From positions 1-64,000 of the forward strand of contig JACQYS010000019.1 of the NCBI GenBank assembly GCA_016208105.1: a stretch of 64,000 bases of DNA, written 5' to 3'. The notes below the pieces were generated by a model. It was not told where the DNA came from. It ran no database searches and saw only the letters and a program-made list of their open reading frames with translations. Position numbers and translations under genes: made by a program. The stretch's first letter is position 1, and every line of letters starts with the position of its first letter. This stretch comes from Desulfovibrio sp. Its GTDB lineage: Bacteria > Desulfobacterota > Desulfovibrionia > Desulfovibrionales > Desulfovibrionaceae. This document shows, piece after piece, positions 1-64,000 of this stretch.

Positions 1-67
1 AGGCCTTTTCGGTTCCGAACCGGCGCTGGAATGTAATCAGGTCCATATCGTGGTAAGGTTTGGCCAT
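1..67 (-). mobile_element. IS1595-like transposase, 5' end only (cut by window edge)
   Basis: Only the first 22 codons are inside the window. They read MAKPYHDMDL followed by ITFQRRFGTEKA. A short N-terminus of the form FQxRFxTExA is typical of IS1595-family transposases, in which it precedes a zinc ribbon and a DDE-type catalytic domain, but those lie outside. The start at 67 is supported by a GGAGG ribosome site just upstream on the minus strand (about 71-77). Its position at the edge of an accessory region fits a mobile element. The family call rests on a very short stretch and is tentative. Confidence 0.45.
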
Positions 68-273
68 GGCGAGCCTCCTCAACAGTCTAGATTCTTTCTA
101 TAAAGTATGGAAATTGCGGAGCGAAGGCAATAGCCACGTTAAATTATCGCACCAAGTTTATTAGCAAATACGTTCTCCCTCGTCCAGTTTTCGTACTCCT
201 CCCGTGACCGCCCCGCCTGCCCCAGGCTACCCTTCCTGCCTCCACCCAGCATCTTCACCAAGAGGAGGAAAGG

Positions 274-516
274 ATGCCTATGAACTCTGTAAGTCCTGAC
301 AATGTTCATATTTCCGACGTCAGAGCTATTCTCTCTGACGACTTTTCAGCAACGACAATCAACAGAATCGTCATGGCGATAAAGACAAATCGCCCGTGCG
401 TCAGCTCCATTGCCTTGCCTGACTTGCGATATCTTCTTGCCGAGGACTTCTCTGCGAAGAAAATCAACAGGATCATGATGTCCCTCAAGTGCTTTTGCTT
501 GAAGGCGTATCAGTAG
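274..516 (+). CDS. small repeat protein of unknown function (80 aa)
   Basis: Not recognised. The start at 274 has a strong GAGGAGG site at 262-268; a second ATG at 280 is less well spaced. The protein has two copies of a roughly 23-residue unit: residues about 15-37 (DVRAILSDDFSA, then INRIVMAIK) and about 50-72 (DLRYLLAEDFSA, then INRIMMSLK). Each unit looks like one or two short helices with a conserved D-F-S-A turn and an INRI helix, so the protein may be a tiny helical repeat or DNA-binding protein. It is the first gene after the IS fragment and lies 31 bases upstream of the DUF6573-like gene, probably co-transcribed. Confidence 0.6.
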   Translation: MPMNSVSPDNVHISDVRAILSDDFSATTINRIVMAIKTNRPCVSSIALPDLRYLLAEDFSAKKINRIMMSLKCFCLKAYQ

Positions 517-547
517 ACCCGGCAAGCTGAAAATCGAAGGAGCTACC

Positions 548-931
548 ATGCCTGACGAATCCTGGCCTATCGTCTTCAGCTATACCCGCGCCCAGGCAAT
601 TGACGACGGGGTTCTGATCGATGTCACCACCGAGGCGAAAGAATACGGGTTCAACCTACCCTTTGTCATGGGTGACAACCTGTTCAATCGCTACGTCACC
701 CCTCCACCTGGACTGGAAGGGGAGGGGCAGTCTCTTGAAGGACGCCTGCACGACTTGATGACCCTTGCGGCTCTTTCAGCACGAAAGGGGCTCCAGCAGG
801 ATCAAGTCGAATTCGAAGTGCTGTTTCTGATGAATCCAGGGAAGCACGAAAAAGTCCAAGTCGTCCTCCATGTTGGCCCTGGTGATCATGGCGAACCAGT
901 CCTGACCCTTTGCTTACCGGAGGACCTGTGA
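548..931 (+). CDS. DUF6573-like protein
   Basis: A 127-aa protein whose N-terminus (FSYTRAQAIDDGVLIDVT, about residues 10-27) matches the hallmark of DUF6573. That family of small soluble proteins of unknown function is common on plasmids and integrative conjugative elements. The C-terminal half (about 85-125) reads as a beta-rich segment ending in HVGPGDHGEPVLTL. The start at 548 follows a GGAG site at 539-542. The location inside an integrase-bearing element fits the known distribution of the family. The function is not known. Confidence 0.7.
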   Translation: MPDESWPIVFSYTRAQAIDDGVLIDVTTEAKEYGFNLPFVMGDNLFNRYVTPPPGLEGEGQSLEGRLHDLMTLAALSARKGLQQDQVEFEVLFLMNPGKHEKVQVVLHVGPGDHGEPVLTLCLPEDL

Positions 932-1368
932 ACACTTTGGTCGGATGATTGACCGATTCGCCGCCTATACTCCGTGGGCATCTTGCCTGACGTCAACTCA
1001 AGGGAAGACCTAGCCCCTGCCTGAAAGAGAACTAATGGGGCGGGAATCAACACTGCCCCCTTCGTCACCTTGGGCTTCCTGCTCCGCCTCCCCATCCCCG
1101 CCTTCCCCCTGGCCCCCGGATTCGCGCGGGACACCCCCATCCTGGGATTTGGGGCTGGTCCTGGGGTTTGGGTATCCCCCCTTGGGCAAAATCCCAGGAA
1201 ATCGCAGATATGGCCCAATGTCCGTTTTCAGTGTCCCCCGTTTGATCAACGACACGAGAGAGGGCATGACCGCATGCGCAGTATCCTGCGCTTCTGGATT
1301 CAGTTGGCAGCAACCCCGCCGAGCCCGCCTGGATTGTCGCTCAAAGGGAGATTTGCTACTTCTGGACC
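932..1368. other. 437-bp gene-free spacer with repeated motifs and inverted repeats
   Basis: I see no convincing gene. The stretch has C-rich and G-rich runs and a long inverted repeat: CCTGGGATTT at about 1141-1150 against AAAATCCCAGG at about 1188-1198, with the C-run and CTTGGGCA inside it. A segment at about 1213-1226 (GGCCCAATGTCCGTTT) recurs near 7097-7108. A near-palindrome TGCGCAGTATCCTGCGC at about 1275-1291 recurs in better form near 4905-4920. Both recurrences are upstream of other genes of the same element, so this is probably a regulatory or replication/transfer control region. Confidence 0.5.
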
Positions 1369-2364
1369 ATGGCAAAGAAGTCCGACGGAAAGAAAGTCCT
1401 TCGCTTTGACTCCCACAGGATCAGGAGCGTTGCCTTTTGGTTTTGGGAGTACCAGAGGAGGAACCCTGCTTATCGCCATTTCTCTCATGTCATTGAAAAT
1501 TATAGGGCTTATTTCGATGAGCTTGGCGAACTTGAAGTCATCGAGTCAGAAGAGGTGTGCAAAGGCTTCGATGCCGACGCCTTCGACATGGAGGACCCGA
1601 ACCCCAAGAGCCATCCCTATACCCTGCACCTGGAGGAGAGATATGGGAAGAAAGCTCGTCTTAGTTTTTGCAGACTGTCATTCTTAACTGAAGCAGTGCG
1701 AAGGCGCTTTCATAGACTTTATCGCAACGCCTACATTGGCCTGAACACCGGAGAAGCTCTAGCTGCCGTCCTCAAAGGAAAGTCCGTCGCGTTCGAAAGC
1801 AAAGACCACATCGACATAAATGCCTTGCTTCGATCTTACTACAAATGGGCAATGAGTATCGACGACGATGCCCCCAACCATTACATGGCTGACCTGGACA
1901 AGACAGCAGGCATCCTCCTGGATCATAAGCAAGCCCTGAAAGACCCTGAGCAGGTGATGCTCGAGCTTCATGCCGTTAAAATATTCAATGCGACCATCGA
2001 CAGCATTTTTTCGAATAAGCGCATCAGCGACGAAACATTGGAAGCGGTTTACAAGCTCTGTCTTTCTGGCGATCACATCGTAAGCGCTGACATGACTCGA
2101 TTGATCATATTATGGATGTGGGACAAGGCCCATGAAAGCGACGACAACAATCCTTTAAGCTTTGACGAAGTTCATGAAATTCTCAAGGAAGCAATCCCTT
2201 TAAAGCATAGGCACAATGACAAGATAGCCACGCTGCTTCAAAAGAGACAGAGACTTTTCGAATACTATGAAAACCTCTGCACCAAGATCAACACCATGAA
2301 CCCGCTTTGCACCAAGCAAAATGGGAAGCAACTCCCCTCAATAAAAGACGTCCTCAGCATTTGA
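1369..2364 (+). CDS. element-borne protein of unknown function (331 aa)
   Basis: Not assigned to a family with confidence. The N-terminus (about 15-40) contains FWFWEYQRRNPAYR, which resembles the W-E-x-L-R-R-N-P-x-Y-R signature at the start of DUF6499/transcriptional-regulator-like proteins found on proteobacterial plasmids and ICEs. The rest is helix-rich and charged, without transmembrane segments or a recognisable catalytic motif. It is the first gene after a 437-bp control-like spacer. The ribosome site is weak (CTGGACC just before the ATG). No clear terminator follows. A regulator of element functions is an inference from the N-terminal motif only. Confidence 0.6.
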   Translation: MAKKSDGKKVLRFDSHRIRSVAFWFWEYQRRNPAYRHFSHVIENYRAYFDELGELEVIESEEVCKGFDADAFDMEDPNPKSHPYTLHLEERYGKKARLSFCRLSFLTEAVRRRFHRLYRNAYIGLNTGEALAAVLKGKSVAFESKDHIDINALLRSYYKWAMSIDDDAPNHYMADLDKTAGILLDHKQALKDPEQVMLELHAVKIFNATIDSIFSNKRISDETLEAVYKLCLSGDHIVSADMTRLIILWMWDKAHESDDNNPLSFDEVHEILKEAIPLKHRHNDKIATLLQKRQRLFEYYENLCTKINTMNPLCTKQNGKQLPSIKDVLSI

Positions 2365-2609
2365 GGCTTCTCCTCCCGCTCCAAGCCCCTCTTTCGACCC
2401 GCCTGAGAACTGCTTTCGGGTTTTCTTAGGTATCTGCCTGATCTTTTTAGTTTTCTGAGAGACAAAAGGTGTTTGGACCTCTTGTCCCCATCCATGATTG
2501 CACCTGAATTAGACCGCTCTCCATGAACAACGGCGCAATGGGGTCGGTCACAGGGACCGCCTCCCCAAAGAGCCACTCCCCCCGACAGGGGGCAGTCATG
2601 GAGGATGCA

Positions 2610-3845
2610 ATGAACAAGGACAACAAGTTGAACATCTCTGTCATCGGCGGTCCAGGCAAACCTCACACCTCGGGCGACAACAGCTCCACCATCAGCTCCA
2701 CCGGCGGCACTGGTGGCATGGGGTTCACCGGAGCCACGGGCGCTTCCGGTTTCGGTGGCGGACTCGGCAGGGAAATCAACTCGATCATGGACGAAGAAGA
2801 AAGCGTCGATGACTTTTCCAGGAAGGTTGCTGGCATAGGACTCTACGGCAGCACCGGTGGGGAAGGACAACACGGTCCGCTTGACAAAGTCCCGATGAAC
2901 AGCAGTTCGCTGGCGGCGATGGGTAAACTGTTCTCGGACAAGATCAACAAGATGGATAGCATCGACGCGATCCTCCAAGATTTTAACACGTGCCAGACTA
3001 AACTCGAACTTCTCCTGCAGAAGACCAACGCGGTCAATGCCTACTACGCATTCATGCAGGGTACGCGTCTTCTCAAGCTTCAGCGCATCCGGGGAAATAA
3101 GAAGGACTGGATCCAATGGATCAAGAAAGAGTTGCCCACTCTCGGGAAGCGCACTCGCGAGAAGTACATGAGCTTAGCTTCTATCCCCATGGTGGAAACG
3201 CACCTCGAATATGGCGTTGAGCGCTTGGCGGAGTTTGGCTCATTCTATGCCTCAAAGAGCGACACGGAACAGAATGAGATGGCTCCCGACCCCTTCAGCT
3301 GGTACATGAAGAAGTTCAACTTCCGCATAGACTCCAGCTATGACGAGCGCAAAGAGCATGTCAACGGTGCCCTTGAAGTGAGCAAGCTGGAGCGTCTGGG
3401 CATGGAGTTTCCCCTGGATGTGATGCTCAGCTTCCTTAGGAAGCATGACGCGCTGACAGGTGACGAGCGTAAGCATCTGATTAAGCTGTACAAGCAAGAC
3501 CCGCAGAAGCCGGTCGATCTGCTCAACAGGATTATCGCCAAGGAGCTGGAACGCAAGAACCTCATCGCTGGCACGAACCCTCCTCCTGCTGAGGAGAACT
3601 CTGACGCTAGCAATGACCAGAACACTCCTGACTCCGGTGCTGGTGAAGCTACGGCTGTGACGGGACCGAACATCGAAAAACAGGTCTTCACCCTTTGCAA
3701 GTCGCTGGAATCCGCGACCACTCCAGAGGGAATCAAGCTCGACAGCTCAATCGACCGGCATGTCTTGATGAGGCTCAAGAGCTTCATCGATCAGCTTCTG
3801 GAGATGAACCAGGACACCCAGAGCGCCCAAGACGCCGCTGCCTAA
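2610..3845 (+). CDS. Gly-rich N-terminus plus helical DUF3102-like core, unknown function
   Basis: I chose the start at 2610 because a GGAGG lies at 2600-2604; upstream ATGs at 2523 and 2598 have poor ribosome sites. From this start the product is 411 aa. Residues about 10-60 are rich in Gly, Ser and Thr with collagen-like GxT/GxG runs (GGTGGMGFTGATGASG). The middle contains AYYAFMQGTRLLKLQ, then a W-x-x-W-I-K-K-E-L helix and TREKYMSLASIP. That pattern, an enzyme-free helical core in which a lysine/arginine-rich 'work' helix is followed by a TxxxYMxLA helix, recalls DUF3102-type proteins of phages and plasmids. The C-terminus is acidic and low in complexity. It ends 63 bases before the transglycosylase-like gene, with a hairpin between them. 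Confidence 0.55.
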   Translation: MNKDNKLNISVIGGPGKPHTSGDNSSTISSTGGTGGMGFTGATGASGFGGGLGREINSIMDEEESVDDFSRKVAGIGLYGSTGGEGQHGPLDKVPMNSSSLAAMGKLFSDKINKMDSIDAILQDFNTCQTKLELLLQKTNAVNAYYAFMQGTRLLKLQRIRGNKKDWIQWIKKELPTLGKRTREKYMSLASIPMVETHLEYGVERLAEFGSFYASKSDTEQNEMAPDPFSWYMKKFNFRIDSSYDERKEHVNGALEVSKLERLGMEFPLDVMLSFLRKHDALTGDERKHLIKLYKQDPQKPVDLLNRIIAKELERKNLIAGTNPPPAEENSDASNDQNTPDSGAGEATAVTGPNIEKQVFTLCKSLESATTPEGIKLDSSIDRHVLMRLKSFIDQLLEMNQDTQSAQDAAA

Positions 3846-3862
3846 CCAGCAATAACCAACAA

Positions 3863-3890
3863 GGCCCCTCTGGGATCACCCGGAGGGGCC
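3863..3890 (+). terminator. intergenic hairpin between the Gly-rich and TGT-like genes
   Basis: GGCCCCTC (3863-3870) pairs with GAGGGGCC (3883-3890), with GGG/CCC pairs possible inside the loop. No T-run follows; instead the AAGGAG ribosome site of the next gene comes six bases later. It may attenuate transcription between the two genes or protect an mRNA end rather than terminate fully. Confidence 0.45.
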
Positions 3891-3908
3891 ACCCAAGGAG
3901 AACATCCC

Positions 3909-4829
3909 ATGAAAATATACCAGTCTTCTTTGAACATCTCCGTGATCAAGGAATTGAACAGGATCAACCCTGCCTTGAAGCCCAACGTTTTGATCACCTT
4001 CTACGGACTTGATCGTCCCATGGACTACACCAAGACCTACAGGAGCATGATCAACGGTTTGATTCTGGACTGCGGGGCGTTTAGCCTGAACAGGAAAAAG
4101 CTCAGCCCCGAAGCTCATGCCATCGAATGCGACAACCTCTTCCGGCAGTACAGGGACTACACGAAGCTGACTCAAAACGATTACGACTTCCTGTTCAGCT
4201 TTGACGACGACTTCACTCCCAATGGGTTCGACCACAATCTAGATCGACTGATGGACCTGGAGGCGGCGGGGATCAGCGCTGTGCCAGTAATCCATAACCT
4301 GCACAACCACGAGATCAAATACTTCATCGACGCCAAGCCCAAGTACCCGCTTGTTGCCATCGGTCAGTGCAAGGATGATGACCGGGACAATCTCGAAGTC
4401 CTTTTCGAGGCTGTTGACCCGCTCTACAGCAATGGCATCAGGGTCCATCTGTTCGGAATGACGACCCCCAAGTTGATAAGCCACGTCCCAGCTTACTCTT
4501 GCGACTCAATAGCTTGGTTGGATTACGCGAGCAGGGGACGGGCGTTGTACTATAACCCCGAAAGCGGTTCCCTCGACAAGGAAGAGCTGATTTACTTCCC
4601 CGACAAGCAGGACTTCGGCGATCCTGGGAAAGCAGTCTATTACAAGGAATACAGGTATATGGATGACTTTCTGGCCCACATCAAGTCCAAGCTTAACCTG
4701 GAATTGGAAGACCTCATCGCGGAGCAGACCCAAGCCATGTCCCTGAACTTGGTCAACGCCCTCTACTTCATGGAACTGGAGGAGCGGATCACGAAGGAGA
4801 ATCAGGACAGGGGCATTACGTTCCCGTAA
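3909..4829 (+). CDS. TGT/DpdA-like (queuine tRNA-ribosyltransferase fold) protein
   Basis: A 306-aa protein with the landmarks of the tRNA-guanine transglycosylase superfamily. LILDCGAFSLN (51-61) corresponds to the DSGGFQ-type loop, with D54 at the general-base position. FSFDDDFTPNG (97-106) and AVPVIHN (124-130) follow, then VAIGQ (149-153). HLFGMTTP (180-187) and SCDSIAWLDYASRG (197-210) come last, with D199 where TGTs carry the nucleophilic aspartate. TGT enzymes swap guanine for a 7-deazaguanine in tRNA. DpdA relatives do this in DNA and are phage- or island-borne. No zinc-site Cys cluster is obvious. The start has AAGGAG at 3896-3901. Its element context favours a DpdA-like role, but the substrate is inferred. 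Confidence 0.6.
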   Translation: MKIYQSSLNISVIKELNRINPALKPNVLITFYGLDRPMDYTKTYRSMINGLILDCGAFSLNRKKLSPEAHAIECDNLFRQYRDYTKLTQNDYDFLFSFDDDFTPNGFDHNLDRLMDLEAAGISAVPVIHNLHNHEIKYFIDAKPKYPLVAIGQCKDDDRDNLEVLFEAVDPLYSNGIRVHLFGMTTPKLISHVPAYSCDSIAWLDYASRGRALYYNPESGSLDKEELIYFPDKQDFGDPGKAVYYKEYRYMDDFLAHIKSKLNLELEDLIAEQTQAMSLNLVNALYFMELEERITKENQDRGITFP

Positions 4830-4854
4830 GGATGAAGGGGAAATGCTGATTTTG

Positions 4855-4879
4855 AAGGACCGGTGACGAGCCGGTCCTT
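4855..4879 (+). terminator. rho-independent terminator after the TGT-like gene
   Basis: AAGGACCGG (4855-4863) pairs perfectly with CCGGTCCTT (4871-4879) around a seven-base loop and is followed by TTCTTT. This is a standard intrinsic terminator placed 26 bases after the stop codon of the transglycosylase-like gene. Confidence 0.85.
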
Positions 4880-4967
4880 TTCTTTGGCCCAACGAAAACC
4901 GCGTGCGCAGGATCCTGCGCTTCGAGTTCAGGCGAGTTCAGCTTCCGAGCTTTTTGACCCCGTCATA

Positions 4968-5002
4968 GAGATATTACCTCATAAACCACAGGAGGTTATC
5001 TC
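4968..5002 (+). promoter_or_regulatory. hairpin that can mask the ribosome site of the HTH/AbrB-like gene
   Basis: GAGATA..ACCTC (about 4968-4980) can pair with GAGGT.TATCTC (about 4992-5002). The 3' arm contains the GGAGG of the next gene, whose ATG is at 5004. In the folded RNA the ribosome site would be paired, so translation could be gated by temperature, a ligand or a protein. A duplicated near-palindrome (TGCGCAGGATCCTGCGC, about 4904-4920) lies just upstream. Confidence 0.4.
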
Positions 5003-5003
5003 A

Positions 5004-5423
5004 ATGTCAAAGAAAACTGCCGATACCCACAAGGACACTCCCAAGAGGAAGCACTTCGAGTCGAAGTTCGACGAAAAGACCCTCCGGGAAATGATCAACG
5101 CCGGGAAGACCGCTGACGAAATTCAGCAAGCCCTCGGCGTGGTCAGCAAGCAGAGCCTCAGGCAGCACGTCCTGAAGCTCATCACACGGGACCGCAAGGT
5201 CTACGAAGTGCCGGGACTCTATGTCCGGAACCTGAAAAGGCCCATGGTCAATTTCAAGGGCGAAGTCCGCCTCACCAAGAACATGCTGGACTTCCCCGGA
5301 TCGACCTATGAGCCCAATGACCAGTTTGAGATCGAGATCGACAACGAGAAGATCGTTCTCACCAGGATCATTGAACAGGCGGACCAGCCCCTGGACTCAC
5401 CAGAGCCCTTCGAAAAGATGTGA
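5004..5423 (+). CDS. small HTH plus AbrB/SpoVT-like regulator (139 aa)
   Basis: The start at 5004 is fixed by AGGAGG at 4990-4995; the frame is open further upstream but without a ribosome site. Residues about 20-65 (FDEKTLREMINAG, then IQQALGVVSKQSLRQHV) look like a helix-turn-helix. Residues about 85-130 (GEVRLTKNMLDFPG, YEPNDQFEIEIDNEKIVL) have the beta-hairpin pattern of AbrB/SpoVT swapped-hairpin DNA-binding domains. This suggests a small transcription factor of the element, possibly autoregulated. It lies alone between a terminator at 4855-4879 and an inverted repeat at 5431-5462. Confidence 0.55.
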   Translation: MSKKTADTHKDTPKRKHFESKFDEKTLREMINAGKTADEIQQALGVVSKQSLRQHVLKLITRDRKVYEVPGLYVRNLKRPMVNFKGEVRLTKNMLDFPGSTYEPNDQFEIEIDNEKIVLTRIIEQADQPLDSPEPFEKM

Positions 5424-5430
5424 GGAGCCC

Positions 5431-5462
5431 GGTCACACCTGTCTACCCAGGTAGGTGTGACC
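5431..5462 (+). terminator. inverted repeat after the HTH/AbrB-like gene
   Basis: GGTCACACCT (5431-5440) pairs with AGGTGTGACC (5453-5462), with CTACC/GGTAG pairing also possible inside. It starts eight bases after the stop codon. There is no strong T-run, so it is a probable but not certain terminator. It lies between convergent genes and may serve both strands. Confidence 0.55.
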
Positions 5463-5551
5463 ACTCTTCTTGCAGCATTGGCGTCCTTCAGCTCATCTCT
5501 TGATTTCAGTGGGATGCGAGGATTCCCTTCGATCCCCTTCATTTGATGGAA

Positions 5552-6595
5552 TCAAAGGAATGTCTGGCCAACAATCTTGGACTTGAGATAAACACCTAAT
5601 GGATACTCATCAAAATACATGTGACAGTTCCTCATCATTTGTTTCAGCATCATAGACACCGAAAGAATGCCACCACCTTGCCGTTCATTAAAGTTCTCGA
5701 AGAAATACTCCTCGAAAGACTTCGCTTTGTCGACGTCATCACCACTGGCGACGGACATCATGCGAAGAAACTTTTTCATAAAGCGCTTAATGTTGAACAA
5801 TTTGAAGTCAATCTTATCAAAAACCACCCCAGGGGAAATGGAGCATGCGTCAATCATTCGTTTAATTTTCAGCTTCTTAAAGAAGGTACTTTTATATCGA
5901 CATTCTATGCGTATAAAATCATTTAACTTCGACTTCTTGTGATAAACATATGAACCCAGCGTCGTCGATGTCCTTGGATTGCTGCAATAAAACGTCGTAT
6001 TGTACATCTTGTTGACGCTACTCCTGGAATGCTTCTGATGCATGGTGCAGGAGATTATCTTCAGAAGGCGCAGATTGTCTGCACTGGAGATGTCAAGAGA
6101 GTACTCAACTGATGTCAGAGAATAACTCATTCCAAAGACTGATTGAATATAATTGATTAAATGAATATCAGGATGAATAAGCCTAATGGAGAGTCCCTTG
6201 TAGAAGTTGTTTGCGTTGACATAGACGATGAAGATCCAATATCGAGTCCCATTGACGTCAACGTAAGCCCTGAACATGTTGCTGGACTTACCAACCGAAT
6301 GAATACCTGAAAAATGACCCTGAACAAATCTCCTGGCAGCAGACCTAGTGAATACGTTGACCGGATAAAATATTTTAATGAAATCGATTGAAAGGTTGGT
6401 GGTGATGTTGAAGCTGTCGAAGTCGAGATGCTGTTGTAAATAAGCCAGCTTCAGTTTGTCCTTGATTCTTAAATAATCAATGGTGTTGATTTTCGATTTT
6501 TTTGGAAAATTAAAAACATAATTATAGTAACTTTTAAATGTTTTCTTATCATTCAAAATAGCGGCAACATTTGCATCGTCATTTACAGTGCTCAT
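5552..6595 (-). CDS. AT-rich replication-initiator-like protein (347 aa)
   Basis: The gene is visibly more AT-rich than its neighbours, with Lys/Asn/Ile/Phe/Tyr-rich coding, which suggests a separate origin. Around residues 165-245 it has VEYSLDISSADN, then TTFYCSNPRTSTTLG, a tyrosine-lysine strand (YVYHKKSK) and FIRIECRYKS. The order E-x-x-L-D ... T-x-Y-x-(S/G)-x-R-x-S ... Y-x-K ... R-I-E-x-R is the pattern of Rep_trans and phage rolling-circle initiator proteins. These nick DNA at an origin through a tyrosine. Start and stop look normal and the ribosome site is weak (AAGGGTG). An initiator for the element is the best guess; the family is not proven. Confidence 0.45.
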   Translation of the reverse strand: MSTVNDDANVAAILNDKKTFKSYYNYVFNFPKKSKINTIDYLRIKDKLKLAYLQQHLDFDSFNITTNLSIDFIKIFYPVNVFTRSAARRFVQGHFSGIHSVGKSSNMFRAYVDVNGTRYWIFIVYVNANNFYKGLSIRLIHPDIHLINYIQSVFGMSYSLTSVEYSLDISSADNLRLLKIISCTMHQKHSRSSVNKMYNTTFYCSNPRTSTTLGSYVYHKKSKLNDFIRIECRYKSTFFKKLKIKRMIDACSISPGVVFDKIDFKLFNIKRFMKKFLRMMSVASGDDVDKAKSFEEYFFENFNERQGGGILSVSMMLKQMMRNCHMYFDEYPLGVYLKSKIVGQTFL

Positions 6596-7263
6596 TACGC
6601 ACCCTTCAGCATATCAGATTCAGCGTCAGACTCCCGTCCCTGTCCCGTGCCTGGGACCTCTCGTCAGGCTCCTGCCCTCTCCATCTGTACCATCCACTCT
6701 TTGAGCTGTCAGCACCCATCCGCCAGGGCCTGACCTTTTAATATCTCTAAATAGTTAGAAAATGAGCAGAGGCGGTGTTCTTACCGAAGCATTCATACAG
6801 ATATTAATATGCAATGAGAATCAACCTTTACCAAGGAGACTCGTATGCTAACAGTGTTGCCTGCTTCGGCAGGAATAATAATTGTTCAAATCATACGGAA
6901 CGAGATTTTCAGAGAGGTGCTAAAAGCGGCTATTATCGTAGTGATACGAAAGAAGCTGTGAAGAGCATTTCGTGTGAAGAAGGTGCTCTTTATGGGACCC
7001 TTCTTCTTGTTTATTACTGCTATTGATAACGGCAGAATTCCCCGCCTCCTTTCGAGTTTTTCAGTGTCTTCACAGAGATATTAAAACGCATCCTGCCCAA
7101 TGTCCGTTTCTCCATAGAAACGGACATTCAGGCCCATACCCCGAAAACGTCAAAGTATTCTGTCTGGTTACATGGGATTGCCCCTTGGGCATCCCCCCCC
7201 GTGCCATTTCAAAAGGACGAATCTACCATCCTGGAACTGAAAACGGACTTTCAAGGAGGGACC
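6596..7263. other. 668-bp gene-free region with several hairpins
   Basis: This spacer separates the Rep-like gene (minus) from the recombinase (plus). It is partly AT-rich and holds a perfect inverted repeat AATGTCCGTTTC/GAAACGGACATT (7099-7110 and 7117-7128), and a GAAGAAGG/CCTTCTTC hairpin (6976-6983 and 6999-7006) followed by TTGTTTATT. It also holds a segment, CCCCTTGGGCATCCC, near 7181-7196 that resembles part of the 932-1368 spacer. A 70-codon open frame at 6814 is not convincing. The region could hold an origin, promoters or a small RNA; nothing is proven. Confidence 0.45.
6976..7010 (+). terminator. possible intrinsic terminator
   Basis: GAAGAAGG (6976-6983) pairs with CCTTCTTC (6999-7006) and is followed by TTGTTTATT. 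The loop is 15 bases and the stem is short, so termination on the plus strand is possible but weak. No clear gene precedes it on this strand. Confidence 0.35.
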
Positions 7264-7824
7264 ATGCGCGTTGAACCCATTCGAGAGGAACAGCATGTGA
7301 AGGCAATCAAGAAGTTGCTCAAGGACAACCCGAGGGACCGCTTACTCTTTATCCTGGGCATTAACTCAGGTTTGAGAGTGCAAACGATCCTCACCGAGCT
7401 TCGTGTCAAGCATTTGCTCTACGCAAAGCTGGGCGACAGCATCACCGTCAAGGAAAGAAAGACCGGGAAGACCAACGTCTTCGTGATCAACAAGGAAATC
7501 AAAAAGGCATTCGATGAATACTACATCGACGCCAAACCCGACGAGAACCACTTCCTCTTCCGCAGCAGGAAGGGGGTGAACTATCCCCTGACGACTTTCC
7601 GAGTCACCCGGCTCGTCAAGGAATGGGGAGCCATGATCGGACTGAAGCAGAACCTCGGAGCCCACTCGCTTCGAAAGACCTTCTGCTGGTTCCAGCGAAT
7701 GAAATACGGAACCAGTTGGGAAGTCCTCAGCCGAAGGCTCAATCACAGCTCTCCCAGCATCACCCGGTGCTACCTCGGCATCACGGATGAGTGCGTGGAA
7801 GAAATTCTACACCATACTATATAA
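7264..7824 (+). CDS. compact tyrosine recombinase (catalytic domain only)
   Basis: A 186-aa protein that keeps only the catalytic half of a tyrosine recombinase. R38 lies in NSGLR, a lysine-rich beta-hairpin follows (about 60-70), then H134 and R137 (AHSLRKTF), H161 (LNHSSPS) and the tyrosine nucleophile Y170 (TRCYLG). All expected catalytic residues are present, so it is probably active. It lacks the usual N-terminal core-binding domain, as in small phage and plasmid resolvase-like enzymes. The start at 7264 follows GGAGGG at 7255-7260. It is followed by a strong terminator and then a second, full-size integrase module. Its role may be dimer resolution or an inverted or nested element. Confidence 0.85.
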   Translation: MRVEPIREEQHVKAIKKLLKDNPRDRLLFILGINSGLRVQTILTELRVKHLLYAKLGDSITVKERKTGKTNVFVINKEIKKAFDEYYIDAKPDENHFLFRSRKGVNYPLTTFRVTRLVKEWGAMIGLKQNLGAHSLRKTFCWFQRMKYGTSWEVLSRRLNHSSPSITRCYLGITDECVEEILHHTI

Positions 7825-7827
7825 ACC

Positions 7828-7853
7828 GAATGGGCCTCGAAAGAGGCCCATTC
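7828..7853 (+). terminator. rho-independent terminator after the compact recombinase
   Basis: GAATGGGCCTC (7828-7838) pairs perfectly with GAGGCCCATTC (7843-7853) around a GAAA tetraloop, four bases after the recombinase stop codon. The T-run that follows is weak. Confidence 0.85.
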
Positions 7854-7998
7854 AAAACTATTTGGTTTTAGTAGATAGAACATGCAAAACAGCAGTAAGC
7901 ATGATTTAAAATAATAGTTGAAAACATTTTATGGCGTGATATAAGAGTTGCTGCCCTGAATATTGTACCTGGAGTTGCCAAACAACAATGGAGGAATC

Positions 7999-8373
7999 GT
8001 GCCTGATGTCATTGCTGCGTTGGACAGTGAGCTCGGCAGGGCAATCACCCCCCAAGAGCTTGCCAAAATGTTCGGGCTAAGTGTCAACACCGTGCGCAAG
8101 TACCGCGAGAGGTGGGGCGGTGTCGAAGTAGCCCCTGGAAAAATAAGATTTTTTGAGAACAAGGTGAGGGAGGCAATCCATGCCAGCACTGATCACGAAG
8201 TTCAATCCGCCTCGATGGCGGGGTGTCGTCACAGTCAACGGGAAGCGAAAAGAAAAGTTGTTCCCAGACGGGTCCGAGAAAAGCAAGCGGGCAGCGGAAA
8301 AGTGGGAGGAAAAGCAGCGCCGCATCTTGAAGAAACCGACCCCGATCGCCATGGGCTCGCCGAAGCTGATTGA
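7999..8373 (+). CDS. excisionase-like helix-turn-helix protein overlapping the integrase
   Basis: The first about 60 residues contain ITPQELAKMFGLSVNTVRKYRERW, a clear helix-turn-helix, followed by GGVEV and KIRFFEN, the beta-wing layout of MerR/Xis-type excisionases and plasmid HTH proteins. I prefer the GTG at 7999, which has GGAGGA at 7990-7995; a TTG at 7963 is also possible. The frame runs on 194 bases into the integrase gene in another frame, so the last about 65 residues are probably not under selection, or the gene was shortened by a mutation. Its place just before an integrase suggests directionality control. Confidence 0.5.
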   Translation: MPDVIAALDSELGRAITPQELAKMFGLSVNTVRKYRERWGGVEVAPGKIRFFENKVREAIHASTDHEVQSASMAGCRHSQREAKRKVVPRRVREKQAGSGKVGGKAAPHLEETDPDRHGLAEAD

Positions 8374-9289
8374 CCTGGCCAATTCCTATCTGGACTTCGT
8401 AACCACTCGCCAGAGCAGGAAAACTTATGTTGAAAAACAGGGGGTTTTGAAGAGGGCTCTCAGCCGCTTTGGAAATTCCACTGAGTTGGACGACATCACC
8501 GTCCCGGATGCCCTGAAGTTCCTCACCGATCAATATAAGAAGCGCTCGGGATACGCGGCGAACAAGGAGCGCAAGGTTTTGATCAGTGCCTGGAATTGGG
8601 GGAGGAGGTACCTGCCGAACTTCCCTGAGGGTCAGTGTCCTTTCCAAACCATCGACCGTTTTCCTGAGAAGCGTCAACCCAGGTATGTACCCTCGGAGGA
8701 GGACTTCTGGAAAGTGTACGAAGTGGCCACAGGGCAGGACCGGGTCATGCTGCTGGTCTTCCTCTTCCTGGCGGCGCGGCGAAGCGAAGTGTTTCGCCTC
8801 AAATGGTCGGACATCGACTTCGCAGCGAACACCGTTACCCTTTGGACCAGGAAACGCGCTGGAGGCGACCTGGAGGCCGACCCAGTGCCCATGGTGCAGC
8901 GACTGAAGAAGGTCCTCATGGCGTGGTGGGAGCACAGGCCCATCGCCTCAGACTTCGTCTTCGTGAACGTGGAGGAGCATGCGTTCTGCAAGGAATACCT
9001 GGGCCAGCCCTTCACCAACAGGCAGCACCTGATGGAACGCCTGTGCAAGAAAGCAGGTGTGAGGGAGTTCGGATTTCACTCCATCCGCCACCTCACCGCA
9101 AGCATACTTTATCAAGAAGGACAGCCAGTTGCAGTGGTCCAGGCTGTTCTTCGGCATAAGTCGCCGCAGACTACCACGAGGTACCTGCAGACCCTTGGGT
9201 TCAAGCAGACTCACGAAGCAATGGAAGCGGTGATGGGGCAGCGAGGTCCGGGGAAGGTGATCAGCATTCAGAAAGCTGCTCAAGAGTGA
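8180..9289 (+). CDS. tyrosine integrase of the tRNA-Glu element
   Basis: A 369-aa phage/ICE-type tyrosine recombinase. The N-terminus (about 10-50) resembles a DNA-arm-binding domain, and about 62-160 is the core-binding domain. The catalytic domain has R200 (ARRSEV), a beta-hairpin lysine near 225, H300 and R303 (FHSIRHLTA), H326 (LRHKS) and the nucleophile Y335 (TTTRYLQ). The start at 8180 has GGGAGG at 8168-8173. The gene ends 94 bases from the 3' end of a tRNA-Glu gene on the other strand, the classic geometry for an integrase next to its own attachment site. The element therefore extends to the left. Confidence 0.93.
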   Translation: MPALITKFNPPRWRGVVTVNGKRKEKLFPDGSEKSKRAAEKWEEKQRRILKKPTPIAMGSPKLIDLANSYLDFVTTRQSRKTYVEKQGVLKRALSRFGNSTELDDITVPDALKFLTDQYKKRSGYAANKERKVLISAWNWGRRYLPNFPEGQCPFQTIDRFPEKRQPRYVPSEEDFWKVYEVATGQDRVMLLVFLFLAARRSEVFRLKWSDIDFAANTVTLWTRKRAGGDLEADPVPMVQRLKKVLMAWWEHRPIASDFVFVNVEEHAFCKEYLGQPFTNRQHLMERLCKKAGVREFGFHSIRHLTASILYQEGQPVAVVQAVLRHKSPQTTTRYLQTLGFKQTHEAMEAVMGQRGPGKVISIQKAAQE

Positions 9290-9346
9290 GTAGCAATATC
9301 CGACCACAGAAGTCGTAAATGTGGACTTCGTGTGGACCAACGAAAA

Positions 9347-9375
9347 AGCGGGTTAGGAGATTGTCCTAACCCGCT
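9347..9375 (-). terminator. terminator of the tRNA-Lys/tRNA-Glu transcript
   Basis: AGCGGGTTAGGA (9347-9358) pairs with TCCTAACCCGCT (9364-9375). Read on the minus strand the stem is followed by TTTTT, just after the tRNA-Glu 3' end, so it terminates the tRNA transcript. It lies on the element side of the tRNA end. Confidence 0.85.
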
Positions 9376-9383
9376 GATTTTCT

Positions 9384-9459
9384 TGGCGTCCCCAAGGGGA
9401 TTTGAACCCCTGTTAGCGGCGTGAGAGGCCGCCGTCCTAGGCCACTAGACGATGGGGAC
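9384..9459 (-). tRNA. tRNA-Glu (CTC)
   Basis: The 76-base sequence on the minus strand begins with the acceptor arm GTCCCCA, which pairs with TGGGGAC. It has a D-arm, an anticodon stem GCGGC/GCCGC with loop CTCTCAC giving anticodon CTC, and the T-arm AGGGG TTCAAAT CCCCT. The CCA end is encoded at 9384-9386. It is the likely integration target of the adjacent element. Confidence 0.95.
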
Positions 9460-9469
9460 GCGCTGTGTA

Positions 9470-9545
9470 TGGTGGGCCGTGCAGGATTCGAACCTGCGAC
9501 TCTCTGCTTAAAAGGCAGGTACTCTACCGACTGAGTTAACGGCCC
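9470..9545 (-). tRNA. tRNA-Lys (TTT)
   Basis: The 76-base minus-strand gene has the acceptor arm GGGCCGT/ACGGCCC, an anticodon stem CCTGC with loop CTTTTAA giving anticodon TTT, the T-arm GCAGG TTCGAAT CCTGC and an encoded CCA at 9470-9472. It is ten bases upstream of tRNA-Glu and co-transcribed with it. Confidence 0.95.
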
Positions 9546-9650
9546 GTCCGCGTGAGCGGAGGAACCGTGTACCCGCATGGCCTCACGCTGTCAAGGCAAA
9601 TGGCTCTACTTGCTGGCAAGCCCTGCGTCAACAGGAAACTAAACCCTCAC

Positions 9651-11234
9651 CTACTCGCCGGCCAAACGCTCACGAACCACGCTGGTGAGAAGATGCACCA
9701 GCATCATGTGGACGTCCTCGATGAACTGATAATTTTCCGAGGGAACAATAAAGCACTCATCCACCAAACCCTTGAGCTTTCCCCCCGTGAAACCGGTAAG
9801 CCCCACCGTGCGGGCTCCCCGGTCGCGGGCGAGCTCCATGGCCTTGATGACGTTTCCGCTCATACCGCCGCCCGAAATGCCGATGACCACATCCCCTGGA
9901 TTGACCAGATTGCGCATCTGCCCGGAGAAGATGTCCTCGAAACCAACGTCGTTGCCCCAGGCGGTCATGAGGGGGATGTTGTCCGTGAGCGGTATGGCCC
10001 GGAAGCCCCTATTGCCGTTGACGGCCACGGCTTTGGCCAGGTCCGAGCTAAAATGCGAAGCCGTGGCCGCGGACCCGCCGTTGCCCATGACGAACACCTG
10101 CTTGTCCGCCACATAGGCGGCGTGCAGCATGTCGGCAATGCGCCCGATCTGGTTTTTGTCCAGGCGGCTGACAACGGCGCGCATCCCAAGCAAGTAGCCT
10201 TCCGGGGTGATGGTGGCCTTGAAGCGCCCCGTTTGGTCCAAAGTGATCTGGGAGCCGCCGTCCTCAAAATCGAACGTCAACTCCTGAAGACCCTTGGCTG
10301 TGAGTTCTCGGCTTATTCGCTCCTGCTTGTCCGGTTCGGCGAAGACGAGCAGGAAACCTCCACCGCCCGCGCCCGTGATCTTGCCGCCGAGCGCCCCGCA
10401 GCGCATTGCCGTAGCGTAGTATTCGTCAATCTCCGGGTTGGAGACCGAGGTGGAGAAGCGTTTCTTCTGTTGCCAGGACTCATGGAGCAACGTCCCTATT
10501 TCCAGGATGTCGCCGCCCTCAAGGATGTCGCGCATGCGGAAGGCTGTCAGCTTGACTGCGTGCAACGCTTGCAAAACGTCCTGGTCGTTCCCCTTTGTGG
10601 CCTGGCGCTGACCTTCCAGGATCCGGGCGGAGTCGCGCGAGGAGCCCGTATGGAAAAGCATCAGGTGACGGCGCAGCTCCCCCAGACGAGAACGGCTGAC
10701 AGCCAAGGGCTCGACCTTGGTCCCCGAGGCGTCGAAGGTCATGAAATTGAGTCCGCCAAAGGCGGAGGCGTATTGATCCTGCATGCCTATGGGCCGCCCC
10801 AGAACGGTCAATTCGATGTGCGTGGCCAGTTCGGCCACCTGGGCTTGATCCATGGGCGTGCCTACATATGCGCCGATGCAGCGGGCCAGGCTGGTGGCCA
10901 CCGCCCCGGACAGGCCCAAGCCCGAACCCGGAGGAATATCCGATTTGAGCTGGAGCATGACCCCGTTTTTGACGCCAAAATACTTGAGCATGGCCTTGGG
11001 GATGCGAAGGGCGTCCTTCAGGTTTGCTTGCTCCAGATCCGCTATGCGCTGATGGAGCTGATAGTCGGAGGAGGTTATCTCGATCTCACGGCCTGGGATT
11101 TCCTGGAGAACCGAATAGAAGTATTTGTCGATGGTGATGGAAAGCACTGCCCCGCCATGGGCTTCGTAGTAGGCCGGGAGGTCGGTCCCACCGCCACCGA
11201 AGCTCAAGCGGACTGGAGATTTGGCAATGATCAT
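9651..11234 (-). CDS. heptose-7-phosphate kinase fused to SIS phosphoheptose isomerase (HddA-GmhA)
   Basis: A 527-aa natural fusion. Residues 1-345 are a GHMP kinase of the D-glycero-D-manno-heptose 7-phosphate kinase type: SFGGGGTDLPAYYE (11-24), the ATP loop PPGSGLGLSGA (101-111) and GKITGAGGGGF (284-294). Residues about 355-527 are a SIS isomerase like GmhA: MGNGGSAATASHFSSDL (383-399), ISGGGMSGN (453-461) and a C-terminal ENYQFIEDVHM helix (500-510). One chain would turn sedoheptulose 7-phosphate into heptose 7-phosphate and then into the 1,7-bisphosphate. A GNAT gene and a nucleotidyltransferase lie directly upstream in the operon. The missing step is the GmhB phosphatase, not seen here. 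Confidence 0.88.
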   Translation of the reverse strand: MIIAKSPVRLSFGGGGTDLPAYYEAHGGAVLSITIDKYFYSVLQEIPGREIEITSSDYQLHQRIADLEQANLKDALRIPKAMLKYFGVKNGVMLQLKSDIPPGSGLGLSGAVATSLARCIGAYVGTPMDQAQVAELATHIELTVLGRPIGMQDQYASAFGGLNFMTFDASGTKVEPLAVSRSRLGELRRHLMLFHTGSSRDSARILEGQRQATKGNDQDVLQALHAVKLTAFRMRDILEGGDILEIGTLLHESWQQKKRFSTSVSNPEIDEYYATAMRCGALGGKITGAGGGGFLLVFAEPDKQERISRELTAKGLQELTFDFEDGGSQITLDQTGRFKATITPEGYLLGMRAVVSRLDKNQIGRIADMLHAAYVADKQVFVMGNGGSAATASHFSSDLAKAVAVNGNRGFRAIPLTDNIPLMTAWGNDVGFEDIFSGQMRNLVNPGDVVIGISGGGMSGNVIKAMELARDRGARTVGLTGFTGGKLKGLVDECFIVPSENYQFIEDVHMMLVHLLTSVVRERLAGE

Positions 11235-11920
11235 GACGTCATTCCTCTTCGCATGTGGAAGGCGACCGCGGCTCCGGCCAGCCGGAAGCCGTTTTTTTCA
11301 TAAAAAAGGCAGGCAGGAACATTCTCGCTTTCGGTGGTCACCTCTATGCGAGTGTACCCATTGAAAGCGGCCCAGGACTTGAGGCGTCCTAGCAGCAAGG
11401 ACCCCCTGCCTCGGGCGGAGGGCAATGCGGAAACGAGATCGATGACCACCACGGATTCCCTCAGCTTGAAGCTCACGAACGCGCCCTGGTCCAAAAATTT
11501 CATTATTTCGGTCGAGGCCATGGAATTGAATATCCATCGTCTCTGGTGCTCGATGCGTTCACCGTCGGTTATCAGCGGATCAAGGCCGAATCTGTTGTAT
11601 TGAAAATTGGCGGCATGGGCGTCCAACTCAGATTGGGGGAACTCCACGGCTCCCTGCGGCTCCCCGGCAGCCGCTCCGGACATCCCTGAAAGGTCGGCTA
11701 CGAACGTTGGTTGCACACAGATCTTGCGGAGTCCCATTTTCTGCAGCTCTTTTGAACCAGCAACATCCTGGGCAGGGAGCTTGGCGTCGGCCATGAAGGG
11801 AGATGGAAGCGATGCGAGTTCACCGGCAAGGGCGTCATAGTCGAACCGGGTCACGCGGTAATAATCAAGGCCAAAGGCTTCGCTGTCGAAACCCTGGCGG
11901 GCCAGGCAGGTCAGGTTCAT
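11231..11920 (-). CDS. GNAT-family sugar N-acetyltransferase-like protein
   Basis: A 229-aa protein. The N-terminal part starts with DSEAFGLDYYRVT, similar to the opening of WecD/RffC-type sugar amine acetyltransferases (ES.FFG...). The C-terminal part has the GNAT core: a VVVIDLVSALPSARGRG strand and pyrophosphate-binding loop (about 158-175) and FYEKNGFRLAG (about 208-218). These enzymes transfer acetyl from acetyl-CoA to an amino sugar nucleotide. Its stop overlaps the start of the kinase-isomerase by four bases, so the genes are translationally coupled. The ribosome site is AGAGG just upstream. The acceptor is unknown. Confidence 0.75.
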   Translation of the reverse strand: MNLTCLARQGFDSEAFGLDYYRVTRFDYDALAGELASLPSPFMADAKLPAQDVAGSKELQKMGLRKICVQPTFVADLSGMSGAAAGEPQGAVEFPQSELDAHAANFQYNRFGLDPLITDGERIEHQRRWIFNSMASTEIMKFLDQGAFVSFKLRESVVVIDLVSALPSARGRGSLLLGRLKSWAAFNGYTRIEVTTESENVPACLFYEKNGFRLAGAAVAFHMRRGMTS

Positions 11921-11930
11921 GGTCGCCTCT

Positions 11931-12632
11931 TTAATGCGCGAACAACAGGGCGTCGGCTTTGGCCAGCTTCTCGGGCGAGCCGATGTCGATCAGGCATTCC
12001 TCGATGGGATAGCCGTACATGGCCGCCCCAGCCGCAAGCATGGCAGGGAACACGTCCTTGCCGAAATCAGAGAACCCTGATGCAAAAATGTAGTCCAATA
12101 CTCCCGGCTCGCAGGCATACACCCCGGCATTGGCAAGGTCCGTGAAGGCTACGGGCGGCTTCTCCACGAACCGGGTGATGCGCCCCTGGTTTTCCATATC
12201 CACCAGCCCGCACTGGGTCGGGTTATCCACCCGGTAAAGCCCCACCGTTGCCAGGCCAGCCTTTCTAACATGATAACGGCAAAAGGCGGTGACGTCGAAC
12301 TCCGAGAGAACATCCCCATACCAGACCAGAAACGGCTCGTGCAGGTGCTCGCGGAAAGCATTGAGCGCCCCGGCAGTTCCCAGAAGCTCCTTCTCCACAG
12401 AAAAATGAAGCCTGACGCCGAAAGCCGAGCCGTCCCCGAAGTGATCCAGCACCACCTGGGGCAAGTGGTGCAGGTTGATGCATATGTCCACAACGCCGTG
12501 GCGGGCCAGATGCCGCACCGTGCGCTCCAAAAGCGGCACCCCGGCCACTGGAACCATGGGTTTGGGACAGGTGTCGGTCAACGGGCGCAGTCTGGTGCCT
12601 AGTCCGGCGCTCAAAACAACCGCGGTCTTCAC
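11931..12632 (-). CDS. sugar-1-phosphate nucleotidyltransferase (HddC-like)
   Basis: A 233-aa NTP-transferase. The N-terminus TAVVLSAGLGTRLRPLT is the nucleotide-binding signature, followed by PKPMVPVAG, then WYGDVL (about 103-108) with the metal-binding Asp and a FVEKP motif (about 150). In heptose pathways the HddC enzyme couples D-glycero-alpha-D-manno-heptose 1-phosphate to GTP; glucose or muramate uridylyltransferases have the same fold. I chose the GTG at 12632 because GGAGG lies five bases before it; a TTG at 12647 is the longer option. The gene is ten bases upstream of the acetyltransferase. Two small palindromes (12660-12676 and 12680-12692) lie in the promoter region. Confidence 0.8.
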   Translation of the reverse strand: MKTAVVLSAGLGTRLRPLTDTCPKPMVPVAGVPLLERTVRHLARHGVVDICINLHHLPQVVLDHFGDGSAFGVRLHFSVEKELLGTAGALNAFREHLHEPFLVWYGDVLSEFDVTAFCRYHVRKAGLATVGLYRVDNPTQCGLVDMENQGRITRFVEKPPVAFTDLANAGVYACEPGVLDYIFASGFSDFGKDVFPAMLAAGAAMYGYPIEECLIDIGSPEKLAKADALLFAH

Positions 12633-12659
12633 CAAAGCCTCCCGCAAGGACCAGGCGCC

Positions 12660-12692
12660 GACGTGTGAGACACGTCATACTGGCCACCAGTC
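12660..12692 (-). promoter_or_regulatory. two short palindromes upstream of the heptose cluster
   Basis: GACGTGT-gag-ACACGTC (12660-12676) and ACTGG-cca-CCAGT (12680-12692) lie side by side in the 148-bp gap before the nucleotidyltransferase. They may be operators or RNA hairpins in the leader; no regulator can be named. Confidence 0.3.
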
Positions 12693-12795
12693 TTATGCCC
12701 GGGTAGAGGGGCGGCTAACGCCTTATTCCGGCTCCTTCCATAATGCCCGATGCGCGGATTCAGCTGAGCCGCAAGGATGGGGCAACCGCCAATAT

Positions 12796-13902
12796 TCACT
12801 CAGCGGCCTCGGCCAGAGCCGCGTCGGGCTGGGGCGGTTTGGTGCCGGGCAAGGTGGTCTCCACCTGAATGAAGGCCGCCCTGTCATTGACGTTCATTTC
12901 TTTGTACTGAGGGCATTTGGCACAGGTGGACATGGCGTTGGGCGTGTTGATGGTCGCCCGCACCTTCTGGAACTTTTCATTGTTCCAGATATCCTCGACT
13001 CCCTCAACGTTCAGATCGCCCATGATGTCCTTGGAAAGCATGCACAGGCGCACCTTGCCGTCGGACTGCACGAATATCTCCTCCCAAGGCCTGGGGCATT
13101 TCTTGTGCAGAGCCTGAACGGGCTCCAGCACGGGCTTGCCGGAGAGGTCGAAGCGGTCTGGGATGGTGAGCTTGAGCCCATGGGCCTTGGCTCGGCGCGC
13201 GGCCTCATCCAGAACGGAGTTGGTGAGTTCCTTGTGGTCGAAGAGGATCTCGTCCACCATTTCCTGCCCATAGGCGATCATGTGGACCATCTTGGCTTCG
13301 TCCATGCCCAGGCTCGCAGCCAGGTCCACAAAATCGGGGAATTCCTCAACATTGGAGCGCATGCCCACAAAGACCATGCGCAGATGCGGATGAGAAACGC
13401 CCAGTTCCCGCTTCTTGGCAACAACCTTCTTGATGTTGGAGATGACCGTATCGAAATCAGCACCCCTGCGGATGCGGTTGTAGGTCTCGGCCTTTGCCCC
13501 GTCCACGGAGAAGTTGAGATAGGCCAGGCCGCCCTTGAGAAAGCGGTCAATCATCTCTTCCTTGAGGAGCATGGCGTTGGTAAGGACGAAGATCTTCGGG
13601 CCGCGCGGTGCAAGCAGATCGAAGTAGCGGCCCAGGTGCTTGTTCATGAGCGGCTCGCCCCAACCAAAGAGCGAAGCGTCGTGAATGGTGTTCCAGTACG
13701 GCTCTGTCTTTTCGAAAACCTCGGGCTGAAGGTCCCTGCCCACGAAGTCCCGGTGCGACTGTCCGCACATGGCGCAACGGAGGTTGCAGCGGTTGGTGGT
13801 CTCAAAGACCAGTCGCTGGGGCTTGGACGTTAGTATCACGCGCTCTTCGGCCAGTTCGCGGTCGTTGAGCGCTTTATTGTCGAGTGCGGCTTGGCTGGGC
13901 AT
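12796..13902 (-). CDS. radical SAM/SPASM protein
   Basis: A 368-aa radical SAM enzyme. The cluster motif is C39-x3-C43-x2-C46 (TNRCNLRCAMCGQS), with GWGEP near 80 as the GGEP-like SAM-binding motif. A SPASM-type C-terminal segment has Cys residues around CMLSKDIMGDL and STCAKCPQY for auxiliary Fe-S clusters. Such proteins modify peptides or sugars by radical chemistry. AGGAGG precedes the start. It is the first gene of the minus-strand run that leads into the heptose cluster after a 148-bp gap, so a role in surface glycan or glycoprotein modification is plausible but inferred. Confidence 0.8.
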   Translation of the reverse strand: MPSQAALDNKALNDRELAEERVILTSKPQRLVFETTNRCNLRCAMCGQSHRDFVGRDLQPEVFEKTEPYWNTIHDASLFGWGEPLMNKHLGRYFDLLAPRGPKIFVLTNAMLLKEEMIDRFLKGGLAYLNFSVDGAKAETYNRIRRGADFDTVISNIKKVVAKKRELGVSHPHLRMVFVGMRSNVEEFPDFVDLAASLGMDEAKMVHMIAYGQEMVDEILFDHKELTNSVLDEAARRAKAHGLKLTIPDRFDLSGKPVLEPVQALHKKCPRPWEEIFVQSDGKVRLCMLSKDIMGDLNVEGVEDIWNNEKFQKVRATINTPNAMSTCAKCPQYKEMNVNDRAAFIQVETTLPGTKPPQPDAALAEAAE

Positions 13903-13959
13903 GGAAAGGTTCCTCCTGGCGGGAGGCGGATAAAATCATCTTTTGTCCGGCAAGGCAAT

Positions 13960-13986
13960 ACCGGGCCCGGCATACCTGGGCCCGGT
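13960..13986. terminator. GC-rich inverted repeat, possible terminator
   Basis: ACCGGGCCC (13960-13968) pairs with GGGCCCGGT (13978-13986). It lies between the NYN protein gene and the radical SAM gene, both on the minus strand. No T-run follows on either strand, so termination is uncertain. Confidence 0.4.
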
Positions 13987-14040
13987 CAGAAGGAGCCATC
14001 GTCTAGCACCTTTCGCCAGCGTACGGGTGTCAGCGGGCGA

Positions 14041-14778
14041 TTAGAACAACGTTGCAAGGGGTTCGTCGGGCAGGTCGTCCTCTTCCGATTCAGGACTCGG
14101 CAATGAGACCACCCGCGCGGAGGGGGCATGAGCGCGTTCAGGAGCCGGCAGGCTGAATTCGATCACCCCGTCAGCATGCTCGCGCAGTTTGTCCGAAAGG
14201 TAGTAGCCGAATTTGGCCACGAACACCAAAAGCCCGTGTTCCCGGGCAAAATTCATGGCCGGAATCATGTCCGCGTCTCCGGTTAAGAGCACGATCTTAT
14301 CCACCATGGCCCGAGCGGCCATCCAGGCGATATCGAGCCCCATGAGCATGTCCACCTCCTTCTGCACCAGGTTGATGGCCACGTCCTGGGGCTGAAGGGG
14401 GCGGTTGTTCCCAAGTGTTTCCATGATGACGCGCATGTTCTTCTTGTTGAGCTTCCAGCCCTGCATGGCCAGGGACCCAAGGCGAAGCTGCATGCGGGGC
14501 ATGCGCATGAGGTGGTCGAGGTATTCGTTCTTGATGCGGTATTGATCCGTCGAGCTGAACTCGATCTCCCGCTGGGAGATGGGGTGCACGGCTTTGCCTC
14601 CGTAGGGAGGCGAGTCGTAATAGTAGGCGCGGAAGAGCCTGTCACTGGCGAATTCCGCATCATCCATGATGAGATCGCACGCCTGCTTGACCGATTCCGC
14701 CGTGGGGGGCTGGCCGAGGCGGGCCTCCAGGTGCTTCATCCAGAAGAAACTACCATCGATGAGGATAGAGACATTCAT
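14041..14778 (-). CDS. NYN domain (LabA/DUF88-type) protein
   Basis: A 245-aa protein of the NYN/PIN-like nuclease fold. MNVSILIDGSFFW carries the first catalytic-type Asp (D8), and a later motif, KIVLLTGDADMIPAMNFA (about 160-177), carries the second acidic pair. HGLLVFVAKFG follows. In characterised members these aspartates bind a metal and cleave RNA. The C-terminal 35 residues are acidic and disordered (PESEEDDLPDEP). It is transcribed away from the GAF-SpoIIE gene. A housekeeping RNA-processing role is possible; the substrate is unknown. Confidence 0.8.
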   Translation of the reverse strand: MNVSILIDGSFFWMKHLEARLGQPPTAESVKQACDLIMDDAEFASDRLFRAYYYDSPPYGGKAVHPISQREIEFSSTDQYRIKNEYLDHLMRMPRMQLRLGSLAMQGWKLNKKNMRVIMETLGNNRPLQPQDVAINLVQKEVDMLMGLDIAWMAARAMVDKIVLLTGDADMIPAMNFAREHGLLVFVAKFGYYLSDKLREHADGVIEFSLPAPERAHAPSARVVSLPSPESEEDDLPDEPLATLF

Positions 14779-14983
14779 ATCGAGGACTCCGATAAAGTGT
14801 ATTCAGGGCTTGCCTGTAGGCTTTGCGGTGGACCGCGTCAAAGGGGGAGTATCGAAGCCCTGTGTTTTCCCATACTCCTGCACTGCCCGATGTGGCGTGC
14901 GGCATAAAAAAGAATACGCCGCAAGACATGGCCTCATTCCAAGCACGCTGGACATGCTCTCTATTTCCGGGCAAGAAAATTTC

Positions 14984-16303
14984 ATGGCTTATGCTCAGAA
15001 CGAGTTCGACCCGGCCCACTTGCGCCACCGCGTGGAGAGCCTGCGACGTTGTTTCGATCTGTGCGCCCTCATCAGCTCTTCCATAGACATCGACGACGTT
15101 CTCGAACGCATCATGACCGCCTCACGCCAAGCCCTGAACGCGGAGACATGCAGCCTCCTGCTCACCGACCAGGACACCGGCGACCTTGTCTTCACCGTGG
15201 CCCAGGGGCCGGTGGCCGACCAGCTCCCGAAGGGGCACGTGCTCAAACGCGGCGAGGGCATCGCCGGATGGGTGCAGGTGAACTCCAAGCCAGTACTGGC
15301 CCCGGACGCCTACGCCGACCCTCGTTTCAACCCAGAGGTGGACCGTAAGACCGGCTACCGCACCCGCACCATCATGTGCGTTCCCTTGGCCGCGAAAAAC
15401 CACCCCATCGGCGTGGCCGCGCTCATGAACAAGAACGACGGCGCCGCCTTCACCGAAGAAGACCTGGAGCTTTTCACCATCATTGCGGCCCAGGCCTCCA
15501 TCGCCATCGACAATGCCCGGCTCCATCTGGCCATGCTTACCAAACAGCGTCTCGAATTCGAACTCGAGATCGCGGCCAGCATCCAGCGTGACTTTTTGCC
15601 CCATTCCTCCCCCTGCGTTCCCGGCTTCGAACTGGCCGGCACCAGCATTTCCTGCGATTCCACGGGTGGCGACTATTTCGATTATCTGGCCCATCCAGAG
15701 CCTGGGGCCCGCGGTTTTTCAGTTGCAGTGGGCGACGTGAGCGGGCACGGCATCCCGGCCGCCCTGCTCATGGCCAGCGCCAGGGCGCTCATCCGGGCCA
15801 GAGCGTCTCTTACAGGCATGCTGGCCGAAATGCTCACGGACGTGAACCGGCTCATGAGCCACGATACCGGCCAATCCGGACGCTTCATGACCCTTTTCTG
15901 GCTGGCCCTCGATCCCGAAAGAGGGATGATGAGCTACGTGAAAGCCGGCCACGACCCAGCCATCATCTTCACCCCGAGCACCCAGTCCTTCCACGACCTC
16001 ACAGCCAAGGGCATCCCCCTGGGCGTGGAGCCCTGTTACGGTTACGAGCAGGGGTTCAAGCACGGCTTCGAGGCGGGAGAAATCATCGTGCTCGGCACCG
16101 ACGGAATATGGGAGTGCCGCAACTCTGAAGGGGAAATGTACGGCAAGGATCGCCTGCGCCAGACCGTTGCCTCCCATTCCAGCCTCCACGCCAGGGACAT
16201 CCTGGAAGCATGCATGTGCGACGTTGAAACGTTCCGTGGAAAAGCCCCACGCCAGGACGACCTTACCCTGGTTGTCATCAAGGCCCTCAAAGACAGTCGC
16301 TAG
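14984..16303 (+). CDS. GAF domain plus SpoIIE/RsbU-type PP2C phosphatase
   Basis: From the ATG at 14984 the product is 439 aa; an in-frame ATG at 14954 is an alternative and neither has a strong ribosome site. Residues about 25-180 form a GAF sensor domain (EGIAGWVQ, TGYRTRTIMCVPL, LFTIIAAQASIAIDNA). A coiled linker leads to a SpoIIE domain from about 195: AASIQRDFLPH, STGGDYFDY and VGDVSGHGIPAALLMA with metal-binding Asp residues, and GTDGIWE near the end. Such phosphatases act on anti-sigma-factor antagonists or other phosphoserine proteins in response to a small ligand. No partner-switch genes are adjacent. Confidence 0.88.
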   Translation: MAYAQNEFDPAHLRHRVESLRRCFDLCALISSSIDIDDVLERIMTASRQALNAETCSLLLTDQDTGDLVFTVAQGPVADQLPKGHVLKRGEGIAGWVQVNSKPVLAPDAYADPRFNPEVDRKTGYRTRTIMCVPLAAKNHPIGVAALMNKNDGAAFTEEDLELFTIIAAQASIAIDNARLHLAMLTKQRLEFELEIAASIQRDFLPHSSPCVPGFELAGTSISCDSTGGDYFDYLAHPEPGARGFSVAVGDVSGHGIPAALLMASARALIRARASLTGMLAEMLTDVNRLMSHDTGQSGRFMTLFWLALDPERGMMSYVKAGHDPAIIFTPSTQSFHDLTAKGIPLGVEPCYGYEQGFKHGFEAGEIIVLGTDGIWECRNSEGEMYGKDRLRQTVASHSSLHARDILEACMCDVETFRGKAPRQDDLTLVVIKALKDSR

Positions 16304-16310
16304 TGCACAC

Positions 16311-16344
16311 AAAAATGTAACAAACAGCCTTGAGTTACATTTTT
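16311..16344 (+). promoter_or_regulatory. AT-rich inverted repeat upstream of the molybdate-type operon
   Basis: AAAAATGTAAC (16311-16321) pairs perfectly with GTTACATTTTT (16334-16344), 12-base spacer. It lies just after the phosphatase stop and about 140 bp before the 52-codon gene that opens the transporter operon. It could be an operator of dyad symmetry for the transporter or a weak terminator; the stem is too AT-rich for a good terminator. Confidence 0.4.
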
Positions 16345-16485
16345 GTACCCATCGCTCGACTACCATTGATAATGAAAACTCAATTATAACAGCACGATTT
16401 TCGATGAATGGCCCTGGCATGGTTGTTGCCCATTGGGAGATGAAGTGAGAAATGCGCTTCATTTCCCAAACGGGAGGTACACGCC

Positions 16486-16644
16486 ATGATCGACTGGATC
16501 CTTATCGGAACTCTTCTGGCCATTGTTGGCTTGCACTGGTTGTTTGAACTCATTCCCGGCCGGGCTCGCTGCATGTGGTGCTCGGAGCTCTCCCTGGAGC
16601 CCGTGCCCGTAGAACGTCCCAAAAGGCGCCATTGCCGCAGATGA
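16486..16644 (+). CDS. 52-aa CxxC membrane microprotein coupled to modB
   Basis: A short gene with a very good GGGAGGT site at 16472-16478. The product starts with one hydrophobic helix (MIDWILIGTLLAIVGL), then a basic and cysteine-containing tail: R-C-M-W-C at about 27-31 and a C-terminal KRRHCRR. The CxxC could bind a metal or a cluster or form a disulfide. The stop TGA overlaps the permease start ATG (ATGA at 16641-16644), so the two are translationally coupled. That tie suggests it works with the transporter, perhaps as an assembly or sensing subunit. I do not recognise a family. Confidence 0.65.
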   Translation: MIDWILIGTLLAIVGLHWLFELIPGRARCMWCSELSLEPVPVERPKRRHCRR

Positions 16645-17309
16645 CCCCGGAGGCCGTTCTCTCTCCTCTGCTTCTGACTCTCAAGGTGGCCACGCTGGCC
16701 ACCTTGGGGTCATTGGCCCTGGGAATACCGGCAGCCTACGTGATCGGACGAAAAGCCTTCCCGGGCCGGGCCCTGCTTGACGCCCTGGCTACGATGCCGC
16801 TGGTGCTGCCACCAACGGTGCTCGGGTACTACATGCTGGTATTGTTCGGCCGCCAGGGACTGTTCGGAAAATGGCTGAACGACGCCTTCGGGGTGACCCT
16901 GCTGTTCAGCTGGCAGGGCGCCGCCCTGGCCTCGGCCGTGGTGGCGTTCCCACTGGTTTTCACAACCGCCAGGGCCGCATTCGACAGCGTGGACGTGAGC
17001 CTGGCTGACGCGGCCCGCACGCTCGGGGCCTCCAGCTTCTCGGTGTTCGCCCGGATCAACCTGCCTCTGGCCTGGCGGGGGATCCTGGCAGGGGGCATGC
17101 TGGCCTTCGCTCGGGGCATGGGCGAATTCGGTGCCACCCTCATGATCGCGGGCAACATTCCGGGCAAGACCCAGACCCTCTCCCTGGCGGTATACGACGC
17201 GGTCATGGCCGGACGAGACGACCAGGCTCTGTTCCTGGTCGTTGTGGTCTCCCTGGTGAGTCTAACCATCCTGGTGAGTTCCGGCAAACTGTTGAGGCCA
17301 AGACCATGA
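16641..17309 (+). CDS. modB: ABC transporter permease, molybdate/tungstate type (ModB-like)
   Basis: A 222-aa polytopic inner-membrane permease with about five transmembrane segments. The EAA loop reads DAARTLGASSFSVFARINLPLAWRG in outline (about 135-160), followed by GEFGATLMIAGN, which is characteristic of ModB/CysT-type permeases. The family moves molybdate, tungstate or sulfate from a periplasmic binding protein. No binding protein (modA) gene is in this window, so the anion is inferred. It overlaps the microprotein upstream and the ATPase downstream by four bases each. Molybdate or tungstate supply would serve formate dehydrogenases and similar enzymes. Confidence 0.85.
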   Translation: MTPEAVLSPLLLTLKVATLATLGSLALGIPAAYVIGRKAFPGRALLDALATMPLVLPPTVLGYYMLVLFGRQGLFGKWLNDAFGVTLLFSWQGAALASAVVAFPLVFTTARAAFDSVDVSLADAARTLGASSFSVFARINLPLAWRGILAGGMLAFARGMGEFGATLMIAGNIPGKTQTLSLAVYDAVMAGRDDQALFLVVVVSLVSLTILVSSGKLLRPRP

Positions 17310-18055
17310 ACATTCAGGTGGACATCGAGGCCACTTTGGGCGGCGCGGAGCGAAATTTCCACCTGCGAACGGCCTTTGAGGCTTCAGGAAACGCCGTCGT
17401 TTTGTTCGGCCCTTCAGGTTCCGGCAAAACCATCACACTGCAGGCCATGGCTGGGCTCATGCGCCCGGCGGGAGGGCGCATCGAACTGGGCGGACGAGTT
17501 CTCTTCGACTCCCGTTCCAAGGTGGACCTGCCTCCGCGCAGGCGCGGACTCGGCTATCTTTTCCAGCACTATGCCCTGTTTCCGCATATGAACGTGGCCG
17601 CGAATGTCGGCTTCGGCTTAAATCCCGGATGCCCGGGCAGGCTTTCGCACCCGCAGCGTGACCAGGTTTCACAGATGCTTGCGAACTTCGGACTCTCCCA
17701 TCTGTCTGACGAGCGTCCGGCGCGGCTTTCAGGCGGCCAGCGCCAACGCGTGGCCCTGGCCAGAGCCATTATGGCCAGGCCGTCCGCACTCTTGTTGGAC
17801 GAACCCTTTTCCGCCCTGGACCCGATACTGAGGGTCCGCATGCGCCGCGAATTGGCTTCCACCCTGGAACGCTTCGGCATGCCCATGGTGCTCATCACCC
17901 ACGACCCAGACGACGTGGCCGTATTCGCGAGCACCCTGGTGGTCTACCACCAGGGCAAGGTGATCGAACAGCTCGAGATGTCCTGTGAGGATGAACGCAA
18001 AAAACGGCTGCCGGAGATCATCACCCTTCTTGAAGAGCGGGACGCTGCGGCATGA
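17306..18055 (+). CDS. modC: ABC transporter ATP-binding protein (ModC-like)
   Basis: A 249-aa ABC ATPase. Walker A is GPSGSGKT (35-42), the Q-loop FQHYALFPHM (87-96), the signature LSGGQRQ (141-147), Walker B LLLDEP (162-167) and the switch histidine in ITHD (about 197-200). The N-terminal sequence and the FPHM Q-loop are typical of ModC/CysA/PotA-type subunits. The C-terminal MOP domain that usually follows in ModC (total about 350 aa) is absent, so it resembles short ModC-like subunits, with no molybdate-binding regulatory domain. It ends 102 bases before a convergent gene. Confidence 0.82.
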   Translation: MNIQVDIEATLGGAERNFHLRTAFEASGNAVVLFGPSGSGKTITLQAMAGLMRPAGGRIELGGRVLFDSRSKVDLPPRRRGLGYLFQHYALFPHMNVAANVGFGLNPGCPGRLSHPQRDQVSQMLANFGLSHLSDERPARLSGGQRQRVALARAIMARPSALLLDEPFSALDPILRVRMRRELASTLERFGMPMVLITHDPDDVAVFASTLVVYHQGKVIEQLEMSCEDERKKRLPEIITLLEERDAAA

Positions 18056-18157
18056 TGAGTAGACGACTGCAATTAAAGGAGCCGCAACACATTCACCGTG
18101 ATGCCCACCCGGACCATGAGGGATGGTGCCGGCGGGCTTGGTGCGGCCCGGAGGAGG

Positions 18158-18829
18158 CTAGAGATACATGCGGTTGGCTTTCTTGCGCGCCGAGCGGCCC
18201 AGCAGGTAGCCGAAAAGCCAGCCGCCGAAGAACACTCCCGCCCCGGCCAGGAACCACTTCACATCGGAAATGTCCCGCAGGGTTTCGTTCTCGCGCTTGA
18301 ACTTTTCCACATCCTGCTTGGCCGATTCGCTCGCTGCCTTCATCTCCTGAAAGGACTTGGTCATCTCGGCCACGTTGGAATTGGCTTTGGAGAGAATTTC
18401 GTACTCCGACTTCAGCTTGGCGTGCTCGCTCTGGATGGAGGAAAGGTTCCTCTGGAGGTTCTTGTTCTCCTCCTCGAACTTGCCCACTATGGCTTCGACC
18501 TTCCCCGCCTTTTCCAGCATCTCGGAGTTGCGCGACTTGAATTCCTCAAACTGGACCTTCACGGGCGTTTCCGAGGACAGGTACCGCTTGAGCACCCACC
18601 CTTCCTTACCAGATTCCGTCCGGACAAGGGCCCATTCGCCCTCTTCCTTTATCTTCTCAAGCTTCGCCCCGCTTTTGGCCATCTGGACGATCTTGTGCTC
18701 CAAAGAAGGCCCGGTGCGCACAGTAATCTCCTGCACATCGGACACAAACAACTGCGGATCCGCAGCCATCGCGGGGAAACACAGAATCGCCAGTATTGCG
18801 GCGCTTTCTCGTAAAACACGCATGATCAT
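18158..18829 (-). CDS. SH3 domain, coiled-coil, membrane-anchored protein (YgiM-like)
   Basis: From the ATG at 18829 (or 18823) the product is 223 aa. A signal peptide (ILAILCFPAMAA) is followed by a bacterial SH3 domain (VRTGPSLEHKIV to GWVLKRYL, about 30-90), then a long coiled coil (about 95-180, repeated E/K/L heptads), then one transmembrane segment (FLAGAGVFFGGWLFGYLLG) and a basic tail. This is the layout of the TIGR04211/YgiM family, periplasmic proteins anchored at the C-terminus. The function in the envelope is unknown. The longer open frame upstream has no coding character. Confidence 0.8.
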   Translation of the reverse strand: MIMRVLRESAAILAILCFPAMAADPQLFVSDVQEITVRTGPSLEHKIVQMAKSGAKLEKIKEEGEWALVRTESGKEGWVLKRYLSSETPVKVQFEEFKSRNSEMLEKAGKVEAIVGKFEEENKNLQRNLSSIQSEHAKLKSEYEILSKANSNVAEMTKSFQEMKAASESAKQDVEKFKRENETLRDISDVKWFLAGAGVFFGGWLFGYLLGRSARKKANRMYL

Positions 18830-18982
18830 CCGCCGGTATAGTCTATGATGAAATGCCCAAGGGAACTCCGGCCACAGCCGCCTTGAACGCCAAAGAATGA
18901 GATTACCCAAGAATGAGTCGCAGTTCAAGAGCTTCCATTCTCCACCATTGCCTACAACGATAGCTTTTAGTAGAAGGCTCCC

Positions 18983-19198
18983 ATGGACGACCAACAAAAC
19001 GCCGCATACTACAAAAGGCTGATCAACCAGGCTGGCAGCTACCACGAATTGGTGATCCTGCGTTCCCGCTTTTTCGGCCTCATGGAACGCGCGCTCTCCA
19101 AGGAAGACTGCCTGGCGGTAAAGGACCTCTGGGCCGCCAAGGCAGGGGACGAGAACCTGCCCGTCGCTCCCCAAAAGAGCGGCCCAACTTCAGAGTAG
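18983..19198 (+). CDS. small hypothetical protein (71 aa)
   Basis: Not recognised. The product has an amphipathic helical middle (YYKRLINQAGSYHELVILR, then FFGLMERALSKEDCLAVKDLW) and a short disordered tail. One cysteine. It has an A/G-rich stretch (AGAAGG) before the start. It lies between the divergent SH3 protein and the convergent selenoperoxiredoxin gene, in an otherwise empty 390-base gap, with normal codon use. Confidence 0.5.
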   Translation: MDDQQNAAYYKRLINQAGSYHELVILRSRFFGLMERALSKEDCLAVKDLWAAKAGDENLPVAPQKSGPTSE

Positions 19199-19218
19199 CC
19201 CGAAGTATCGCGGGCGGG

Positions 19219-19707
19219 TCAGCCTTTTTTCAGCGTCTCGAGAACGGCCAGCACTTCCGCGGCGTGGCCTTTGCTGGCAGCTTTCGCCCAACGTTTTGCC
19301 ACCACTTTGTCCGGGCCGATCAGCACGGTCGATCGGACCACCCCCTCAGACTCCTTCCCGTAGAGCTTCTTGACCCCCCAGGCGCCCAAGCCTTTGAGTG
19401 CTTCGGTGGCGGGATCGCTCAGAAGCGGTACCTTAAGCCCTTGCTTGGCGATAAAACCGTGGTGTGACTTGAGCGAATCCTTGGACAAGCCATAGACCTC
19501 TGCACCGAGTCTCGAGAACTCTCCCATACGCTCTGAAAACTCCAGAGCCTCCACGGTTCAACCCGAGGTGGAATCCTTGGGGTACATGAAAATGACCACC
19601 CATTTCCCGGCCAGTTCACCCAGCCGTACGTTTTTTTCTCCTCCACCCGGGAAAGCGGCCGTCAAGGAGAAATCAAACGCCGCGGTTCCTTCGTCATATC
19701 CTGCCAT
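19219..19707 (-). CDS. selenocysteine-containing peroxiredoxin (PrxQ/BCP type)
   Basis: Read from the ATG at 19707, which has AGGAGA upstream, the frame stays open through the stop except for one TGA at 19558-19560, codon 50. The context is YPKDSTSG-[TGA]-TVEALEF, exactly where PrxQ/BCP proteins have YPKDxTPGCTxEA. The TGA replaces the peroxidatic cysteine, so selenocysteine is the natural reading (162 aa in all). Nine bases downstream GCTCTG (19545-19550) pairs with CAGAGC (19532-19537) around a seven-base loop, in the place and shape of a bacterial SECIS element. SelA and SelB are encoded in the same window. The usual nearby resolving cysteine is absent. Peroxide reduction is the expected role. 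Confidence 0.9.
19532..19550 (-). promoter_or_regulatory. bacterial SECIS-like stem-loop
   Basis: On the minus strand the stem GCTCTG/CAGAGC with loop GAGTTTT starts nine bases after the in-frame TGA, so the apical loop lies about 18 bases from the TGA. The length and the G in the loop fit bacterial SECIS elements bound by SelB. Confidence 0.65.
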
Positions 19708-19779
19708 GATTCATCTCCTGTAAAGCAGCGCCTCTTCGCGGAACTTCACATACTCCCCGGAACAGGCTATGTAATTAGT

Positions 19780-20577
19780 ATGTTCACTGAACTTAAAGGC
19801 TTCAATCCCGAATACCTTGTGGTGTTCAGCATCATATTCGGTTTGTCCCTGGCCATACCGGCCTTGCTGTACGCCCTGCGCCGCCCAACCCTCAAGGCTA
19901 CCGCAGCTTCCCGAAAGCTGATCTCCTCGGAGATATTCTCTCTTTTTGCCACAGTATACGCTTTTTTTCTCGGTTTTTCCATTGTCACCTTGTGGGGAAC
20001 GTTCGTCTCAGCCAAAAACTCCGTCAACTCTGAAGCCGGGGCTGTGCTCGTGTCATACCACTTGTCCATGCCTCTGGAGAACTCCCGGGGATTCCGCCAG
20101 ACTCTTGAAGACTACACGAAAAGCGTCGTGGACGACGAGTGGCCCATAATGGATGGGCAGCGTTCCATGAGTGAACAAAGCCTCAGGCATTTAGACGAGA
20201 TATGGGAAGCCTTTTACCGCATGAAACCGGCTGACAAGGAATCATACTCGCTCTATGCCTCTGTGGGGCAGTCCCTGGCGGAGATCAGCCGTCACCGCCT
20301 TTCCAGGGCCCAAACCCTGTCGGGCAATCTCTATCCGCCTGTGTGGGTAATTTTATGGTTTGGCGTATTCGGGGTTTTCGTCGGGCTGCTGCTTACCAAC
20401 CCGGAACAGACCGGATCCCAGGTGGCCATGGAGGTCATCATCGTCTTTCTTATTCTGTCCTGCGTCTACTTCATCGTGGACATCTCCACTCCCTTTTCCG
20501 GAGTGTTGAACGTCTCCCCCGAGCCTTTCCAGAACATCCACGCCAAGATCATCACCCTGCAGGGGGTGCATCCATGA
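19780..20577 (+). CDS. DUF4239 membrane protein
   Basis: A 265-aa inner-membrane protein with two hydrophobic hairpins: about 13-33 and 50-70 at the N-terminus (VVFSIIFGLSLAIPALLYAL, SLFATVYAFFLGFSIVTLWGT) and about 185-230 at the C-terminus. A soluble helical domain lies between them. The F-x-L-G-F and conserved N-x-V-N-S-E-A (about 79-86) motifs are the DUF4239 (bestrophin-like) pattern. Possibly an anion or ion channel; the activity is not established. The next small gene starts 22 bases later. Confidence 0.72.
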   Translation: MFTELKGFNPEYLVVFSIIFGLSLAIPALLYALRRPTLKATAASRKLISSEIFSLFATVYAFFLGFSIVTLWGTFVSAKNSVNSEAGAVLVSYHLSMPLENSRGFRQTLEDYTKSVVDDEWPIMDGQRSMSEQSLRHLDEIWEAFYRMKPADKESYSLYASVGQSLAEISRHRLSRAQTLSGNLYPPVWVILWFGVFGVFVGLLLTNPEQTGSQVAMEVIIVFLILSCVYFIVDISTPFSGVLNVSPEPFQNIHAKIITLQGVHP

Positions 20578-20599
20578 CTTTAAGCCTGGAAAAACCCGT

Positions 20600-20968
20600 A
20601 TGAAGGTCGGCAACCGTCACTTCCTGAAATACGCCGGAGCCGAACCTCCCAGGCAGATGCGCAAGGAACAGCTTCAGAAACAGAACGCGTATGTTGCCGG
20701 GCTGACCTACGAGAAACCGCCGGACAGTCCGGACCGGCCGAGCAACATGGACAAGGCGGCCCAGGCCCGCCCAATACCTGACGCTGACAACCCATCGAAA
20801 ATATCGAGCGCAGCGGCTTCAACCCCGCAACCTTCACCGGAAAGCCAGGGGACATCAACGATCCCGGTGAACCCTGCGGATTCGGGGGAAACGCAAGCAC
20901 CAACCAGCGCCGCAAGAGTGGACGCCCCTGAAAAAGACGCTGGCCGGGTGATCCAGGAAACGGCCTGA
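20600..20968 (+). CDS. small disordered hypothetical protein (122 aa)
   Basis: Not recognised. The first about 40 residues are basic and aromatic (MKVGNRHFLKYAG, MRKEQLQKQNAYV) and could fold. The rest is rich in Pro, Ser, Ala and Gln and is likely disordered. No signal peptide or membrane segment. It lies directly after the DUF4239 gene and before the convergent mqnD; the ribosome site is weak. Possibly a real partner of the membrane protein, possibly a decayed gene. Confidence 0.4.
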   Translation: MKVGNRHFLKYAGAEPPRQMRKEQLQKQNAYVAGLTYEKPPDSPDRPSNMDKAAQARPIPDADNPSKISSAAASTPQPSPESQGTSTIPVNPADSGETQAPTSAARVDAPEKDAGRVIQETA

Positions 20969-21024
20969 GCGCGGATCTGGCCTTTGTGGCCAGAAATATG
21001 CCTGTGGATACGCCGCATTGCGGC

Positions 21025-21882
21025 TTACCAGAAGAGATCCCCAACCATTTCACCCTTCCGGGCCAACGAGAATGCCGCTCGTGCCAGGGCCTCAATGGCT
21101 GAGCGTCCTTCATCCCCCACGTCCAGGCTGAAGGGCGTGACGAAGGTGTCGATATGCGCCGCCGTCACTTCGGGCGAAAGCTCCTGGGCGTTACGCGCCA
21201 CGAACTCCCGGCTCGCCTCCGGGTTATTCCAAGCGTGTGAAAGGCTCGCGCGGATGGCCTGCGAAACAGCACCCGCAACTCCCGCCCCGAGCGTTCTCTT
21301 CACGGCGATAACGCCCAATGGCAGGGGAAGGTTGTAACGGCTCTCCCACCATGCTCCAAAATCCTCCACCAATTCAAGGCCCTGCTGTGCATAGGTAAAG
21401 CGCCCCTCGTGGATGACCACGCCGGCGTCCACATCGCCCCGGGCCACTGCGGGCATAATCTCATCGTACCGGAGCTGCACCCGCCGTCCCGGCACCCCTG
21501 CCATCTCGGCAAGGAGGGCTGCCGTGGTCCGAGCCCCGGGCAGGGCCAGAGTTTCGAAGGCCATCTGCCGGTCTCTGCCCTGGCGCGTCACCAAAAGCGG
21601 GCCGCAGCCACGGCCAAGAGCCCCTCCGCAGGACAGCAGCCGGTAGTGCGCGCTGGCGTCCGCCACGGCCGCGAGTGAAATCTTCACGATATCAAGCTCG
21701 CCCCTGGAGGCCAGGCCGTTTAGCTCCTCCACGTCGGCCATGACCAGCCGGGAAAGGCAAAACCCAGGCTCAGACTGAATCAGGCCGTGGATGAGGGCAT
21801 GGAAGATGAAGGTGTCGTTGGGGCAGGGAGAGATACCCAGACTCAGTTGACGCGGGATGCTTGGGGGAGTATCGGTGACCAC
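21025..21882 (-). CDS. mqnD: 1,4-dihydroxy-6-naphthoate synthase MqnD
   Basis: A 285-aa protein starting GISPCPNDTFIFHAL, the diagnostic MqnD opening. The catalytic-type aspartate region reads VEELN, then GELDIVKISLAAVAD, and GVVIHEGRFTY is present. It turns cyclic dehypoxanthinyl futalosine into 1,4-dihydroxy-6-naphthoate, the naphthalene ring precursor of menaquinone. The start is GTG at 21882, with AAGGTG before it, overlapped by the palindrome at 21874-21891. It is divergent from a TetR gene that leads mqnE, mqnC and mqnA, so the pathway is held in two facing operons. Confidence 0.92.
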   Translation of the reverse strand: MVTDTPPSIPRQLSLGISPCPNDTFIFHALIHGLIQSEPGFCLSRLVMADVEELNGLASRGELDIVKISLAAVADASAHYRLLSCGGALGRGCGPLLVTRQGRDRQMAFETLALPGARTTAALLAEMAGVPGRRVQLRYDEIMPAVARGDVDAGVVIHEGRFTYAQQGLELVEDFGAWWESRYNLPLPLGVIAVKRTLGAGVAGAVSQAIRASLSHAWNNPEASREFVARNAQELSPEVTAAHIDTFVTPFSLDVGDEGRSAIEALARAAFSLARKGEMVGDLFW

Positions 21883-21891
21883 CCGGTCACC
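21874..21891. promoter_or_regulatory. palindrome between mqnD and the TetR gene (likely operator)
   Basis: GGTGACC-accc-GGTCACC covers 21874-21891, a perfect seven-base dyad. It overlaps the mqnD start and ribosome site and lies 16 bases before the TetR start codon at 21908. This is a fitting operator for the adjacent TetR regulator, which would then control both halves of the menaquinone set. The short gap (25 bases) leaves little other room. Confidence 0.5.
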
Positions 21892-21907
21892 TTATCCGGG
21901 AGTCACC

Positions 21908-22552
21908 ATGGAAGCAAGCGCCACATTTCAAAACATCCCACCCGACAAACAGCATCGGGTCCTTTCTGAAGCCCAGAGGGAATTCGCCGAGCGCGGTTTT
22001 CTCGGTGCCAGCATGAACCGGCTGGCCGCACGCCTCGGCATCGCCAAAGGGTCCATATTCAAATATTTCGGAAGCAAGGAAGGGCTCTTCGCCCGGGTGT
22101 TCGCCGGGGCAGTGGAGAGCTTTTCCGGATTCCTGCGCCAGGCCAGGGACGAAACAACGGGGCAGCCGCTGGCCATACGCCTGGAACGCCTGCTCGTGGT
22201 GGGCACGGACTTCGTACGCACCCACCCGGACATCTACCGCATTTACCTCAAAATGCTTTTCAACGAGGACTTCCCCCTGCGAGAGCGATTTCTTGGCCAG
22301 GTGCGTGCCTTGTCCGCCAAGTTTCTCACGCCCCTCATCGAACAGGCCAAGGCTTCTGGCGAACTTCCGGTCACCGTGAACGTTGCCCTGGCCGTATTCA
22401 TCCTGGACGCGGTGCTCGACCGCTTCGTGCAGGCCCAGGCCCAGGCCTGGATGGACACGGGCCTTAATCTGTCTCTTGATGATCCCGAAACGTCGCGCCG
22501 GGCTGCAAAGAGCCTGGCCGCCATGCTGGCTGGAGGTTTCAGAGTTGGATAG
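21908..22552 (+). CDS. TetR-family regulator in front of mqnECA
   Basis: A 214-aa TetR protein. The N-terminal HTH is EAQREFAERGFLGASMNRLAARLGIAKGSIFKYFGSK in outline (about 21-57), with the canonical G-F-x-G-x-S and K-G-S-x-F-x-Y-F motifs. The C-terminal domain is helical and would bind an unknown ligand. GGGAG precedes the start. Its stop overlaps the mqnE TTG start by eight bases, so the regulator and the pathway are co-transcribed. A dyad just upstream suggests autoregulation. TetR control of a futalosine pathway is not something I can name from known systems. Confidence 0.85.
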   Translation: MEASATFQNIPPDKQHRVLSEAQREFAERGFLGASMNRLAARLGIAKGSIFKYFGSKEGLFARVFAGAVESFSGFLRQARDETTGQPLAIRLERLLVVGTDFVRTHPDIYRIYLKMLFNEDFPLRERFLGQVRALSAKFLTPLIEQAKASGELPVTVNVALAVFILDAVLDRFVQAQAQAWMDTGLNLSLDDPETSRRAAKSLAAMLAGGFRVG

Positions 22553-23639
22553 ATCCTATATCGCCTCTTTCGGGCTTGAACCCGTGCTGGACAAGGTTCT
22601 GGCAGGAAAACGCTTAACCCTCCCCGAAGGCCAGGCCCTTTATGACTGCCCTGATCCGCATATACCAGCCCTCATGGCCGGTTACGTCCGGACCAGGCTG
22701 CACGGAGACCGCGTACACTATGTGGTGAACCGCCACGTCAACCCCACCAACATCTGCGTCAACCGCTGCCGCTTCTGCGCCTATCGCCGAGACGAAGGTC
22801 AGGAGGGCGCCTACGTGCTCACCCCTGAAGAAGCCCTGGCCAAGCTCGAGGCAGCCGGACCGGTGGACGAGGTGCATATCGTGGGCGGGTGCCACCCGGC
22901 CCTGGGTCTGGCCTATTACGAGGACCTGGCCGCCAGGGTGCGCCAAGCCTACCCCCAGGCGTCCATCAAGGCGCTCACCGCCGTGGAAGTGGATCACCTG
23001 GCCAAAATTTCAGGCGTTGGCATTCCCGAGGTCCTCACCCGCCTGAAGACAGCCGGCGTGGACATGCTGCCGGGCGGCGGCGCGGAGATATTCGCCGAGG
23101 GCCCGCGCAAAACCTTGTGCCCTGAAAAGATCGATGGGGAAGCCTGGCTGTCCGTTATGGCCCAGGCCCATGCCACCGGGCTTCGCTCCAACGCCACCAT
23201 GCTCTTCGGACACCTGGAAACCACGGCCCACCGCCTGGAGCACATGGACGCCCTGCGCAGGCAGCAGGACGCCACCGGGGGATTCGTCTGCTTCATCCCC
23301 CTGCCCTACCTGCCGGGCAACAATCCCCTGGGCGTGGAAGCACACGGACCCACAGCCATGGACGTGCTGCGCACCATGGCCGTGGCCAGGCTCATGCTGG
23401 ACAACATCCCACACATAAAGGCCTACTGGGTGATGCTTGGGCTCAAGCTCTCGCAGCTGTGCCTTTCCTGGGGAGCGGACGACCTGGACGGCACCGTGGT
23501 CGAGGAAAAGATCGGACACGACGCCGGCAGCGAGTCGGCCCAGGCCCTGACCACCCAGGAGCTCGAACAGGCCATACGGGCCAGCGGTTTCACCCCTGTC
23601 CGGCGCGACGGGCTCTTCCGGGAGGCCAGCCATGTTTGA
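22545..23639 (+). CDS. mqnE: aminofutalosine synthase MqnE (radical SAM)
   Basis: A 364-aa radical SAM enzyme with the cluster motif C71-x3-C75-x2-C78 (NICVNRCRFCAY), then HIVGGCHPALGL and DMLPGGGAEIFAEG in the barrel. The strings NRHVNPTNIC and the substrate-binding PGGGAEI are MqnE/CofH-type. It joins 3-carboxyvinyloxybenzoate (from MqnA) to SAM-derived adenosine to give aminofutalosine. I use the TTG start at 22545, with GGAGG at 22532-22536. The start overlaps the end of the TetR gene and the 3' end overlaps mqnC by eight bases. Confidence 0.9.
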   Translation: MDRSYIASFGLEPVLDKVLAGKRLTLPEGQALYDCPDPHIPALMAGYVRTRLHGDRVHYVVNRHVNPTNICVNRCRFCAYRRDEGQEGAYVLTPEEALAKLEAAGPVDEVHIVGGCHPALGLAYYEDLAARVRQAYPQASIKALTAVEVDHLAKISGVGIPEVLTRLKTAGVDMLPGGGAEIFAEGPRKTLCPEKIDGEAWLSVMAQAHATGLRSNATMLFGHLETTAHRLEHMDALRRQQDATGGFVCFIPLPYLPGNNPLGVEAHGPTAMDVLRTMAVARLMLDNIPHIKAYWVMLGLKLSQLCLSWGADDLDGTVVEEKIGHDAGSESAQALTTQELEQAIRASGFTPVRRDGLFREASHV

Positions 23640-24708
23640 TCACGCGCACATCCTTGCCGTGGCCGGAAAAATCAAGACCGGGCAGCGGATCGACGCACAG
23701 GATGCCCTCACCCTGGCCGAATCCGCCAGTCTCCCCCTTTTGGGCAGCCTGGCCCACGGGGTCCGCAAGCGTCTCCACCCCTCTTCGACAGTGACCTATG
23801 TGGTTGATAGAAACGTCAATTCCACCAACATCTGCCAATGCGGCTGTCGTTTCTGCGCCTTTTTCAAGGCTCCGGGCCAGGCCGGAGGCTACACGCTTAC
23901 CCGGGAGGAACTTGGACGCAAGATCGAGGAGACCCTGGCCCTCGGAGGGCGCCAAATACTGCTGCAGGGCGGGCACAATCCGGACATGGGCCTTGCCTAC
24001 TACGAAGCGCTTTTGAACTTTATCCGCGACACCTATCCGGACATCCACGTGCATGGATTCTCCCCTCCGGAAATCGTCTACTTCGCGGGGTTGGCAGGGA
24101 TTACTCCGGCCGAGGTGATCGCCAGGCTCAAGGCGGCCGGTTTGGCCTCCATCCCCGGTGGTGGGGCGGAAATCCTGGTGGACCGCGTGCGCCAGGCCGT
24201 GGCCCCCGCCAAATGCTCCTCGCGCGAATGGCTGGACGTGATGCGCCAGGCACATCTGCAGGGACTTCGCACCACGGCCACAATGATGTTCGGCCATGTG
24301 GAGACCTGGGCCGAGCGCATAGAGCATCTTACCGCCCTGCGCGGGCTTCAGGACGAAACCGGCGGGTTCACCGCCTTTATTCCCTGGGGCTTCCAGCCCG
24401 ACAACACAGCCTTGGGTGGCGAGAAGTGCTCGCCCCAGGAATATCTGAGAGTGCTTTCCATCTCACGCCTGGTGCTGGACAATTTCGCCAACCTCCAGGC
24501 CTCCTGGGTGACCATGGGACGTGAGATCGCCCAGGTTTCCCTCTTCTACGGGGCCAACGACTTCGGCTCCACCATGATCGAGGAAAACGTGGTTGCCGCG
24601 GCCGGAGTCCGCTTCCGCATGGACGAACCAGGCGTACGCCGGGCAATTGAAGATGCAGGCTTCACCCCTCGCCGCAGGGCCATGGATTACAGCCTCGTAG
24701 AGGTATAG
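23632..24708 (+). CDS. mqnC: cyclic dehypoxanthinyl futalosine synthase MqnC
   Basis: A 358-aa radical SAM enzyme with C68-x3-C72-x2-C75 (STNICQCGCRFCAF) and the MqnC-type QGGHNPDMGL (about 113-122), GGGAEILVDRVR and HVETWAERIEHL motifs. It cyclises dehypoxanthinyl futalosine to the spiro-ring product used by MqnD. Its start overlaps mqnE by eight bases and mqnA follows after two bases, so mqnE, mqnC and mqnA form one translation unit. Confidence 0.93.
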   Translation: MFDHAHILAVAGKIKTGQRIDAQDALTLAESASLPLLGSLAHGVRKRLHPSSTVTYVVDRNVNSTNICQCGCRFCAFFKAPGQAGGYTLTREELGRKIEETLALGGRQILLQGGHNPDMGLAYYEALLNFIRDTYPDIHVHGFSPPEIVYFAGLAGITPAEVIARLKAAGLASIPGGGAEILVDRVRQAVAPAKCSSREWLDVMRQAHLQGLRTTATMMFGHVETWAERIEHLTALRGLQDETGGFTAFIPWGFQPDNTALGGEKCSPQEYLRVLSISRLVLDNFANLQASWVTMGREIAQVSLFYGANDFGSTMIEENVVAAAGVRFRMDEPGVRRAIEDAGFTPRRRAMDYSLVEV

Positions 24709-24710
24709 CA

Positions 24711-25556
24711 ATGCGACTTGGCAGAATTAGCTACCTGAACGTGCTGCCCATCTACCATCCTCTCGAGGCCGGATGGATCACACACGGATTCGACATCGTT
24801 TCCGGGCCGCCAGCCATGCTGAACGGGCTCATACGCGCCGGCAAGCTGGACCTCTCGGCTTGTTCCTCCATCGAGTACGCCCGCAACCCCAACGATTATT
24901 ACCTGCTGCCTGACCTGGCCATCGGCAGCCGCGGTCCTGTCAAAAGCGTGCTGCTCTTAAGCCGCATTCCGCCCGATGATCTTAACGGGAAACCGCTGTT
25001 GGTCACAGCCGAAACCCATACTTCAGCTGCGCTTCTGCGCGTGGTGTTGGAAAAGGTCTACAGCGTGCGCCCGGTCTTCAAGACCGCACCGGGTTCGGTC
25101 AGGCAGTCCCTGGCCATGGGCGCGGACGAACCCGCCGTGCTGGCCATAGGCGACGAGGCCCTTGCCATGCGCCACGACCCGCGCTTCCCCTATCAGCTGG
25201 ACCTGGGCGAAGTCTGGCGTGACTGGACCGGGCTGCCCTTCGTCTTCGGGGTGTGGGTGGCCAGGCGCGAGACCGCACAGAGAGACCCGGAAGGGGTGCT
25301 CCAGGCAGCGGCGCTTCTCTGCCAGGCGAAGCGTACCGGAGTGGCCGCCATTGAAGAGGTTGTCGGACTGGCTGCCTTGTCCAAACCAAAGCTCAGCCGC
25401 GGCGAGATCAGGCGGTATTTCGATCACCTGAGCTACGACCTGGGCACAAAAGAACAGGAAGGCCTCTCCCGCTTCTTCGACTGTTTGGCCGAGCATGGGA
25501 TCATTGAAACCCCTCCCCGATTGGAAATATTGAACGCCGGACCACAGGGACGTTGA
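24711..25556 (+). CDS. mqnA: chorismate dehydratase MqnA
   Basis: A 281-aa periplasmic-binding-fold enzyme starting LGRISYLNVLPIYHPLE, with SGPPAMLNGLIRAGKLDLSACSSIEYA in outline (about 30-60), the MqnA signature, and FVFGVWVARRE near 175. It removes water from chorismate to give 3-[(1-carboxyvinyl)oxy]benzoate, the first step of the futalosine route. MqnB or a futalosine nucleosidase is not in this window. No terminator is obvious in the 72-base gap to the porin gene. Confidence 0.93.
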   Translation: MRLGRISYLNVLPIYHPLEAGWITHGFDIVSGPPAMLNGLIRAGKLDLSACSSIEYARNPNDYYLLPDLAIGSRGPVKSVLLLSRIPPDDLNGKPLLVTAETHTSAALLRVVLEKVYSVRPVFKTAPGSVRQSLAMGADEPAVLAIGDEALAMRHDPRFPYQLDLGEVWRDWTGLPFVFGVWVARRETAQRDPEGVLQAAALLCQAKRTGVAAIEEVVGLAALSKPKLSRGEIRRYFDHLSYDLGTKEQEGLSRFFDCLAEHGIIETPPRLEILNAGPQGR

Positions 25557-25628
25557 TTCGTTACGCTAACAATCGTACACAAGTGCGGCCATGCTCTCCA
25601 CACATTCAGAACTGAGGACTTGCCGCTC

Positions 25629-27059
25629 ATGAAACGCGTGTTCCTGCTGTCCGCAGTTTTTGCGTTGCTGCTCGCTTCCGCCTTACCTTCCCATGCTTCT
25701 CCCGAAGTGTTCATGATCGGCGACGTGCGCATCAACGGGAACTACTGGTCTCACCAGTACTTCACCGGCTGGAACTCCACCGCCAACCGCACGGCGGACC
25801 CCTTCACCATCTGGCAGCGCGTTCGCCTGCGCACGGACTTCATCGCGGACGAGGGTCTCAAGTTCCGCCTCGGCATCCGGGTGAACAACTCGGCCTGGGG
25901 CAACGGCACCTACACCGTGGACAACCCGATCCCGGCCATCGACGTGTATCAGGCGTTCATTCAGTTCAAATGGCCGGGGACCGGCATCGAATTCACCATC
26001 GGCATGCAGGACCTGGATCTGCCCATCTCCTCGGACATGATCTGCGCCAACCCCGTGCTGGGCGGAGTTCGCGGCACTGCCGCCCTGGTGGACATCCCGG
26101 TGATAGACGGTACCCTCTCGATCAGAGGGGGATTTTACAGATTCCTTGATTCCAATCGCGACTTCGATCCGACCACCACCCAGGTGCCGGACGAGTTCGA
26201 CGCCTACCTCCTGAGCCTGCCCATCACCCGGGAGGGATTTTCGGCCACTCCCTGGGCAATGATCGGCGTGACCGGGCGCAATGCCGCCTTTGCGAGCGTC
26301 GGAGCTGGCGGCGCTGGCGCCAACCAGACCCTGGCCAGCAACCTCTTTTCTGCCGGATACCCCCTGCTGCCGCACGGACAGCAGAACGCGCTGGCGCCCT
26401 ACCTCTGGATAGGCGGGAGCATTGCCTTCACCAGGCTGGACCCGTTCAAATTCTACGCCGACTTCATCTACGGCCAAGGCAACAAGAGAAAGGGTCGTTT
26501 TTTGGACGTGGGCGCGGAATACACCGGGTTCGACGCGCTGACCCCGCAGCTCACCTTCTGGTACGCCTCTGGGGAGGACTCAGACACCATGAACGGCTCG
26601 GGGCGCATGCCCATCATCGCCAGCGCTTGGGGGCCAGGAAACTCCTTTCTCTTCGACAGCTCCCAGGAATTCAATAAGAGCCTCATGGGTGTGGACTACC
26701 TGGGGGCCTGGGGATTCATCGCCACCCTGGACAAGATTTCCTTGGTCAAGGACCTGTCCAGCCGTGTGAGTTTCACCTTCGCCCAAGGCATGAATTCGCC
26801 CAAGGCCCTGCGCCAGGGAGTGCTGCTCTGGGGCTACGGCAACTACTTCCAGATGGGGCGCGAACTCGCCCCCACCGAACACGTTCTCGCCGTAAACATC
26901 GACAGCCAGTACAATATCTTCGGCAACCTGGCCCTGATCATGGAAACCGGCTGGGCCCACGGACAGTTCGACAGCTCGGTCTGGGGCCGCAGGCTGGTGG
27001 AGCAGAGCCGTGGCGGAGACGCCTGGAAATTCACCTTGGGCTTCAGGTACAAGATCTAA
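25629..27059 (+). CDS. outer-membrane homotrimeric porin (Desulfovibrio type)
   Basis: From the ATG at 25629 the product is 476 aa, with a signal peptide (RVFLLSAVFALLLASALPSHA, cut after SHA). The mature part is beta-strand-rich with alternating aromatic residues (FRLGIRVNNSAWG, YQAFIQFKWPG, FTIGMQDLDLPIS) and ends in an aromatic/basic strand (WKFTLGFRYKI) suited to BamA recognition. It resembles the abundant trimeric porins of Desulfovibrio outer membranes. An upstream TTG is too close to the GAGGA site to be the start. A strong terminator follows at 27177-27200. Confidence 0.85.
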   Translation: MKRVFLLSAVFALLLASALPSHASPEVFMIGDVRINGNYWSHQYFTGWNSTANRTADPFTIWQRVRLRTDFIADEGLKFRLGIRVNNSAWGNGTYTVDNPIPAIDVYQAFIQFKWPGTGIEFTIGMQDLDLPISSDMICANPVLGGVRGTAALVDIPVIDGTLSIRGGFYRFLDSNRDFDPTTTQVPDEFDAYLLSLPITREGFSATPWAMIGVTGRNAAFASVGAGGAGANQTLASNLFSAGYPLLPHGQQNALAPYLWIGGSIAFTRLDPFKFYADFIYGQGNKRKGRFLDVGAEYTGFDALTPQLTFWYASGEDSDTMNGSGRMPIIASAWGPGNSFLFDSSQEFNKSLMGVDYLGAWGFIATLDKISLVKDLSSRVSFTFAQGMNSPKALRQGVLLWGYGNYFQMGRELAPTEHVLAVNIDSQYNIFGNLALIMETGWAHGQFDSSVWGRRLVEQSRGGDAWKFTLGFRYKI

Positions 27060-27373
27060 AGACCGGTTATCGGGCGCCCCCTGCCTACTGGCTTTTATTT
27101 CGCTGCTACGTTGCTCATGATAAGCTTGCGTCAGTGACTCAGCGCCAAGCACTTCTCCCCTGAAGCATTGTTCCCTGCGCCCGTGCATCCGCACGGGCGC
27201 TTTCATTTTGCAGCTTAGTGATGAACCCCGCCCAGGGCCTAAGACGAACACCTCTCTCCCTGTGGGAAGATTGTGTTTCAGAAAGCCTCCTCTATACCCC
27301 GTACACCCGCCTGCCACGGTCGCTCAAAAAGAAACCTCTTGACAAATGTTATAGCTATGACAATTAGTGTTAC
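27060..27373. other. 314-bp gap with terminator and promoter elements
   Basis: No gene is seen. The porin terminator lies at 27177-27200. The right end holds the candidate promoter and operator of the chrB operon (TTGACA at 27339-27344 and the palindrome at 27347-27362). Confidence 0.5.
27177..27200 (+). terminator. rho-independent terminator of the porin gene
   Basis: GCGCCCGTGC (27177-27186) pairs perfectly with GCACGGGCGC (27191-27200) around a four-base loop and is followed by TTTCATTTT. Textbook shape. Confidence 0.92.
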
Positions 27374-27382
27374 ATGAGTAAC
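27339..27382 (+). promoter_or_regulatory. chrB promoter region with two dyads
   Basis: A TTGACA (27339-27344) -35-like box is followed by the near-perfect palindrome TGTTATAGCTATGACA (27347-27362, one mismatched pair) in the spacer/-10 zone. A second dyad, GTTAC-atga-GTAAC (27369-27382), contains the ATG at 27374. No ribosome site is visible before the ATG. The layout suggests repression by a dimeric regulator and perhaps a very short leader. Confidence 0.45.
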
Positions 27383-28345
27383 GACAAATGGCTTTTCTTC
27401 TCCTTTTCCCTGCCCGCCAAAAACCAGAGCGGGCGCATGCGCGTCTGGCGGCGGCTGACTGGCCTTGGCGCTGTGATCATAAAAAACGCCTTCTATGTCC
27501 TGCCGGTTCGTGCCGACCTCCACGAACAGCTGTTGTGGCTGGTCAAGGAAGTGGAAGGATTGGGCGGCGAAGCCCTGTTTTTGGAAACAGCCCCCCCTGC
27601 TAACATGTGCGGCGAGGACATAGCGCTTAAGCTCACCCAGGCCCGCGACGCGGACTGGCAGACCATGGAGCAGGAACTGCTCCCGCTTTTGGATCAGGCC
27701 CGCCAACCTGCTTCGGACAGGGCCCATCTGGAAGCCGCACACCGGCGTTTGGGCAAACGTGCAGGGTCGCTTCGCGATATCGACTACTTCCCCAGCGGAC
27801 GCGGAGCGCGTGTTGAAGGGCTTGTGGCGGAGCTGGCCCTGCTGCTCTCAGGTGAAGCCGCTCCCAACGTGACGCCCACCCTGCCGGCACTCTCACCGGA
27901 AAACTTCAAGGGCGCGGTGTGGGTCACCCGGGAGCGCCCCTACATCGACCGGCTGGCCTCGTTCTGGTTGGTGCGCCGCTACCTTGATCCGGACGCGGCC
28001 ATCGCCTTCGTACCAGCTGAAGACAAACCGGCTAAGAAAGTGGGCACGGTCCGTTTCGACATGGCCGACGCCGAATTCACCCATGTCGGATCCCTGACCA
28101 CCTTCGAGGTGCTGTGCGAATCCTTCCGCCTCACCTGGAGGATTCCGTCCAGATTCAGAGAGGTCATTCGGGCCATCGATTTGAACGAATTGGAGACAGG
28201 TCCCGCCGAAGCGCCCGGCGTCAAGCAGGTGCTCGACGGTTTCGTCCACAGCATCCCCGGGGATGCCTTGCTTGTGGAGCAGACCCTGGCGCTCTTCGAC
28301 GCCCTGCTCGCTTCCTACTCTCAAACCAATGGAGAACAGCAATGA
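27374..28345 (+). CDS. chrB: chromate resistance regulator/accessory protein ChrB
   Basis: A 323-aa protein with both ChrB halves. The N-terminal domain (about 1-150) starts LFFSFSLPAK with R-x-R-V-W-R-R-L. The C-terminal domain (about 180-320) starts VWVTRERPYIDRLASFWLVRR in outline and contains a FDM..AEFTHVG segment with the acidic and His residues typical of the ChrB C-terminal family. ChrB is described as a chromate-sensing regulator of chrA operons. It starts the operon 27374-36371, at the other end of which lies chrA. Its stop overlaps the next start (ATGA). Confidence 0.85.
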   Translation: MSNDKWLFFSFSLPAKNQSGRMRVWRRLTGLGAVIIKNAFYVLPVRADLHEQLLWLVKEVEGLGGEALFLETAPPANMCGEDIALKLTQARDADWQTMEQELLPLLDQARQPASDRAHLEAAHRRLGKRAGSLRDIDYFPSGRGARVEGLVAELALLLSGEAAPNVTPTLPALSPENFKGAVWVTRERPYIDRLASFWLVRRYLDPDAAIAFVPAEDKPAKKVGTVRFDMADAEFTHVGSLTTFEVLCESFRLTWRIPSRFREVIRAIDLNELETGPAEAPGVKQVLDGFVHSIPGDALLVEQTLALFDALLASYSQTNGEQQ

Positions 28346-28893
28346 AAGACATCGCCATACAGGTGGCCAATCTCATGGCCGCTTCCGCCCGGACAGCCCC
28401 CAAGGCCGGAGGCAAGGATTTTTTGGAGATCGTTGTGGTCAGCCAGGACGAAGATTTGAAGAAGATCGCCCAGGCCATGAAGGACTATGCTCCCAAAAGC
28501 ACCAACGAAGCCTACTGGCTGAGGGACGCCTCCAACATCGAGAACTGCCACGCCCTGGTGCTGGTCGGTCTGGGCAAGTCCCTGGGTGCCGGCTATGATT
28601 GCGGAGCCTGCGGCCACGCCACCTGCAAGGAATTCGAGGCGAAGCGTATCATGACGGACAAGGCCATGGGCTACGACGGCCCGCACTGTATGATGCGCAT
28701 GATGGACATCGGCAGCGCCCTGGTTTCGGCGGCCAAGACCGCCAGCATCCTGAACCTGGACAATCGGGTGCAGCAGCGAGTGGGCGCTGCGGCCAGGGCC
28801 CTCGGCTACATGCAGGCCGGGGTGGCAATGGGCATCCCGGTCGGGTTTTACGGCAAATCCATCTTCTACGACCGGTCCGCGCCCAAACACTAA
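28342..28893 (+). CDS. DUF2148 ferredoxin-like domain protein
   Basis: From the ATG at 28342 (GGAGAAC site just upstream) the product is 183 aa. It starts IAIQVANLMAASARTAPKAGG and has a Cys cluster Y-D-C-G-A-C-G-H-A-T-C (about 86-96), then GPHCMMRMMDIGSAL (about 117-131), the DUF2148/COG4739 arrangement that suggests a 4Fe-4S cluster. The fold is related to the ferredoxin-containing domain of nitroreductase-like proteins. A redox role next to chromate genes is plausible. A chrB-stop overlap shows co-translation; a hairpin and a 149-bp gap follow. Confidence 0.82.
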   Translation: MKDIAIQVANLMAASARTAPKAGGKDFLEIVVVSQDEDLKKIAQAMKDYAPKSTNEAYWLRDASNIENCHALVLVGLGKSLGAGYDCGACGHATCKEFEAKRIMTDKAMGYDGPHCMMRMMDIGSALVSAAKTASILNLDNRVQQRVGAAARALGYMQAGVAMGIPVGFYGKSIFYDRSAPKH

Positions 28894-28914
28894 GAACCGG
28901 CGCATAGTTGGAAA

Positions 28915-28947
28915 TTCCCCTGGGAATGCCTGTCATTCCCAGGGGAA
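28915..28947. terminator. perfect 14-bp hairpin after the DUF2148 gene
   Basis: TTCCCCTGGGAATG (28915-28928) pairs perfectly with CATTCCCAGGGGAA (28934-28947) around CCTGT. It starts 21 bases after the stop codon. No T-run follows, so it may attenuate or protect the mRNA rather than end it; the operon seems to continue. Confidence 0.5.
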
Positions 28948-28970
28948 GGCAGAATCCGGCTACCCTACTC

Positions 28971-29016
28971 GGGATTCCAAAGGGCTACGCCTTTGGCCGC
29001 CGGAGGCTTCCTTTCC
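28971..29016. repeat. REP-like intergenic repeat, copy 1
   Basis: GGGATTCCAAAGGG, loop CTACG, CCTTTGGCCGCCGGAGG, then CTTCC. The core CCAAAGG/CCTTTGG is an inverted repeat and the whole unit recurs at 55603-55650. It lies between the DUF2148 and MFS genes. Confidence 0.7.
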
Positions 29017-29042
29017 GACAGCGCCAACGAGAACACTACACC

Positions 29043-30263
29043 ATGGACCCCTTCAAGAACCTCTGCACCGTGGGCTTTCTGGCCCGTTTCTCCTACGCCC
29101 TGGCCAGGAACCCTGTACTGCCCCTGTTCGCATTATTCCTGGGGGCAGGCCCTGAAGCCATCGGGCTGGCCGTGGGTATCTCCACTGTGACGGGTATTTT
29201 CTTCAAGCTTCCGGCGGGCGCATTATCCGACGTTGTCGGAAGAAGACGCACCATGCTGGCCGGGCTCGTCGTTTTCGGCGTGATGCCCTTCGCGTATCTC
29301 TTCATCGAATCCTATTCCGCGCTGGTGATCGTTCGCTTCCTGCATGGTCTGGCAACGGCGATCTATGGCCCCGTGGCCATGGCGGTGGTCGCGGACGTGG
29401 CCGGGGCGCGCAAGGGCGAGTTGCTTTCCTGGTTCTCATCCGTGGGCATCATCGGGACACTCCTCGGTGCTCCCATCGGCGGGTTCATCCTGGATACCGG
29501 AGCCAATGGCGGTCCGGTCATGTGGCAGTTCCGGCTGGTGTTTGCCCTCAGCTCGCTTGCTGGCGTGGCGGCCATGATCCTCGGCTTCAGGACGCTTGGG
29601 ATCGAAGAAAAGGTCGAGCACGGCCTGGGTTTCGGGGCGCGCCTGGCCAAATTCCGGGAAGGCATCCGGGAAGTGCTTTCGGACAAACGCATCGTCACTG
29701 CCTCCTCCATGGAAGGCGTGCAGAACATGACCATGGGCGCCCTGGAGGCCTTCCTGCCGGTCTATGCTGTGAAGGTGGCTGGTCTGAGCGAATTCCAGGC
29801 GGGCCTGTTATGGGGCGCGCAGATCGTGGTGACCATGTTCTCCAAACCGCTGATGGGCCGCGTCTCGGACTCCCGTGGACGCAGGCCGCTCATCGTGGCG
29901 GGCCTTGCGCTGTGCGCGTTCTCGTTCGCGGCGGTGCCCTTCATGGGCGGCTTCTGGACGCTGCTTGCGGCGAGTCTGGTTTTCGGCCTTGGCGAGGCTC
30001 TGGTGACATCCTCCTCGGCTGCCATGGTGGCGGACCTGTGCCGCGAACGCCACTTCGGCTCGGCCATGGGAGCGTTCGGCACCATTTTCGACGTGGGCCA
30101 CGCCTCCGGCCCCATTCTGGCTGGACTTCTGGTTGGCTGGATGGGATACCGCGTAAGCTTCCCCCTCATGGCCGCGGTGCTGTTCGCGGCGATCCCTCTC
30201 TTCTTGAAATATGTCCCACAGGAGGACTGTCATGCACCCCTTGATCGACACGCCGGATGTTGA
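29043..30263 (+). CDS. MFS transporter (first copy in the chr operon)
   Basis: From the ATG at 29043 the product is 406 aa with twelve predicted membrane helices. The MFS signature loop is GALSDVVGRRRTMLAG (about 58-73), repeated in the second half as GRVSDSRGRRPLIVAG. No substrate can be named. It resembles the second MFS gene at 30780 (both open F-L-x-x-x-G-F-L-A and contain NP-x-LPLFA), which suggests a tandem duplication split by an HD gene. The 3' end overlaps that HD gene by 32 bases. The ribosome site is weak. Confidence 0.82.
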   Translation: MDPFKNLCTVGFLARFSYALARNPVLPLFALFLGAGPEAIGLAVGISTVTGIFFKLPAGALSDVVGRRRTMLAGLVVFGVMPFAYLFIESYSALVIVRFLHGLATAIYGPVAMAVVADVAGARKGELLSWFSSVGIIGTLLGAPIGGFILDTGANGGPVMWQFRLVFALSSLAGVAAMILGFRTLGIEEKVEHGLGFGARLAKFREGIREVLSDKRIVTASSMEGVQNMTMGALEAFLPVYAVKVAGLSEFQAGLLWGAQIVVTMFSKPLMGRVSDSRGRRPLIVAGLALCAFSFAAVPFMGGFWTLLAASLVFGLGEALVTSSSAAMVADLCRERHFGSAMGAFGTIFDVGHASGPILAGLLVGWMGYRVSFPLMAAVLFAAIPLFLKYVPQEDCHAPLDRHAGC

Positions 30264-30783
30264 ATTGCTTCGCGCGCAGGGGATGTCCGAAGAGGACATC
30301 GAGCACAGCGTTGCCGTGGCCGAGCTGGCCCTGGACATCGCCGGACGCGTGGATGTGCCGCTGGACATGGCGTTGGTGTCGCGGGGAGCACTCTTCCACG
30401 ACTTGGGCAAGGTGAAGACCCATGCCATGGAGCATGGGCGTATCGGCGCAGAGATGGGCGCAAAGCTCGGGCTCCCTCCGGAAGTGTGCGCCGTCATGGA
30501 GAAGCACATCCGGGGAGGGCTGACCGGGGCGGAAGCGCGCGAATTCGGCCTGCCCGAAAAGGACTACACACTCCACAAACTGGAGGAACGCGTCATCATC
30601 TACGCGGACAGGCTGGTGGACATCATAACCGAGGGCAAGGTGCCCCTCAGGGACCCGCGCGACGCCGAGGAGCGCTTCGAGGAAATCCTCAAGGCCTACC
30701 CAAAGTACGGCAAGAACGAGATCACCATGGCCCGATACTTTGGCTATCACCGTGAAATTCAGGGGCTTATGGCCAGGGCGTGA
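30232..30783 (+). CDS. HD-domain phosphohydrolase (183 aa)
   Basis: The ATG at 30232 has AGGAGG at 30221-30226, inside the end of the MFS gene. Residues about 20-110 form an HD domain: HSVAVAELALDIA, then FHDLGKVKTHAMEHGRIGAEMG with the metal-binding HD pair, and the later D in IIYADRLVDI. This fits small stand-alone HD hydrolases acting on nucleotides or phosphate esters. The substrate is unknown. The next MFS gene starts within its stop codon (GTGA), so the three genes are coupled. Confidence 0.8.
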   Translation: MHPLIDTPDVELLRAQGMSEEDIEHSVAVAELALDIAGRVDVPLDMALVSRGALFHDLGKVKTHAMEHGRIGAEMGAKLGLPPEVCAVMEKHIRGGLTGAEAREFGLPEKDYTLHKLEERVIIYADRLVDIITEGKVPLRDPRDAEERFEEILKAYPKYGKNEITMARYFGYHREIQGLMARA

Positions 30784-31949
30784 GCACTTGCGTCTCCCCG
30801 TTCAGGTTCCTGTGCGCGGTGGGTTTCCTGGCCATCCTGTCCACGACAATGGCGAAGAACCCAGCGCTGCCCCTTTTCGCCGCCAGCCTCGGGGCAGGCC
30901 CCGACGCAGTGGGGCTCGTGTCCGCACTCTCACCCCTGGCAGGGGTGCTGGTGAGTATACCCGGCGGATTCTGCTCGGACGCGTTCGGCAGGCGCAGGCT
31001 GCTCTTGGTCTCTTCCATCATCTTCGCCACCGCGCCGTTCGCCTACCTGTTCGTCACAAGCGTGTGGGGTCTGGCCCTGGCGCGCTTCTACCACGGGCTG
31101 GCCACAGGGGTGTTCATGCCTGTGGCCCAGGCCGCCGTGGCCGACGCCTTCGACACTTCCAAAGGTGAGAAGCTCGGCGGCTTCTCCTCTGCCACCATGG
31201 CTGGCCGTTTCATCGCGCCGGCAATCGGTGGGGCGGCCCTCTGGCTTGGCTTCGAGTTCGTGTACTTACTGTGCGGCCTGGCCGGAGCAGGAGTCATGTT
31301 CCTGGCTTGGCGTATGCCCCGTTTCGAGGAAAGCTCGGCCCCTGCCTGCCGCCCGCCCGTGGGCGAGAGCTTGCGGGAGCTTTTCACCAGCCGGGGAATC
31401 CTGGCCGGGTGCCTGCTGGAGGCGGGCATCCTGTTCGCCTACGGCAGCTTTGAGGCCTTCCTGCCCATCGCTTCCATGGAACTCGGACACCCGGCCTGGC
31501 TCACGGGAATCCTCTTCTCGGCCCAGGTGCTCACTGTGGCCCTGACCAAGCCGTTCTTCGGCCGCTTCTCCGACCGCCACGGAAGGCTCGGGCAGATGGT
31601 GTGGGGGGCCGCCCTGACCGCCGCAGCCTGCGGGGCCATCGCCTTCGCCACCGGTTTTCCCTCCCTCGTTGGCTGTTCCGTGCTGCTGGGGCTGGCCCTG
31701 TCCGTGACGACTTCGGCCTCGTCGGCTTTCGTGGCGGACATGGCGCGCAAGGAAAACCGGGGCGCAGCCATGGGAATGCTAGGGTCCGTGATGGATGTGG
31801 GACATTCTGCAGGGCCTCTGGCCGCCGGGGCGGTAGCGGCCCTGTTCGGAAGCTCCGGGGCCTTCCTCTGCGGAGCATTGGTTCTGAGCGCGGCCACAGC
31901 CGCAGCATGGCGTATCGCGCCAGCACAACCGTATGGAGGTGGCACATGA
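30780..31949 (+). CDS. MFS transporter (second copy)
   Basis: A 389-aa MFS protein, GTG start at 30780 overlapping the HD stop by four bases. It has twelve likely helices, the signature loop GGFCSDAFGRRRLLL (about 62-76) and GRFSDRHGRLGQMV in the second half. The opening FLCAVGFLAILSTTMAKNPALPLFA parallels the first MFS copy. Sugar or drug export families share these loops, so the substrate is open. It is co-translated with the PEP-synthase-like gene (four-base overlap). Confidence 0.82.
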   Translation: MSTCVSPFRFLCAVGFLAILSTTMAKNPALPLFAASLGAGPDAVGLVSALSPLAGVLVSIPGGFCSDAFGRRRLLLVSSIIFATAPFAYLFVTSVWGLALARFYHGLATGVFMPVAQAAVADAFDTSKGEKLGGFSSATMAGRFIAPAIGGAALWLGFEFVYLLCGLAGAGVMFLAWRMPRFEESSAPACRPPVGESLRELFTSRGILAGCLLEAGILFAYGSFEAFLPIASMELGHPAWLTGILFSAQVLTVALTKPFFGRFSDRHGRLGQMVWGAALTAAACGAIAFATGFPSLVGCSVLLGLALSVTTSASSAFVADMARKENRGAAMGMLGSVMDVGHSAGPLAAGAVAALFGSSGAFLCGALVLSAATAAAWRIAPAQPYGGGT

Positions 31950-34900
31950 GCCTGTTTGGCTTCCTGAAAAAGAAAAATGCCTGTCAGCTCCTTGTGGACC
32001 CTGACGACAGGACAACCGTCAAATACCGTCACTTCAAGGAGCTGCTCGAACAAAACGACGCAGTGCTCGATGCGCTGGCAGCACTGGAGCAGACGTACTA
32101 CGGCGGCGAGGTCTTTACTTCCGGGGCGGCGCGCCAGACCGTGCAGAGCATCGGAGAAGCAACCGCTTACATGGTCCGCTCGCTGGAGAATCTGGCGCCG
32201 AATCGTCACGGCGGACTGGATGAAGCACAGCGGAGGATTCTCGCCCAGGCCCTTGCCGCCTTCGATCCACCTGCGGAAATGGATGTCGCTCCCCTTATCC
32301 TGCGTCTTGAGGATGTCGCTCCGGAGAGCGCGCGACAGGTCGGAGGAAAGGCCGGAAACCTGGCCAGGGTCCACAATTCGCTGAAGCTGCCGACCCCGGA
32401 TGGGTTCGCCGTCACCACACAGGGCTTCCGGGCGTTCATGAGGCACAGCGGGCTCGACGAATACGCCAGGAAGGAACTCGAAATGATTTCCCCATTGGAT
32501 TTGCCGGAACTGGAAAACCGATGCGGTCGCATCCGGCAGGCCATCCTGGAAGCCGATCTGCCTGCCGATCTGTCGGCCGCTCTCGGCGGAGCCCTGGAAA
32601 CGTTGAAGCGCAAACTGGTGGCCCCTGCCCTTCTTGCTGTCCGGTCCAGCGCGGTTGGAGAGGACGGGGCAGCAAGTTTCGCGGGACAGTACGAGTCCGT
32701 ACTCAACGTGCCCTTCGAGCGCGCCGGGCAGGCCCTCAAGGAAGTGTTCGCCAGCAAGTACACGCCCCGCGCCGTGCTTTACCGGCTCCGGTGGGGTTTG
32801 GACGATGGTGACGCACCCATGGCCGCCCTGGTCCTGACCATGGTCGACAGCCGGGTGAGCGGCGTGCTCTACACCATCGACCCCGGCGCGGACGGTGGTC
32901 TGGCGATGCGCTTGGACGCGGTTTCAGGTCTGGGCGACAAGCTGGTGTCCGGTGAGTCCAAGGCGGTGACGACCCGCATCTCCAGGTCCCCCCTTGGCAT
33001 CGGCGCTTCGACTGAAACGCCGCTGCTCTCCGATGACGTGACGCTGGAACTGGGCAGGATGGGGATGCTTCTCGAGGAGCATTTCGAATCCCCGCAGGAC
33101 GTCGAATGGTGTCTGGACGGGCAAGGCCGGCTCGTCATCGTCCAGTCCAGGCCGCTGGACACTCCCGAGGAGGTCTCTTCTCAGGCTCTCCCAGCCGGTG
33201 ATCTCGACCTCTCCGATTTTCCCACGCTGCTGTCTGGAGGAGTCTGCGCCAGCTCGGGTGTCGCCAGCGGAACCGTTCTCCATGTGGAGGGGGCCATTCC
33301 AGAAACCATTCCCGAAGGCGCGATCCTCGTGGCCGTCAATGCCGCGCCCGAACTGGCGGCCCTGCTGGACAGGGCCGGGGGGATCGTGACCGCCATGGGT
33401 GGAGCCGCGAGCCACCTTGCCTCCGTTGCGCGCGAGATGGGCATCCCCGCGCTCTTCGCAGCGCCCGGATGCAAAGAACTGCTGACGGAAGGCCAGGAGG
33501 TCACCCTGGATGCGTCGAACCTCCGGGTGCTCCAGGGACGCGCGGAAGCCCTCCTCACCATTTCCGGCAGGCCCCGTTCCCGCGTGGTGGACAGCCCCAT
33601 GCACGTGCGCCTCAGGGCAGCCCTGGACGTGATCTCTCCTCTCACCCTCACCGACCCCGACGCGGACACGTTCTCCCCGGCAGGATGCAATACCCTCCAC
33701 GACATCGTCCGCTATACCCATGAGAAGGCCATGCGGGAGATGTTCGGCATGTGCGAGAACGCGGAGGGAGCAGCCAATGTCGCTCGCCTCAAGGCCCAAA
33801 TTCCGTTGACGCTCTATTGCGTCGACCTGGGAGGCGGCTTGCGTGAGTTCCTGACCACTTGCGACGATATCAAGCCCGAGGACCTGCGCAGCACCCCCAT
33901 GTGCGCCATATGGAGAGGCTTCACGCACCCGGGCATCACATGGTCGGGCACGGTTGCCTTCGACGCCAAGAGCTTCATGACCCTCATGGCCTCGTCAGCA
34001 ACGGCAGAAGTCGGGGGAGGTGCTCCCGGAGGAGACTCCTATGCCCTGCTCGGAGCTGACTACATGAACCTCTCGGCCAGGTTCGGCTACCATTTCGCCA
34101 ATATCGACGCCTTCTGCGGCGAAGTCGCCTCGCAGAACCACATCAAGGTCCGCTTCGCGGGAGGCGCAGGGACGTTCTCCGGAAAATGCCTGAGGGTGAC
34201 GTATCTGGCCAAAGTCCTCGCCCGGCTGGGCTTCACGGTGGACACAGCCGGCGACGTGCTTGACGCTACCCTGAAAGGCGCGCCCTTCAAACAGACCGAG
34301 CATGCGCTCGACCAGTTGGGCCGCCTGATGGCGGTGAGCCGCCTTCTGGACATGGCCATATCCGGGCAGTCCGAGATCGAGGCCATGACGGAGGCCTTCT
34401 TCAAAGGTGATTATGACCTCCTCGCCAAACGCCAGGAGAATCCCCTGCCGGAGTTCCATCTCGCCCAGGGAGATTGGGAGTGCGCTCTGGACGAAACGGG
34501 AGCCCAGATCGCGCGCCAAGACGGCGCGAGATGGGCCACCGGCCTGTCCAAGGGATTCACCTCCTTCATGGGCAGGCTCTCCGGACGCAGGTACCAGCGC
34601 TTCCTGGATAACGTGGAAGCCTACTTCTACTTCCCCCTTGCAGTGGCCAAAGGATCCGACATGGAGGACGGCCGGGCCAGCCTCAGGGTGAGGCCCGTGG
34701 CGGGGGCCATCGACCAGGCCGGGGGCCTGGCCTTCGCCGTCCGCACTGCGGGTACGTATCTGGTGCTTCGCATCAATGCCCTGGAGGACAACCTGATCCT
34801 CTTTGCCTTCAAGGACGGACGCCGGAGCGAACTGGCCAGCGCCCATCTGCCCGTGAAAACAGGCCTGTGGCGAGAGCTGGCGGTGGAGGTGCGGGGCAAC

Positions 34901-35086
34901 ACAGTCACCGGATTCGTGGACGGCAAACCCTACATCGTCCACCATTTCGATTACGCCCCGAAAGGCCTGGTGGGCATGTGGTCCAAGGCGGATTCCGTCG
35001 TGGAATTCTCGGAGCTGCGCCGCTCCGACGGGCAATCGGAGCTTGTCTTCCTCTCTCAGCCGCCAGGGAGAGCTGAAAATGAATGA
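31946..35086 (+). CDS. PEP-synthase-like protein with C-terminal lectin-like domain
   Basis: A 1046-aa protein; the start at 31946 has GGAGGTG upstream. Residues about 120-400 form the ATP-grasp PEP/pyruvate-binding domain (VGGKAGNLARVHN; VRSSAVGEDGAASFAGQYES; DVEWCLDGQGRLVIVQSRP near 395-415). Residues about 430-540 form the swivelling phosphohistidine domain, with the likely catalytic H490 in GGAASHLASVARE. Beyond about 560 there is no PEP-barrel; instead an uncharacterised domain (NTLHDIVRYTHEKAM) and, from about 880, a beta-sandwich of LamG/DUF1080 type (GGLAFAVRTAGTYLVLRIN). It may phosphorylate a substrate other than pyruvate. Its place before chrA is notable. Confidence 0.8.
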   Translation: MSLFGFLKKKNACQLLVDPDDRTTVKYRHFKELLEQNDAVLDALAALEQTYYGGEVFTSGAARQTVQSIGEATAYMVRSLENLAPNRHGGLDEAQRRILAQALAAFDPPAEMDVAPLILRLEDVAPESARQVGGKAGNLARVHNSLKLPTPDGFAVTTQGFRAFMRHSGLDEYARKELEMISPLDLPELENRCGRIRQAILEADLPADLSAALGGALETLKRKLVAPALLAVRSSAVGEDGAASFAGQYESVLNVPFERAGQALKEVFASKYTPRAVLYRLRWGLDDGDAPMAALVLTMVDSRVSGVLYTIDPGADGGLAMRLDAVSGLGDKLVSGESKAVTTRISRSPLGIGASTETPLLSDDVTLELGRMGMLLEEHFESPQDVEWCLDGQGRLVIVQSRPLDTPEEVSSQALPAGDLDLSDFPTLLSGGVCASSGVASGTVLHVEGAIPETIPEGAILVAVNAAPELAALLDRAGGIVTAMGGAASHLASVAREMGIPALFAAPGCKELLTEGQEVTLDASNLRVLQGRAEALLTISGRPRSRVVDSPMHVRLRAALDVISPLTLTDPDADTFSPAGCNTLHDIVRYTHEKAMREMFGMCENAEGAANVARLKAQIPLTLYCVDLGGGLREFLTTCDDIKPEDLRSTPMCAIWRGFTHPGITWSGTVAFDAKSFMTLMASSATAEVGGGAPGGDSYALLGADYMNLSARFGYHFANIDAFCGEVASQNHIKVRFAGGAGTFSGKCLRVTYLAKVLARLGFTVDTAGDVLDATLKGAPFKQTEHALDQLGRLMAVSRLLDMAISGQSEIEAMTEAFFKGDYDLLAKRQENPLPEFHLAQGDWECALDETGAQIARQDGARWATGLSKGFTSFMGRLSGRRYQRFLDNVEAYFYFPLAVAKGSDMEDGRASLRVRPVAGAIDQAGGLAFAVRTAGTYLVLRINALEDNLILFAFKDGRRSELASAHLPVKTGLWRELAVEVRGNTVTGFVDGKPYIVHHFDYAPKGLVGMWSKADSVVEFSELRRSDGQSELVFLSQPPGRAENE

Positions 35087-36371
35087 ACATGGAACGCCGC
35101 CAAGCGTCCCCTTGAAGCAGGCCTTCGCCTACTGGTTCAAGCTCGGCTTCATCAACTTCGGCGGCCCTGCCGGGCAGATCGCCATGATGCACAAGGACAT
35201 CGTGGAAAGCCGCAAGTGGATGAACGAGAGCATGTTCCTGCGCGCCCTCAACTTCTGCATGCTGCTGCCCGGCCCTGAGGCGCACCAGCTGGCGGTGTAC
35301 ATCGGCTGGCGACTCAACGGGTATCTGGGCGGCTTCATCGCAGGGATGTGCTTCCTGCTGCCGTCGATCGCCCTGATGCTCGCCCTAGCGTGGCTGGCCG
35401 CCGCCAAGGGCCACGTCCCCGCTGTCTCCGGAATTTTCCACGGCATATCCGCCGCCGTGGTGGCCATCGTGGTCGAAGCCCTCTTCCGCCTTTCAAAGAA
35501 ATCCCTGAAGCACGGAGTGCTGTATGTCTTTGCGGGTGCCGCGTTCATCCTGGGTCAGTTTTTCAATGTCCCGTTCCCGGCCATCGTGCTGCTGTCCGGC
35601 ATTGCCGGAACGCTGCTGGCCAAGACTCGCCCCGAGATATTCTGCCATCGGGCCACCGGGAGCAAGGAATGCACGATGGAGGAGCCTTCGCCTGCGAAGG
35701 AGCTTCCTTCCTTGAAGCACATCGTCAAGGTCGTCGGCCTGTTTGCGGCCGTCTGGGGCATAGTGGTGCTACCTGTTCTCGCCTGGCGTGGTTTTGGCGA
35801 CGCCTTGTCCGAGGTATCCCTCTTTTTCACCAAGGCGGCTTTCGTCACCTTTGGCGGGGCCTACGCCGTGCTGGCCTACATCGCCGACAACGCGGTCCAA
35901 ATGGGCTGGCTCGCGGAGAAGGACATGCTCCTGGGGCTCGGGCTTGCGGAGACCACGCCCGGCCCGCTGATCATGGTGACGCAGTTCGTCGGTTTCTTCG
36001 CCGCCTGGAACAACCCCGGTTCGCTCGCGCAGTTGCAGGCTGGCATACTTGGAGGCCTTCTCACCACGTTCGCCACCTTCCTGCCGAGCTTCATGTTCAT
36101 CTTCGCGGGGGCTCCCTACATTGAGGCGATCACATCCAACAAGAAGTTCGCCGCCGCGTTGACGGGCATTTCGGCAGCCGTTGTCGGCGTCGTCCTCAAA
36201 CTGGGTGTGTTTTTCGCCTGGCACACGTTCCTGCCCGGTGGAAAACCGGATGTCTTCGCATTGTTTGTTGCATTGGGCGCACTCTATGCGCTGCTTCGGC
36301 TCAAGATGTCCATGCATGCGCTGGTCGGCCTGAGCGGCGCAGCTGGTTTCGTATGGCAAATGCTGTCCTAA
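35079..36371 (+). CDS. chrA: chromate transporter ChrA
   Basis: A 430-aa membrane protein with two ChrA repeats. The first has FINFGGPAGQIAMMH (about 22-36) and LLPGPEAHQLAVYIGW (about 58-73); the second has FVTFGGAYAVLAYI (about 258-271), LGLGLAETTPGPLIMVTQFVGF and a GGLLTTFATFLPSFMF helix. These are the CHR-family signatures. It exports chromate, or sulfate-like oxyanions, across the inner membrane. ATG 35079 overlaps the PEP-synthase-like gene by eight bases. It closes the operon. The next gene is a degraded cytochrome that begins right after its stop. Confidence 0.88.
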   Translation: MNEHGTPPSVPLKQAFAYWFKLGFINFGGPAGQIAMMHKDIVESRKWMNESMFLRALNFCMLLPGPEAHQLAVYIGWRLNGYLGGFIAGMCFLLPSIALMLALAWLAAAKGHVPAVSGIFHGISAAVVAIVVEALFRLSKKSLKHGVLYVFAGAAFILGQFFNVPFPAIVLLSGIAGTLLAKTRPEIFCHRATGSKECTMEEPSPAKELPSLKHIVKVVGLFAAVWGIVVLPVLAWRGFGDALSEVSLFFTKAAFVTFGGAYAVLAYIADNAVQMGWLAEKDMLLGLGLAETTPGPLIMVTQFVGFFAAWNNPGSLAQLQAGILGGLLTTFATFLPSFMFIFAGAPYIEAITSNKKFAAALTGISAAVVGVVLKLGVFFAWHTFLPGGKPDVFALFVALGALYALLRLKMSMHALVGLSGAAGFVWQMLS

Positions 36372-36898
36372 CGTGAGGTCGGCCAGACCGACCTGCAGGA
36401 CCGAGTGGAGTTCTGGACCTACTCCACCAAGCCAGCCAACTTCTGGGCGAACGAGGATGCGAAGAAGAACCGCCAGCAATATCACGACACCATGCGCTCA
36501 GGCCACATGGCCTCGGGCGTCACCTGCTCCACCTGCCATTTGGACCACGCCACAGTGCATCAGAAGTCCAGCCTGAGACTGCCCCGCGACCAGCAGTGCA
36601 TTGGCTGCCATACGTCCCAGAAGGCCATGTTCGATGGCAGCGTCCATGCCCAAAAGGGAGTGGTCTGCGTGGATTGCCACATGGCCAAGATGGGCAACCG
36701 GGTTGGAGCCACCCAGAAGACGCCCAAGGACCCCTTCCACGTTTCCGCCCACACTATGCGCCCCGTGACTCCTGCCCAGGCGGATGTGTTCAAGATGCGC
36801 TCGCCCGCGTGACTTCCGACGGCAGCATTGGGGCTCACAATCCGCAACAGGCCATGCCCCTTCTCGATCAGATCGGCAAGGATCTCGGACGGAAGTAA
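36372..36898 (+). pseudogene. decayed multiheme cytochrome c fragment
   Basis: Reading directly after the chrA stop, the frame is open with DLQDRVEFWTYSTKPANF but no start, signal peptide or ribosome site. Three heme motifs follow: CSTCH, CIGCH and CVDCH. The frame then meets a stop near 36812, and the typical C-terminal sequence (RVTSDGSIGAHNPQQAM) continues in another frame to 36898. The gene thus lost its N-terminus and took a frameshift. Nitrite or sulfite/tetrathionate reductase-type cytochromes have this style of C-terminus, but the family is not fixed. Confidence 0.75.
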
Positions 36899-37150
36899 CC
36901 TACCAACACACCCGACAGGGCCCGCCACCGGCAGTGTTGGCGCGCCCATCATCACAACACCTCCCGCTGCCTCGCCTTTTTTTCGTTCACCTTGTCTTGT
37001 AGAGTTCTCTTTCCCGGTCTATACTTCTGTATGGATTTTGGATCGCCCCCCTTACGGACAATCTGGCACAAGTCCAGTGTTACATCAGGTTCTTACCGAA
37101 CAACATGCCTGTTGCCGTTTCCCAGTGCTTGTTTTAAGGGGTGATCCGCT

Positions 37151-38236
37151 GTGGTTCCATCAGATACTCCATTACAATCCATGCCCGCCGACCGCTTCGA
37201 ATACCTCGACCTGCTTCGCACCCTGGCTATCGTTGGCGTTACGGTCATGCACAGCGCCGCCCCGTTGCTGCACAGCTCCAAAGCGAGCGAAGTGTGGTCC
37301 GGGCTTGTCTATTCTTCGCTGTGCCTGTTCTGCGTGCCGATCCTTTTAATGATAAGCGGAGCCCTGATGCTTGGTTCCACTCGCCCCATGGTTCTCTCGG
37401 AATTCTATGGCAAGCGCCTGGTCAAAATACTTCTCCCGCTGCTGGCCTGGTCCATCATCTATTACGCCCTCATCTGCATTCAGACCGGTTCTGACCCGAA
37501 CCTGATCAGTTTCTTCAAAAGATTCCTCACAGGGCTCTGGTCCGGCCCTCTCTGGTTCCTGTACATGATCGTGGGCGTCTACCTCATGTCGCCTTTTCTG
37601 CGTCCGGCCTTTTCCGACGCCTCCTCGAATTACGGCCCCATCTTCGTATGCATCACCTTCGGCCTGACCGCCCTCAACAGCGCCACACGCCTACTCTGGG
37701 AGCAGGACCTGAACCGCTTTCTCTCCGGAGCGGTCATTCCCTATTATTTCGGCTACTTCGTCCTGGGGCATCTGCTCAAAGCCAGAAAGGTAAATATCCC
37801 CGGCGGCAAGCCGGTTCTGGCGCTTCTCTTTTTCGCCTGCGCCGGGTTGACCGCCCTTGGAGAATTCGCGGCAACTGGGGACAACACCATGCTTCCCACC
37901 ACTTTCTTCAATTACCAGCAACCATTGACCGTATTGATGGCAGCCTCATTTTTCCTTTTCTTCAAAGACTGGAAACCGGCTGCGAATCAGAAACGGGCCT
38001 GGCTTGTCCATGAGCTGAGCGGCCTGACCTACGGTATTTTCTTGTCTCACATTCTTGTTCTCATGCTGCTCACCGGGCAAATACCTCTCTTCTTCAGCCA
38101 CGGAGCCGGGTTGAACTGGTACAGCGTGCATCCCTGGGTTGGCCCTATCCTTACTGGCTTGGCGACATTCTTAGGTTCGGCCCTGCTCACGGCGGGACTC
38201 AAACGCCTTCCCTGGCTTTGCAGGATCGTTCCCTGA
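37151..38236 (+). CDS. acyltransferase 3 (OafA/YrhL-type) membrane protein
   Basis: A 361-aa polytopic protein with about ten membrane helices. The N-terminus FEYLDLLRTLAIVGVTVMHS (about 16-35) holds the R and H residues that mark the acyltransferase-3 family, and later SGPLWFLYMIVGVYLMSPFL. Such proteins O-acetylate or acylate surface sugars and peptidoglycan. The start may be GTG 37151 or ATG 37181. The next gene starts 19 bases before its end. The sugar target is unknown. Confidence 0.8.
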   Translation: MVPSDTPLQSMPADRFEYLDLLRTLAIVGVTVMHSAAPLLHSSKASEVWSGLVYSSLCLFCVPILLMISGALMLGSTRPMVLSEFYGKRLVKILLPLLAWSIIYYALICIQTGSDPNLISFFKRFLTGLWSGPLWFLYMIVGVYLMSPFLRPAFSDASSNYGPIFVCITFGLTALNSATRLLWEQDLNRFLSGAVIPYYFGYFVLGHLLKARKVNIPGGKPVLALLFFACAGLTALGEFAATGDNTMLPTTFFNYQQPLTVLMAASFFLFFKDWKPAANQKRAWLVHELSGLTYGIFLSHILVLMLLTGQIPLFFSHGAGLNWYSVHPWVGPILTGLATFLGSALLTAGLKRLPWLCRIVP

Positions 38237-40275
38237 AACCTTCCGCCTTTGGCACCGCCTGGACCTTGCTTTCTCACGAGGTCTTTGCGGGCCGTGCTCA
38301 ACTCCCGCGAAAAGTCATCCTTGCCTCGTTGCTGCTGGCCGTCCTGTTTGTCGGGCACTCCTGGGCCACTACCCAGCCGCCCACAGCCCAACAGGGAATT
38401 CTGGACCTTTCCTCCTGGAACCCAACTGGTGACGGATCGGTGAAACTTGACGGCGAATGGGAATTTTATTGGGGCCAACTGCTGACCCCGGACGACTTCA
38501 CGAAGCCATTCCCCACTGGGACGATCAATTACATTCCGCTTCCCTCCGCCTGGAACGGTTTCAAACTGGACGGAGTCTCGGTCGAAAGTGAAGGCTATGC
38601 AACCTTCCGGCTAAAGATCGTCCCTGCTCCAATCAACACGGCCCTGGCCCTGCGCCTTCTCGGCATCAATTCCGCATTCAGGCTCTGGCTCAATGGCAGT
38701 CTCCTCGCCCAGGGCGGAACCGTGGGCAAGAGCGTCCAAACGGAACTTCCGAACCCTTCCCCGGTGCTGGTGCTTTTCCAAAACGACAGGCCGGATCTCG
38801 AGCTAGTTCTTCAGGTCTCGAACCACACTTACAGACAAGGAGGAATCCTCTCTTCCGTTTGCCTGGGGCCAGAGGCCCTGCTCATGGCCGAGCATACCCG
38901 CCCCAAAGTGGTAGCGTTCTTCTTCACGGGCAGCCTTTTGATCATGGGTATCTACCATCTGGCTCTCTACGGGTTTCGCAGATCGAACATACCACCTCTC
39001 TACTTTGGGTTTTATTGCCTCCTCTGGTCCGGCAATCACCTAACGTCCGACAGCAGCGAGTGGGCGATACTTTCCTTGCTTCCGGGAACACCCTTTGTGA
39101 TAATCGACAGAATATCCTGGATATGTTTTATCCTCTCCGTCCCAGTAGGGTACCTGTTTTTTAAATCTCTTTATCCACAGTATTTTTCTACACTATTAAT
39201 GCGGTTGTCGCAAATATTCGCAGTCATATTTACACTAATTGCCATTCTTTTCTCTTCTATTGCATTTACATCTCTTCTGCCAATCTACTATCTCATCTCT
39301 TCTATCCTCATATTATACTGCCTTATTAAATTGCATAATGCAAAGATCCAGGGAGAAGAAGGTGCCACTTTCATCCTTGCCGGCTTCCTTATTTTGGGAC
39401 TTGTCGGCATAAACGACATGCTCAACGATTTCGGAGCAATCCACACGGCATACCTTCTCCCCGTGGGAATGTTCTCCTTCATCCTCTTTCAATCCTTCGC
39501 CCTGTCTCTACGTTTTTCCAGAGCTTTTGCCGCAGTTGAAAGATTGTCATCGGAACTGGAATGCAAAAACGTAAAGCTGGTCGAAGAAATCCAGGAGCGT
39601 GCGCGCCTTGAGCGCGAGGTGATAAGCATCAGCGAACAGGAACGCCGGCGCATAAGCCACGACCTGCACGACGGCCTTTGCCAGCAACTCACCGGAGCCA
39701 GGTTGCGGTGTTCGGTCTTGGAAAGCAAACTGGCTGCCACCCTCGACAACCCTTCCGAGCTCTCCCAACTCTCCACGCTCTTGGATGAATCGGTCAACCA
39801 CGCCTACGACTTGTCCCGCGGGCTCTGGCCCGTGGAGCACGATCCAAAAGCTGAAAGTCCTTCCCTGGAGGAATTGGTCCGGCGTTTTGCCGACTCGAGC
39901 GGCATATCCATCGAGTTCCGCAAGAAAGAGGCGTGCGACAGTTGTTCCAACGAGCACATCACCCAACTGTATCGGATCGCCCAGGAAGCCATCTCCAACG
40001 CGGTCAAGCACGCCAGGGCAAGAAAAATCGACGTGACCCTCACCTGCACCGCTGGCGATGCAGTAACCCTTTCGGTCCGGGACGACGGGATAGGCCGGAG
40101 CAAGGCGAAAAACACCAGAGGCGGCCTGGGAATTGGCATCATGAAACATCGTGCTCGATTGATAGGAGGCATACTCACTATTGACGACACTGCGACAGGA
40201 GGGACATTGGTAACCTGCACCGCCTTTTGTTCGGCCAGCCGCGCCAAGGCTCACGCTTCACACACTACCGGATGA
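38218..40275 (+). CDS. 7TM-DISM sensor histidine kinase (LuxR-type partner)
   Basis: A 685-aa kinase; the start (TTG 38218) is uncertain. After a signal-like helix (ILASLLLAVLFVGHSWA) comes a periplasmic DISM-type beta-sandwich (about 60-220), seven membrane helices (about 235-445), a short coiled coil and a HisKA_3 domain with the phosphoacceptor H484 in ISHDLHDGLCQQL. The HATPase ends the protein (AISNAVKHARA, DDGIGRS, GGLGIGIMKHRA). The central helices are coded by locally AT-rich DNA. A NarL/LuxR-type regulator lies 90 bases downstream. The stimulus is unknown. Confidence 0.87.
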   Translation: MQDRSLKPSAFGTAWTLLSHEVFAGRAQLPRKVILASLLLAVLFVGHSWATTQPPTAQQGILDLSSWNPTGDGSVKLDGEWEFYWGQLLTPDDFTKPFPTGTINYIPLPSAWNGFKLDGVSVESEGYATFRLKIVPAPINTALALRLLGINSAFRLWLNGSLLAQGGTVGKSVQTELPNPSPVLVLFQNDRPDLELVLQVSNHTYRQGGILSSVCLGPEALLMAEHTRPKVVAFFFTGSLLIMGIYHLALYGFRRSNIPPLYFGFYCLLWSGNHLTSDSSEWAILSLLPGTPFVIIDRISWICFILSVPVGYLFFKSLYPQYFSTLLMRLSQIFAVIFTLIAILFSSIAFTSLLPIYYLISSILILYCLIKLHNAKIQGEEGATFILAGFLILGLVGINDMLNDFGAIHTAYLLPVGMFSFILFQSFALSLRFSRAFAAVERLSSELECKNVKLVEEIQERARLEREVISISEQERRRISHDLHDGLCQQLTGARLRCSVLESKLAATLDNPSELSQLSTLLDESVNHAYDLSRGLWPVEHDPKAESPSLEELVRRFADSSGISIEFRKKEACDSCSNEHITQLYRIAQEAISNAVKHARARKIDVTLTCTAGDAVTLSVRDDGIGRSKAKNTRGGLGIGIMKHRARLIGGILTIDDTATGGTLVTCTAFCSASRAKAHASHTTG

Positions 40276-40365
40276 TCAGCGTTTCGTGTATGTTGACCTT
40301 GGTATATGTAACGGCGCATCAATCCGCACCGTAACGCACGAGCCACACGACACGAGTCCCTGAAA

Positions 40366-41031
40366 ATGAATCCCGTGCAACTCCACAAATCTGGAACAAC
40401 ATCGAACACGAAGACCGGCATGCGGATAATCCTCGTGGACGACCACCCGGCCGTGCGCCAGGGCTTGGCGCTGCTGTTCACTCAGGCAGGCCACACGATC
40501 AGCGCTGAAGCGGAAAGCCGGACAGAATCACTTGCGCTGCTTGGCGCATCTCATGCGGACATAGCAATAGTGGACTTATCCCTGGGGGACGAAAGCGGCC
40601 TCGATCTGATGGCTGACTTGCGGGAACGTGGTATTCCAGTGCTGACCTACTCCATGCATGAAAACTTTGAGGCCATCGAGAGGGCGTTTGGCGCCGGAGC
40701 CAACGGGTACGTCAGCAAGCGGGAGAAATCCGAAGTGCTCCTAGAGGCGGCCCAGGAAATTCTGAAGGGGCGGCGCTTTATCAGCCCACGTGCGGCGCAA
40801 AGCCTTGCGGCAAGCGTCCTCCCCCCCCAAGAAAGCCTTGGGGAGATCTGCCTCAGCGAACGTGAGTCTCAGATCATGCACATGCTCGGCCAAGGCGATT
40901 CGAACGCCGAGATTGCCGCATCGCTTGCTATCAGCGTGCGAACGGTAGAATCATATTGCTCCAGAATTATCGATAAGCTTGGAGCAGACGGGATGAGAGA
41001 GCTCAGAAAATTGGCCATCCGCAACAGATAG
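40366..41031 (+). CDS. LuxR/NarL-type response regulator
   Basis: A 221-aa protein (an internal ATG at 40420 is possible). The receiver domain has the acidic pair in ILVDDHP (about 22-28), phospho-acceptor D70 (AIVDLSLG), T/S in LTYS and K in VSKRE. A linker SPRAAQSL follows, then a LuxR HTH (LSERESQIMHMLGQGDSNAEIA..LAISVRTVESY). It is the partner of the kinase upstream. A receiver-only paralogue lies 1.4 kb downstream at 42450. Confidence 0.9.
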   Translation: MNPVQLHKSGTTSNTKTGMRIILVDDHPAVRQGLALLFTQAGHTISAEAESRTESLALLGASHADIAIVDLSLGDESGLDLMADLRERGIPVLTYSMHENFEAIERAFGAGANGYVSKREKSEVLLEAAQEILKGRRFISPRAAQSLAASVLPPQESLGEICLSERESQIMHMLGQGDSNAEIAASLAISVRTVESYCSRIIDKLGADGMRELRKLAIRNR

Positions 41032-41354
41032 CATTCCCTGACGTTCTGTCAGGACCAGGCCAATCCTACACCTGTCCCTTCGGCCACCTCTAAGTATCCG
41101 ATTCTATGGCCTGGATGGCCGGACACACGTCTTCCTCTCCTCCTCGGGTGACCGTGATTTCCCCTACACGCCTGACGAATCCCCCCACAGACAGAGCTCC
41201 CGCGTCCGGATACTATCATTCTTTATTGCGCTCCGAGTTGGCTATCATGCTGGTTCAGCTGGGCCACTTGCTGCAACTGTATTCCAACCCAGTCAGTCTA
41301 TGACGTATTTTCCATTGCCTGAAATTTTCTAACCAGAACGAGGAGGAAACGTTC
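41032..41354. other. 323-bp gap without a clear gene
   Basis: An open frame at 41106-41303 has no ribosome site and reads as low-complexity Pro/Ser-rich translation. No repeat or hairpin of note is seen. The right end has the GAGGAGG ribosome site of the next gene. Confidence 0.4.
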
Positions 41355-41717
41355 ATGAGGGTTAAAATTGCGCTCGCTGCCATCTGCTTCTTGCTTTTTG
41401 CTTCTAACAGCTTCGCCTACGATAAAGCTGTAACGTTCATAAGAAACGGTACATTTAATAAGTGCAAATATAAATCCATAGGCGAATCCATTGACGAAGC
41501 ATTCGAGAACCCCGTCTGGGAATCCGGAAAAGCTACCGATGGTACGCTCATCGTCAATGCAGAAGGAATTGTTACCTGGCAAGGAAAACGGTATCGTGTT
41601 CTTATGCAATTTGCTCCGCAACCAGGAGGAAGCATTAAGACAAATGGTGTTTCATTCAATGGACAAGAGATGGGACAAAAATTCTTAACTGAATTTATAA
41701 CTGAGCTTTGTAAATAG
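41355..41717 (+). CDS. small secreted protein (120 aa)
   Basis: Not recognised. GAGGAGG precedes the start. A clear Sec signal peptide (KIALAAICFLLFASNSFAY, cut after FA) leads to a 99-residue mature protein with two cysteines (NKCKYKS and the C-terminal ELCK) that could form a disulfide. An exported periplasmic protein. The gene is AT-richer than its neighbours. It is flanked by regulator genes but a functional tie is not shown. Confidence 0.7.
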   Translation: MRVKIALAAICFLLFASNSFAYDKAVTFIRNGTFNKCKYKSIGESIDEAFENPVWESGKATDGTLIVNAEGIVTWQGKRYRVLMQFAPQPGGSIKTNGVSFNGQEMGQKFLTEFITELCK

Positions 41718-41914
41718 ACTTGTATTCCCGCACTTACAATGTACAACGCATTATTTTACATGCTGCCGGCTGTCACGCTGCAAAACGTTGCCGCGTTGCG
41801 AACTGGTCGCAAACAATTCAATAAGTGATTGTCATATGTTCACCATGTCCGGAGACTGCCAGTTTGTGCGGCTTGCATCTCATCATGAGCAAATTACCGC
41901 TGGAGAATGAGAGG

Positions 41915-42325
41915 ATGACCAACGGCAAGTGTTTATTCAAATTACGTGTCATTGCTGCCATATTACTGTGCTTCGTATTCAGCGTTGCAGAAAATGCCCA
42001 TGCAAAAAACCAAGCCATCAAATTCCAAACCGGCTCCACAAGCGCTACGGTTAAGGGTTCTGTTCTTCGAGGTGAGCGAGCCATCTATCTGGTCGGAGCA
42101 AAGGCAAGCCAGACCATGGTGGTTGAGATATCGAGCACTGAGAAGAATGCCGTTTTCCAATTGCGGATCCCAGGCAAAGGAGAACACTACCTGCCCGGCG
42201 CAGGGGAGGAAGATGATGCCACCTCCTGGCGGGGCGCCCTGCCTCAGGCCGGAACGTACAAGATCATAGTCGGAGGCACACGAGGTAACGCTGAGTATTC
42301 TCTGCGCGTTGAAATCAAGGACTGA
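41915..42325 (+). CDS. secreted beta-sandwich protein (PPC-like)
   Basis: From the ATG at 41915 (GGAG at 41902-41905) the product is 136 aa. A signal peptide (RVIAAILLCFVFSVAENAHA) is followed by a single beta-sandwich domain: IKFQTGSTSATVKGSV, then IYLVGAKASQTMVVEIS, WRGALPQAGTYKIIVGG and YSLRVEI. This is the PPC-like/lysozyme-inhibitor-like pattern of small exported domains. It has no catalytic site. Possibly a surface-binding or inhibitor protein. Upstream in-frame ATGs lack ribosome sites. Confidence 0.65.
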   Translation: MTNGKCLFKLRVIAAILLCFVFSVAENAHAKNQAIKFQTGSTSATVKGSVLRGERAIYLVGAKASQTMVVEISSTEKNAVFQLRIPGKGEHYLPGAGEEDDATSWRGALPQAGTYKIIVGGTRGNAEYSLRVEIKD

Positions 42326-42449
42326 CAGCCTTTCCGTAAACAGGCCGCTCCAGGGAGCGAAGCGCTCTGGAGCGGCTCACTGCCATGTGGCCCCGCCCCC
42401 AGGCGAAAGCGTCCGCCACAAAACGTAGCATTCCTCCCCAAGGAAACGG

Positions 42450-42893
42450 ATGCCCAGACACGATCACCGCGGAGCTCGCGTACTTATCGCGGACCACCAT
42501 CAGGATGTGCGCAGCGGTCTGGTCCTGCTTCTAACCCAGAACGGCTATACTGTCTGCGTAGAAGCCGCGAATATGATTGAAGCTTTGGCGCTATTGCCTG
42601 GTTCGGGAGCAGAGATAGCTCTCGTGGATATTCAATGGAAAGACGGGGATGTCATTGAACTGCTTGAGGCACTCCGCGAACTGAAGATTCCAGCCCTGGC
42701 CTATTCCATGAGCGAGGCCCCTGAAACGATTCAGTGGGCGTTCATTGCCGGAGCCAGTGGATACGTCACCAAACGCGAAGACCCGGAAGTGCTTCTTGAG
42801 GGAGTACGCGAAACAATGGCCAGAAGGCGCTTCCTCAGCCCCAGGGCGGCCCAGAGCCTGGCAAGCAAGGCGCTTTCCTTCCGCGATCAATAA
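42450..42893 (+). CDS. receiver-only response regulator, truncated paralogue
   Basis: A 147-aa protein that aligns along its length with the receiver plus linker of the regulator at 40366 (GASGYVTKREDPEVLLEG against GANGYVSKREKSEVLLEA; both with RRF.SPRAAQSLA) but ends at FRDQ, just where the LuxR HTH would start. The phospho-site D60 (ALVDIQW) is kept, but the acidic pair is D-H (IADHHQ) rather than D-D, so Mg binding may be altered. It could act as a phosphate sink or a competitor of the full regulator. Confidence 0.75.
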   Translation: MPRHDHRGARVLIADHHQDVRSGLVLLLTQNGYTVCVEAANMIEALALLPGSGAEIALVDIQWKDGDVIELLEALRELKIPALAYSMSEAPETIQWAFIAGASGYVTKREDPEVLLEGVRETMARRRFLSPRAAQSLASKALSFRDQ

Positions 42894-43018
42894 TGGAGCA
42901 CATTCGGCGTGCAAGGCACACCAGCCGCTGCCGGGACCCATCGTCTGCCAAATCGCCACCTGAGCATTCCCCCGCATCAAGATGCGCTCAAAACTCAGCA
43001 CTCACGGGGCGAACTCGC

Positions 43019-43222
43019 CTAGTACCAGCGAAGGGTCACTAGAATAGCGGAGATGGCAAACAAGGGAACCGTTTTTGAGATTTTGCTGACAAAGTAGGAC
43101 TCAACACCGGGGAAAACCGCGGCTGCGGAGCACACTGCCACTGAAAAGGCCACATAAAGCGCCGTGGCGACCAGCAGGAGTGGAAGAAACTGTGCCAAAA
43201 AAAAGATGAGCACGGACTGCAT
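43019..43222 (-). CDS. small membrane protein (67 aa)
   Basis: The ATG at 43222 has GGAGGGG nine to ten bases upstream on the minus strand; a longer frame starts at 43270. The product has two hydrophobic helices (VLIFFLAQFLPLLLVATALYVAFSVAV in outline, and VPLFAISAILVTL at the C-terminus) with a short loop (FPGVESYFVSK). Not recognised. The gene is isolated. Confidence 0.5.
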   Translation of the reverse strand: MQSVLIFFLAQFLPLLLVATALYVAFSVAVCSAAAVFPGVESYFVSKISKTVPLFAISAILVTLRWY

Positions 43223-43647
43223 ATTCTGAACCCCTCCAACACGTCTCGGGATCTGACGCTTAGCATTCATGGCCGACTATTGGGCATGCCCTGAACACAT
43301 CGGTTTTTGCGCTCAATGAGCCTCTCGAAGCCAGCGCCCCTGGGGCACGCCATACGCTGCGGAGGCTATTGCCAAGCTTGCAAGTATAGAGGGAATTCGA
43401 GGAAATGTGGTTACGGCGCGAAAGACCATTCTGCTAGAAAACGCACTCATTTCTGGCAAATCGTCCGCTCCGCGCAGGGCAAGCTCCAAGGCCTGCCTTA
43501 CCAATCTTTTGAGCTTGCAGTGCTGCCCCACGACGTTCGGCCATTTCAGATCACACAGAGCGGAACGCAAATAATCATCGTTTTGCATTTTGGATTCCGG
43601 ACACGTTTCCCAAGAATTGAGGTCAGGGGATGGGCGCCAGCCCCGGC
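43223..43647. other. 425-bp gap without a supported gene
   Basis: Open frames on both strands (43307-43693 plus; 43313-43651 minus) lack ribosome sites and have no recognisable motif or normal codon use. No repeat seen. The stretch probably is intergenic or contains decayed DNA next to the broken membrane protein gene. Confidence 0.4.
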
Positions 43648-45138
43648 TCAATGTTCAAACGACGGGCCATCAATCTCCACACGCTCAGCCTGAGCCAATC
43701 CGAACCGCGTAATATACGAATCAGCCTGAGGATCGCCTCGCAAGGCACATACACGCCATGGGTCTTTTACCTGATCAATCCACAACCCTGCAGTATTGTC
43801 TGAACGATACGACACACCCCAAACCATACCCCCACCAGCCCGGTACAGCTTCACGTTGGAGTAGAATACTACGGGCCATACCTTCCAATATGTTCCAGCC
43901 ACATGGGTACATCTGCATTCCACCACTTTATCGGCAAATGGTCCAAATCGTTTTTCCAATGCCATTTCAAACATATCCATCGCAGGATAACCATATGACT
44001 TTACGGAAACAAACGGAATGAGCGCAATGAGCGCCAACCCTACAAACAGGACTCCCCTGCCAAGAATGAGTTTTAATGCGGCAGCAGTCGCGCCGAACAA
44101 AAGACATGTTGCCAGAAAATAAACCATGAGAAGGTAACGCCCTTCATAATGATTGATACGTACCCACGAGTTAGTTCCATAGAAGAGATAGTTTGTTATG
44201 GCGGCAAGACCGATGAGGAAAGATGCCCGCCATAGAGCAGCACAAGGACTGCCGCCCCCCATCTTGGCGCGCCACGGCGCGAAGAACGTTGCACACGATG
44301 CAACTGCGATACATGCAAAGAAAATATTTTTCTCAGCATGGGAATACAAAACCATTTTAAAGTTTGCAGCAAGGCGTGCCAGTGCTTCAGGCCAGAGCGA
44401 CACAGGAAGTACACTGTAATCGTGCGCAGAGAATTGTTCAGCGTAGTAGAACTTCAGTGTAAGATTCACTGCCAAAGCCAATACTACAATCCCCAACGCC
44501 ACGAGAGTGGAGCGAGTTCGTCGCCACCCACTCGAACTGGAACTGGACGCATGGGAACAAGCTCCGAAAGCCAGCGGCAACGCTGTGAGGAACATGCCTA
44601 TGTTCACCCAGAAACTCACACATAAGAGCACTAAACCGGCCAGCAACCTGCCCTACTCCGAATCAGGACACGAAGACTCGCTCCACCCGCGCCCCAATAC
44701 AAGCAAACCGGCAAACAACATCGCAGCCGAAGGCGCGAAGGATTGCCCAATGCTCATATATGCCCCCATCGGTTCCACAGGTGGCCATATCAAAGCGGTA
44801 AGTGTCATCAGTGCGCCCGCGAGCAGCCAGCTCCCAGGGCCGAAGAAGAAACGGCATGCGGCGAAGAATGAAGAGAAAGCCATGACAGCGCATAAAAAAT
44901 TCTGCGACACTAAGTTCCACAAAGGATCCTGAACAAAACGTGTCAACAGGGGAAGCAACATCCCGAAGCGATCGGCCCCCCAGTAGAAGACGCTCATGCT
45001 CTGCGTGCTAACCAGCACAGGAACAAGTTCATCTCCTGTTGAAAGGCTGTGAAATGGGCTTAGAGCATAGATCAATGAGGCAAGAGTCAAGCTGAAGAAC
45101 AGAAGTAACATTTCAGCCCAACTTAAAGAGGCGTGCAA
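43648..45138 (-). pseudogene. GT-C-like membrane glycosyltransferase interrupted by an amber codon
   Basis: The first 161 codons (45138 to 44653) and the next 332 (44646 to 43648) are in the same frame, separated by one TAG at 44653-44655 and two sense codons. Joined they give a 496-codon polytopic protein: an N-terminal helix, then a loop with an acidic STGDELVP motif and YWGADRFGMLLPLL, as in GT-C lipid-linked sugar transferases and GtrII-like proteins, and about ten helices. The second piece could start at TTG 44646 but a two-piece protein is unlikely. A nonsense mutation or sequence error is the simplest reading. Confidence 0.7.
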
Positions 45139-45554
45139 AGATTAATCCGCTTTGATATCTTCCCCCATCAATAGATCTAATCCACTCTAGAGCATTGGGA
45201 ACACTAATCCGTAATCATATTGAATCTTGGGCTAACGAACGCCGCGAGGGAAATGAACTAGTCCGTTGAACAGTATATAAACTTGCATTCTGACTATACG
45301 CTACCAGCAGCCCCCAAACAAAATGGACATCCCCACCTAGGCGACAACTCTTCGTGACACTCGATCCAAGCCCTGTTTCAAAATAAGCGTTTACATGATC
45401 TCAGTTAAGCTCTGCCAAGCAAATTAATGGCACGCGCATTCGTCAAGCTTTTCGCCATGGTACAAACTCGAATCAACGATCTCAAGCGGATACTTACCGC
45501 TGCTCAAGATCCACAGTCCGCGAATTCATACACATTATAAAAAACACAAGAAAA

Positions 45555-45584
45555 AGGGGTCAGGCTAACAGGCCTAACCCCTTA
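45555..45584 (-). terminator. terminator copy beside the tRNA-Arg fragment
   Basis: On the minus strand AGGGGTTAGGC and GCCTGACCCCT form a stem followed by TTTTTC. It is a diverged copy of the real tRNA-Arg terminator at 51361-51386 and keeps the same distance from the tRNA fragment. Confidence 0.7.
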
Positions 45585-45591
45585 AATTCAT

Positions 45592-45634
45592 TGGCGCGCC
45601 AGAAGGGATTCGAACCCCTGGCCAGCTGCTTAGA
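45592..45634 (-). repeat. 3'-half copy of tRNA-Arg(TCT), candidate attachment site
   Basis: This matches the minus-strand tRNA-Arg from the CCA end through the T-arm to the anticodon loop; only one base differs (A/G at 45625 against 51430). The 5' half is absent. With the intact gene at 51397-51473 it makes direct repeats about 5.8 kb apart, the pattern left by integration of a mobile element into a tRNA gene. Confidence 0.75.
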
Positions 45635-45784
45635 AAACCGCCTTCTATCTGGCTATGCCTTGAAATAGTTAATGAAAATATGGCTCGGATAACTTTTTCT
45701 GGACAAAACCGGTTATTCACAGGACCAATCGGTTATCCAGAGGTTATCCACGAGAGGTCCTCAGAATGGGACAAAATTGCGGCG

Positions 45785-45838
45785 GCACCCATTCATGGCA
45801 TTCAAGAGGTCGTCGATTCGACTCTGTCCAGTTCCACC
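45785..45838 (+). repeat. tRNA-Ala(GGC)-like 3' half, copy 1
   Basis: The sequence CATTCATGGCATTCAAGAGG followed by a T-arm (GTCGATTCGAC) and ending TTCCACCA resembles the 3' half of tRNA-Ala(GGC), but the anticodon stem does not pair well. A similar but more decayed copy lies at 51214-51259 in the same orientation. Likely an old attachment-site remnant. Confidence 0.45.
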
Positions 45839-46230
45839 ATCAAATTTCCCAGAATTAAGACCAGTTAGGATACCCTAGCTGGCCTTCTTCTTTTTCAGCC
45901 CTCGCCTTTTATGGGGTGATATCACCACCCGGTTTGGTGACATTGTTCCCAGTCTGTTCGGGCAGGTGCAGGTTTCTGACTACGGGCGCTTGAAAAAGGG
46001 GGCCGGGTGAAACCCTTTGCCAACCAACTGGAGTTTCACTCTTTCTGGCCGAACACCCTCGCCAATCAAAAGAGACTGGAGTAGAAAAAATTCAGGGAAG
46101 TTCTGGTGCTGTTACTTTGCATTCTCGACAAGACCCCGAGCAAGGCATTGAGTTAAATGGCCCATTCCCAAACCGGGGCGAATCTGCGAATCGTCAGGAA
46201 TTTCACCCAACGTAATTATGGGAGTAAACA

Positions 46231-46800
46231 ATGGATACTATATCGGTCTGGTCTGCCATGACCCCGCTTGAAGAGCTTGCCGCCGTCAAGGCCGACAGCA
46301 CGTTGATGGCCACCGCCAGCTCCCTGAGAGCTTGCAACTTGGGCGTCCCCGGCCCGGCGCTGGTCCGTGTGATGGATGAATCAGGCGACACCGTCGGCGT
46401 TGTTGGAATGGTTGACGTCATCAGGGGGCTTGAACCCAAGTATCAAAAGGACGGCTTTTACGAAGACATGCGGGAAAAGGCCTTGCCCAAGGGCATTCTG
46501 GAACTTTTCATCACGAACTATGGCTCTGATCATATTTCCATAAGAAATTTGGTGGAGAGGGCACGTTCGTGCACGGTCCAAGAGATTCTTCGCAAGCCCT
46601 TCCCGGATGAAACCATATCACGGGAGGCTTCCATAGGCATGGCGATGGATACGCTCGTGCTGCGACGCAGGGAATACCTTCTGGTCCTTGAAGGGGAGCG
46701 CGTACTGGGTGTCGTAGACAGCTTTCTCATCCTCGACGCAGCCCTTGCCAAGGCAGGGGATACGGAGCGTGAGAGTCGCCTCAGCGTCAGACCAGATTGA
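46231..46800 (+). CDS. CBS-domain protein (189 aa)
   Basis: A small protein with a pair of CBS-like modules. The first (about 1-70) has SVWSAMTPLEELAAVKADSTLMATASSL in outline and VVGMVDVIRGL; the second (about 108-180) has VQEILRKPFPDETISREAS and YLLVLEGERVLGVVDSFLIL. CBS pairs bind adenosine nucleotides and often control channels, transporters or enzymes. The gene is the left end of the island cargo and is convergent with the reductase (14-base tail overlap). It may sense energy state for the ATPase or reductase; no direct evidence. Confidence 0.72.
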   Translation: MDTISVWSAMTPLEELAAVKADSTLMATASSLRACNLGVPGPALVRVMDESGDTVGVVGMVDVIRGLEPKYQKDGFYEDMREKALPKGILELFITNYGSDHISIRNLVERARSCTVQEILRKPFPDETISREASIGMAMDTLVLRRREYLLVLEGERVLGVVDSFLILDAALAKAGDTERESRLSVRPD

Positions 46801-48207
46801 AATCCTCAATGATGATGTCCATCGGCGACACACCCTCTTGAATCAGCTGGATGCTGAGCGCATCTAACATTGGGGTCGGTCCGCACAGGAAAAACAACCT
46901 TTCGATAAACTGCTCCCCTAAGGCGTTCTTGATGTTGGCGACTGTGAAGCGCCCCATGGTCTGATCGTGGAGCACGTATTCGTACCCGGCTTCCCTGGCA
47001 TTCTTCAGGTTGCCGAACGGACTGGATGCGACCTGGGCCAGGATGTCGTCGTCGAAACTCGCTTCCTCTTGGTTCTTGCAGATGTAAAAGAGGGTGATCC
47101 TGGGAGCCTTCCACTCGTTGGAAATCTCCGGATGCCTGGCCTTCAGGATTCGATCCATGTCATCAGTGCGTATCCTCTCCTCCGAATGAAGCGCCACATG
47201 CCACATACCGATGAACGGGGTGATGCCGATTCCCCCCCGATGAAAACACAGTCCTTGCCTCGGCTGAAGAATGGTTCACTGAATCTTCCGTAGGGTCCAT
47301 ACACGTCTGCCCTGTCGCCAGGCGCAAGATGGACAAGTGAACTCGTGTGGTCACCCACCTCCTTGATGCCCAGTTTGAAGCGACCGTCAGACGAATAGCC
47401 GGACGCGATGGAATACGGATGGGGCTCCGGGGGAATGGGCGGAGTGCGGATCACTAGATAGACAAACTGGCTGGCCTTGAAATCCATTGGCTTTCCCAGG
47501 GGGCGCAGCGTTATTTCCCTGGCTCCGCCCACGGGTTCAATTGTTTCGATAGCATACTCGTGGCGAGGCCCGAGGTGTCTATAGAGAAACCGGATGTATA
47601 CCCAGGAGGCAGCACCCGCCAGGAGCATGGCCCAGAACACAATTCGCAAGGGGGCGTAGCGGGCTACGTCCGCATGGACCATATACACGTGTATCATGAC
47701 CAAGATGAAGACCGGTCCGAGACACTCATGCAGGCGTTTCCACAGTTCGTAACGCATGATGAGCCGCAGGGAGATCGCCACCAGGGCGAACAGCGGGATC
47801 ATAGCGGCCAATCCGATGTCTTTACCGAGGGAGTCGCGATCCGAGAAGTTCAACTCGGGTGAAAAGTACGCAAGGAATGCGGACAAATCCGGGAACCTGT
47901 GCGCTGCGAGAAAGACGGGGTGCAGAGCGATCACCAGACATAGGACTTTCCCCAGCCGCTTATGAATCTGGTAGACTTTGTCCATGCCCAGGAAAAGATC
48001 TTCCACTACCCTGAAACGCGCAGAGAGTATAATGCACCAGCACATGAGCGTTGTGGCGCTCAGGGATGCGGCCTTCGCCACATACTTGAATCCGTCGTCA
48101 AACCAATCCTGATAAAGCCATTTGCAATAAAGCCAAAGAAGCAGCGTCGCTCCAACCGAAATCCATACCGGCCAGAAGCGCAGATGAAACCGCGACGTTG
48201 TCAGCAT
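46787..48207 (-). pseudogene. ferric-reductase-like membrane FAD/NAD(P)H oxidoreductase, frameshifted
   Basis: The first frame (48207 to 47143) has a six-helix ferric-reductase-like membrane domain with paired histidines (YQIHKRLGK, ALHPVF, LHECLG, VMIHVYMVHAD) and the FAD-binding HPYSIASGYS. The second frame (47206 to 46787) has the NAD-binding end (FYICKN, FFLCGPTPMLDAL). They meet at a run of seven C (minus-strand G7, 47232-47238): with an eighth G the protein reads GGGIGITPFIGMWH, exactly the expected motif. One base is therefore lost in the run. It may be a pseudogene, a phase-variable tract or a sequence error. The intact protein would be about 473 aa. Confidence 0.8.
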
Positions 48208-48262
48208 GGAACCCTCTATTCCCCTCAGGAACCAGGAGCAGCTTCAATCAATCGAGTCTTTG

Positions 48263-50950
48263 TCAGGCTAGCTCGATCCGCTTTTCAAACTCCACCGCGA
48301 AATAGGCGATCACGCCTACTCCCGCCGCCTTGACCCAGCTCATGAGTCCGACCGGGGCCGAATGGAACATGGCGTTCATGGCCGGGAGATACGTGAACAT
48401 GACCTGCAGCACCATCATCAGGGCGAAGCCACCCAGCAGCCACTTGTTTGTCCAAAAGCCAATCTCAAAGGGAGAGCGGGTGAAGGAGCGGCTGTTGAAC
48501 AGGTAGAACGCTTCCACTAACACGAACACATTTACGGCCACGGTCCTGGCCAGAGCCTCATTGTTAGTGCTCGCGAGTTCCCACTTGAAGAGTCCAAAGG
48601 CGGCAAGCAGCAGGATCGTGCTAACCAGGAAGATGCGCAGAACCAATCGCTTGTCGAGGATCGGATGATCGGTTCGCCGGGGCGGCAATTCCATCAGGCC
48701 CGGTTCTTTGGGTTCAAAGGCCAGGGTTAGCCCGAGGGCCACGGCGGTTGTCATGTTGATCCACAAAATCTGCACTGGCAGAATAGGCAGGACCGTCCCC
48801 AAGAGGACAGCTACAAGGATGACAAGCCCCTCTCCTAGGTTTGTCGGCAATGTCCAGACGATGAATTTCAGGAGGTTGTCGTACACTCCACGGCCTTCCT
48901 CCACCGCCGCCTCAATGGTCGCAAAGTTGTCGTCGGTGAGGATCATGTCCGAGGCCTCCTTGGCGGCCTCGGTCCCACCCCGTCCCATGGCCACGCCGAT
49001 GTTGGCCTGTCTGAGCGCCGGAGCATCGTTGACTCCGTCTCCAGTCATGGCCACGACCTCCCCTTGGCTTTGAAGGGCCATGACGAGCCTGAGCTTCTGG
49101 TCGGGATCCACGCGCGCGAATATGCTCGTTTCCAACGCCCTTGCCGTAAGCTCGGCGTCCGGCATCTCCGCCATGCCCGCCCCGGTCAGCACATCGCACG
49201 TAGCCGGGGTCTTGCAGGTCTGACCTCCAAGGCCCAGCAGACCGCCGATCGCGGCGGCGGTCAAGGCGTGGTCGCCGGTGATCATCTTCACCTTTACGCC
49301 CGCTCTCCTGAAGGAGGAAACCGCAGCCAGGGCTTCGGGTCTTGGAGGATCGATCATACCCTGCAATCCGAGAAACTCGAGGCCGGAAGAGATGTCCTGG
49401 TGGCCCACGGTCATGCTCCCCGAGGCCAGGCGCTTGCGGGCCATGGCCAGAACGCGCAGCCCTCTGGAGGCCATCAGTTCCGCTTCTCTCTGAACGGCAG
49501 GCGCGTTGAGGGGCAACGCCATTCCGTCGGCTCCGATTCGCGTCGATGCCCTGGTTAACACCGCCTCCACGGCCCCTTTGACATAAGCCACGGGATCGTT
49601 CCCCTCGCGGCTATGAAGCGTCGCCATGTACTGATGCTGCGACTCGAAAGCCAGCGTGTCCTGCCGGGGCAGCCGCCTGGACGCCTCGGCATGGTCGATT
49701 CCCCCTTTATGGGCCGAAACCAGGAGGGCGGCTTCGGTCGGGTCGCCGATGACGGTGTGTCCGCCCTCTATGGCATCGATGCGGGTGTCATTGCAGAGGA
49801 TTCCGGCCAGGAGCGTTTCAGCCAACGCTTCGCTTAGTACTTCTACACCCTCAATGCGGCCTTCCACGGAGTACCCCGAGCCGCTGACCGCATAGGTCTT
49901 CTCGCCGGCAAAAATGTCAGTCACGGTCATCTGGTTTTGCGTCAGGGTGCCGGTCTTGTCCGAACAGATCAGCGTCGCTCCGCCCAGGGTTTCCACGGCG
50001 GGAAGCTTGCGGATGATCGCGCCGCGAGCCGCCATCCGCGAAACTCCCATGGCCAGGATGACGGTCACTGCCGCTGGTAATCCTTCGGGAATGGCCCCCA
50101 CCGCCAGAGCCACCGCAGCCATGAACATCTCGGAGGCCGCTTCGCCCCTGACGACGCCCGCCAGGAAAGTAAGTCCGGCAAGAGCCAATATTGCCCAGAG
50201 CAGGAATGTGCTGAACTCCTCAATCTTCCGGGTTAAGGGAGTGGCAAGCTCGTCCGCCTGGGACACGAGGTTCGATATTCTGCCGATCTCCGTGCCTTCG
50301 CCAATGGAAACCACTATGCCGGTCGCCTGTCCGTACGTGACCAGCGTGGAGGCGTAGGCCATGTTTATGCGGTCGGCCAGTACCGTGCCCAGCGGTAGCG
50401 GGGCGGTGTCCTTTTCCACGGGAAGGGATTCGCCGGTAAGGGCGGATTCGTCCGCCTGGAGATTCTTGGAGGCAAGAAGGCGAAGGTCGGCCGGAACCTT
50501 GTCCCCGGAGCGCAGCAAAACAATATCGCCCGGCACCAGCTCCGCCGCAGGGATGCGCTGTACTGTTGAGGATCTCATCACCGTGGCTTCAGTGACCATA
50601 GACTTGGCCAGCGCTTCGAGCGCCCCGGCAGCCTTGGCCTCCTGCAAGTAGCCAACAATTGCGTTGATAAGCACGACTCCGATGATCACAAGGGAGTCGA
50701 CGGGTTCTCCCAAGGCGGCAGTGATGATGCCAGCGCCAATGAGGATGTAAATCAGTGGCTGGTGGAATTGCAGCAAAAACCGCTTGAGAGGGGTTTTGCC
50801 TTTGCGTCCCTTAATGGCGTTAGGGCCAAACTCCATGGTTCGGCGCTTAACCTCCAAGGAATCCAGGCCTTTTTCAGATTCAGATTCAAGAATATTGACC
50901 ACCTTGAGGGAATCGAGGTGGTGCCAGATTTTATCGGTCAATGAGTCCAT
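48263..50950 (-). CDS. P2-type cation-transporting ATPase
   Basis: From the ATG at 50950 (GAGGGGG before it) the product is 895 aa. It has a P2-type N-terminus, TGES (172-175), the PEGL motif (288-291, IPEGLPAAVT), the phosphorylation site D331-KTGTLT, KGA (about 457), TGD and TGDGVNDAPAL (hinge), and ten helices. It pumps a cation by phosphoenzyme cycling. In the Ca2+-pump helix where N-x-x-T-D is usual, this protein has ILWINMTTAVALG, without the Asp, so Ca2+ is not assured; H+ or Na+ or K+ are options. It is the largest cargo gene of the island. Confidence 0.88.
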   Translation of the reverse strand: MDSLTDKIWHHLDSLKVVNILESESEKGLDSLEVKRRTMEFGPNAIKGRKGKTPLKRFLLQFHQPLIYILIGAGIITAALGEPVDSLVIIGVVLINAIVGYLQEAKAAGALEALAKSMVTEATVMRSSTVQRIPAAELVPGDIVLLRSGDKVPADLRLLASKNLQADESALTGESLPVEKDTAPLPLGTVLADRINMAYASTLVTYGQATGIVVSIGEGTEIGRISNLVSQADELATPLTRKIEEFSTFLLWAILALAGLTFLAGVVRGEAASEMFMAAVALAVGAIPEGLPAAVTVILAMGVSRMAARGAIIRKLPAVETLGGATLICSDKTGTLTQNQMTVTDIFAGEKTYAVSGSGYSVEGRIEGVEVLSEALAETLLAGILCNDTRIDAIEGGHTVIGDPTEAALLVSAHKGGIDHAEASRRLPRQDTLAFESQHQYMATLHSREGNDPVAYVKGAVEAVLTRASTRIGADGMALPLNAPAVQREAELMASRGLRVLAMARKRLASGSMTVGHQDISSGLEFLGLQGMIDPPRPEALAAVSSFRRAGVKVKMITGDHALTAAAIGGLLGLGGQTCKTPATCDVLTGAGMAEMPDAELTARALETSIFARVDPDQKLRLVMALQSQGEVVAMTGDGVNDAPALRQANIGVAMGRGGTEAAKEASDMILTDDNFATIEAAVEEGRGVYDNLLKFIVWTLPTNLGEGLVILVAVLLGTVLPILPVQILWINMTTAVALGLTLAFEPKEPGLMELPPRRTDHPILDKRLVLRIFLVSTILLLAAFGLFKWELASTNNEALARTVAVNVFVLVEAFYLFNSRSFTRSPFEIGFWTNKWLLGGFALMMVLQVMFTYLPAMNAMFHSAPVGLMSWVKAAGVGVIAYFAVEFEKRIELA

Positions 50951-51213
50951 GGTTCCCCCTCGTGCGTGGTCGCTGGAGGCCAATCAATGGAGAATATACA
51001 CGGCTATGGGGTTCTTGTCATGCTTAAGAGGGCAAAGAGGTCGTCATTCAAAATGTAAGTGATGTTTTGATCTGCAAGGGGTGTTGCATGTTAAGGAAAC
51101 CGATCCCAGATGATCGTATCTCACCTCTTTCTGAATTATTTGCCGCGTTTTGCCGGGTGAAGGGTGATACCAACCAGTAAAAGCTGTTTTATTTCCTGGC
51201 CTTATAGTTGCGT

Positions 51214-51259
51214 CACCCATTCATGGCATTCAAAAGGTCATCGGTTGATTCCCTCCCCC
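51214..51259 (+). repeat. tRNA-Ala-like 3' half, copy 2
   Basis: CACCCATTCATGGCATTCAA is identical to the start of copy 1 at 45785, and the following AAGGTCATCGGTT-GATTCCC is a decayed T-arm. Same orientation as copy 1, about 5.4 kb away. It fits the right-hand partner of an inserted segment. Confidence 0.45.
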
Positions 51260-51360
51260 AACCCGTAGCTTCCGGCGCTGGGCCGCACATCTGCTAAATG
51301 TTAGCAGAAAATCACACGTAAATTCGGATGGTTGGCCAAAATGTTATCCAGGGTAAAAAA

Positions 51361-51386
51361 GGGGTTAGGCCAACAGGCCTAACCCC
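51361..51386 (-). terminator. terminator of tRNA-Arg
   Basis: GGGGTTAGGCC (51361-51371) pairs with GGCCTAACCCC (51376-51386). On the minus strand it is followed by TTTTTT and lies ten bases after the tRNA-Arg 3' end. Confidence 0.85.
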
Positions 51387-51396
51387 TCAAGTTACT

Positions 51397-51473
51397 TGGC
51401 GCGCCAGAAGGGATTCGAACCCCTGGCCGGCTGCTTAGAAGGCAGCTGCTCTATCCACCTGAGCTACTGGCGC
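51397..51473 (-). tRNA. tRNA-Arg (TCT)
   Basis: The 77-base minus-strand gene has acceptor GCGCCAG/CTGGCGC, D-stem GCTC/GAGC, anticodon stem GCTGC/GCAGC with loop CTTCTAA giving anticodon TCT, T-arm AGGGG TTCGAAT CCCTT and an encoded CCA at 51397-51399. Its 3' half is duplicated at 45592-45634. Confidence 0.95.
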
Positions 51474-51584
51474 GCGGGCATTCCTCCTACGCTCAAGCCC
51501 CATGCCCGGTCAAGAACGGTCCGCCGCCTTGACAGAAACAGTCCTTCCGGCCCAAAAACCATGAGCGAATCCCCTGGAGGGCAC

Positions 51585-52367
51585 ATGAAGCTACGCGTCC
51601 TTGGTTGTTCCGGCTCGGATCTGCCCGGACACAACCTCACGTCCTTTCTGATTAACGACCACATTCTCCTGGACGCTGGTTCTGTCACCTCCAATCTTTC
51701 ACTCGACGAACAGGCCGCCATCACGGACATTTTCGTCACCCATCCGCACCTCGACCACATCAAGGATATCCTTTTCCTGGCCGACAACCTCATCGAGTTT
51801 TCCGGCCACCACAACCGCCCTCCAGTGAACATCCGGGGACTTCCCGAAGTGCTGGACGCCATTTCCACGCACCTCTTAAACGACACCATCTGGCCGGACT
51901 TCACGGTCATACCGGCCAACTCGCCGGTGCTCACCTATGTGCCCATGCCATCCAGAACCCCTATTTCCGTAGGCGGACTCACCTTTAGTAACTGTCCAGT
52001 GAACCACGCCAAGTTCGCCAGCGGATTCGTAGTGTGGGGCACGGGCGACGACGAGGTCCTGGCCTACACCGGAGACATCGGTCAAAGTCCAGGATGGTGG
52101 GAATACTTGGCCACGCTGCCGGTGATGGTGAAGAACCTCATCACCGAGGCGTCCTTCCCCAACCACCTGGAAGAGCTGGCATTGGTTTCCAAACACCTCA
52201 CTCCCAGGCTTCTGCGCCAGGAACTGGAGCACCTGCCCTACAGACCCAAGCTTTACATTTATCACATGAAGTCGCCCTTTTCCGAACAAATCCAGGAAGA
52301 GCTCCATCTGGCCATGGACGGCTACTCCTACCACCTCATGCGCGAGGAAGAGTCCTTCGACTTCTAA
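51585..52367 (+). CDS. class II cAMP phosphodiesterase-like MBL-fold hydrolase
   Basis: From the ATG at 51585 (GGAGG at 51576-51580) the product is 260 aa. It opens MKLRVLGCSGSDLPGHN and has the metallo-beta-lactamase motif THPHLDHIKD (about 56-65), with later metal ligands NHAKFASG (about 136-143), YTGDIG and the C-terminal YIYHMK. This is the cpdP/PDE2 type, which hydrolyses cyclic nucleotides. The upstream open frame runs through the tRNA-Arg gene and is not coding. Confidence 0.8.
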   Translation: MKLRVLGCSGSDLPGHNLTSFLINDHILLDAGSVTSNLSLDEQAAITDIFVTHPHLDHIKDILFLADNLIEFSGHHNRPPVNIRGLPEVLDAISTHLLNDTIWPDFTVIPANSPVLTYVPMPSRTPISVGGLTFSNCPVNHAKFASGFVVWGTGDDEVLAYTGDIGQSPGWWEYLATLPVMVKNLITEASFPNHLEELALVSKHLTPRLLRQELEHLPYRPKLYIYHMKSPFSEQIQEELHLAMDGYSYHLMREEESFDF

Positions 52368-52430
52368 ATACCGTCCTTTTCTGCCCTCCGGCTTAAGCTC
52401 CCAACCGGGGACAGACCATGCTGGGGCTCT

Positions 52431-54053
52431 CTAGCCGGCGTTCTCCATCACATCCTTGAAGGCCTTCTTTCCCCCGGACATGGCCCCGGTGAACCCGCCC
52501 CCCGGGTTGCCCCAGGCACTTGCCAGATACAGCCCCTTAATGCCCGTCTTATTAGGCAGACGACTCATGAAGGAATTGCCCACCGTCTGGTTGTAGCCGT
52601 AGATCGCTCCCCCCTGGTTCAAGGTGAAGCGAACGTTGGTGAGCGGCGTGCTCGAATCGCGCATGACGATCATCTTGGAAAGCCCGGGGATTGCCCGGGT
52701 CTCGGCCATGTAGATCAGCATTTGCGTCAGCCGTTTCTTCTCCTCGTGGTAGGCTGTTTTGCGCCCGGCCAGATAGTCTGCCTCGAACGGCTTCCAATGG
52801 TCGTACCCGCAGAGCGCCACCAGGCAGATGCTGGAGCACCCTGGAGGAGAAAACCCTGGAACGAGGTTGTCGTAGAGCATCATGGAAAACCCCGACCGCT
52901 CGAAATCGCAGGCCATGCCCGCCCTGTAGTTGGCCTCCATGTCAGTCCCGGCGTAGAATGACGCTTCGGGTTCGGGAAAGCGCTTGGTTACGTCCTGGTC
53001 GAGCCCCAGCCACACGATGAAACTTGCCGGGCTCGGCTCCAGAGCATCGAGTCTGGCAACTTCCTTCTCATCCCGCGCTGATGGCGGAAGCAATTCGCCG
53101 AAAAGCTTCGGAACGCTTGCGTTGCACACCACCACGCCGGCTCTGTGCTCCTTCCCATCCCCGGTTCTCACACCGACAGCGTGGCCGTTTTCCACGAGGA
53201 CACCCTTCACCAGCGTGTCGAGCAGAACCTCTCCCCCCGACTCCCTCACCGAAGCTGCCAGGGCATCGGAAAGGGCCTGGGATGTGCCCTTAACATACAT
53301 CCCCCCGTACTCCAGGTACTCGGCAGTGGGATAGAGGTAGTAGAATGCGGACAGTCTGGAGGGGGGAAGACCGTAATAGCCGCAGCTCTGGGTGAGTACG
53401 GCCTTGAGCTTTTTGTCCCGGATGTGGCTGTCCACAAGATCCCCGATGGTCTTGTCCCTGATGAGCCAGAGCGTTGGGAACAGCTTGGGGAACATGCCTT
53501 TTTGGGCCTGCGGCAATCCCTTGGACAGTTCGTGCATCTCCCTGGCCACTCCCCGCCACATGGAGAAATACTCCTTCAAGCCAGCCCGTTCACCAGGGAA
53601 AAGCCCCGCTAGCTGGCGCTCGAAACCGTCCAGCCCGACTTTCGCCGGCACTTTCACTGAGAAACCCGGGAACCTGGACACCCAGGAATGAGGATGCTCC
53701 ACGAGCTCCAGTTTTTTCATAATTCCCAGATCTTCAAGCATTTGGCGCGAGCCCGGAGTGGTCAAAGCCGAAGCGTGCAGGGACACCTCGCAGGTGAACT
53801 CCCGTTGCCCGGCCTGTCGCGGGAACGATGTGGCGTATCCGCCGGGAACGGAGTGCTGTTCCACAACGAGCGGTTTTAATCCGTTCTTGGCCATGTATGC
53901 TGCGCACGTCAGGCCACCAAGGCCGGCGCCGATGATGACGGCGTCGTAACCGCCGGATTCAGACTTGTTAGTCCGCCTTCCAGCGCAGCTCCACCCGGCC
54001 AAGCTTGCCGCAGCGGCCCAGGCCGAGAGTTGAAGGAAGAATCTGCGTTCCAT
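52431..54053 (-). CDS. exported FAD oxidoreductase of the phytoene-desaturase/retinol-saturase type
   Basis: From the ATG at 54053 (GGAGG upstream) the product is 540 aa. The N-terminus MERRFFLQLSAWAAAASLAGWSCAG combines a twin-arginine motif (RRFFLQ) with a lipobox-like W-S-C, so it is probably a Tat-exported lipoprotein. The FAD site is YDAVIIGAGLGGLTCAAYMAKNG (about 36-58). The rest follows the CrtI/RetSat plan (GGMYVKGTSQALSDAL; RFTLNQGGAIYGYNQ; LYLASAWGNPGGG at the end). It may saturate or desaturate a polyene or an isoprenoid. The substrate is unknown; no carotenoid genes lie nearby. Confidence 0.82.
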   Translation of the reverse strand: MERRFFLQLSAWAAAASLAGWSCAGRRTNKSESGGYDAVIIGAGLGGLTCAAYMAKNGLKPLVVEQHSVPGGYATSFPRQAGQREFTCEVSLHASALTTPGSRQMLEDLGIMKKLELVEHPHSWVSRFPGFSVKVPAKVGLDGFERQLAGLFPGERAGLKEYFSMWRGVAREMHELSKGLPQAQKGMFPKLFPTLWLIRDKTIGDLVDSHIRDKKLKAVLTQSCGYYGLPPSRLSAFYYLYPTAEYLEYGGMYVKGTSQALSDALAASVRESGGEVLLDTLVKGVLVENGHAVGVRTGDGKEHRAGVVVCNASVPKLFGELLPPSARDEKEVARLDALEPSPASFIVWLGLDQDVTKRFPEPEASFYAGTDMEANYRAGMACDFERSGFSMMLYDNLVPGFSPPGCSSICLVALCGYDHWKPFEADYLAGRKTAYHEEKKRLTQMLIYMAETRAIPGLSKMIVMRDSSTPLTNVRFTLNQGGAIYGYNQTVGNSFMSRLPNKTGIKGLYLASAWGNPGGGFTGAMSGGKKAFKDVMENAG

Positions 54054-54176
54054 GAATGCCTCCTGCTTGTAGAGCCTGGACAATAGCCAAAGGAGGAACG
54101 TTACGCCAGGGCTCTTGCCCCGGGCCATTTCCCGGCATATCCAGGCCCATCGCCTGTGCCGATCACGGAGGTTTTT

Positions 54177-55439
54177 TTGTCCTCAAGCCGTTTTGAAAGC
54201 TTCAACAGCTTCCTGGAGTATCTTGACTCCCTGGGCCTATTTCACATGGACCTGGGGCTACAGCGCATCTCCTCGGCGCTCGGCGCCCTGGGAATCACCC
54301 ATGCTTCTGACGTGAGCATCCAGGTGGTCGGCACCAACGGCAAGGGGTCAACGTCCACGTTTCTGGCGCAAATTCTCACCACTTCGGGGTTGAAAACCGG
54401 GCTGTACACATCCCCTCATTTTCTTTGCCCGCGCGAGCGCATTCTGGTCGACGGCCGGGAGCTGCCTGAAACCGCCTGGCTGGAGGCGGCCGAAGCGGTG
54501 CTGCGCTCAAGCGAGGACCGCTCGCCAGAGTTCAGGCTCACCTATTTCGAGCTGCTCACGGTCATGGCGGCCTGGCTCTTTCGCGAACACGGCTGCGCCG
54601 CGGCAGTTTTCGAGGCCGGGCTCGGAGGAGCCCACGACGCCACCACCGCCCTGCGACACGACCTCACGGTGATTGCCCCCATCGGCCTTGATCACCAGGC
54701 CATATTGGGCCCCACCCTGGCTGACATCGCCCGGGACAAGGCGCGCGCCATGCGTCCAGGCGTTCCAGCAGTGACCGCTGACCAAAATCTCGAAGTCATG
54801 GCGGAGCTCAAAACCGTGGCAGCAGAAACTGGAGCCCCTTTGCATTTTGCGGGAGACATTGCCGACGCCGATGCAGCTGTATGGCCCACTCAGCCCGGCA
54901 TGCCCGGACCACACCAGGCTGAGAACCTGAAATTGGCTCTTGCCGCTCATCACCTCCTAGCCAAGACGCACTGTCTTCCGGCCGGTCCGAAAGCCCTGCA
55001 TCTGGCCGCGCGTGAAGCCTTCATTCCGGGCAGGCTCCAGATCATCCCTCCCAGCACCGGCTGGCCTACCTTCATACTGGACGGAGCCCACAACCTTCCG
55101 GGCCTGGAATGTCTGATCCACGCACTGTCCCACCTGGAAATAAAACCCCAGGCCGTCGTATTCGCCTGCCTGGGCGACAAGGACATAGATGCCATGCTCC
55201 CCCTGGTCCGTTCCCTGACGGACGGAACCATCATCGTGCCGGGCATCGATGCCCCGGGCCGGGCTTCGGACCCGATGGAACTGGCCGGGCGCATCGGTGA
55301 ACGCGCCGTGCCGGTGCGCGACATGGCCGAGGCTCTGCGCATGGTGAAAGGAAGCGACGGAGTAGTGCTGGTCTGCGGATCGCTGTATCTGCTGGCCGAG
55401 GTATACAAGTTAAGGCCCCAGTGGTTGAAGAGGCGGTAG
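54177..55439 (+). CDS. folC: folylpolyglutamate synthase/dihydrofolate synthase FolC
   Basis: I use the TTG at 54177, five bases after GGAGG (54167-54171); a GTG at 54156 is possible. The product is 420 aa. The P-loop is VVGTNGKGSTST (about 51-62), followed by YTSPHF, ERI, FEAGLGGAHDATTAL and the LDGAHNLPGLE ligase motif (about 300-310). It adds glutamates to folate or dihydropteroate. The gene faces the FAD oxidoreductase and leads into a 276-bp repeat-rich gap before selA. Confidence 0.9.
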   Translation: MSSSRFESFNSFLEYLDSLGLFHMDLGLQRISSALGALGITHASDVSIQVVGTNGKGSTSTFLAQILTTSGLKTGLYTSPHFLCPRERILVDGRELPETAWLEAAEAVLRSSEDRSPEFRLTYFELLTVMAAWLFREHGCAAAVFEAGLGGAHDATTALRHDLTVIAPIGLDHQAILGPTLADIARDKARAMRPGVPAVTADQNLEVMAELKTVAAETGAPLHFAGDIADADAAVWPTQPGMPGPHQAENLKLALAAHHLLAKTHCLPAGPKALHLAAREAFIPGRLQIIPPSTGWPTFILDGAHNLPGLECLIHALSHLEIKPQAVVFACLGDKDIDAMLPLVRSLTDGTIIVPGIDAPGRASDPMELAGRIGERAVPVRDMAEALRMVKGSDGVVLVCGSLYLLAEVYKLRPQWLKRR

Positions 55440-55602
55440 GTTGGAACGGGGCTTAGCCCCGGACCCTGCCAGGGGGGATGCCTACCAACAGGGTCATAAC
55501 GGCTCCTACGCCTCCAACGGAGGCTAGGATCCGTAAGCCCCTGGACCCGGCGATAGCTTCGCGGGATTCATCGGACATCCGGCGATTCACGCGAAGCCAT
55601 AT

Positions 55603-55650
55603 GGGATTCCAAAGGGACTGGTCCCTTTGGCCGCCGGAGGATTCCCTTCC
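55603..55650. repeat. REP-like intergenic repeat, copy 2
   Basis: GGGATTCCAAAGGGAC, loop TG, GTCCCTTTGGCCGCCGGAGG, then ATTCCCTTCC. The AAAGGGAC/GTCCCTTT dyad is perfect. It matches copy 1 (28971-29016) in core and flank. Copies lie in intergenic gaps only, here just upstream of selA. Confidence 0.7.
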
Positions 55651-55715
55651 ACCCACCATTTGCCATCCCCATTGATGTGGGCTAGTTCCCGGTATCTTTT
55701 AAGAGGATATCCAGC

Positions 55716-57128
55716 GTGAACACCCTCTACCGACTCCTGCCCTCCATGGACCGTGTGCTCGCCTCCCTGGACGGAGACCCGGCTCTTGCCGCCGCGCCCA
55801 GGCCCCTCATCCGCGAAGCGGCCCAGGCCTTCCTGGACGGGCTGCGCGAGGAGATCAAATCCGGGATCGAGACCGATGAATCCCGCTTGGCCTGGGAGAC
55901 GCTCGCCCAGCGTATCGCCTGCTTTACGCGCGCCTACGTGCGCCCGCGCTTTCGCCGGGTGCTGAACGCCACCGGTGTGGTTGTGCACACCAACCTGGGC
56001 CGTTCGGTGCTGCCTCCGTGCGCCGTGGATGCAGTGGCCAGCGCCTGCCGTTACTACTCCAACCTGGAGTTCGACCTCGCCACCGGACAGCGTGGCAGCC
56101 GATACAGCCATGTGGAAGGGCTTCTCTGCAAGCTTACCGGTGCTGAGGCCGCCCTGGTGGTCAACAACAACGCCGCTGCCGTGCTCCTGGTGCTGGAGAG
56201 CCTGTGCAAGGGCCGCGAGGTTGTGGTCTCGCGCGGGCAGCTGGTGGAGATAGGCGGATCGTTCCGGGTGCCAGAGGTCATGGCCAAAAGCGGGGCCAAC
56301 CTGCGCGAGGTCGGCGCCACCAACCGCACCCACCTGCGCGACTATGAGGCGGCCATCGGCCCCGAGACAGCCGCGCTCATGCGGGTGCACACATCGAATT
56401 TCCGGATCATCGGCTTCACCAAGGAAGTGTCCCTGGAAGAGCTGGCCGCTCTGGGATACGAGCGCGGCCTGCCGGTCATAGAGGACCTGGGCAGCGGCAC
56501 GCTCTACGATTTCGCCCAGGCCGGGCTTCACGGCGAGCCCATGGTGCCCGAAGTGGTGGCCGCAGGCGCGGACGTGGTCACCTTCTCGGGCGACAAGGTT
56601 TTAGGCGGGCCCCAGGCCGGAATCATCGTGGGCAAGCGCGAGTACCTGGACATTATCCGGAAAAACCAGCTCACCCGGGCGCTGCGTATCGACAAGATGA
56701 CCCTGGCAGCCTTGGAGGCCGTGCTGCGACTCTACCTGGATCCAGAGATGGCCCGGCGCGAAGTGCCCACGCTGGCAATGATCTGCGCCTCCCCGAAGGA
56801 GCTTGCCGAAAAGGCCAAAAGCCTGGCCAGAATACTCAAGCGCACGGTAGGCGAGCACTTCGACATCTCGCTTCGTGCCGGTGCCTCGCGTGTTGGAGGC
56901 GGAGCTTTTCCGGAAAGGGATTTGCCTACCACGCTGGCATGCTTATATCCGAAGAATTCGTCTCTCACCGTGGACGAGCTGCGCATGCGTCTATTGGATA
57001 CCGACCCGCCCCTGACCGGCCGGGTCGAGGATGGCCTTTTCTGCCTGGACCCGCGCACGCTTTCCAGGGACGAATTTGCTCTTGTCGCTTCGGCCCTTGG
57101 CCAGGCTGCATTAAAGAATCACTGCTAA
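55716..57128 (+). CDS. selA: L-seryl-tRNA(Sec) selenium transferase SelA
   Basis: A 470-aa PLP enzyme. It shows VVVHTNLGRSVLP (about 88-100), the R-G-S-R-Y-S-H-V-E motif (127-135), the pyruvoyl-/PLP-binding EDLGSGTLYDF (256-266) and the PLP lysine K294 in TFSGDKVLGGPQAG. SelA turns seryl-tRNA(Sec) into selenocysteinyl-tRNA(Sec). The GTG start has AGAGGATA upstream. With selB at 63096 and the TGA-containing peroxiredoxin gene at 19219-19707 it shows that the organism uses selenocysteine. selC and selD are not seen here. Confidence 0.94.
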   Translation: MNTLYRLLPSMDRVLASLDGDPALAAAPRPLIREAAQAFLDGLREEIKSGIETDESRLAWETLAQRIACFTRAYVRPRFRRVLNATGVVVHTNLGRSVLPPCAVDAVASACRYYSNLEFDLATGQRGSRYSHVEGLLCKLTGAEAALVVNNNAAAVLLVLESLCKGREVVVSRGQLVEIGGSFRVPEVMAKSGANLREVGATNRTHLRDYEAAIGPETAALMRVHTSNFRIIGFTKEVSLEELAALGYERGLPVIEDLGSGTLYDFAQAGLHGEPMVPEVVAAGADVVTFSGDKVLGGPQAGIIVGKREYLDIIRKNQLTRALRIDKMTLAALEAVLRLYLDPEMARREVPTLAMICASPKELAEKAKSLARILKRTVGEHFDISLRAGASRVGGGAFPERDLPTTLACLYPKNSSLTVDELRMRLLDTDPPLTGRVEDGLFCLDPRTLSRDEFALVASALGQAALKNHC

Positions 57129-57134
57129 GGAGAT

Positions 57135-58529
57135 ATGATGAACTGCCTTGAACACGACTCGAAAAGCTGCTGGGAGGTTTACTCGTCCGCCAAGGACCGC
57201 AAGGCCATGGACGAACTCGCCAAGCGCTATGTGGAGTTCCTAACAGTCTGCAAGACCGAGCGCGAGACCATCGCCTATGTGAAGAAGCGTCTGCTGGAAG
57301 CCAAATTCAAGGAGAACACCAACGGAGAGTTCTCCGGAAGCGCCTGCTTCAAGATATTCAAAGGCAAGACCGTGTTCATTGCCCGCAAGGGTAAAAGGCC
57401 TCTGTCCAAGGGTTTCCGTCTGCTGGGCGCCCACGCCGACACCCCGCGCCTGGACCTCAAGCAGCGGCCCATCTACGAGGACTGCAACGTCTCCCAGGCC
57501 AAGACCCACTACTACGGCGGCATCCGCAAGCACCAATGGCTGGCCAGACCCCTGGCCCTGCACGGGGTGGTGGCCAAGACCGACGGATCAGTGGTGGAGA
57601 TTCGCATCGGCGAGGAACCTGACGACCCGGTCTTCACCATTCCGGATCTGTTGCCGCACCTGGCCTACAAGCAGATGGAGCAGAAGCTCTCCGACGCCTT
57701 CGAGGCGGAAAAGCTCAACATCATCATGGGCCACGCTCCCTCCAAGGAGGAGATCGACGCCAAGAAGAACAACTCCAAGGCCTGCGTGAAGAACCGGGTG
57801 CTCACCCTGCTCAACGAGCGCTTCGGCATAAGCGAGACGGACCTCTACTCCGCCGAGCTCCAGGCCGTTCCGGCCGGCCCGGCCAGGTTCGTGGGTCTGG
57901 ACGGCTCTCTCATCGGCGGCTACGGCCACGACGACCGGCTGTGCGTGTTCGCCGGGCTTGAGGCCATCCTGGCCGCGCCCAAGCCCGAGCACACCCAGAT
58001 CGTTCTTTTCTGGGACAAGGAGGAAATCGGCTCCGAGGGGGCCACAGGCGCGCGTTCCAGGTACTTTGAGCACTGCCTGGAAGACCTTGTCGACGCCTGG
58101 GAGCCGGGAACAAGGCTGTCCAAGATCTTTCACGCCTCCAAGGCGGTGTCCGCCGACGTCAACGCGGCGCTCGACCCGGACTACCAGGACGTGCACGAGA
58201 AGATGAACGCGTGCCTTTTGGGCCACGGGCCCACCTTCAACAAGTTTACCGGGCACCGGGGCAAGGTGGGAGCAAGCGACGCCCACTTCGAATACGTGGC
58301 CTGGATCCGCGGGATCATGGACAAGGCCGGGGTGCCCTGGCAGATGGCTGAGCTTGGCAAGGTGGACCTGGGTGGCGGCGGAACCGTGGCCAAGTTCCTG
58401 GCCGAGCACTGCATGGACATCATCGATTTCGGCCCGCCCGTGCTCTCCATGCACAGCCCGTTCGAGCTGTGCAGCAAAGCCGATCTCTATGCTTCGCTCA
58501 AGGCCTACCAGGCATTCCTGCTGAGCTGA
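57135..58529 (+). CDS. M18-family aminopeptidase
   Basis: A 464-aa cytosolic metalloprotease of the M18 (aspartyl aminopeptidase) family. RLLGAHADTPRLDLKQRP (about 95-112) carries the first zinc-ligand His and Asp, GYGHDDRLC (about 258-266) and FWDKEEIGSEGATGARS in outline (about 294-310) carry the bridging and catalytic acids, and a late PVLSMHSPFEL has the last His. It removes acidic N-terminal residues from peptides. AAGGAGATATG precedes the start, six bases after selA. Confidence 0.85.
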   Translation: MMNCLEHDSKSCWEVYSSAKDRKAMDELAKRYVEFLTVCKTERETIAYVKKRLLEAKFKENTNGEFSGSACFKIFKGKTVFIARKGKRPLSKGFRLLGAHADTPRLDLKQRPIYEDCNVSQAKTHYYGGIRKHQWLARPLALHGVVAKTDGSVVEIRIGEEPDDPVFTIPDLLPHLAYKQMEQKLSDAFEAEKLNIIMGHAPSKEEIDAKKNNSKACVKNRVLTLLNERFGISETDLYSAELQAVPAGPARFVGLDGSLIGGYGHDDRLCVFAGLEAILAAPKPEHTQIVLFWDKEEIGSEGATGARSRYFEHCLEDLVDAWEPGTRLSKIFHASKAVSADVNAALDPDYQDVHEKMNACLLGHGPTFNKFTGHRGKVGASDAHFEYVAWIRGIMDKAGVPWQMAELGKVDLGGGGTVAKFLAEHCMDIIDFGPPVLSMHSPFELCSKADLYASLKAYQAFLLS

Positions 58530-58549
58530 ATCCAAACCCAAGCATGAGA

Positions 58550-58582
58550 AGAGCCCCGGCGCGATGTTCGCCTCGGGGCTCT
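58550..58582 (+). terminator. rho-independent terminator after the M18 peptidase gene
   Basis: AGAGCCCC (58550-58557) pairs with GGGGCTCT (58575-58582), with CGG/CCG-like inner pairing, and is followed by CTTTG. The selA-peptidase operon ends here. Confidence 0.8.
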
Positions 58583-58696
58583 CTTTGCAGCCATCAGACA
58601 GCGGCCGTTTGGCGTCCCACTTGCCGGAGGGGCAGCTCTGAGGAACTCAGACATGAGCGCGCCCGCCCAGGCCACCTCTTGTGGGGCATTATTTCA

Positions 58697-60034
58697 TCAT
58701 CCCCCGGCCGCGAGGAGAACTTCTCCGCGCTGGTCAGGCCGGAACTCATTCAGGAAAGTGTTAGCCGAGGCGACAACGCCGTCGATGTTGAGATAATCCC
58801 ACGCGCCGCTCCGGCCCACCAGGTGGATTCCCTTGCCCGCCAGGAACTTTTTGGCGAAGGTTTTCAGACTGTGCAGCCCCACTGTGGGGATGGGATATGT
58901 GTGGGCCTGGTAGTGCGCGTCCACGGTCCTGATGTCGTCCATGGAGCGCAGCACTCCACGGCGCAGGAGATCCCGCACCACCTGCTCCGCGATGGCTGCC
59001 GGGTCGGCCGTCTGGCCGTCCTTCGCGGTATGTTCGGCCACCACAGCGGCCGGGAAATCGTCCGAGAAGTTGTGCATCATGGTGATGCGGTAGAATACCT
59101 CATCGTGCGCGAAGAATACCCAGTGACAGGAGTCGAAGTTCGCGAAGCTGCGCCCATCTTTTAGCCCGACCATGATGAACACCGTATTGTTGTGCCTGAG
59201 CTCGCGCCTGAGAGGCGCCAGTTCCCTGTAGGGCAGGGAATCGATTAGGGTCGTCAGCGGGATGGTGGAGATCAACTGTTTGAAGGCCCGAGCCTGGCCA
59301 TCCACGAACTCGATCACATGCCCTCCCTCCGCCGGGACGATGCGGGAAACCGCCTTATCCATTTGCGCATGCGGACCTACCAGTTCGTAATAGTGATCCA
59401 CCAGGGTCTGGACACCTCCCTTGGGGTAGAGAAACTTGGCCTGGTAGGCACGTCCCACGAAATTCTGGCCCATGGCGCCGCGTAACACCTTTTCAAAGGG
59501 CTCCGGTTCGATCTTGTTGGACACGAGGCGGGGGGATATCCTTTCGAGCGGACTGTTCCAAATCTTCTTGTTGTATGGAACCATGAAGCATCTGGCGATG
59601 CCCGAACCAAGACCCCTTACAATCCAGTCTTCGAGGCTTTTAAAATCCACCTTGTTGTTGGCGCGGGACTCCATATAGCCCACAACGCAGTCCTCCCAGT
59701 CGTCATCCGGCAGCTGATGCAGGCCGTTCTCGAAGGGGTAGTCCAATTGGTGCAATCCCTCGTTCGAGATATGGCAGATCTTCACCTGTCGGTCGCAGGA
59801 TTGGTATCGTATGGGAAGCGAACGCAGGTACCCGGCGAAAGCGGGGTCCTTGCCATAGAGGGCGTGCACTCCAAGGTCCCAGGAGAAATGACCTGTACGG
59901 AGCGTTCTCGACAGCCCGCCCGGAACAGACTCTGCCTCGAAGAGGGAGAAGTCCCGCCCTCGTTTCGCCAGCTCCGAACCAATGTACAGGCCGCATATGC
60001 CGCCGCCCAGAATCGCCAGGTCGCCAAGTTCCAT
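58697..60034 (-). CDS. FAD-dependent sugar mutase/oxidoreductase-like protein
   Basis: From the ATG at 60034 (GAGGCGATC upstream) the product is 445 aa. The FAD site is LAILGGGICGLYIGSELAKRG (about 6-26), then EAESVPGGLSRTL, DLGVHALYG, a NKKIWN/P..R motif (about 150-170) and PKGGVQTLV (about 214-222). This resembles the UDP-galactopyranose mutase/protoporphyrinogen oxidase-like family used in surface glycan pathways. The C-terminus has GIHLVGRSGAWDYLNIDG. Next to an exostosin-like glycosyltransferase (58-bp gap, same strand), a glycan role is likely; the sugar is unknown. Confidence 0.75.
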   Translation of the reverse strand: MELGDLAILGGGICGLYIGSELAKRGRDFSLFEAESVPGGLSRTLRTGHFSWDLGVHALYGKDPAFAGYLRSLPIRYQSCDRQVKICHISNEGLHQLDYPFENGLHQLPDDDWEDCVVGYMESRANNKVDFKSLEDWIVRGLGSGIARCFMVPYNKKIWNSPLERISPRLVSNKIEPEPFEKVLRGAMGQNFVGRAYQAKFLYPKGGVQTLVDHYYELVGPHAQMDKAVSRIVPAEGGHVIEFVDGQARAFKQLISTIPLTTLIDSLPYRELAPLRRELRHNNTVFIMVGLKDGRSFANFDSCHWVFFAHDEVFYRITMMHNFSDDFPAAVVAEHTAKDGQTADPAAIAEQVVRDLLRRGVLRSMDDIRTVDAHYQAHTYPIPTVGLHSLKTFAKKFLAGKGIHLVGRSGAWDYLNIDGVVASANTFLNEFRPDQRGEVLLAAGG

Positions 60035-60091
60035 ATGATCGCCTCGTTTCGATTCAAACATGACGTGACACGCCGTCCATTTCCGCTTCGG

Positions 60092-61687
60092 CTACGCTCC
60101 GGGGTTACCCGAAGGCCGTACAGGATACTGGGAGAGCCCTAACGGCGTATTGACCAATATCTGTGCGTTCGGTTTGAGAGTCCTTGCCCAAGCTTCGACC
60201 AGCGCCTCATTTTGTCCCGAGTCCTCTGTCGCTTCCATGAACAACAGATCAACGCTCCTGTCCCTAAAGAGCGTTGCTCCTTCACGCGGTGCTTCGGGTA
60301 ACACGCGAACCATGTGTTCAATCCCAGCTGTAGCCAACACTGATTCGTCGCAGGCGCCTCCCAGAACGTAGGCCATGGCGTCCAGACGCAGTGAACCAAT
60401 CATCCCGCTGGCAATCAGCGCCGAAGACAGTTCCCCTCGAGCACCGAGAACAACAGCCACGCCGTCGGGGGGCAGCGCGCTCCCGGCTTCGTAAATTGTT
60501 TCGATATCCTGAAATCGCAGAAGCCCCGGAATGCCGTTTGCCGTGATCCAGCCCGACCGGGTTGGGTCCTTTAATGCCTGGATTCCCCGGTTTACCCAGT
60601 ATTGCCCGTTGCGCCCTACTCCATCCGGATCCAGCACGAGCGGCGCCAGAGCCTCTGGACGACGCAAGCGTTTTGGTGCGAGTTCGGACCGGATTTCGTG
60701 GGGCCTGGTCATCCAAACCCCTTGGCGACGCTCGGGCATTTTTCGAAGTGAACGCAGCATCCGTTCCGCGAGCTTGTCGTTGTCGAAGTGTCGCTCCCAG
60801 GTTTCCCTGGCCAGGAGGCACATGAGTTTGAGCTGCTTTGGAGTTTTTGACTGGAGCCACTGTTTGATGATGCTTCCAGCCTCATGCGCTCTGGACTCGG
60901 GGATGCGCAGGGAAAAGCTTCCGTAGTCTATCTCGTCTTCAAAGGGCAGGCAGCCGTCGTCGTCCACCAACACCGGGATTCGCCCCATGCACATGGCTTC
61001 ATAGAACCGGAAGCAGATGTGACCGATCCCGCGTGGGCTCATAACCGCAAGGCTGCGTACCAGGGACTGGACGTACCGGGCTTCCATGGAGCGTTTTGAT
61101 TCCCCTTCCGGCAAGTAATACCATGAAGATTTGGTGACATCGCTCTCCCTGGGCGTTTCGACGAATGCGTCGAGCCCCGGTTCGCTCACCAGGGAGCGCA
61201 TAAGAGGGATACGCACCTCATGTTGGATTGAGCCGGTGAAGCTCACTTCGTGCCGAATCTTGGAAAAATCCAACCCCGGTGCCTCGTTACGGACGAAATC
61301 ATGAGCGGGATAGGGAAAGGCCAGAGCGTTCGGGTCCCGGCGGGTGCGGCTGAGGCTGGTCTTGAAGATCACCGATTCGATCCCCACCGGGTTATCCAAG
61401 TCCCCTGAATCGTAGAAGACGTGCTTTCCCTCATAGGTCTGAAAGTACGGTAGTGTGTTGAGAAAATCGCGCAACCGGGCATACCCGAAATGCGCGATGA
61501 AATGGCAAAACTCCAAGGGGAATACGATCCAGTCCGCCTTTTCAGGATCATCCGTCAGCAAAGCATTATGGCGTTCCAACCACTCTGAAGAAGGGTCTGC
61601 AGGCAGACAAAGGGGAGTCTGCGCCACTCCGGGAGGCACGGTGAAAAAAACATCAGGCCGGTAGACCAGCAGTGTGATACCCTTCAT
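60092..61687 (-). CDS. exostosin-like glycosyltransferase with C-terminal Rossmann domain
   Basis: A 531-aa protein. The N-terminal about 310 residues follow the exostosin (GT47-like) plan: DWIVFPLEFCHFI, VFYDSGDLDNPVG, HEVSFTGSIQHEVR, and a nucleotide-sugar site FRFYEAMCMGRIPVLVDD (about 225-242). After a basic linker a second domain (about 355-520) shows a class-I methyltransferase-like layout (VAVVLGARGELS, then VDLLFMEATEDSGQNEALVEAW in outline and a LKPNAQILVNTP strand) although the GxGxG is weak. A fused transferase that makes a decorated surface glycan is inferred. Confidence 0.72.
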   Translation of the reverse strand: MKGITLLVYRPDVFFTVPPGVAQTPLCLPADPSSEWLERHNALLTDDPEKADWIVFPLEFCHFIAHFGYARLRDFLNTLPYFQTYEGKHVFYDSGDLDNPVGIESVIFKTSLSRTRRDPNALAFPYPAHDFVRNEAPGLDFSKIRHEVSFTGSIQHEVRIPLMRSLVSEPGLDAFVETPRESDVTKSSWYYLPEGESKRSMEARYVQSLVRSLAVMSPRGIGHICFRFYEAMCMGRIPVLVDDDGCLPFEDEIDYGSFSLRIPESRAHEAGSIIKQWLQSKTPKQLKLMCLLARETWERHFDNDKLAERMLRSLRKMPERRQGVWMTRPHEIRSELAPKRLRRPEALAPLVLDPDGVGRNGQYWVNRGIQALKDPTRSGWITANGIPGLLRFQDIETIYEAGSALPPDGVAVVLGARGELSSALIASGMIGSLRLDAMAYVLGGACDESVLATAGIEHMVRVLPEAPREGATLFRDRSVDLLFMEATEDSGQNEALVEAWARTLKPNAQILVNTPLGLSQYPVRPSGNPGA

Positions 61688-62225
61688 GTCGCTCCCAACG
61701 AATCTTCCTGAAAGACAAACCTTTTAAGTATGCGCCCCGCTCTCACACGAACGCTCCAGCGGAACCACGACTTAAATGTCCTGTCATACCACAGGCCCGT
61801 TATCCGCCTGAACCAGGCACATATCCCCGGTATCGACCCCGCGGGTTTACCCTTTCCAACTGAGTGGAACGAGAATGAAAGTGTCAAAATTCCGTTCACT
61901 CAGGTTCTCAGGGGAGCACCGCACGGCCGAAATAATCGCTCAGTCAACAGGCGAGATCTCGTTCCACGAATGCCACGTCATCCAGCTTGTCCAAGTCGGG
62001 CAAAGCAGGCATATCCGCAGCATCCAGTCCCACTCTCCCAACGACACCCTTCATCAAGATTGGCTCCGGCTGGTGCGTGTCCGCATCCGAATATGTCCTT
62101 CTTCCCTCTGGATTCGTAATGCGGATCGCCTTCCCAAAAGCCCTCCGAGCAATTCCCATACCAACCGCATGAAACAGGAGAACAAGCGGCACGAATCATG
62201 CATTTGGTCCCAGACGGAGGACGCC
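61688..62225. other. 538-bp gap without a supported gene
   Basis: The long open frames here (61730-62119 plus; 61944-62192 minus; upstream extension of the next gene) have no ribosome sites and no family-like motifs. The right part could be a decayed coding remnant. The divergent promoters of the exostosin-like and methyltransferase genes must lie here. No repeat is seen. Confidence 0.4.
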
Positions 62226-62855
62226 ATGCTCATACCCCACGCCCAGGACAAGTACCATTACCTCATCAATTTCTGTCACTGGCGCAAGGTTCACCATATT
62301 CCCGGGGACTTTGTGGAGATCGGCGCCTTGTTCGGCGAAGGTACGCAGTTGCTCTCGCACTATCTGTCCAAGGAATGCCGGAACAAGCTCCTCCACGTCA
62401 TCGATGTGTTTGATCTTGATTTCGATCAGACCGCCACGGACCAGGGCTTCGTGATGAAAGAACTCTACAAGGAGTGGCTGGCCGAGAGAGGGGCTCCCTC
62501 GCAGTGGCTTCTCTATCTGCACAACACCCGGGGGCTCTTGAACGTCCGAACCCTGCGAGGAGATTCCAAGGCAGTCATCCTGCCCGCATCCAAAATCGCC
62601 TTCGCCTTTATCGACGGCAACCATCAGGCCGACTACGTCCAGAGTGATTTCAACATGATCTGGAACCGGCTGAGCCCAGGCGGAGTGGTGGCCTTCCATG
62701 ACTACAAAGGCGACCTGCCCGATGTCACCCGCACCATAGACGAACTGGCCGAGCGCCATGCCACGGACCTTGAATACTCCAAGGCTGTTCCCAGGCAGTT
62801 TCTCTATTTCATGGTGAAACGCCGGCAACAGGGCCAATCCTCCATAGTCGCATAA
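62226..62855 (+). CDS. class I SAM-dependent methyltransferase
   Basis: From the ATG at 62226 (GGAGG at 62216-62220) the product is 209 aa; an ATG at 62169 extends it by 19 residues but lacks a ribosome site. The SAM motif is GDFVEIGALFGEGTQLL (about 26-42), followed by LLHVIDVFDLDFD (about 56-68), then AFAFIDGNH (about 129-137) and GGVVAFHDYKGD (about 155-166). The Methyltransf_24-like layout with a D-x-N-H and H-D pair is common in cephalosporin-hydroxylase-like and glycan O-methyltransferases. It is divergent from the exostosin-like gene. Confidence 0.72.
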   Translation: MLIPHAQDKYHYLINFCHWRKVHHIPGDFVEIGALFGEGTQLLSHYLSKECRNKLLHVIDVFDLDFDQTATDQGFVMKELYKEWLAERGAPSQWLLYLHNTRGLLNVRTLRGDSKAVILPASKIAFAFIDGNHQADYVQSDFNMIWNRLSPGGVVAFHDYKGDLPDVTRTIDELAERHATDLEYSKAVPRQFLYFMVKRRQQGQSSIVA

Positions 62856-62942
62856 ATCTTCCTGGCCCTTTACAGACCGCGCCCATCCGGCGATACTTGG
62901 AAACGGCGCCTTAACAACCTGGTGCAAAAGTCGGTCTTCTTA

Positions 62943-63063
62943 AGCCTGTTCAAAAAGCCTGCTGGCAAGGCGTAGAAAAAAGTCAAGGCTGAAGCGTATT
63001 TGACATACGCGAAGGTTTGGCTTTTGCGCTGCAACACCGCCAGCGGGAATTTTTCAACAGGCT
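62943..63063. repeat. 121-bp MITE-like palindromic element upstream of selB
   Basis: The ends AGCCTGTT-c-AAAAA..GCTGGC and GCCAGC..TTTTT-c-AACAGGCT are inverted. The middle carries GTAGAAAAAAGTCAAG and a TTGACA-like box (about 62999-63005). It forms one long imperfect hairpin and has no coding capacity. It resembles short non-autonomous inverted-repeat elements found in many deltaproteobacteria. It ends 32 bases before the selB start and may affect its promoter. Confidence 0.65.
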
Positions 63064-63095
63064 AGAGCGCCAATCCAAACCGTCTGGAGTCATTC

Positions 63096-64000
63096 ATGCC
63101 GGTCATCATGGGCACGGCCGGTCACATCGACCACGGCAAGACCACACTCGTCAAAGCCCTCACAGGAATCGACTGCGACCGCCTGTCCGAGGAAAAGAAG
63201 CGCGGCATTACCATCGAGCTGGGCTTCGCCTTCATGGAGCTCGGTGGCCACCGCATTGGCGTGGTGGACGTTCCCGGGCACGAGCGTTTCGTAAAGAACA
63301 TGGTGGCCGGCGCGGCCGGCATCGACTTCGTGGTCCTGGTCATCGCGGCCGACGAGGGCGTCATGCCCCAGACACGCGAGCACCTGGAGATCTGCACCCT
63401 TTTAGGCATCAAGCAGGGTGTGGTAGCGCTGACCAAGCTGGACGCAGTTGACGAAGAATGGCTGTCCCTGGTCACCGAGGACGTCAAAACCTTCCTGGCT
63501 CCGACATTTCTAGCCGATGCCCCGTTCATACCGGTATCCGCCCACACCGGCCAGGGTCTTGACGCGCTCAAGGCGGAACTCGCCCGCCTAACAGCTGAAT
63601 TTACCCCCAAGCGCCGCTCGGACCTTGCCCGGCTGCCCATAGACCGGGTTTTCACCATGAAGGGGCACGGCACCGTAGTGACCGGCACGCTCATAGCCGG
63701 GCAGCTTAAAACTGGTGACGAAGCCATGCTTTTCCCCTCGGGCAAGCCAACCAAGGTGCGCGGCCTCCAGGTGCATGGCAACGCTTCCGATGTGGCCCTG
63801 GCGGGGCAACGCACCGCGGTGAACGTCTCCGGCCTGGAAGTGGAGGACGTTGAGCGCGGCGAGGTGCTCGCCCATGCAGGCACCCTGTTTCCAAGTCTGG
63901 CCTGGAACATGGAAATCACCTGCCTGGCATCCTCCCCCAGGGCGCTCAGGCATCGCGGCGAGGTCCATTTCCACCACGGAACCCGCGAGGTGATGGCCCG
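63096..64000 (+). CDS. selB: selenocysteine-specific elongation factor SelB (5' part)
   Basis: The window ends within the gene; 301 codons are visible. GTP-binding motifs are [13 protein letters not shown] (6-18), DVPGHE (G3) and TKLDA (G4). [14 protein letters not shown] and [20 protein letters not shown] (domain 2) follow the SelB form rather than EF-Tu, notably the R-G-I-T-I-E-L-G-F switch. SelB brings Sec-tRNA(Sec) to the ribosome at SECIS-marked TGA codons. The C-terminal winged-helix domains that bind SECIS RNA are beyond the edge. GGAG at 63086-63089 precedes the start. Confidence 0.93.

Follow-up and report, generated by a model that had tools for sequence, protein, structure and literature searches.

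A PrxQ/BCP-Type Peroxiredoxin Gene of Desulfovibrio sp. With a Probable Selenocysteine Codon at Its Peroxidatic Position

Introduction

A stretch of 64,000 nucleotides from a contig of Desulfovibrio sp. (hereafter the window) harbors a minus-strand reading frame in which an in-frame TGA occupies the codon where related peroxiredoxins carry their catalytic cysteine. The question raised by this locus is whether the UGA terminates a shorter protein, marks a damaged gene or a sequencing error, or is decoded as an amino acid and, in that case, as which one.

Results and Discussion

The Reading Frame and the Encoded Protein

The minus-strand frame from 19707 to 19219 contains a single internal stop, the TGA of codon 50 (19560–19558), and ends at a TGA. 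The first-pass annotation had described this frame as open except for codon 50 and had aligned the flanking residues YPKDSTSG and TVEALEF with the PrxQ/BCP active site, and both statements were borne out by reading of the frame. The features at the locus are as follows:

19219–19707, minus strand: putative selenocysteine (Sec) peroxiredoxin gene, 162 codons and a terminal TGA (frame, Pfam, and PDB relatives)
19715–19719, minus strand: Shine-Dalgarno-like AGGAG, 7 bases 5' of the ATG (sequence inspection)
19219–19554, minus strand: shortened ORF with a GTG start, which stands in for the real gene (mechanical ORF calling)

The mechanical ORF list shows only the last of these, an ORF of 111 amino acids with its GTG start one codon past the TGA, and the expectation that gene calling would begin there and lose the active site was thus correct.

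The read-through product of 162 residues matched the AhpC-TSA family (PF00578) at 1.9e-28, with 99.4 bits against a curated cut-off of 26. An AlphaFold2 model, built with Cys replacing Sec, reached a mean pLDDT of 92.7, and its top fold matches in the PDB were BCP/PrxQ structures. The top PDB matches by sequence and by fold were nearly all named BCP/PrxQ, the exception being 5enu, named alkyl hydroperoxide reductase. As both NCBIfam PrxQ equivalog models scored under their cut-offs (NF053650, 132.6 vs. 260; NF006960, 90.1 vs. 140), the protein is PrxQ-like and lies outside these two narrow groups. The closest PDB chains in the sequence comparison were those of Xanthomonas campestris PrxQ/BCP (5.3e-34; PDB 5iox, 5iiz, and 3gkk), which are also among the closest by fold and have the same active-site loop. 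However, the peroxidatic residue of the Xanthomonas protein is Cys, where Sec is predicted for the window protein, and its second Cys, C84 by the title of a mutant entry, aligns with Ile86.

P43, T47, residue 50, and R125 were invariant in all nine aligned sequences, and the active site follows the pattern P-x3-T-x2-U with the putative Sec at the peroxidatic position, here as T-S-G-U. In PrxQ/BCP proteins, the resolving Cys is located either in helix 2, five residues after the peroxidatic Cys, or in helix 3. None was found at these positions (helix 2, +5, or helix 3) in the window protein; the absence noted in the first-pass annotation in fact extends further, the 162-residue protein being devoid of any Cys.

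Codon 50 in Homologous Loci

Codon 50 was found to be TGC in 69, TGA in 36, and TGT in 13 of 118 loci, and no other codon occurred; the loci are the best matches per search together with 40 picked hits, many of them picked for stops, and the share of TGA is not to be read as prevalence. They comprise 69 of the 71 loci L009–L079 and all 49 of L088–L136, all chosen as full-protein matches. The two paralogues in the genome itself (L010 and L011, TGC each) were excluded, while L009 (the window gene), L072 (with a protein identical to that of L061), 10 distant Cys peroxiredoxins (L062–L071), and four longer Sec peroxiredoxins of another branch (L047–L050) were included. The survey supports the reading of codon 50 as Sec put forward in the first-pass annotation, which had named a sense codon other than Cys in relatives as the observation that would speak against it. 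On its further question of whether related genomes keep TGA or have TGT/TGC, the seven genomes of the genus are divided: four have TGA (G000, G139, G159, and G297, the last only 66% complete) and three have TGC (G081, G082, and G085).

The occurrence of TAA or TAG at the catalytic codon was also considered and rejected. Six hits with one internal TAA/TAG were present among the matches listed in the phylum search (L092 and L117–L121); in none of them did the stop fall on the catalytic codon, as it marked the end of the frame, and codon 50 was TGC in all six.

The four longer proteins (L047–L050), of 203–204 amino acids with the site FYPGDFTFVU and strong hairpins past the TGA, occur in genomes elsewhere in the family and order, with many more such hits among the matches listed. 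With their TFVU site, they look like another branch.

The Hairpin Downstream of the TGA

A stem GCTCTG/CAGAGC had been proposed to lie nine bases past the TGA, in the position of a SECIS element, and was located as part of the following feature:

19530–19548, minus strand: SECIS-like hairpin, GCTCTGGA-GTT-TTCAGAGC (19548–19530), eight pairs including one G-U, with GTT as the loop; 9 bases past the TGA

A bacterial SECIS is described as following closely on the UGA and having a guanosine in its small apical loop (PMC1088965); the stem-loop found here likewise directly follows the UGA, and its own small loop contains a G. The conservation of the stem, on which the earlier proposal had been made to depend, follows the codon within the genus. 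The eight-pair hairpin is identical in all four TGA species, whereas the three TGC species form 3, 3, and 4 of the eight pairs. In G195, which belongs to a different genus, the hairpin is retained through a two-sided change, a G-C pair taking the place of one T-A pair. All eight pairs in the exact register were observed in 5/31 PrxQ-type TGA loci vs. 1/72 Cys loci (L089), and in most of the remaining TGA loci, the hairpin lies in a different register.

A looser rule was also applied (uninterrupted stem, loop of 3–14 bases, G in the first two loop bases, score ≥12), modeled on the SECIS features given in PMC1088965 with numeric limits of our own. It was passed by 32/35 TGA homologues (28/31 on leaving out the four other-branch loci) vs. 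20/72 Cys homologues, and the scores differed with a Mann-Whitney p of 1.5e-10, uncorrected for kinship. The TGA homologues failing the rule were L041, L127, and L128; the 20 Cys homologues passing it include L014, a TGC species of the genus, with a different and weaker hairpin.

Synonymous recoding, in which the amino acids were kept and codons were drawn by the usage of 14 window ORFs, placed the same 6-bp stem at this position in 254 of 200,000 sequences and yielded an equally stable local hairpin in 2 of 5,000. The whole 45-base stretch (TGA plus 42 bases) folded as well in 258 of 5,000 recodings, and against dinucleotide shuffles, the 45-mer had a z of −2.23 (7/200). The stem and the local hairpin are thus beyond chance; the 45-base fold as a whole is not exceptional. 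Formal covariation support for the stem is weak, with too few sequences available, the one two-sided change in five sequences being matched by 105 of 500 shuffles. A search of Rfam gave no SECIS match, only two chance matches far under their gathering scores.

Two Cys homologues have hairpins of their own to report. L089 (genome G564), a TGC homologue, forms 8/8 pairs in the same register, some of them G-U, possibly as a remnant from an ancestor with Sec, or by chance. L074, grouped among Sec forms on the tree, carries a downstream hairpin TCCAGG-AGTT-CCTGGA, which may be what a Sec-to-Cys reversion would leave, or alternatively chance.

Machinery for Selenocysteine Insertion

The first-pass annotation had placed both SelA and SelB in the window; this holds in full for SelA, while for SelB only the first part of the gene lies within it:

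55716–57128, plus strand: selA, selenocysteine synthase (model match 55731–57101; Pfam SelA, 2.7e-159)
63102–64000, plus strand: selB, Sec-specific elongation factor, first part (model and Pfam), running on to contig position 64982

SelD, with an in-frame TGA of its own, is present on contig C3 of the same genome, as is a tRNA-Sec with the anticodon TCA (C23:64550–64638, 79.4 bits); a second tRNA-Sec hit on C31 scored 50.7 bits, just over the cut-off of 47. SelA, SelB, and SelD were over their cut-offs in all seven genomes of the genus, vs. 1, 2, and 2, respectively, of 14 control genomes; the tRNA-Sec model was over its cut-off in 5 of the 14. The Cys species of the genus thus retain at least SelA, SelB, and SelD, and since all seven genomes have these genes, pathway loss does not account for the choice between Sec and Cys. 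In G297, selD was matched in two overlapping pieces (C23:14992–15857), a pattern suggestive of a frameshift in that draft assembly.

Genomic Neighborhood

The gene is flanked by the following ORFs, whose Pfam names come from the window copies:

19780–20577, plus strand: bestrophin-like membrane protein, divergent neighbor
18158–19174, minus strand: SH3-domain protein, downstream neighbor, the true start probably inside the ORF

By inspection of ORF translations by eye, similar neighbors are present on both sides in L072 and L013, two of the three other Sec loci inspected; only the bestrophin-like neighbor was seen in the third, L012, and only the SH3 neighbor in the Cys species L014. A promoter and terminator scan was not informative, with a single promoter-like site (minus strand, 19981–19953; 0.5 expected) and no terminator. 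A codon-composition scan of the window for other genes with in-frame TGA was uninformative, as it missed even this gene. Elsewhere in the window, a menaquinone-biosynthesis-type cluster extends over 21025–25556, with a VitK2_biosynth domain at 21025–21882 (Pfam) and, by eye, two radical-SAM-like proteins at 22383–24708 and a further one at 24711–25556; it is apparently of the futalosine route.

Alternative Explanations for the TGA

The change from TGC to TGA requires one base, draft genomes contain errors, and three of the seven genomes of the genus do have TGC. The TGA might hence be a corrupted Cys codon in a gene that is either dead or really intact. Such an error, which the first-pass annotation had itself allowed for, or a pseudogene is rejected on the recurrence of the TGA in separate species: it is shared by four species of the genus, of which the other three are 68–72% identical to the window protein, with a length of 162 residues in each and with the sequence on both sides of codon 50 conserved. 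The hairpin, moreover, is present with TGA and unformed with the TGC of the genus, and we consider this explanation very improbable. The same conservation bears on the proposal that UGA is a real stop and that the functional protein is the 111-residue product from the GTG at 19554. That start does exist, and the ORF lists of L072 and L012 contain the same GTG-started frame; however, the product would be without the peroxidatic loop, the part before codon 50 is maintained as protein in the TGA species, and all 118 loci align across codon 50, though they were chosen as full-protein matches. A genuine stop is hence scarcely credible.

Read-through of UGA by a near-cognate tRNA is possible in general, and codon 50 could on that account be translated as Trp or Cys, both ordinary amino acids, instead of Sec. 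In the relatives examined, however, the only replacement at codon 50 is Cys, and the SECIS-like hairpin, SelB, and tRNA-Sec are all present, which leaves this proposal with a very small likelihood. By far the most probable explanation is that the locus encodes a PrxQ/BCP-type Sec peroxiredoxin in which the UGA of codon 50 is decoded as Sec through SelB, tRNA-Sec, and the hairpin, with one-selenol catalysis. Its observed basis is the frame, the homology, the alternation of Sec and Cys codons, the hairpin, and the presence of the machinery; from these, we infer Sec insertion, the catalysis, and the nature of the reductant.

Proposed Mechanism

Reduction of peroxide by a selenolate is established peroxiredoxin chemistry. 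For the Sec peroxiredoxin proposed here, SelB and tRNA-Sec would decode the UGA of codon 50 under the direction of the hairpin that closely follows it. The peroxidatic residue would then be Sec50, whose selenolate, held in place by Arg125 and the P-x3-T-x2-U loop, would attack the peroxide bond to give a selenenic acid. As the protein has no Cys, the oxidized selenium would have to be reduced by an outside thiol, which may be thioredoxin, glutaredoxin, or a small thiol, in a one-selenol mechanism.

Phylogenetic Analysis of Sec and Cys Forms

The tree was constructed from 100 PrxQ-type proteins (29 Sec and 71 Cys), with omission of L046, L102, and L136 (cut by the end of the locus or contig), the duplicate L072, and the other-branch loci L047–L050 and L062–L071. 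It requires 13 changes between Sec and Cys, at least six of them forced by well-supported branches; the placements of the long branches L041, L075, L129, and L106 are themselves unsure. A single origin of the Sec form, with the 29 Sec rows held together, was rejected on a quick tree (AU p 0.00038). Sec and Cys have thus been exchanged repeatedly across the phylum. Within the genus, the four Sec species cluster (SH-aLRT 89) beside the three Cys species, and because they group inside a mostly Cys neighborhood, a change from Cys to Sec in this genus is suggested.

The Cys at +5 was found in 0/29 Sec forms vs. 18/71 Cys forms, the remaining 53 of the latter also being without it, in a sample that starts from a query itself lacking that Cys. 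No Cys at all was present in 19/29 Sec forms, and 15/71 Cys forms have the peroxidatic Cys alone. The association of Sec with loss of the +5 Cys gave a Fisher p of 0.0013 on rows and was not significant on independent tree pairs (median p 0.5). That gain of Sec frees PrxQ-type enzymes from the resolving Cys, with a repeated switch to one-selenol catalysis and an outside reductant across this Desulfobacterota-like phylum, is a tentative idea which we consider rather unlikely.

Relation to Known Sec Peroxiredoxins

The gene adds a new member to a Sec peroxiredoxin family that has been described before. Published work already covers Sec peroxiredoxins that carry a TxxU site and are filed under COG1225 (Bcp), a point absent from the first-pass annotation. 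Tables 1 and 3 of PMC1088965 give the TxxU peroxiredoxin (Prx) as a previously known selenoprotein with 43 Sargasso Sea sequences, PMC1794560 (Table 1) counts 12 genes in bacteria and five changes from Cys to Sec, a COG1225 entry in PMC9312934 is listed with WP_011365628.1, and the motif appears as PxxxTxxU in PMC13188914. In the window gene, too, a T-x-x-U site has its TGA aligned with the Cys of homologues. Going by the descriptions in PMC1088965, PMC9312934, and PMC1794560, the likeness extends to the superfamily, the TxxU site, the bacterial SECIS, the widespread Cys homologues, and the repeated exchange of Cys and Sec. The selenoproteomes of Desulfovibrio vulgaris and D. desulfuricans, as listed in PMC1794560, are without a peroxiredoxin. 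Searches on bacterial selenocysteine and peroxiredoxin, judged by their listings, returned no title on this Sec PrxQ/BCP-type gene, and none of five peroxidase terms tried is present in the main text of PMC8318568.

Against the model NF040737, the window protein scored only 50.5 bits (cut-off 270). This model, judging from its name, we take to represent the PrxU family of the Eubacterium acidaminophilum type. PrxU is alike in being a peroxiredoxin and is reportedly selenocysteine-containing, as a 2001 title by Sohling has it.

Implications

Ordinary annotation is likely to miss or shorten this gene, which would give a wrong account of the organism's peroxide defense. A natural comparison is available within the genus, where four genomes carry the Sec form of one gene and three the Cys form, with SelA, SelB, and SelD in all seven.
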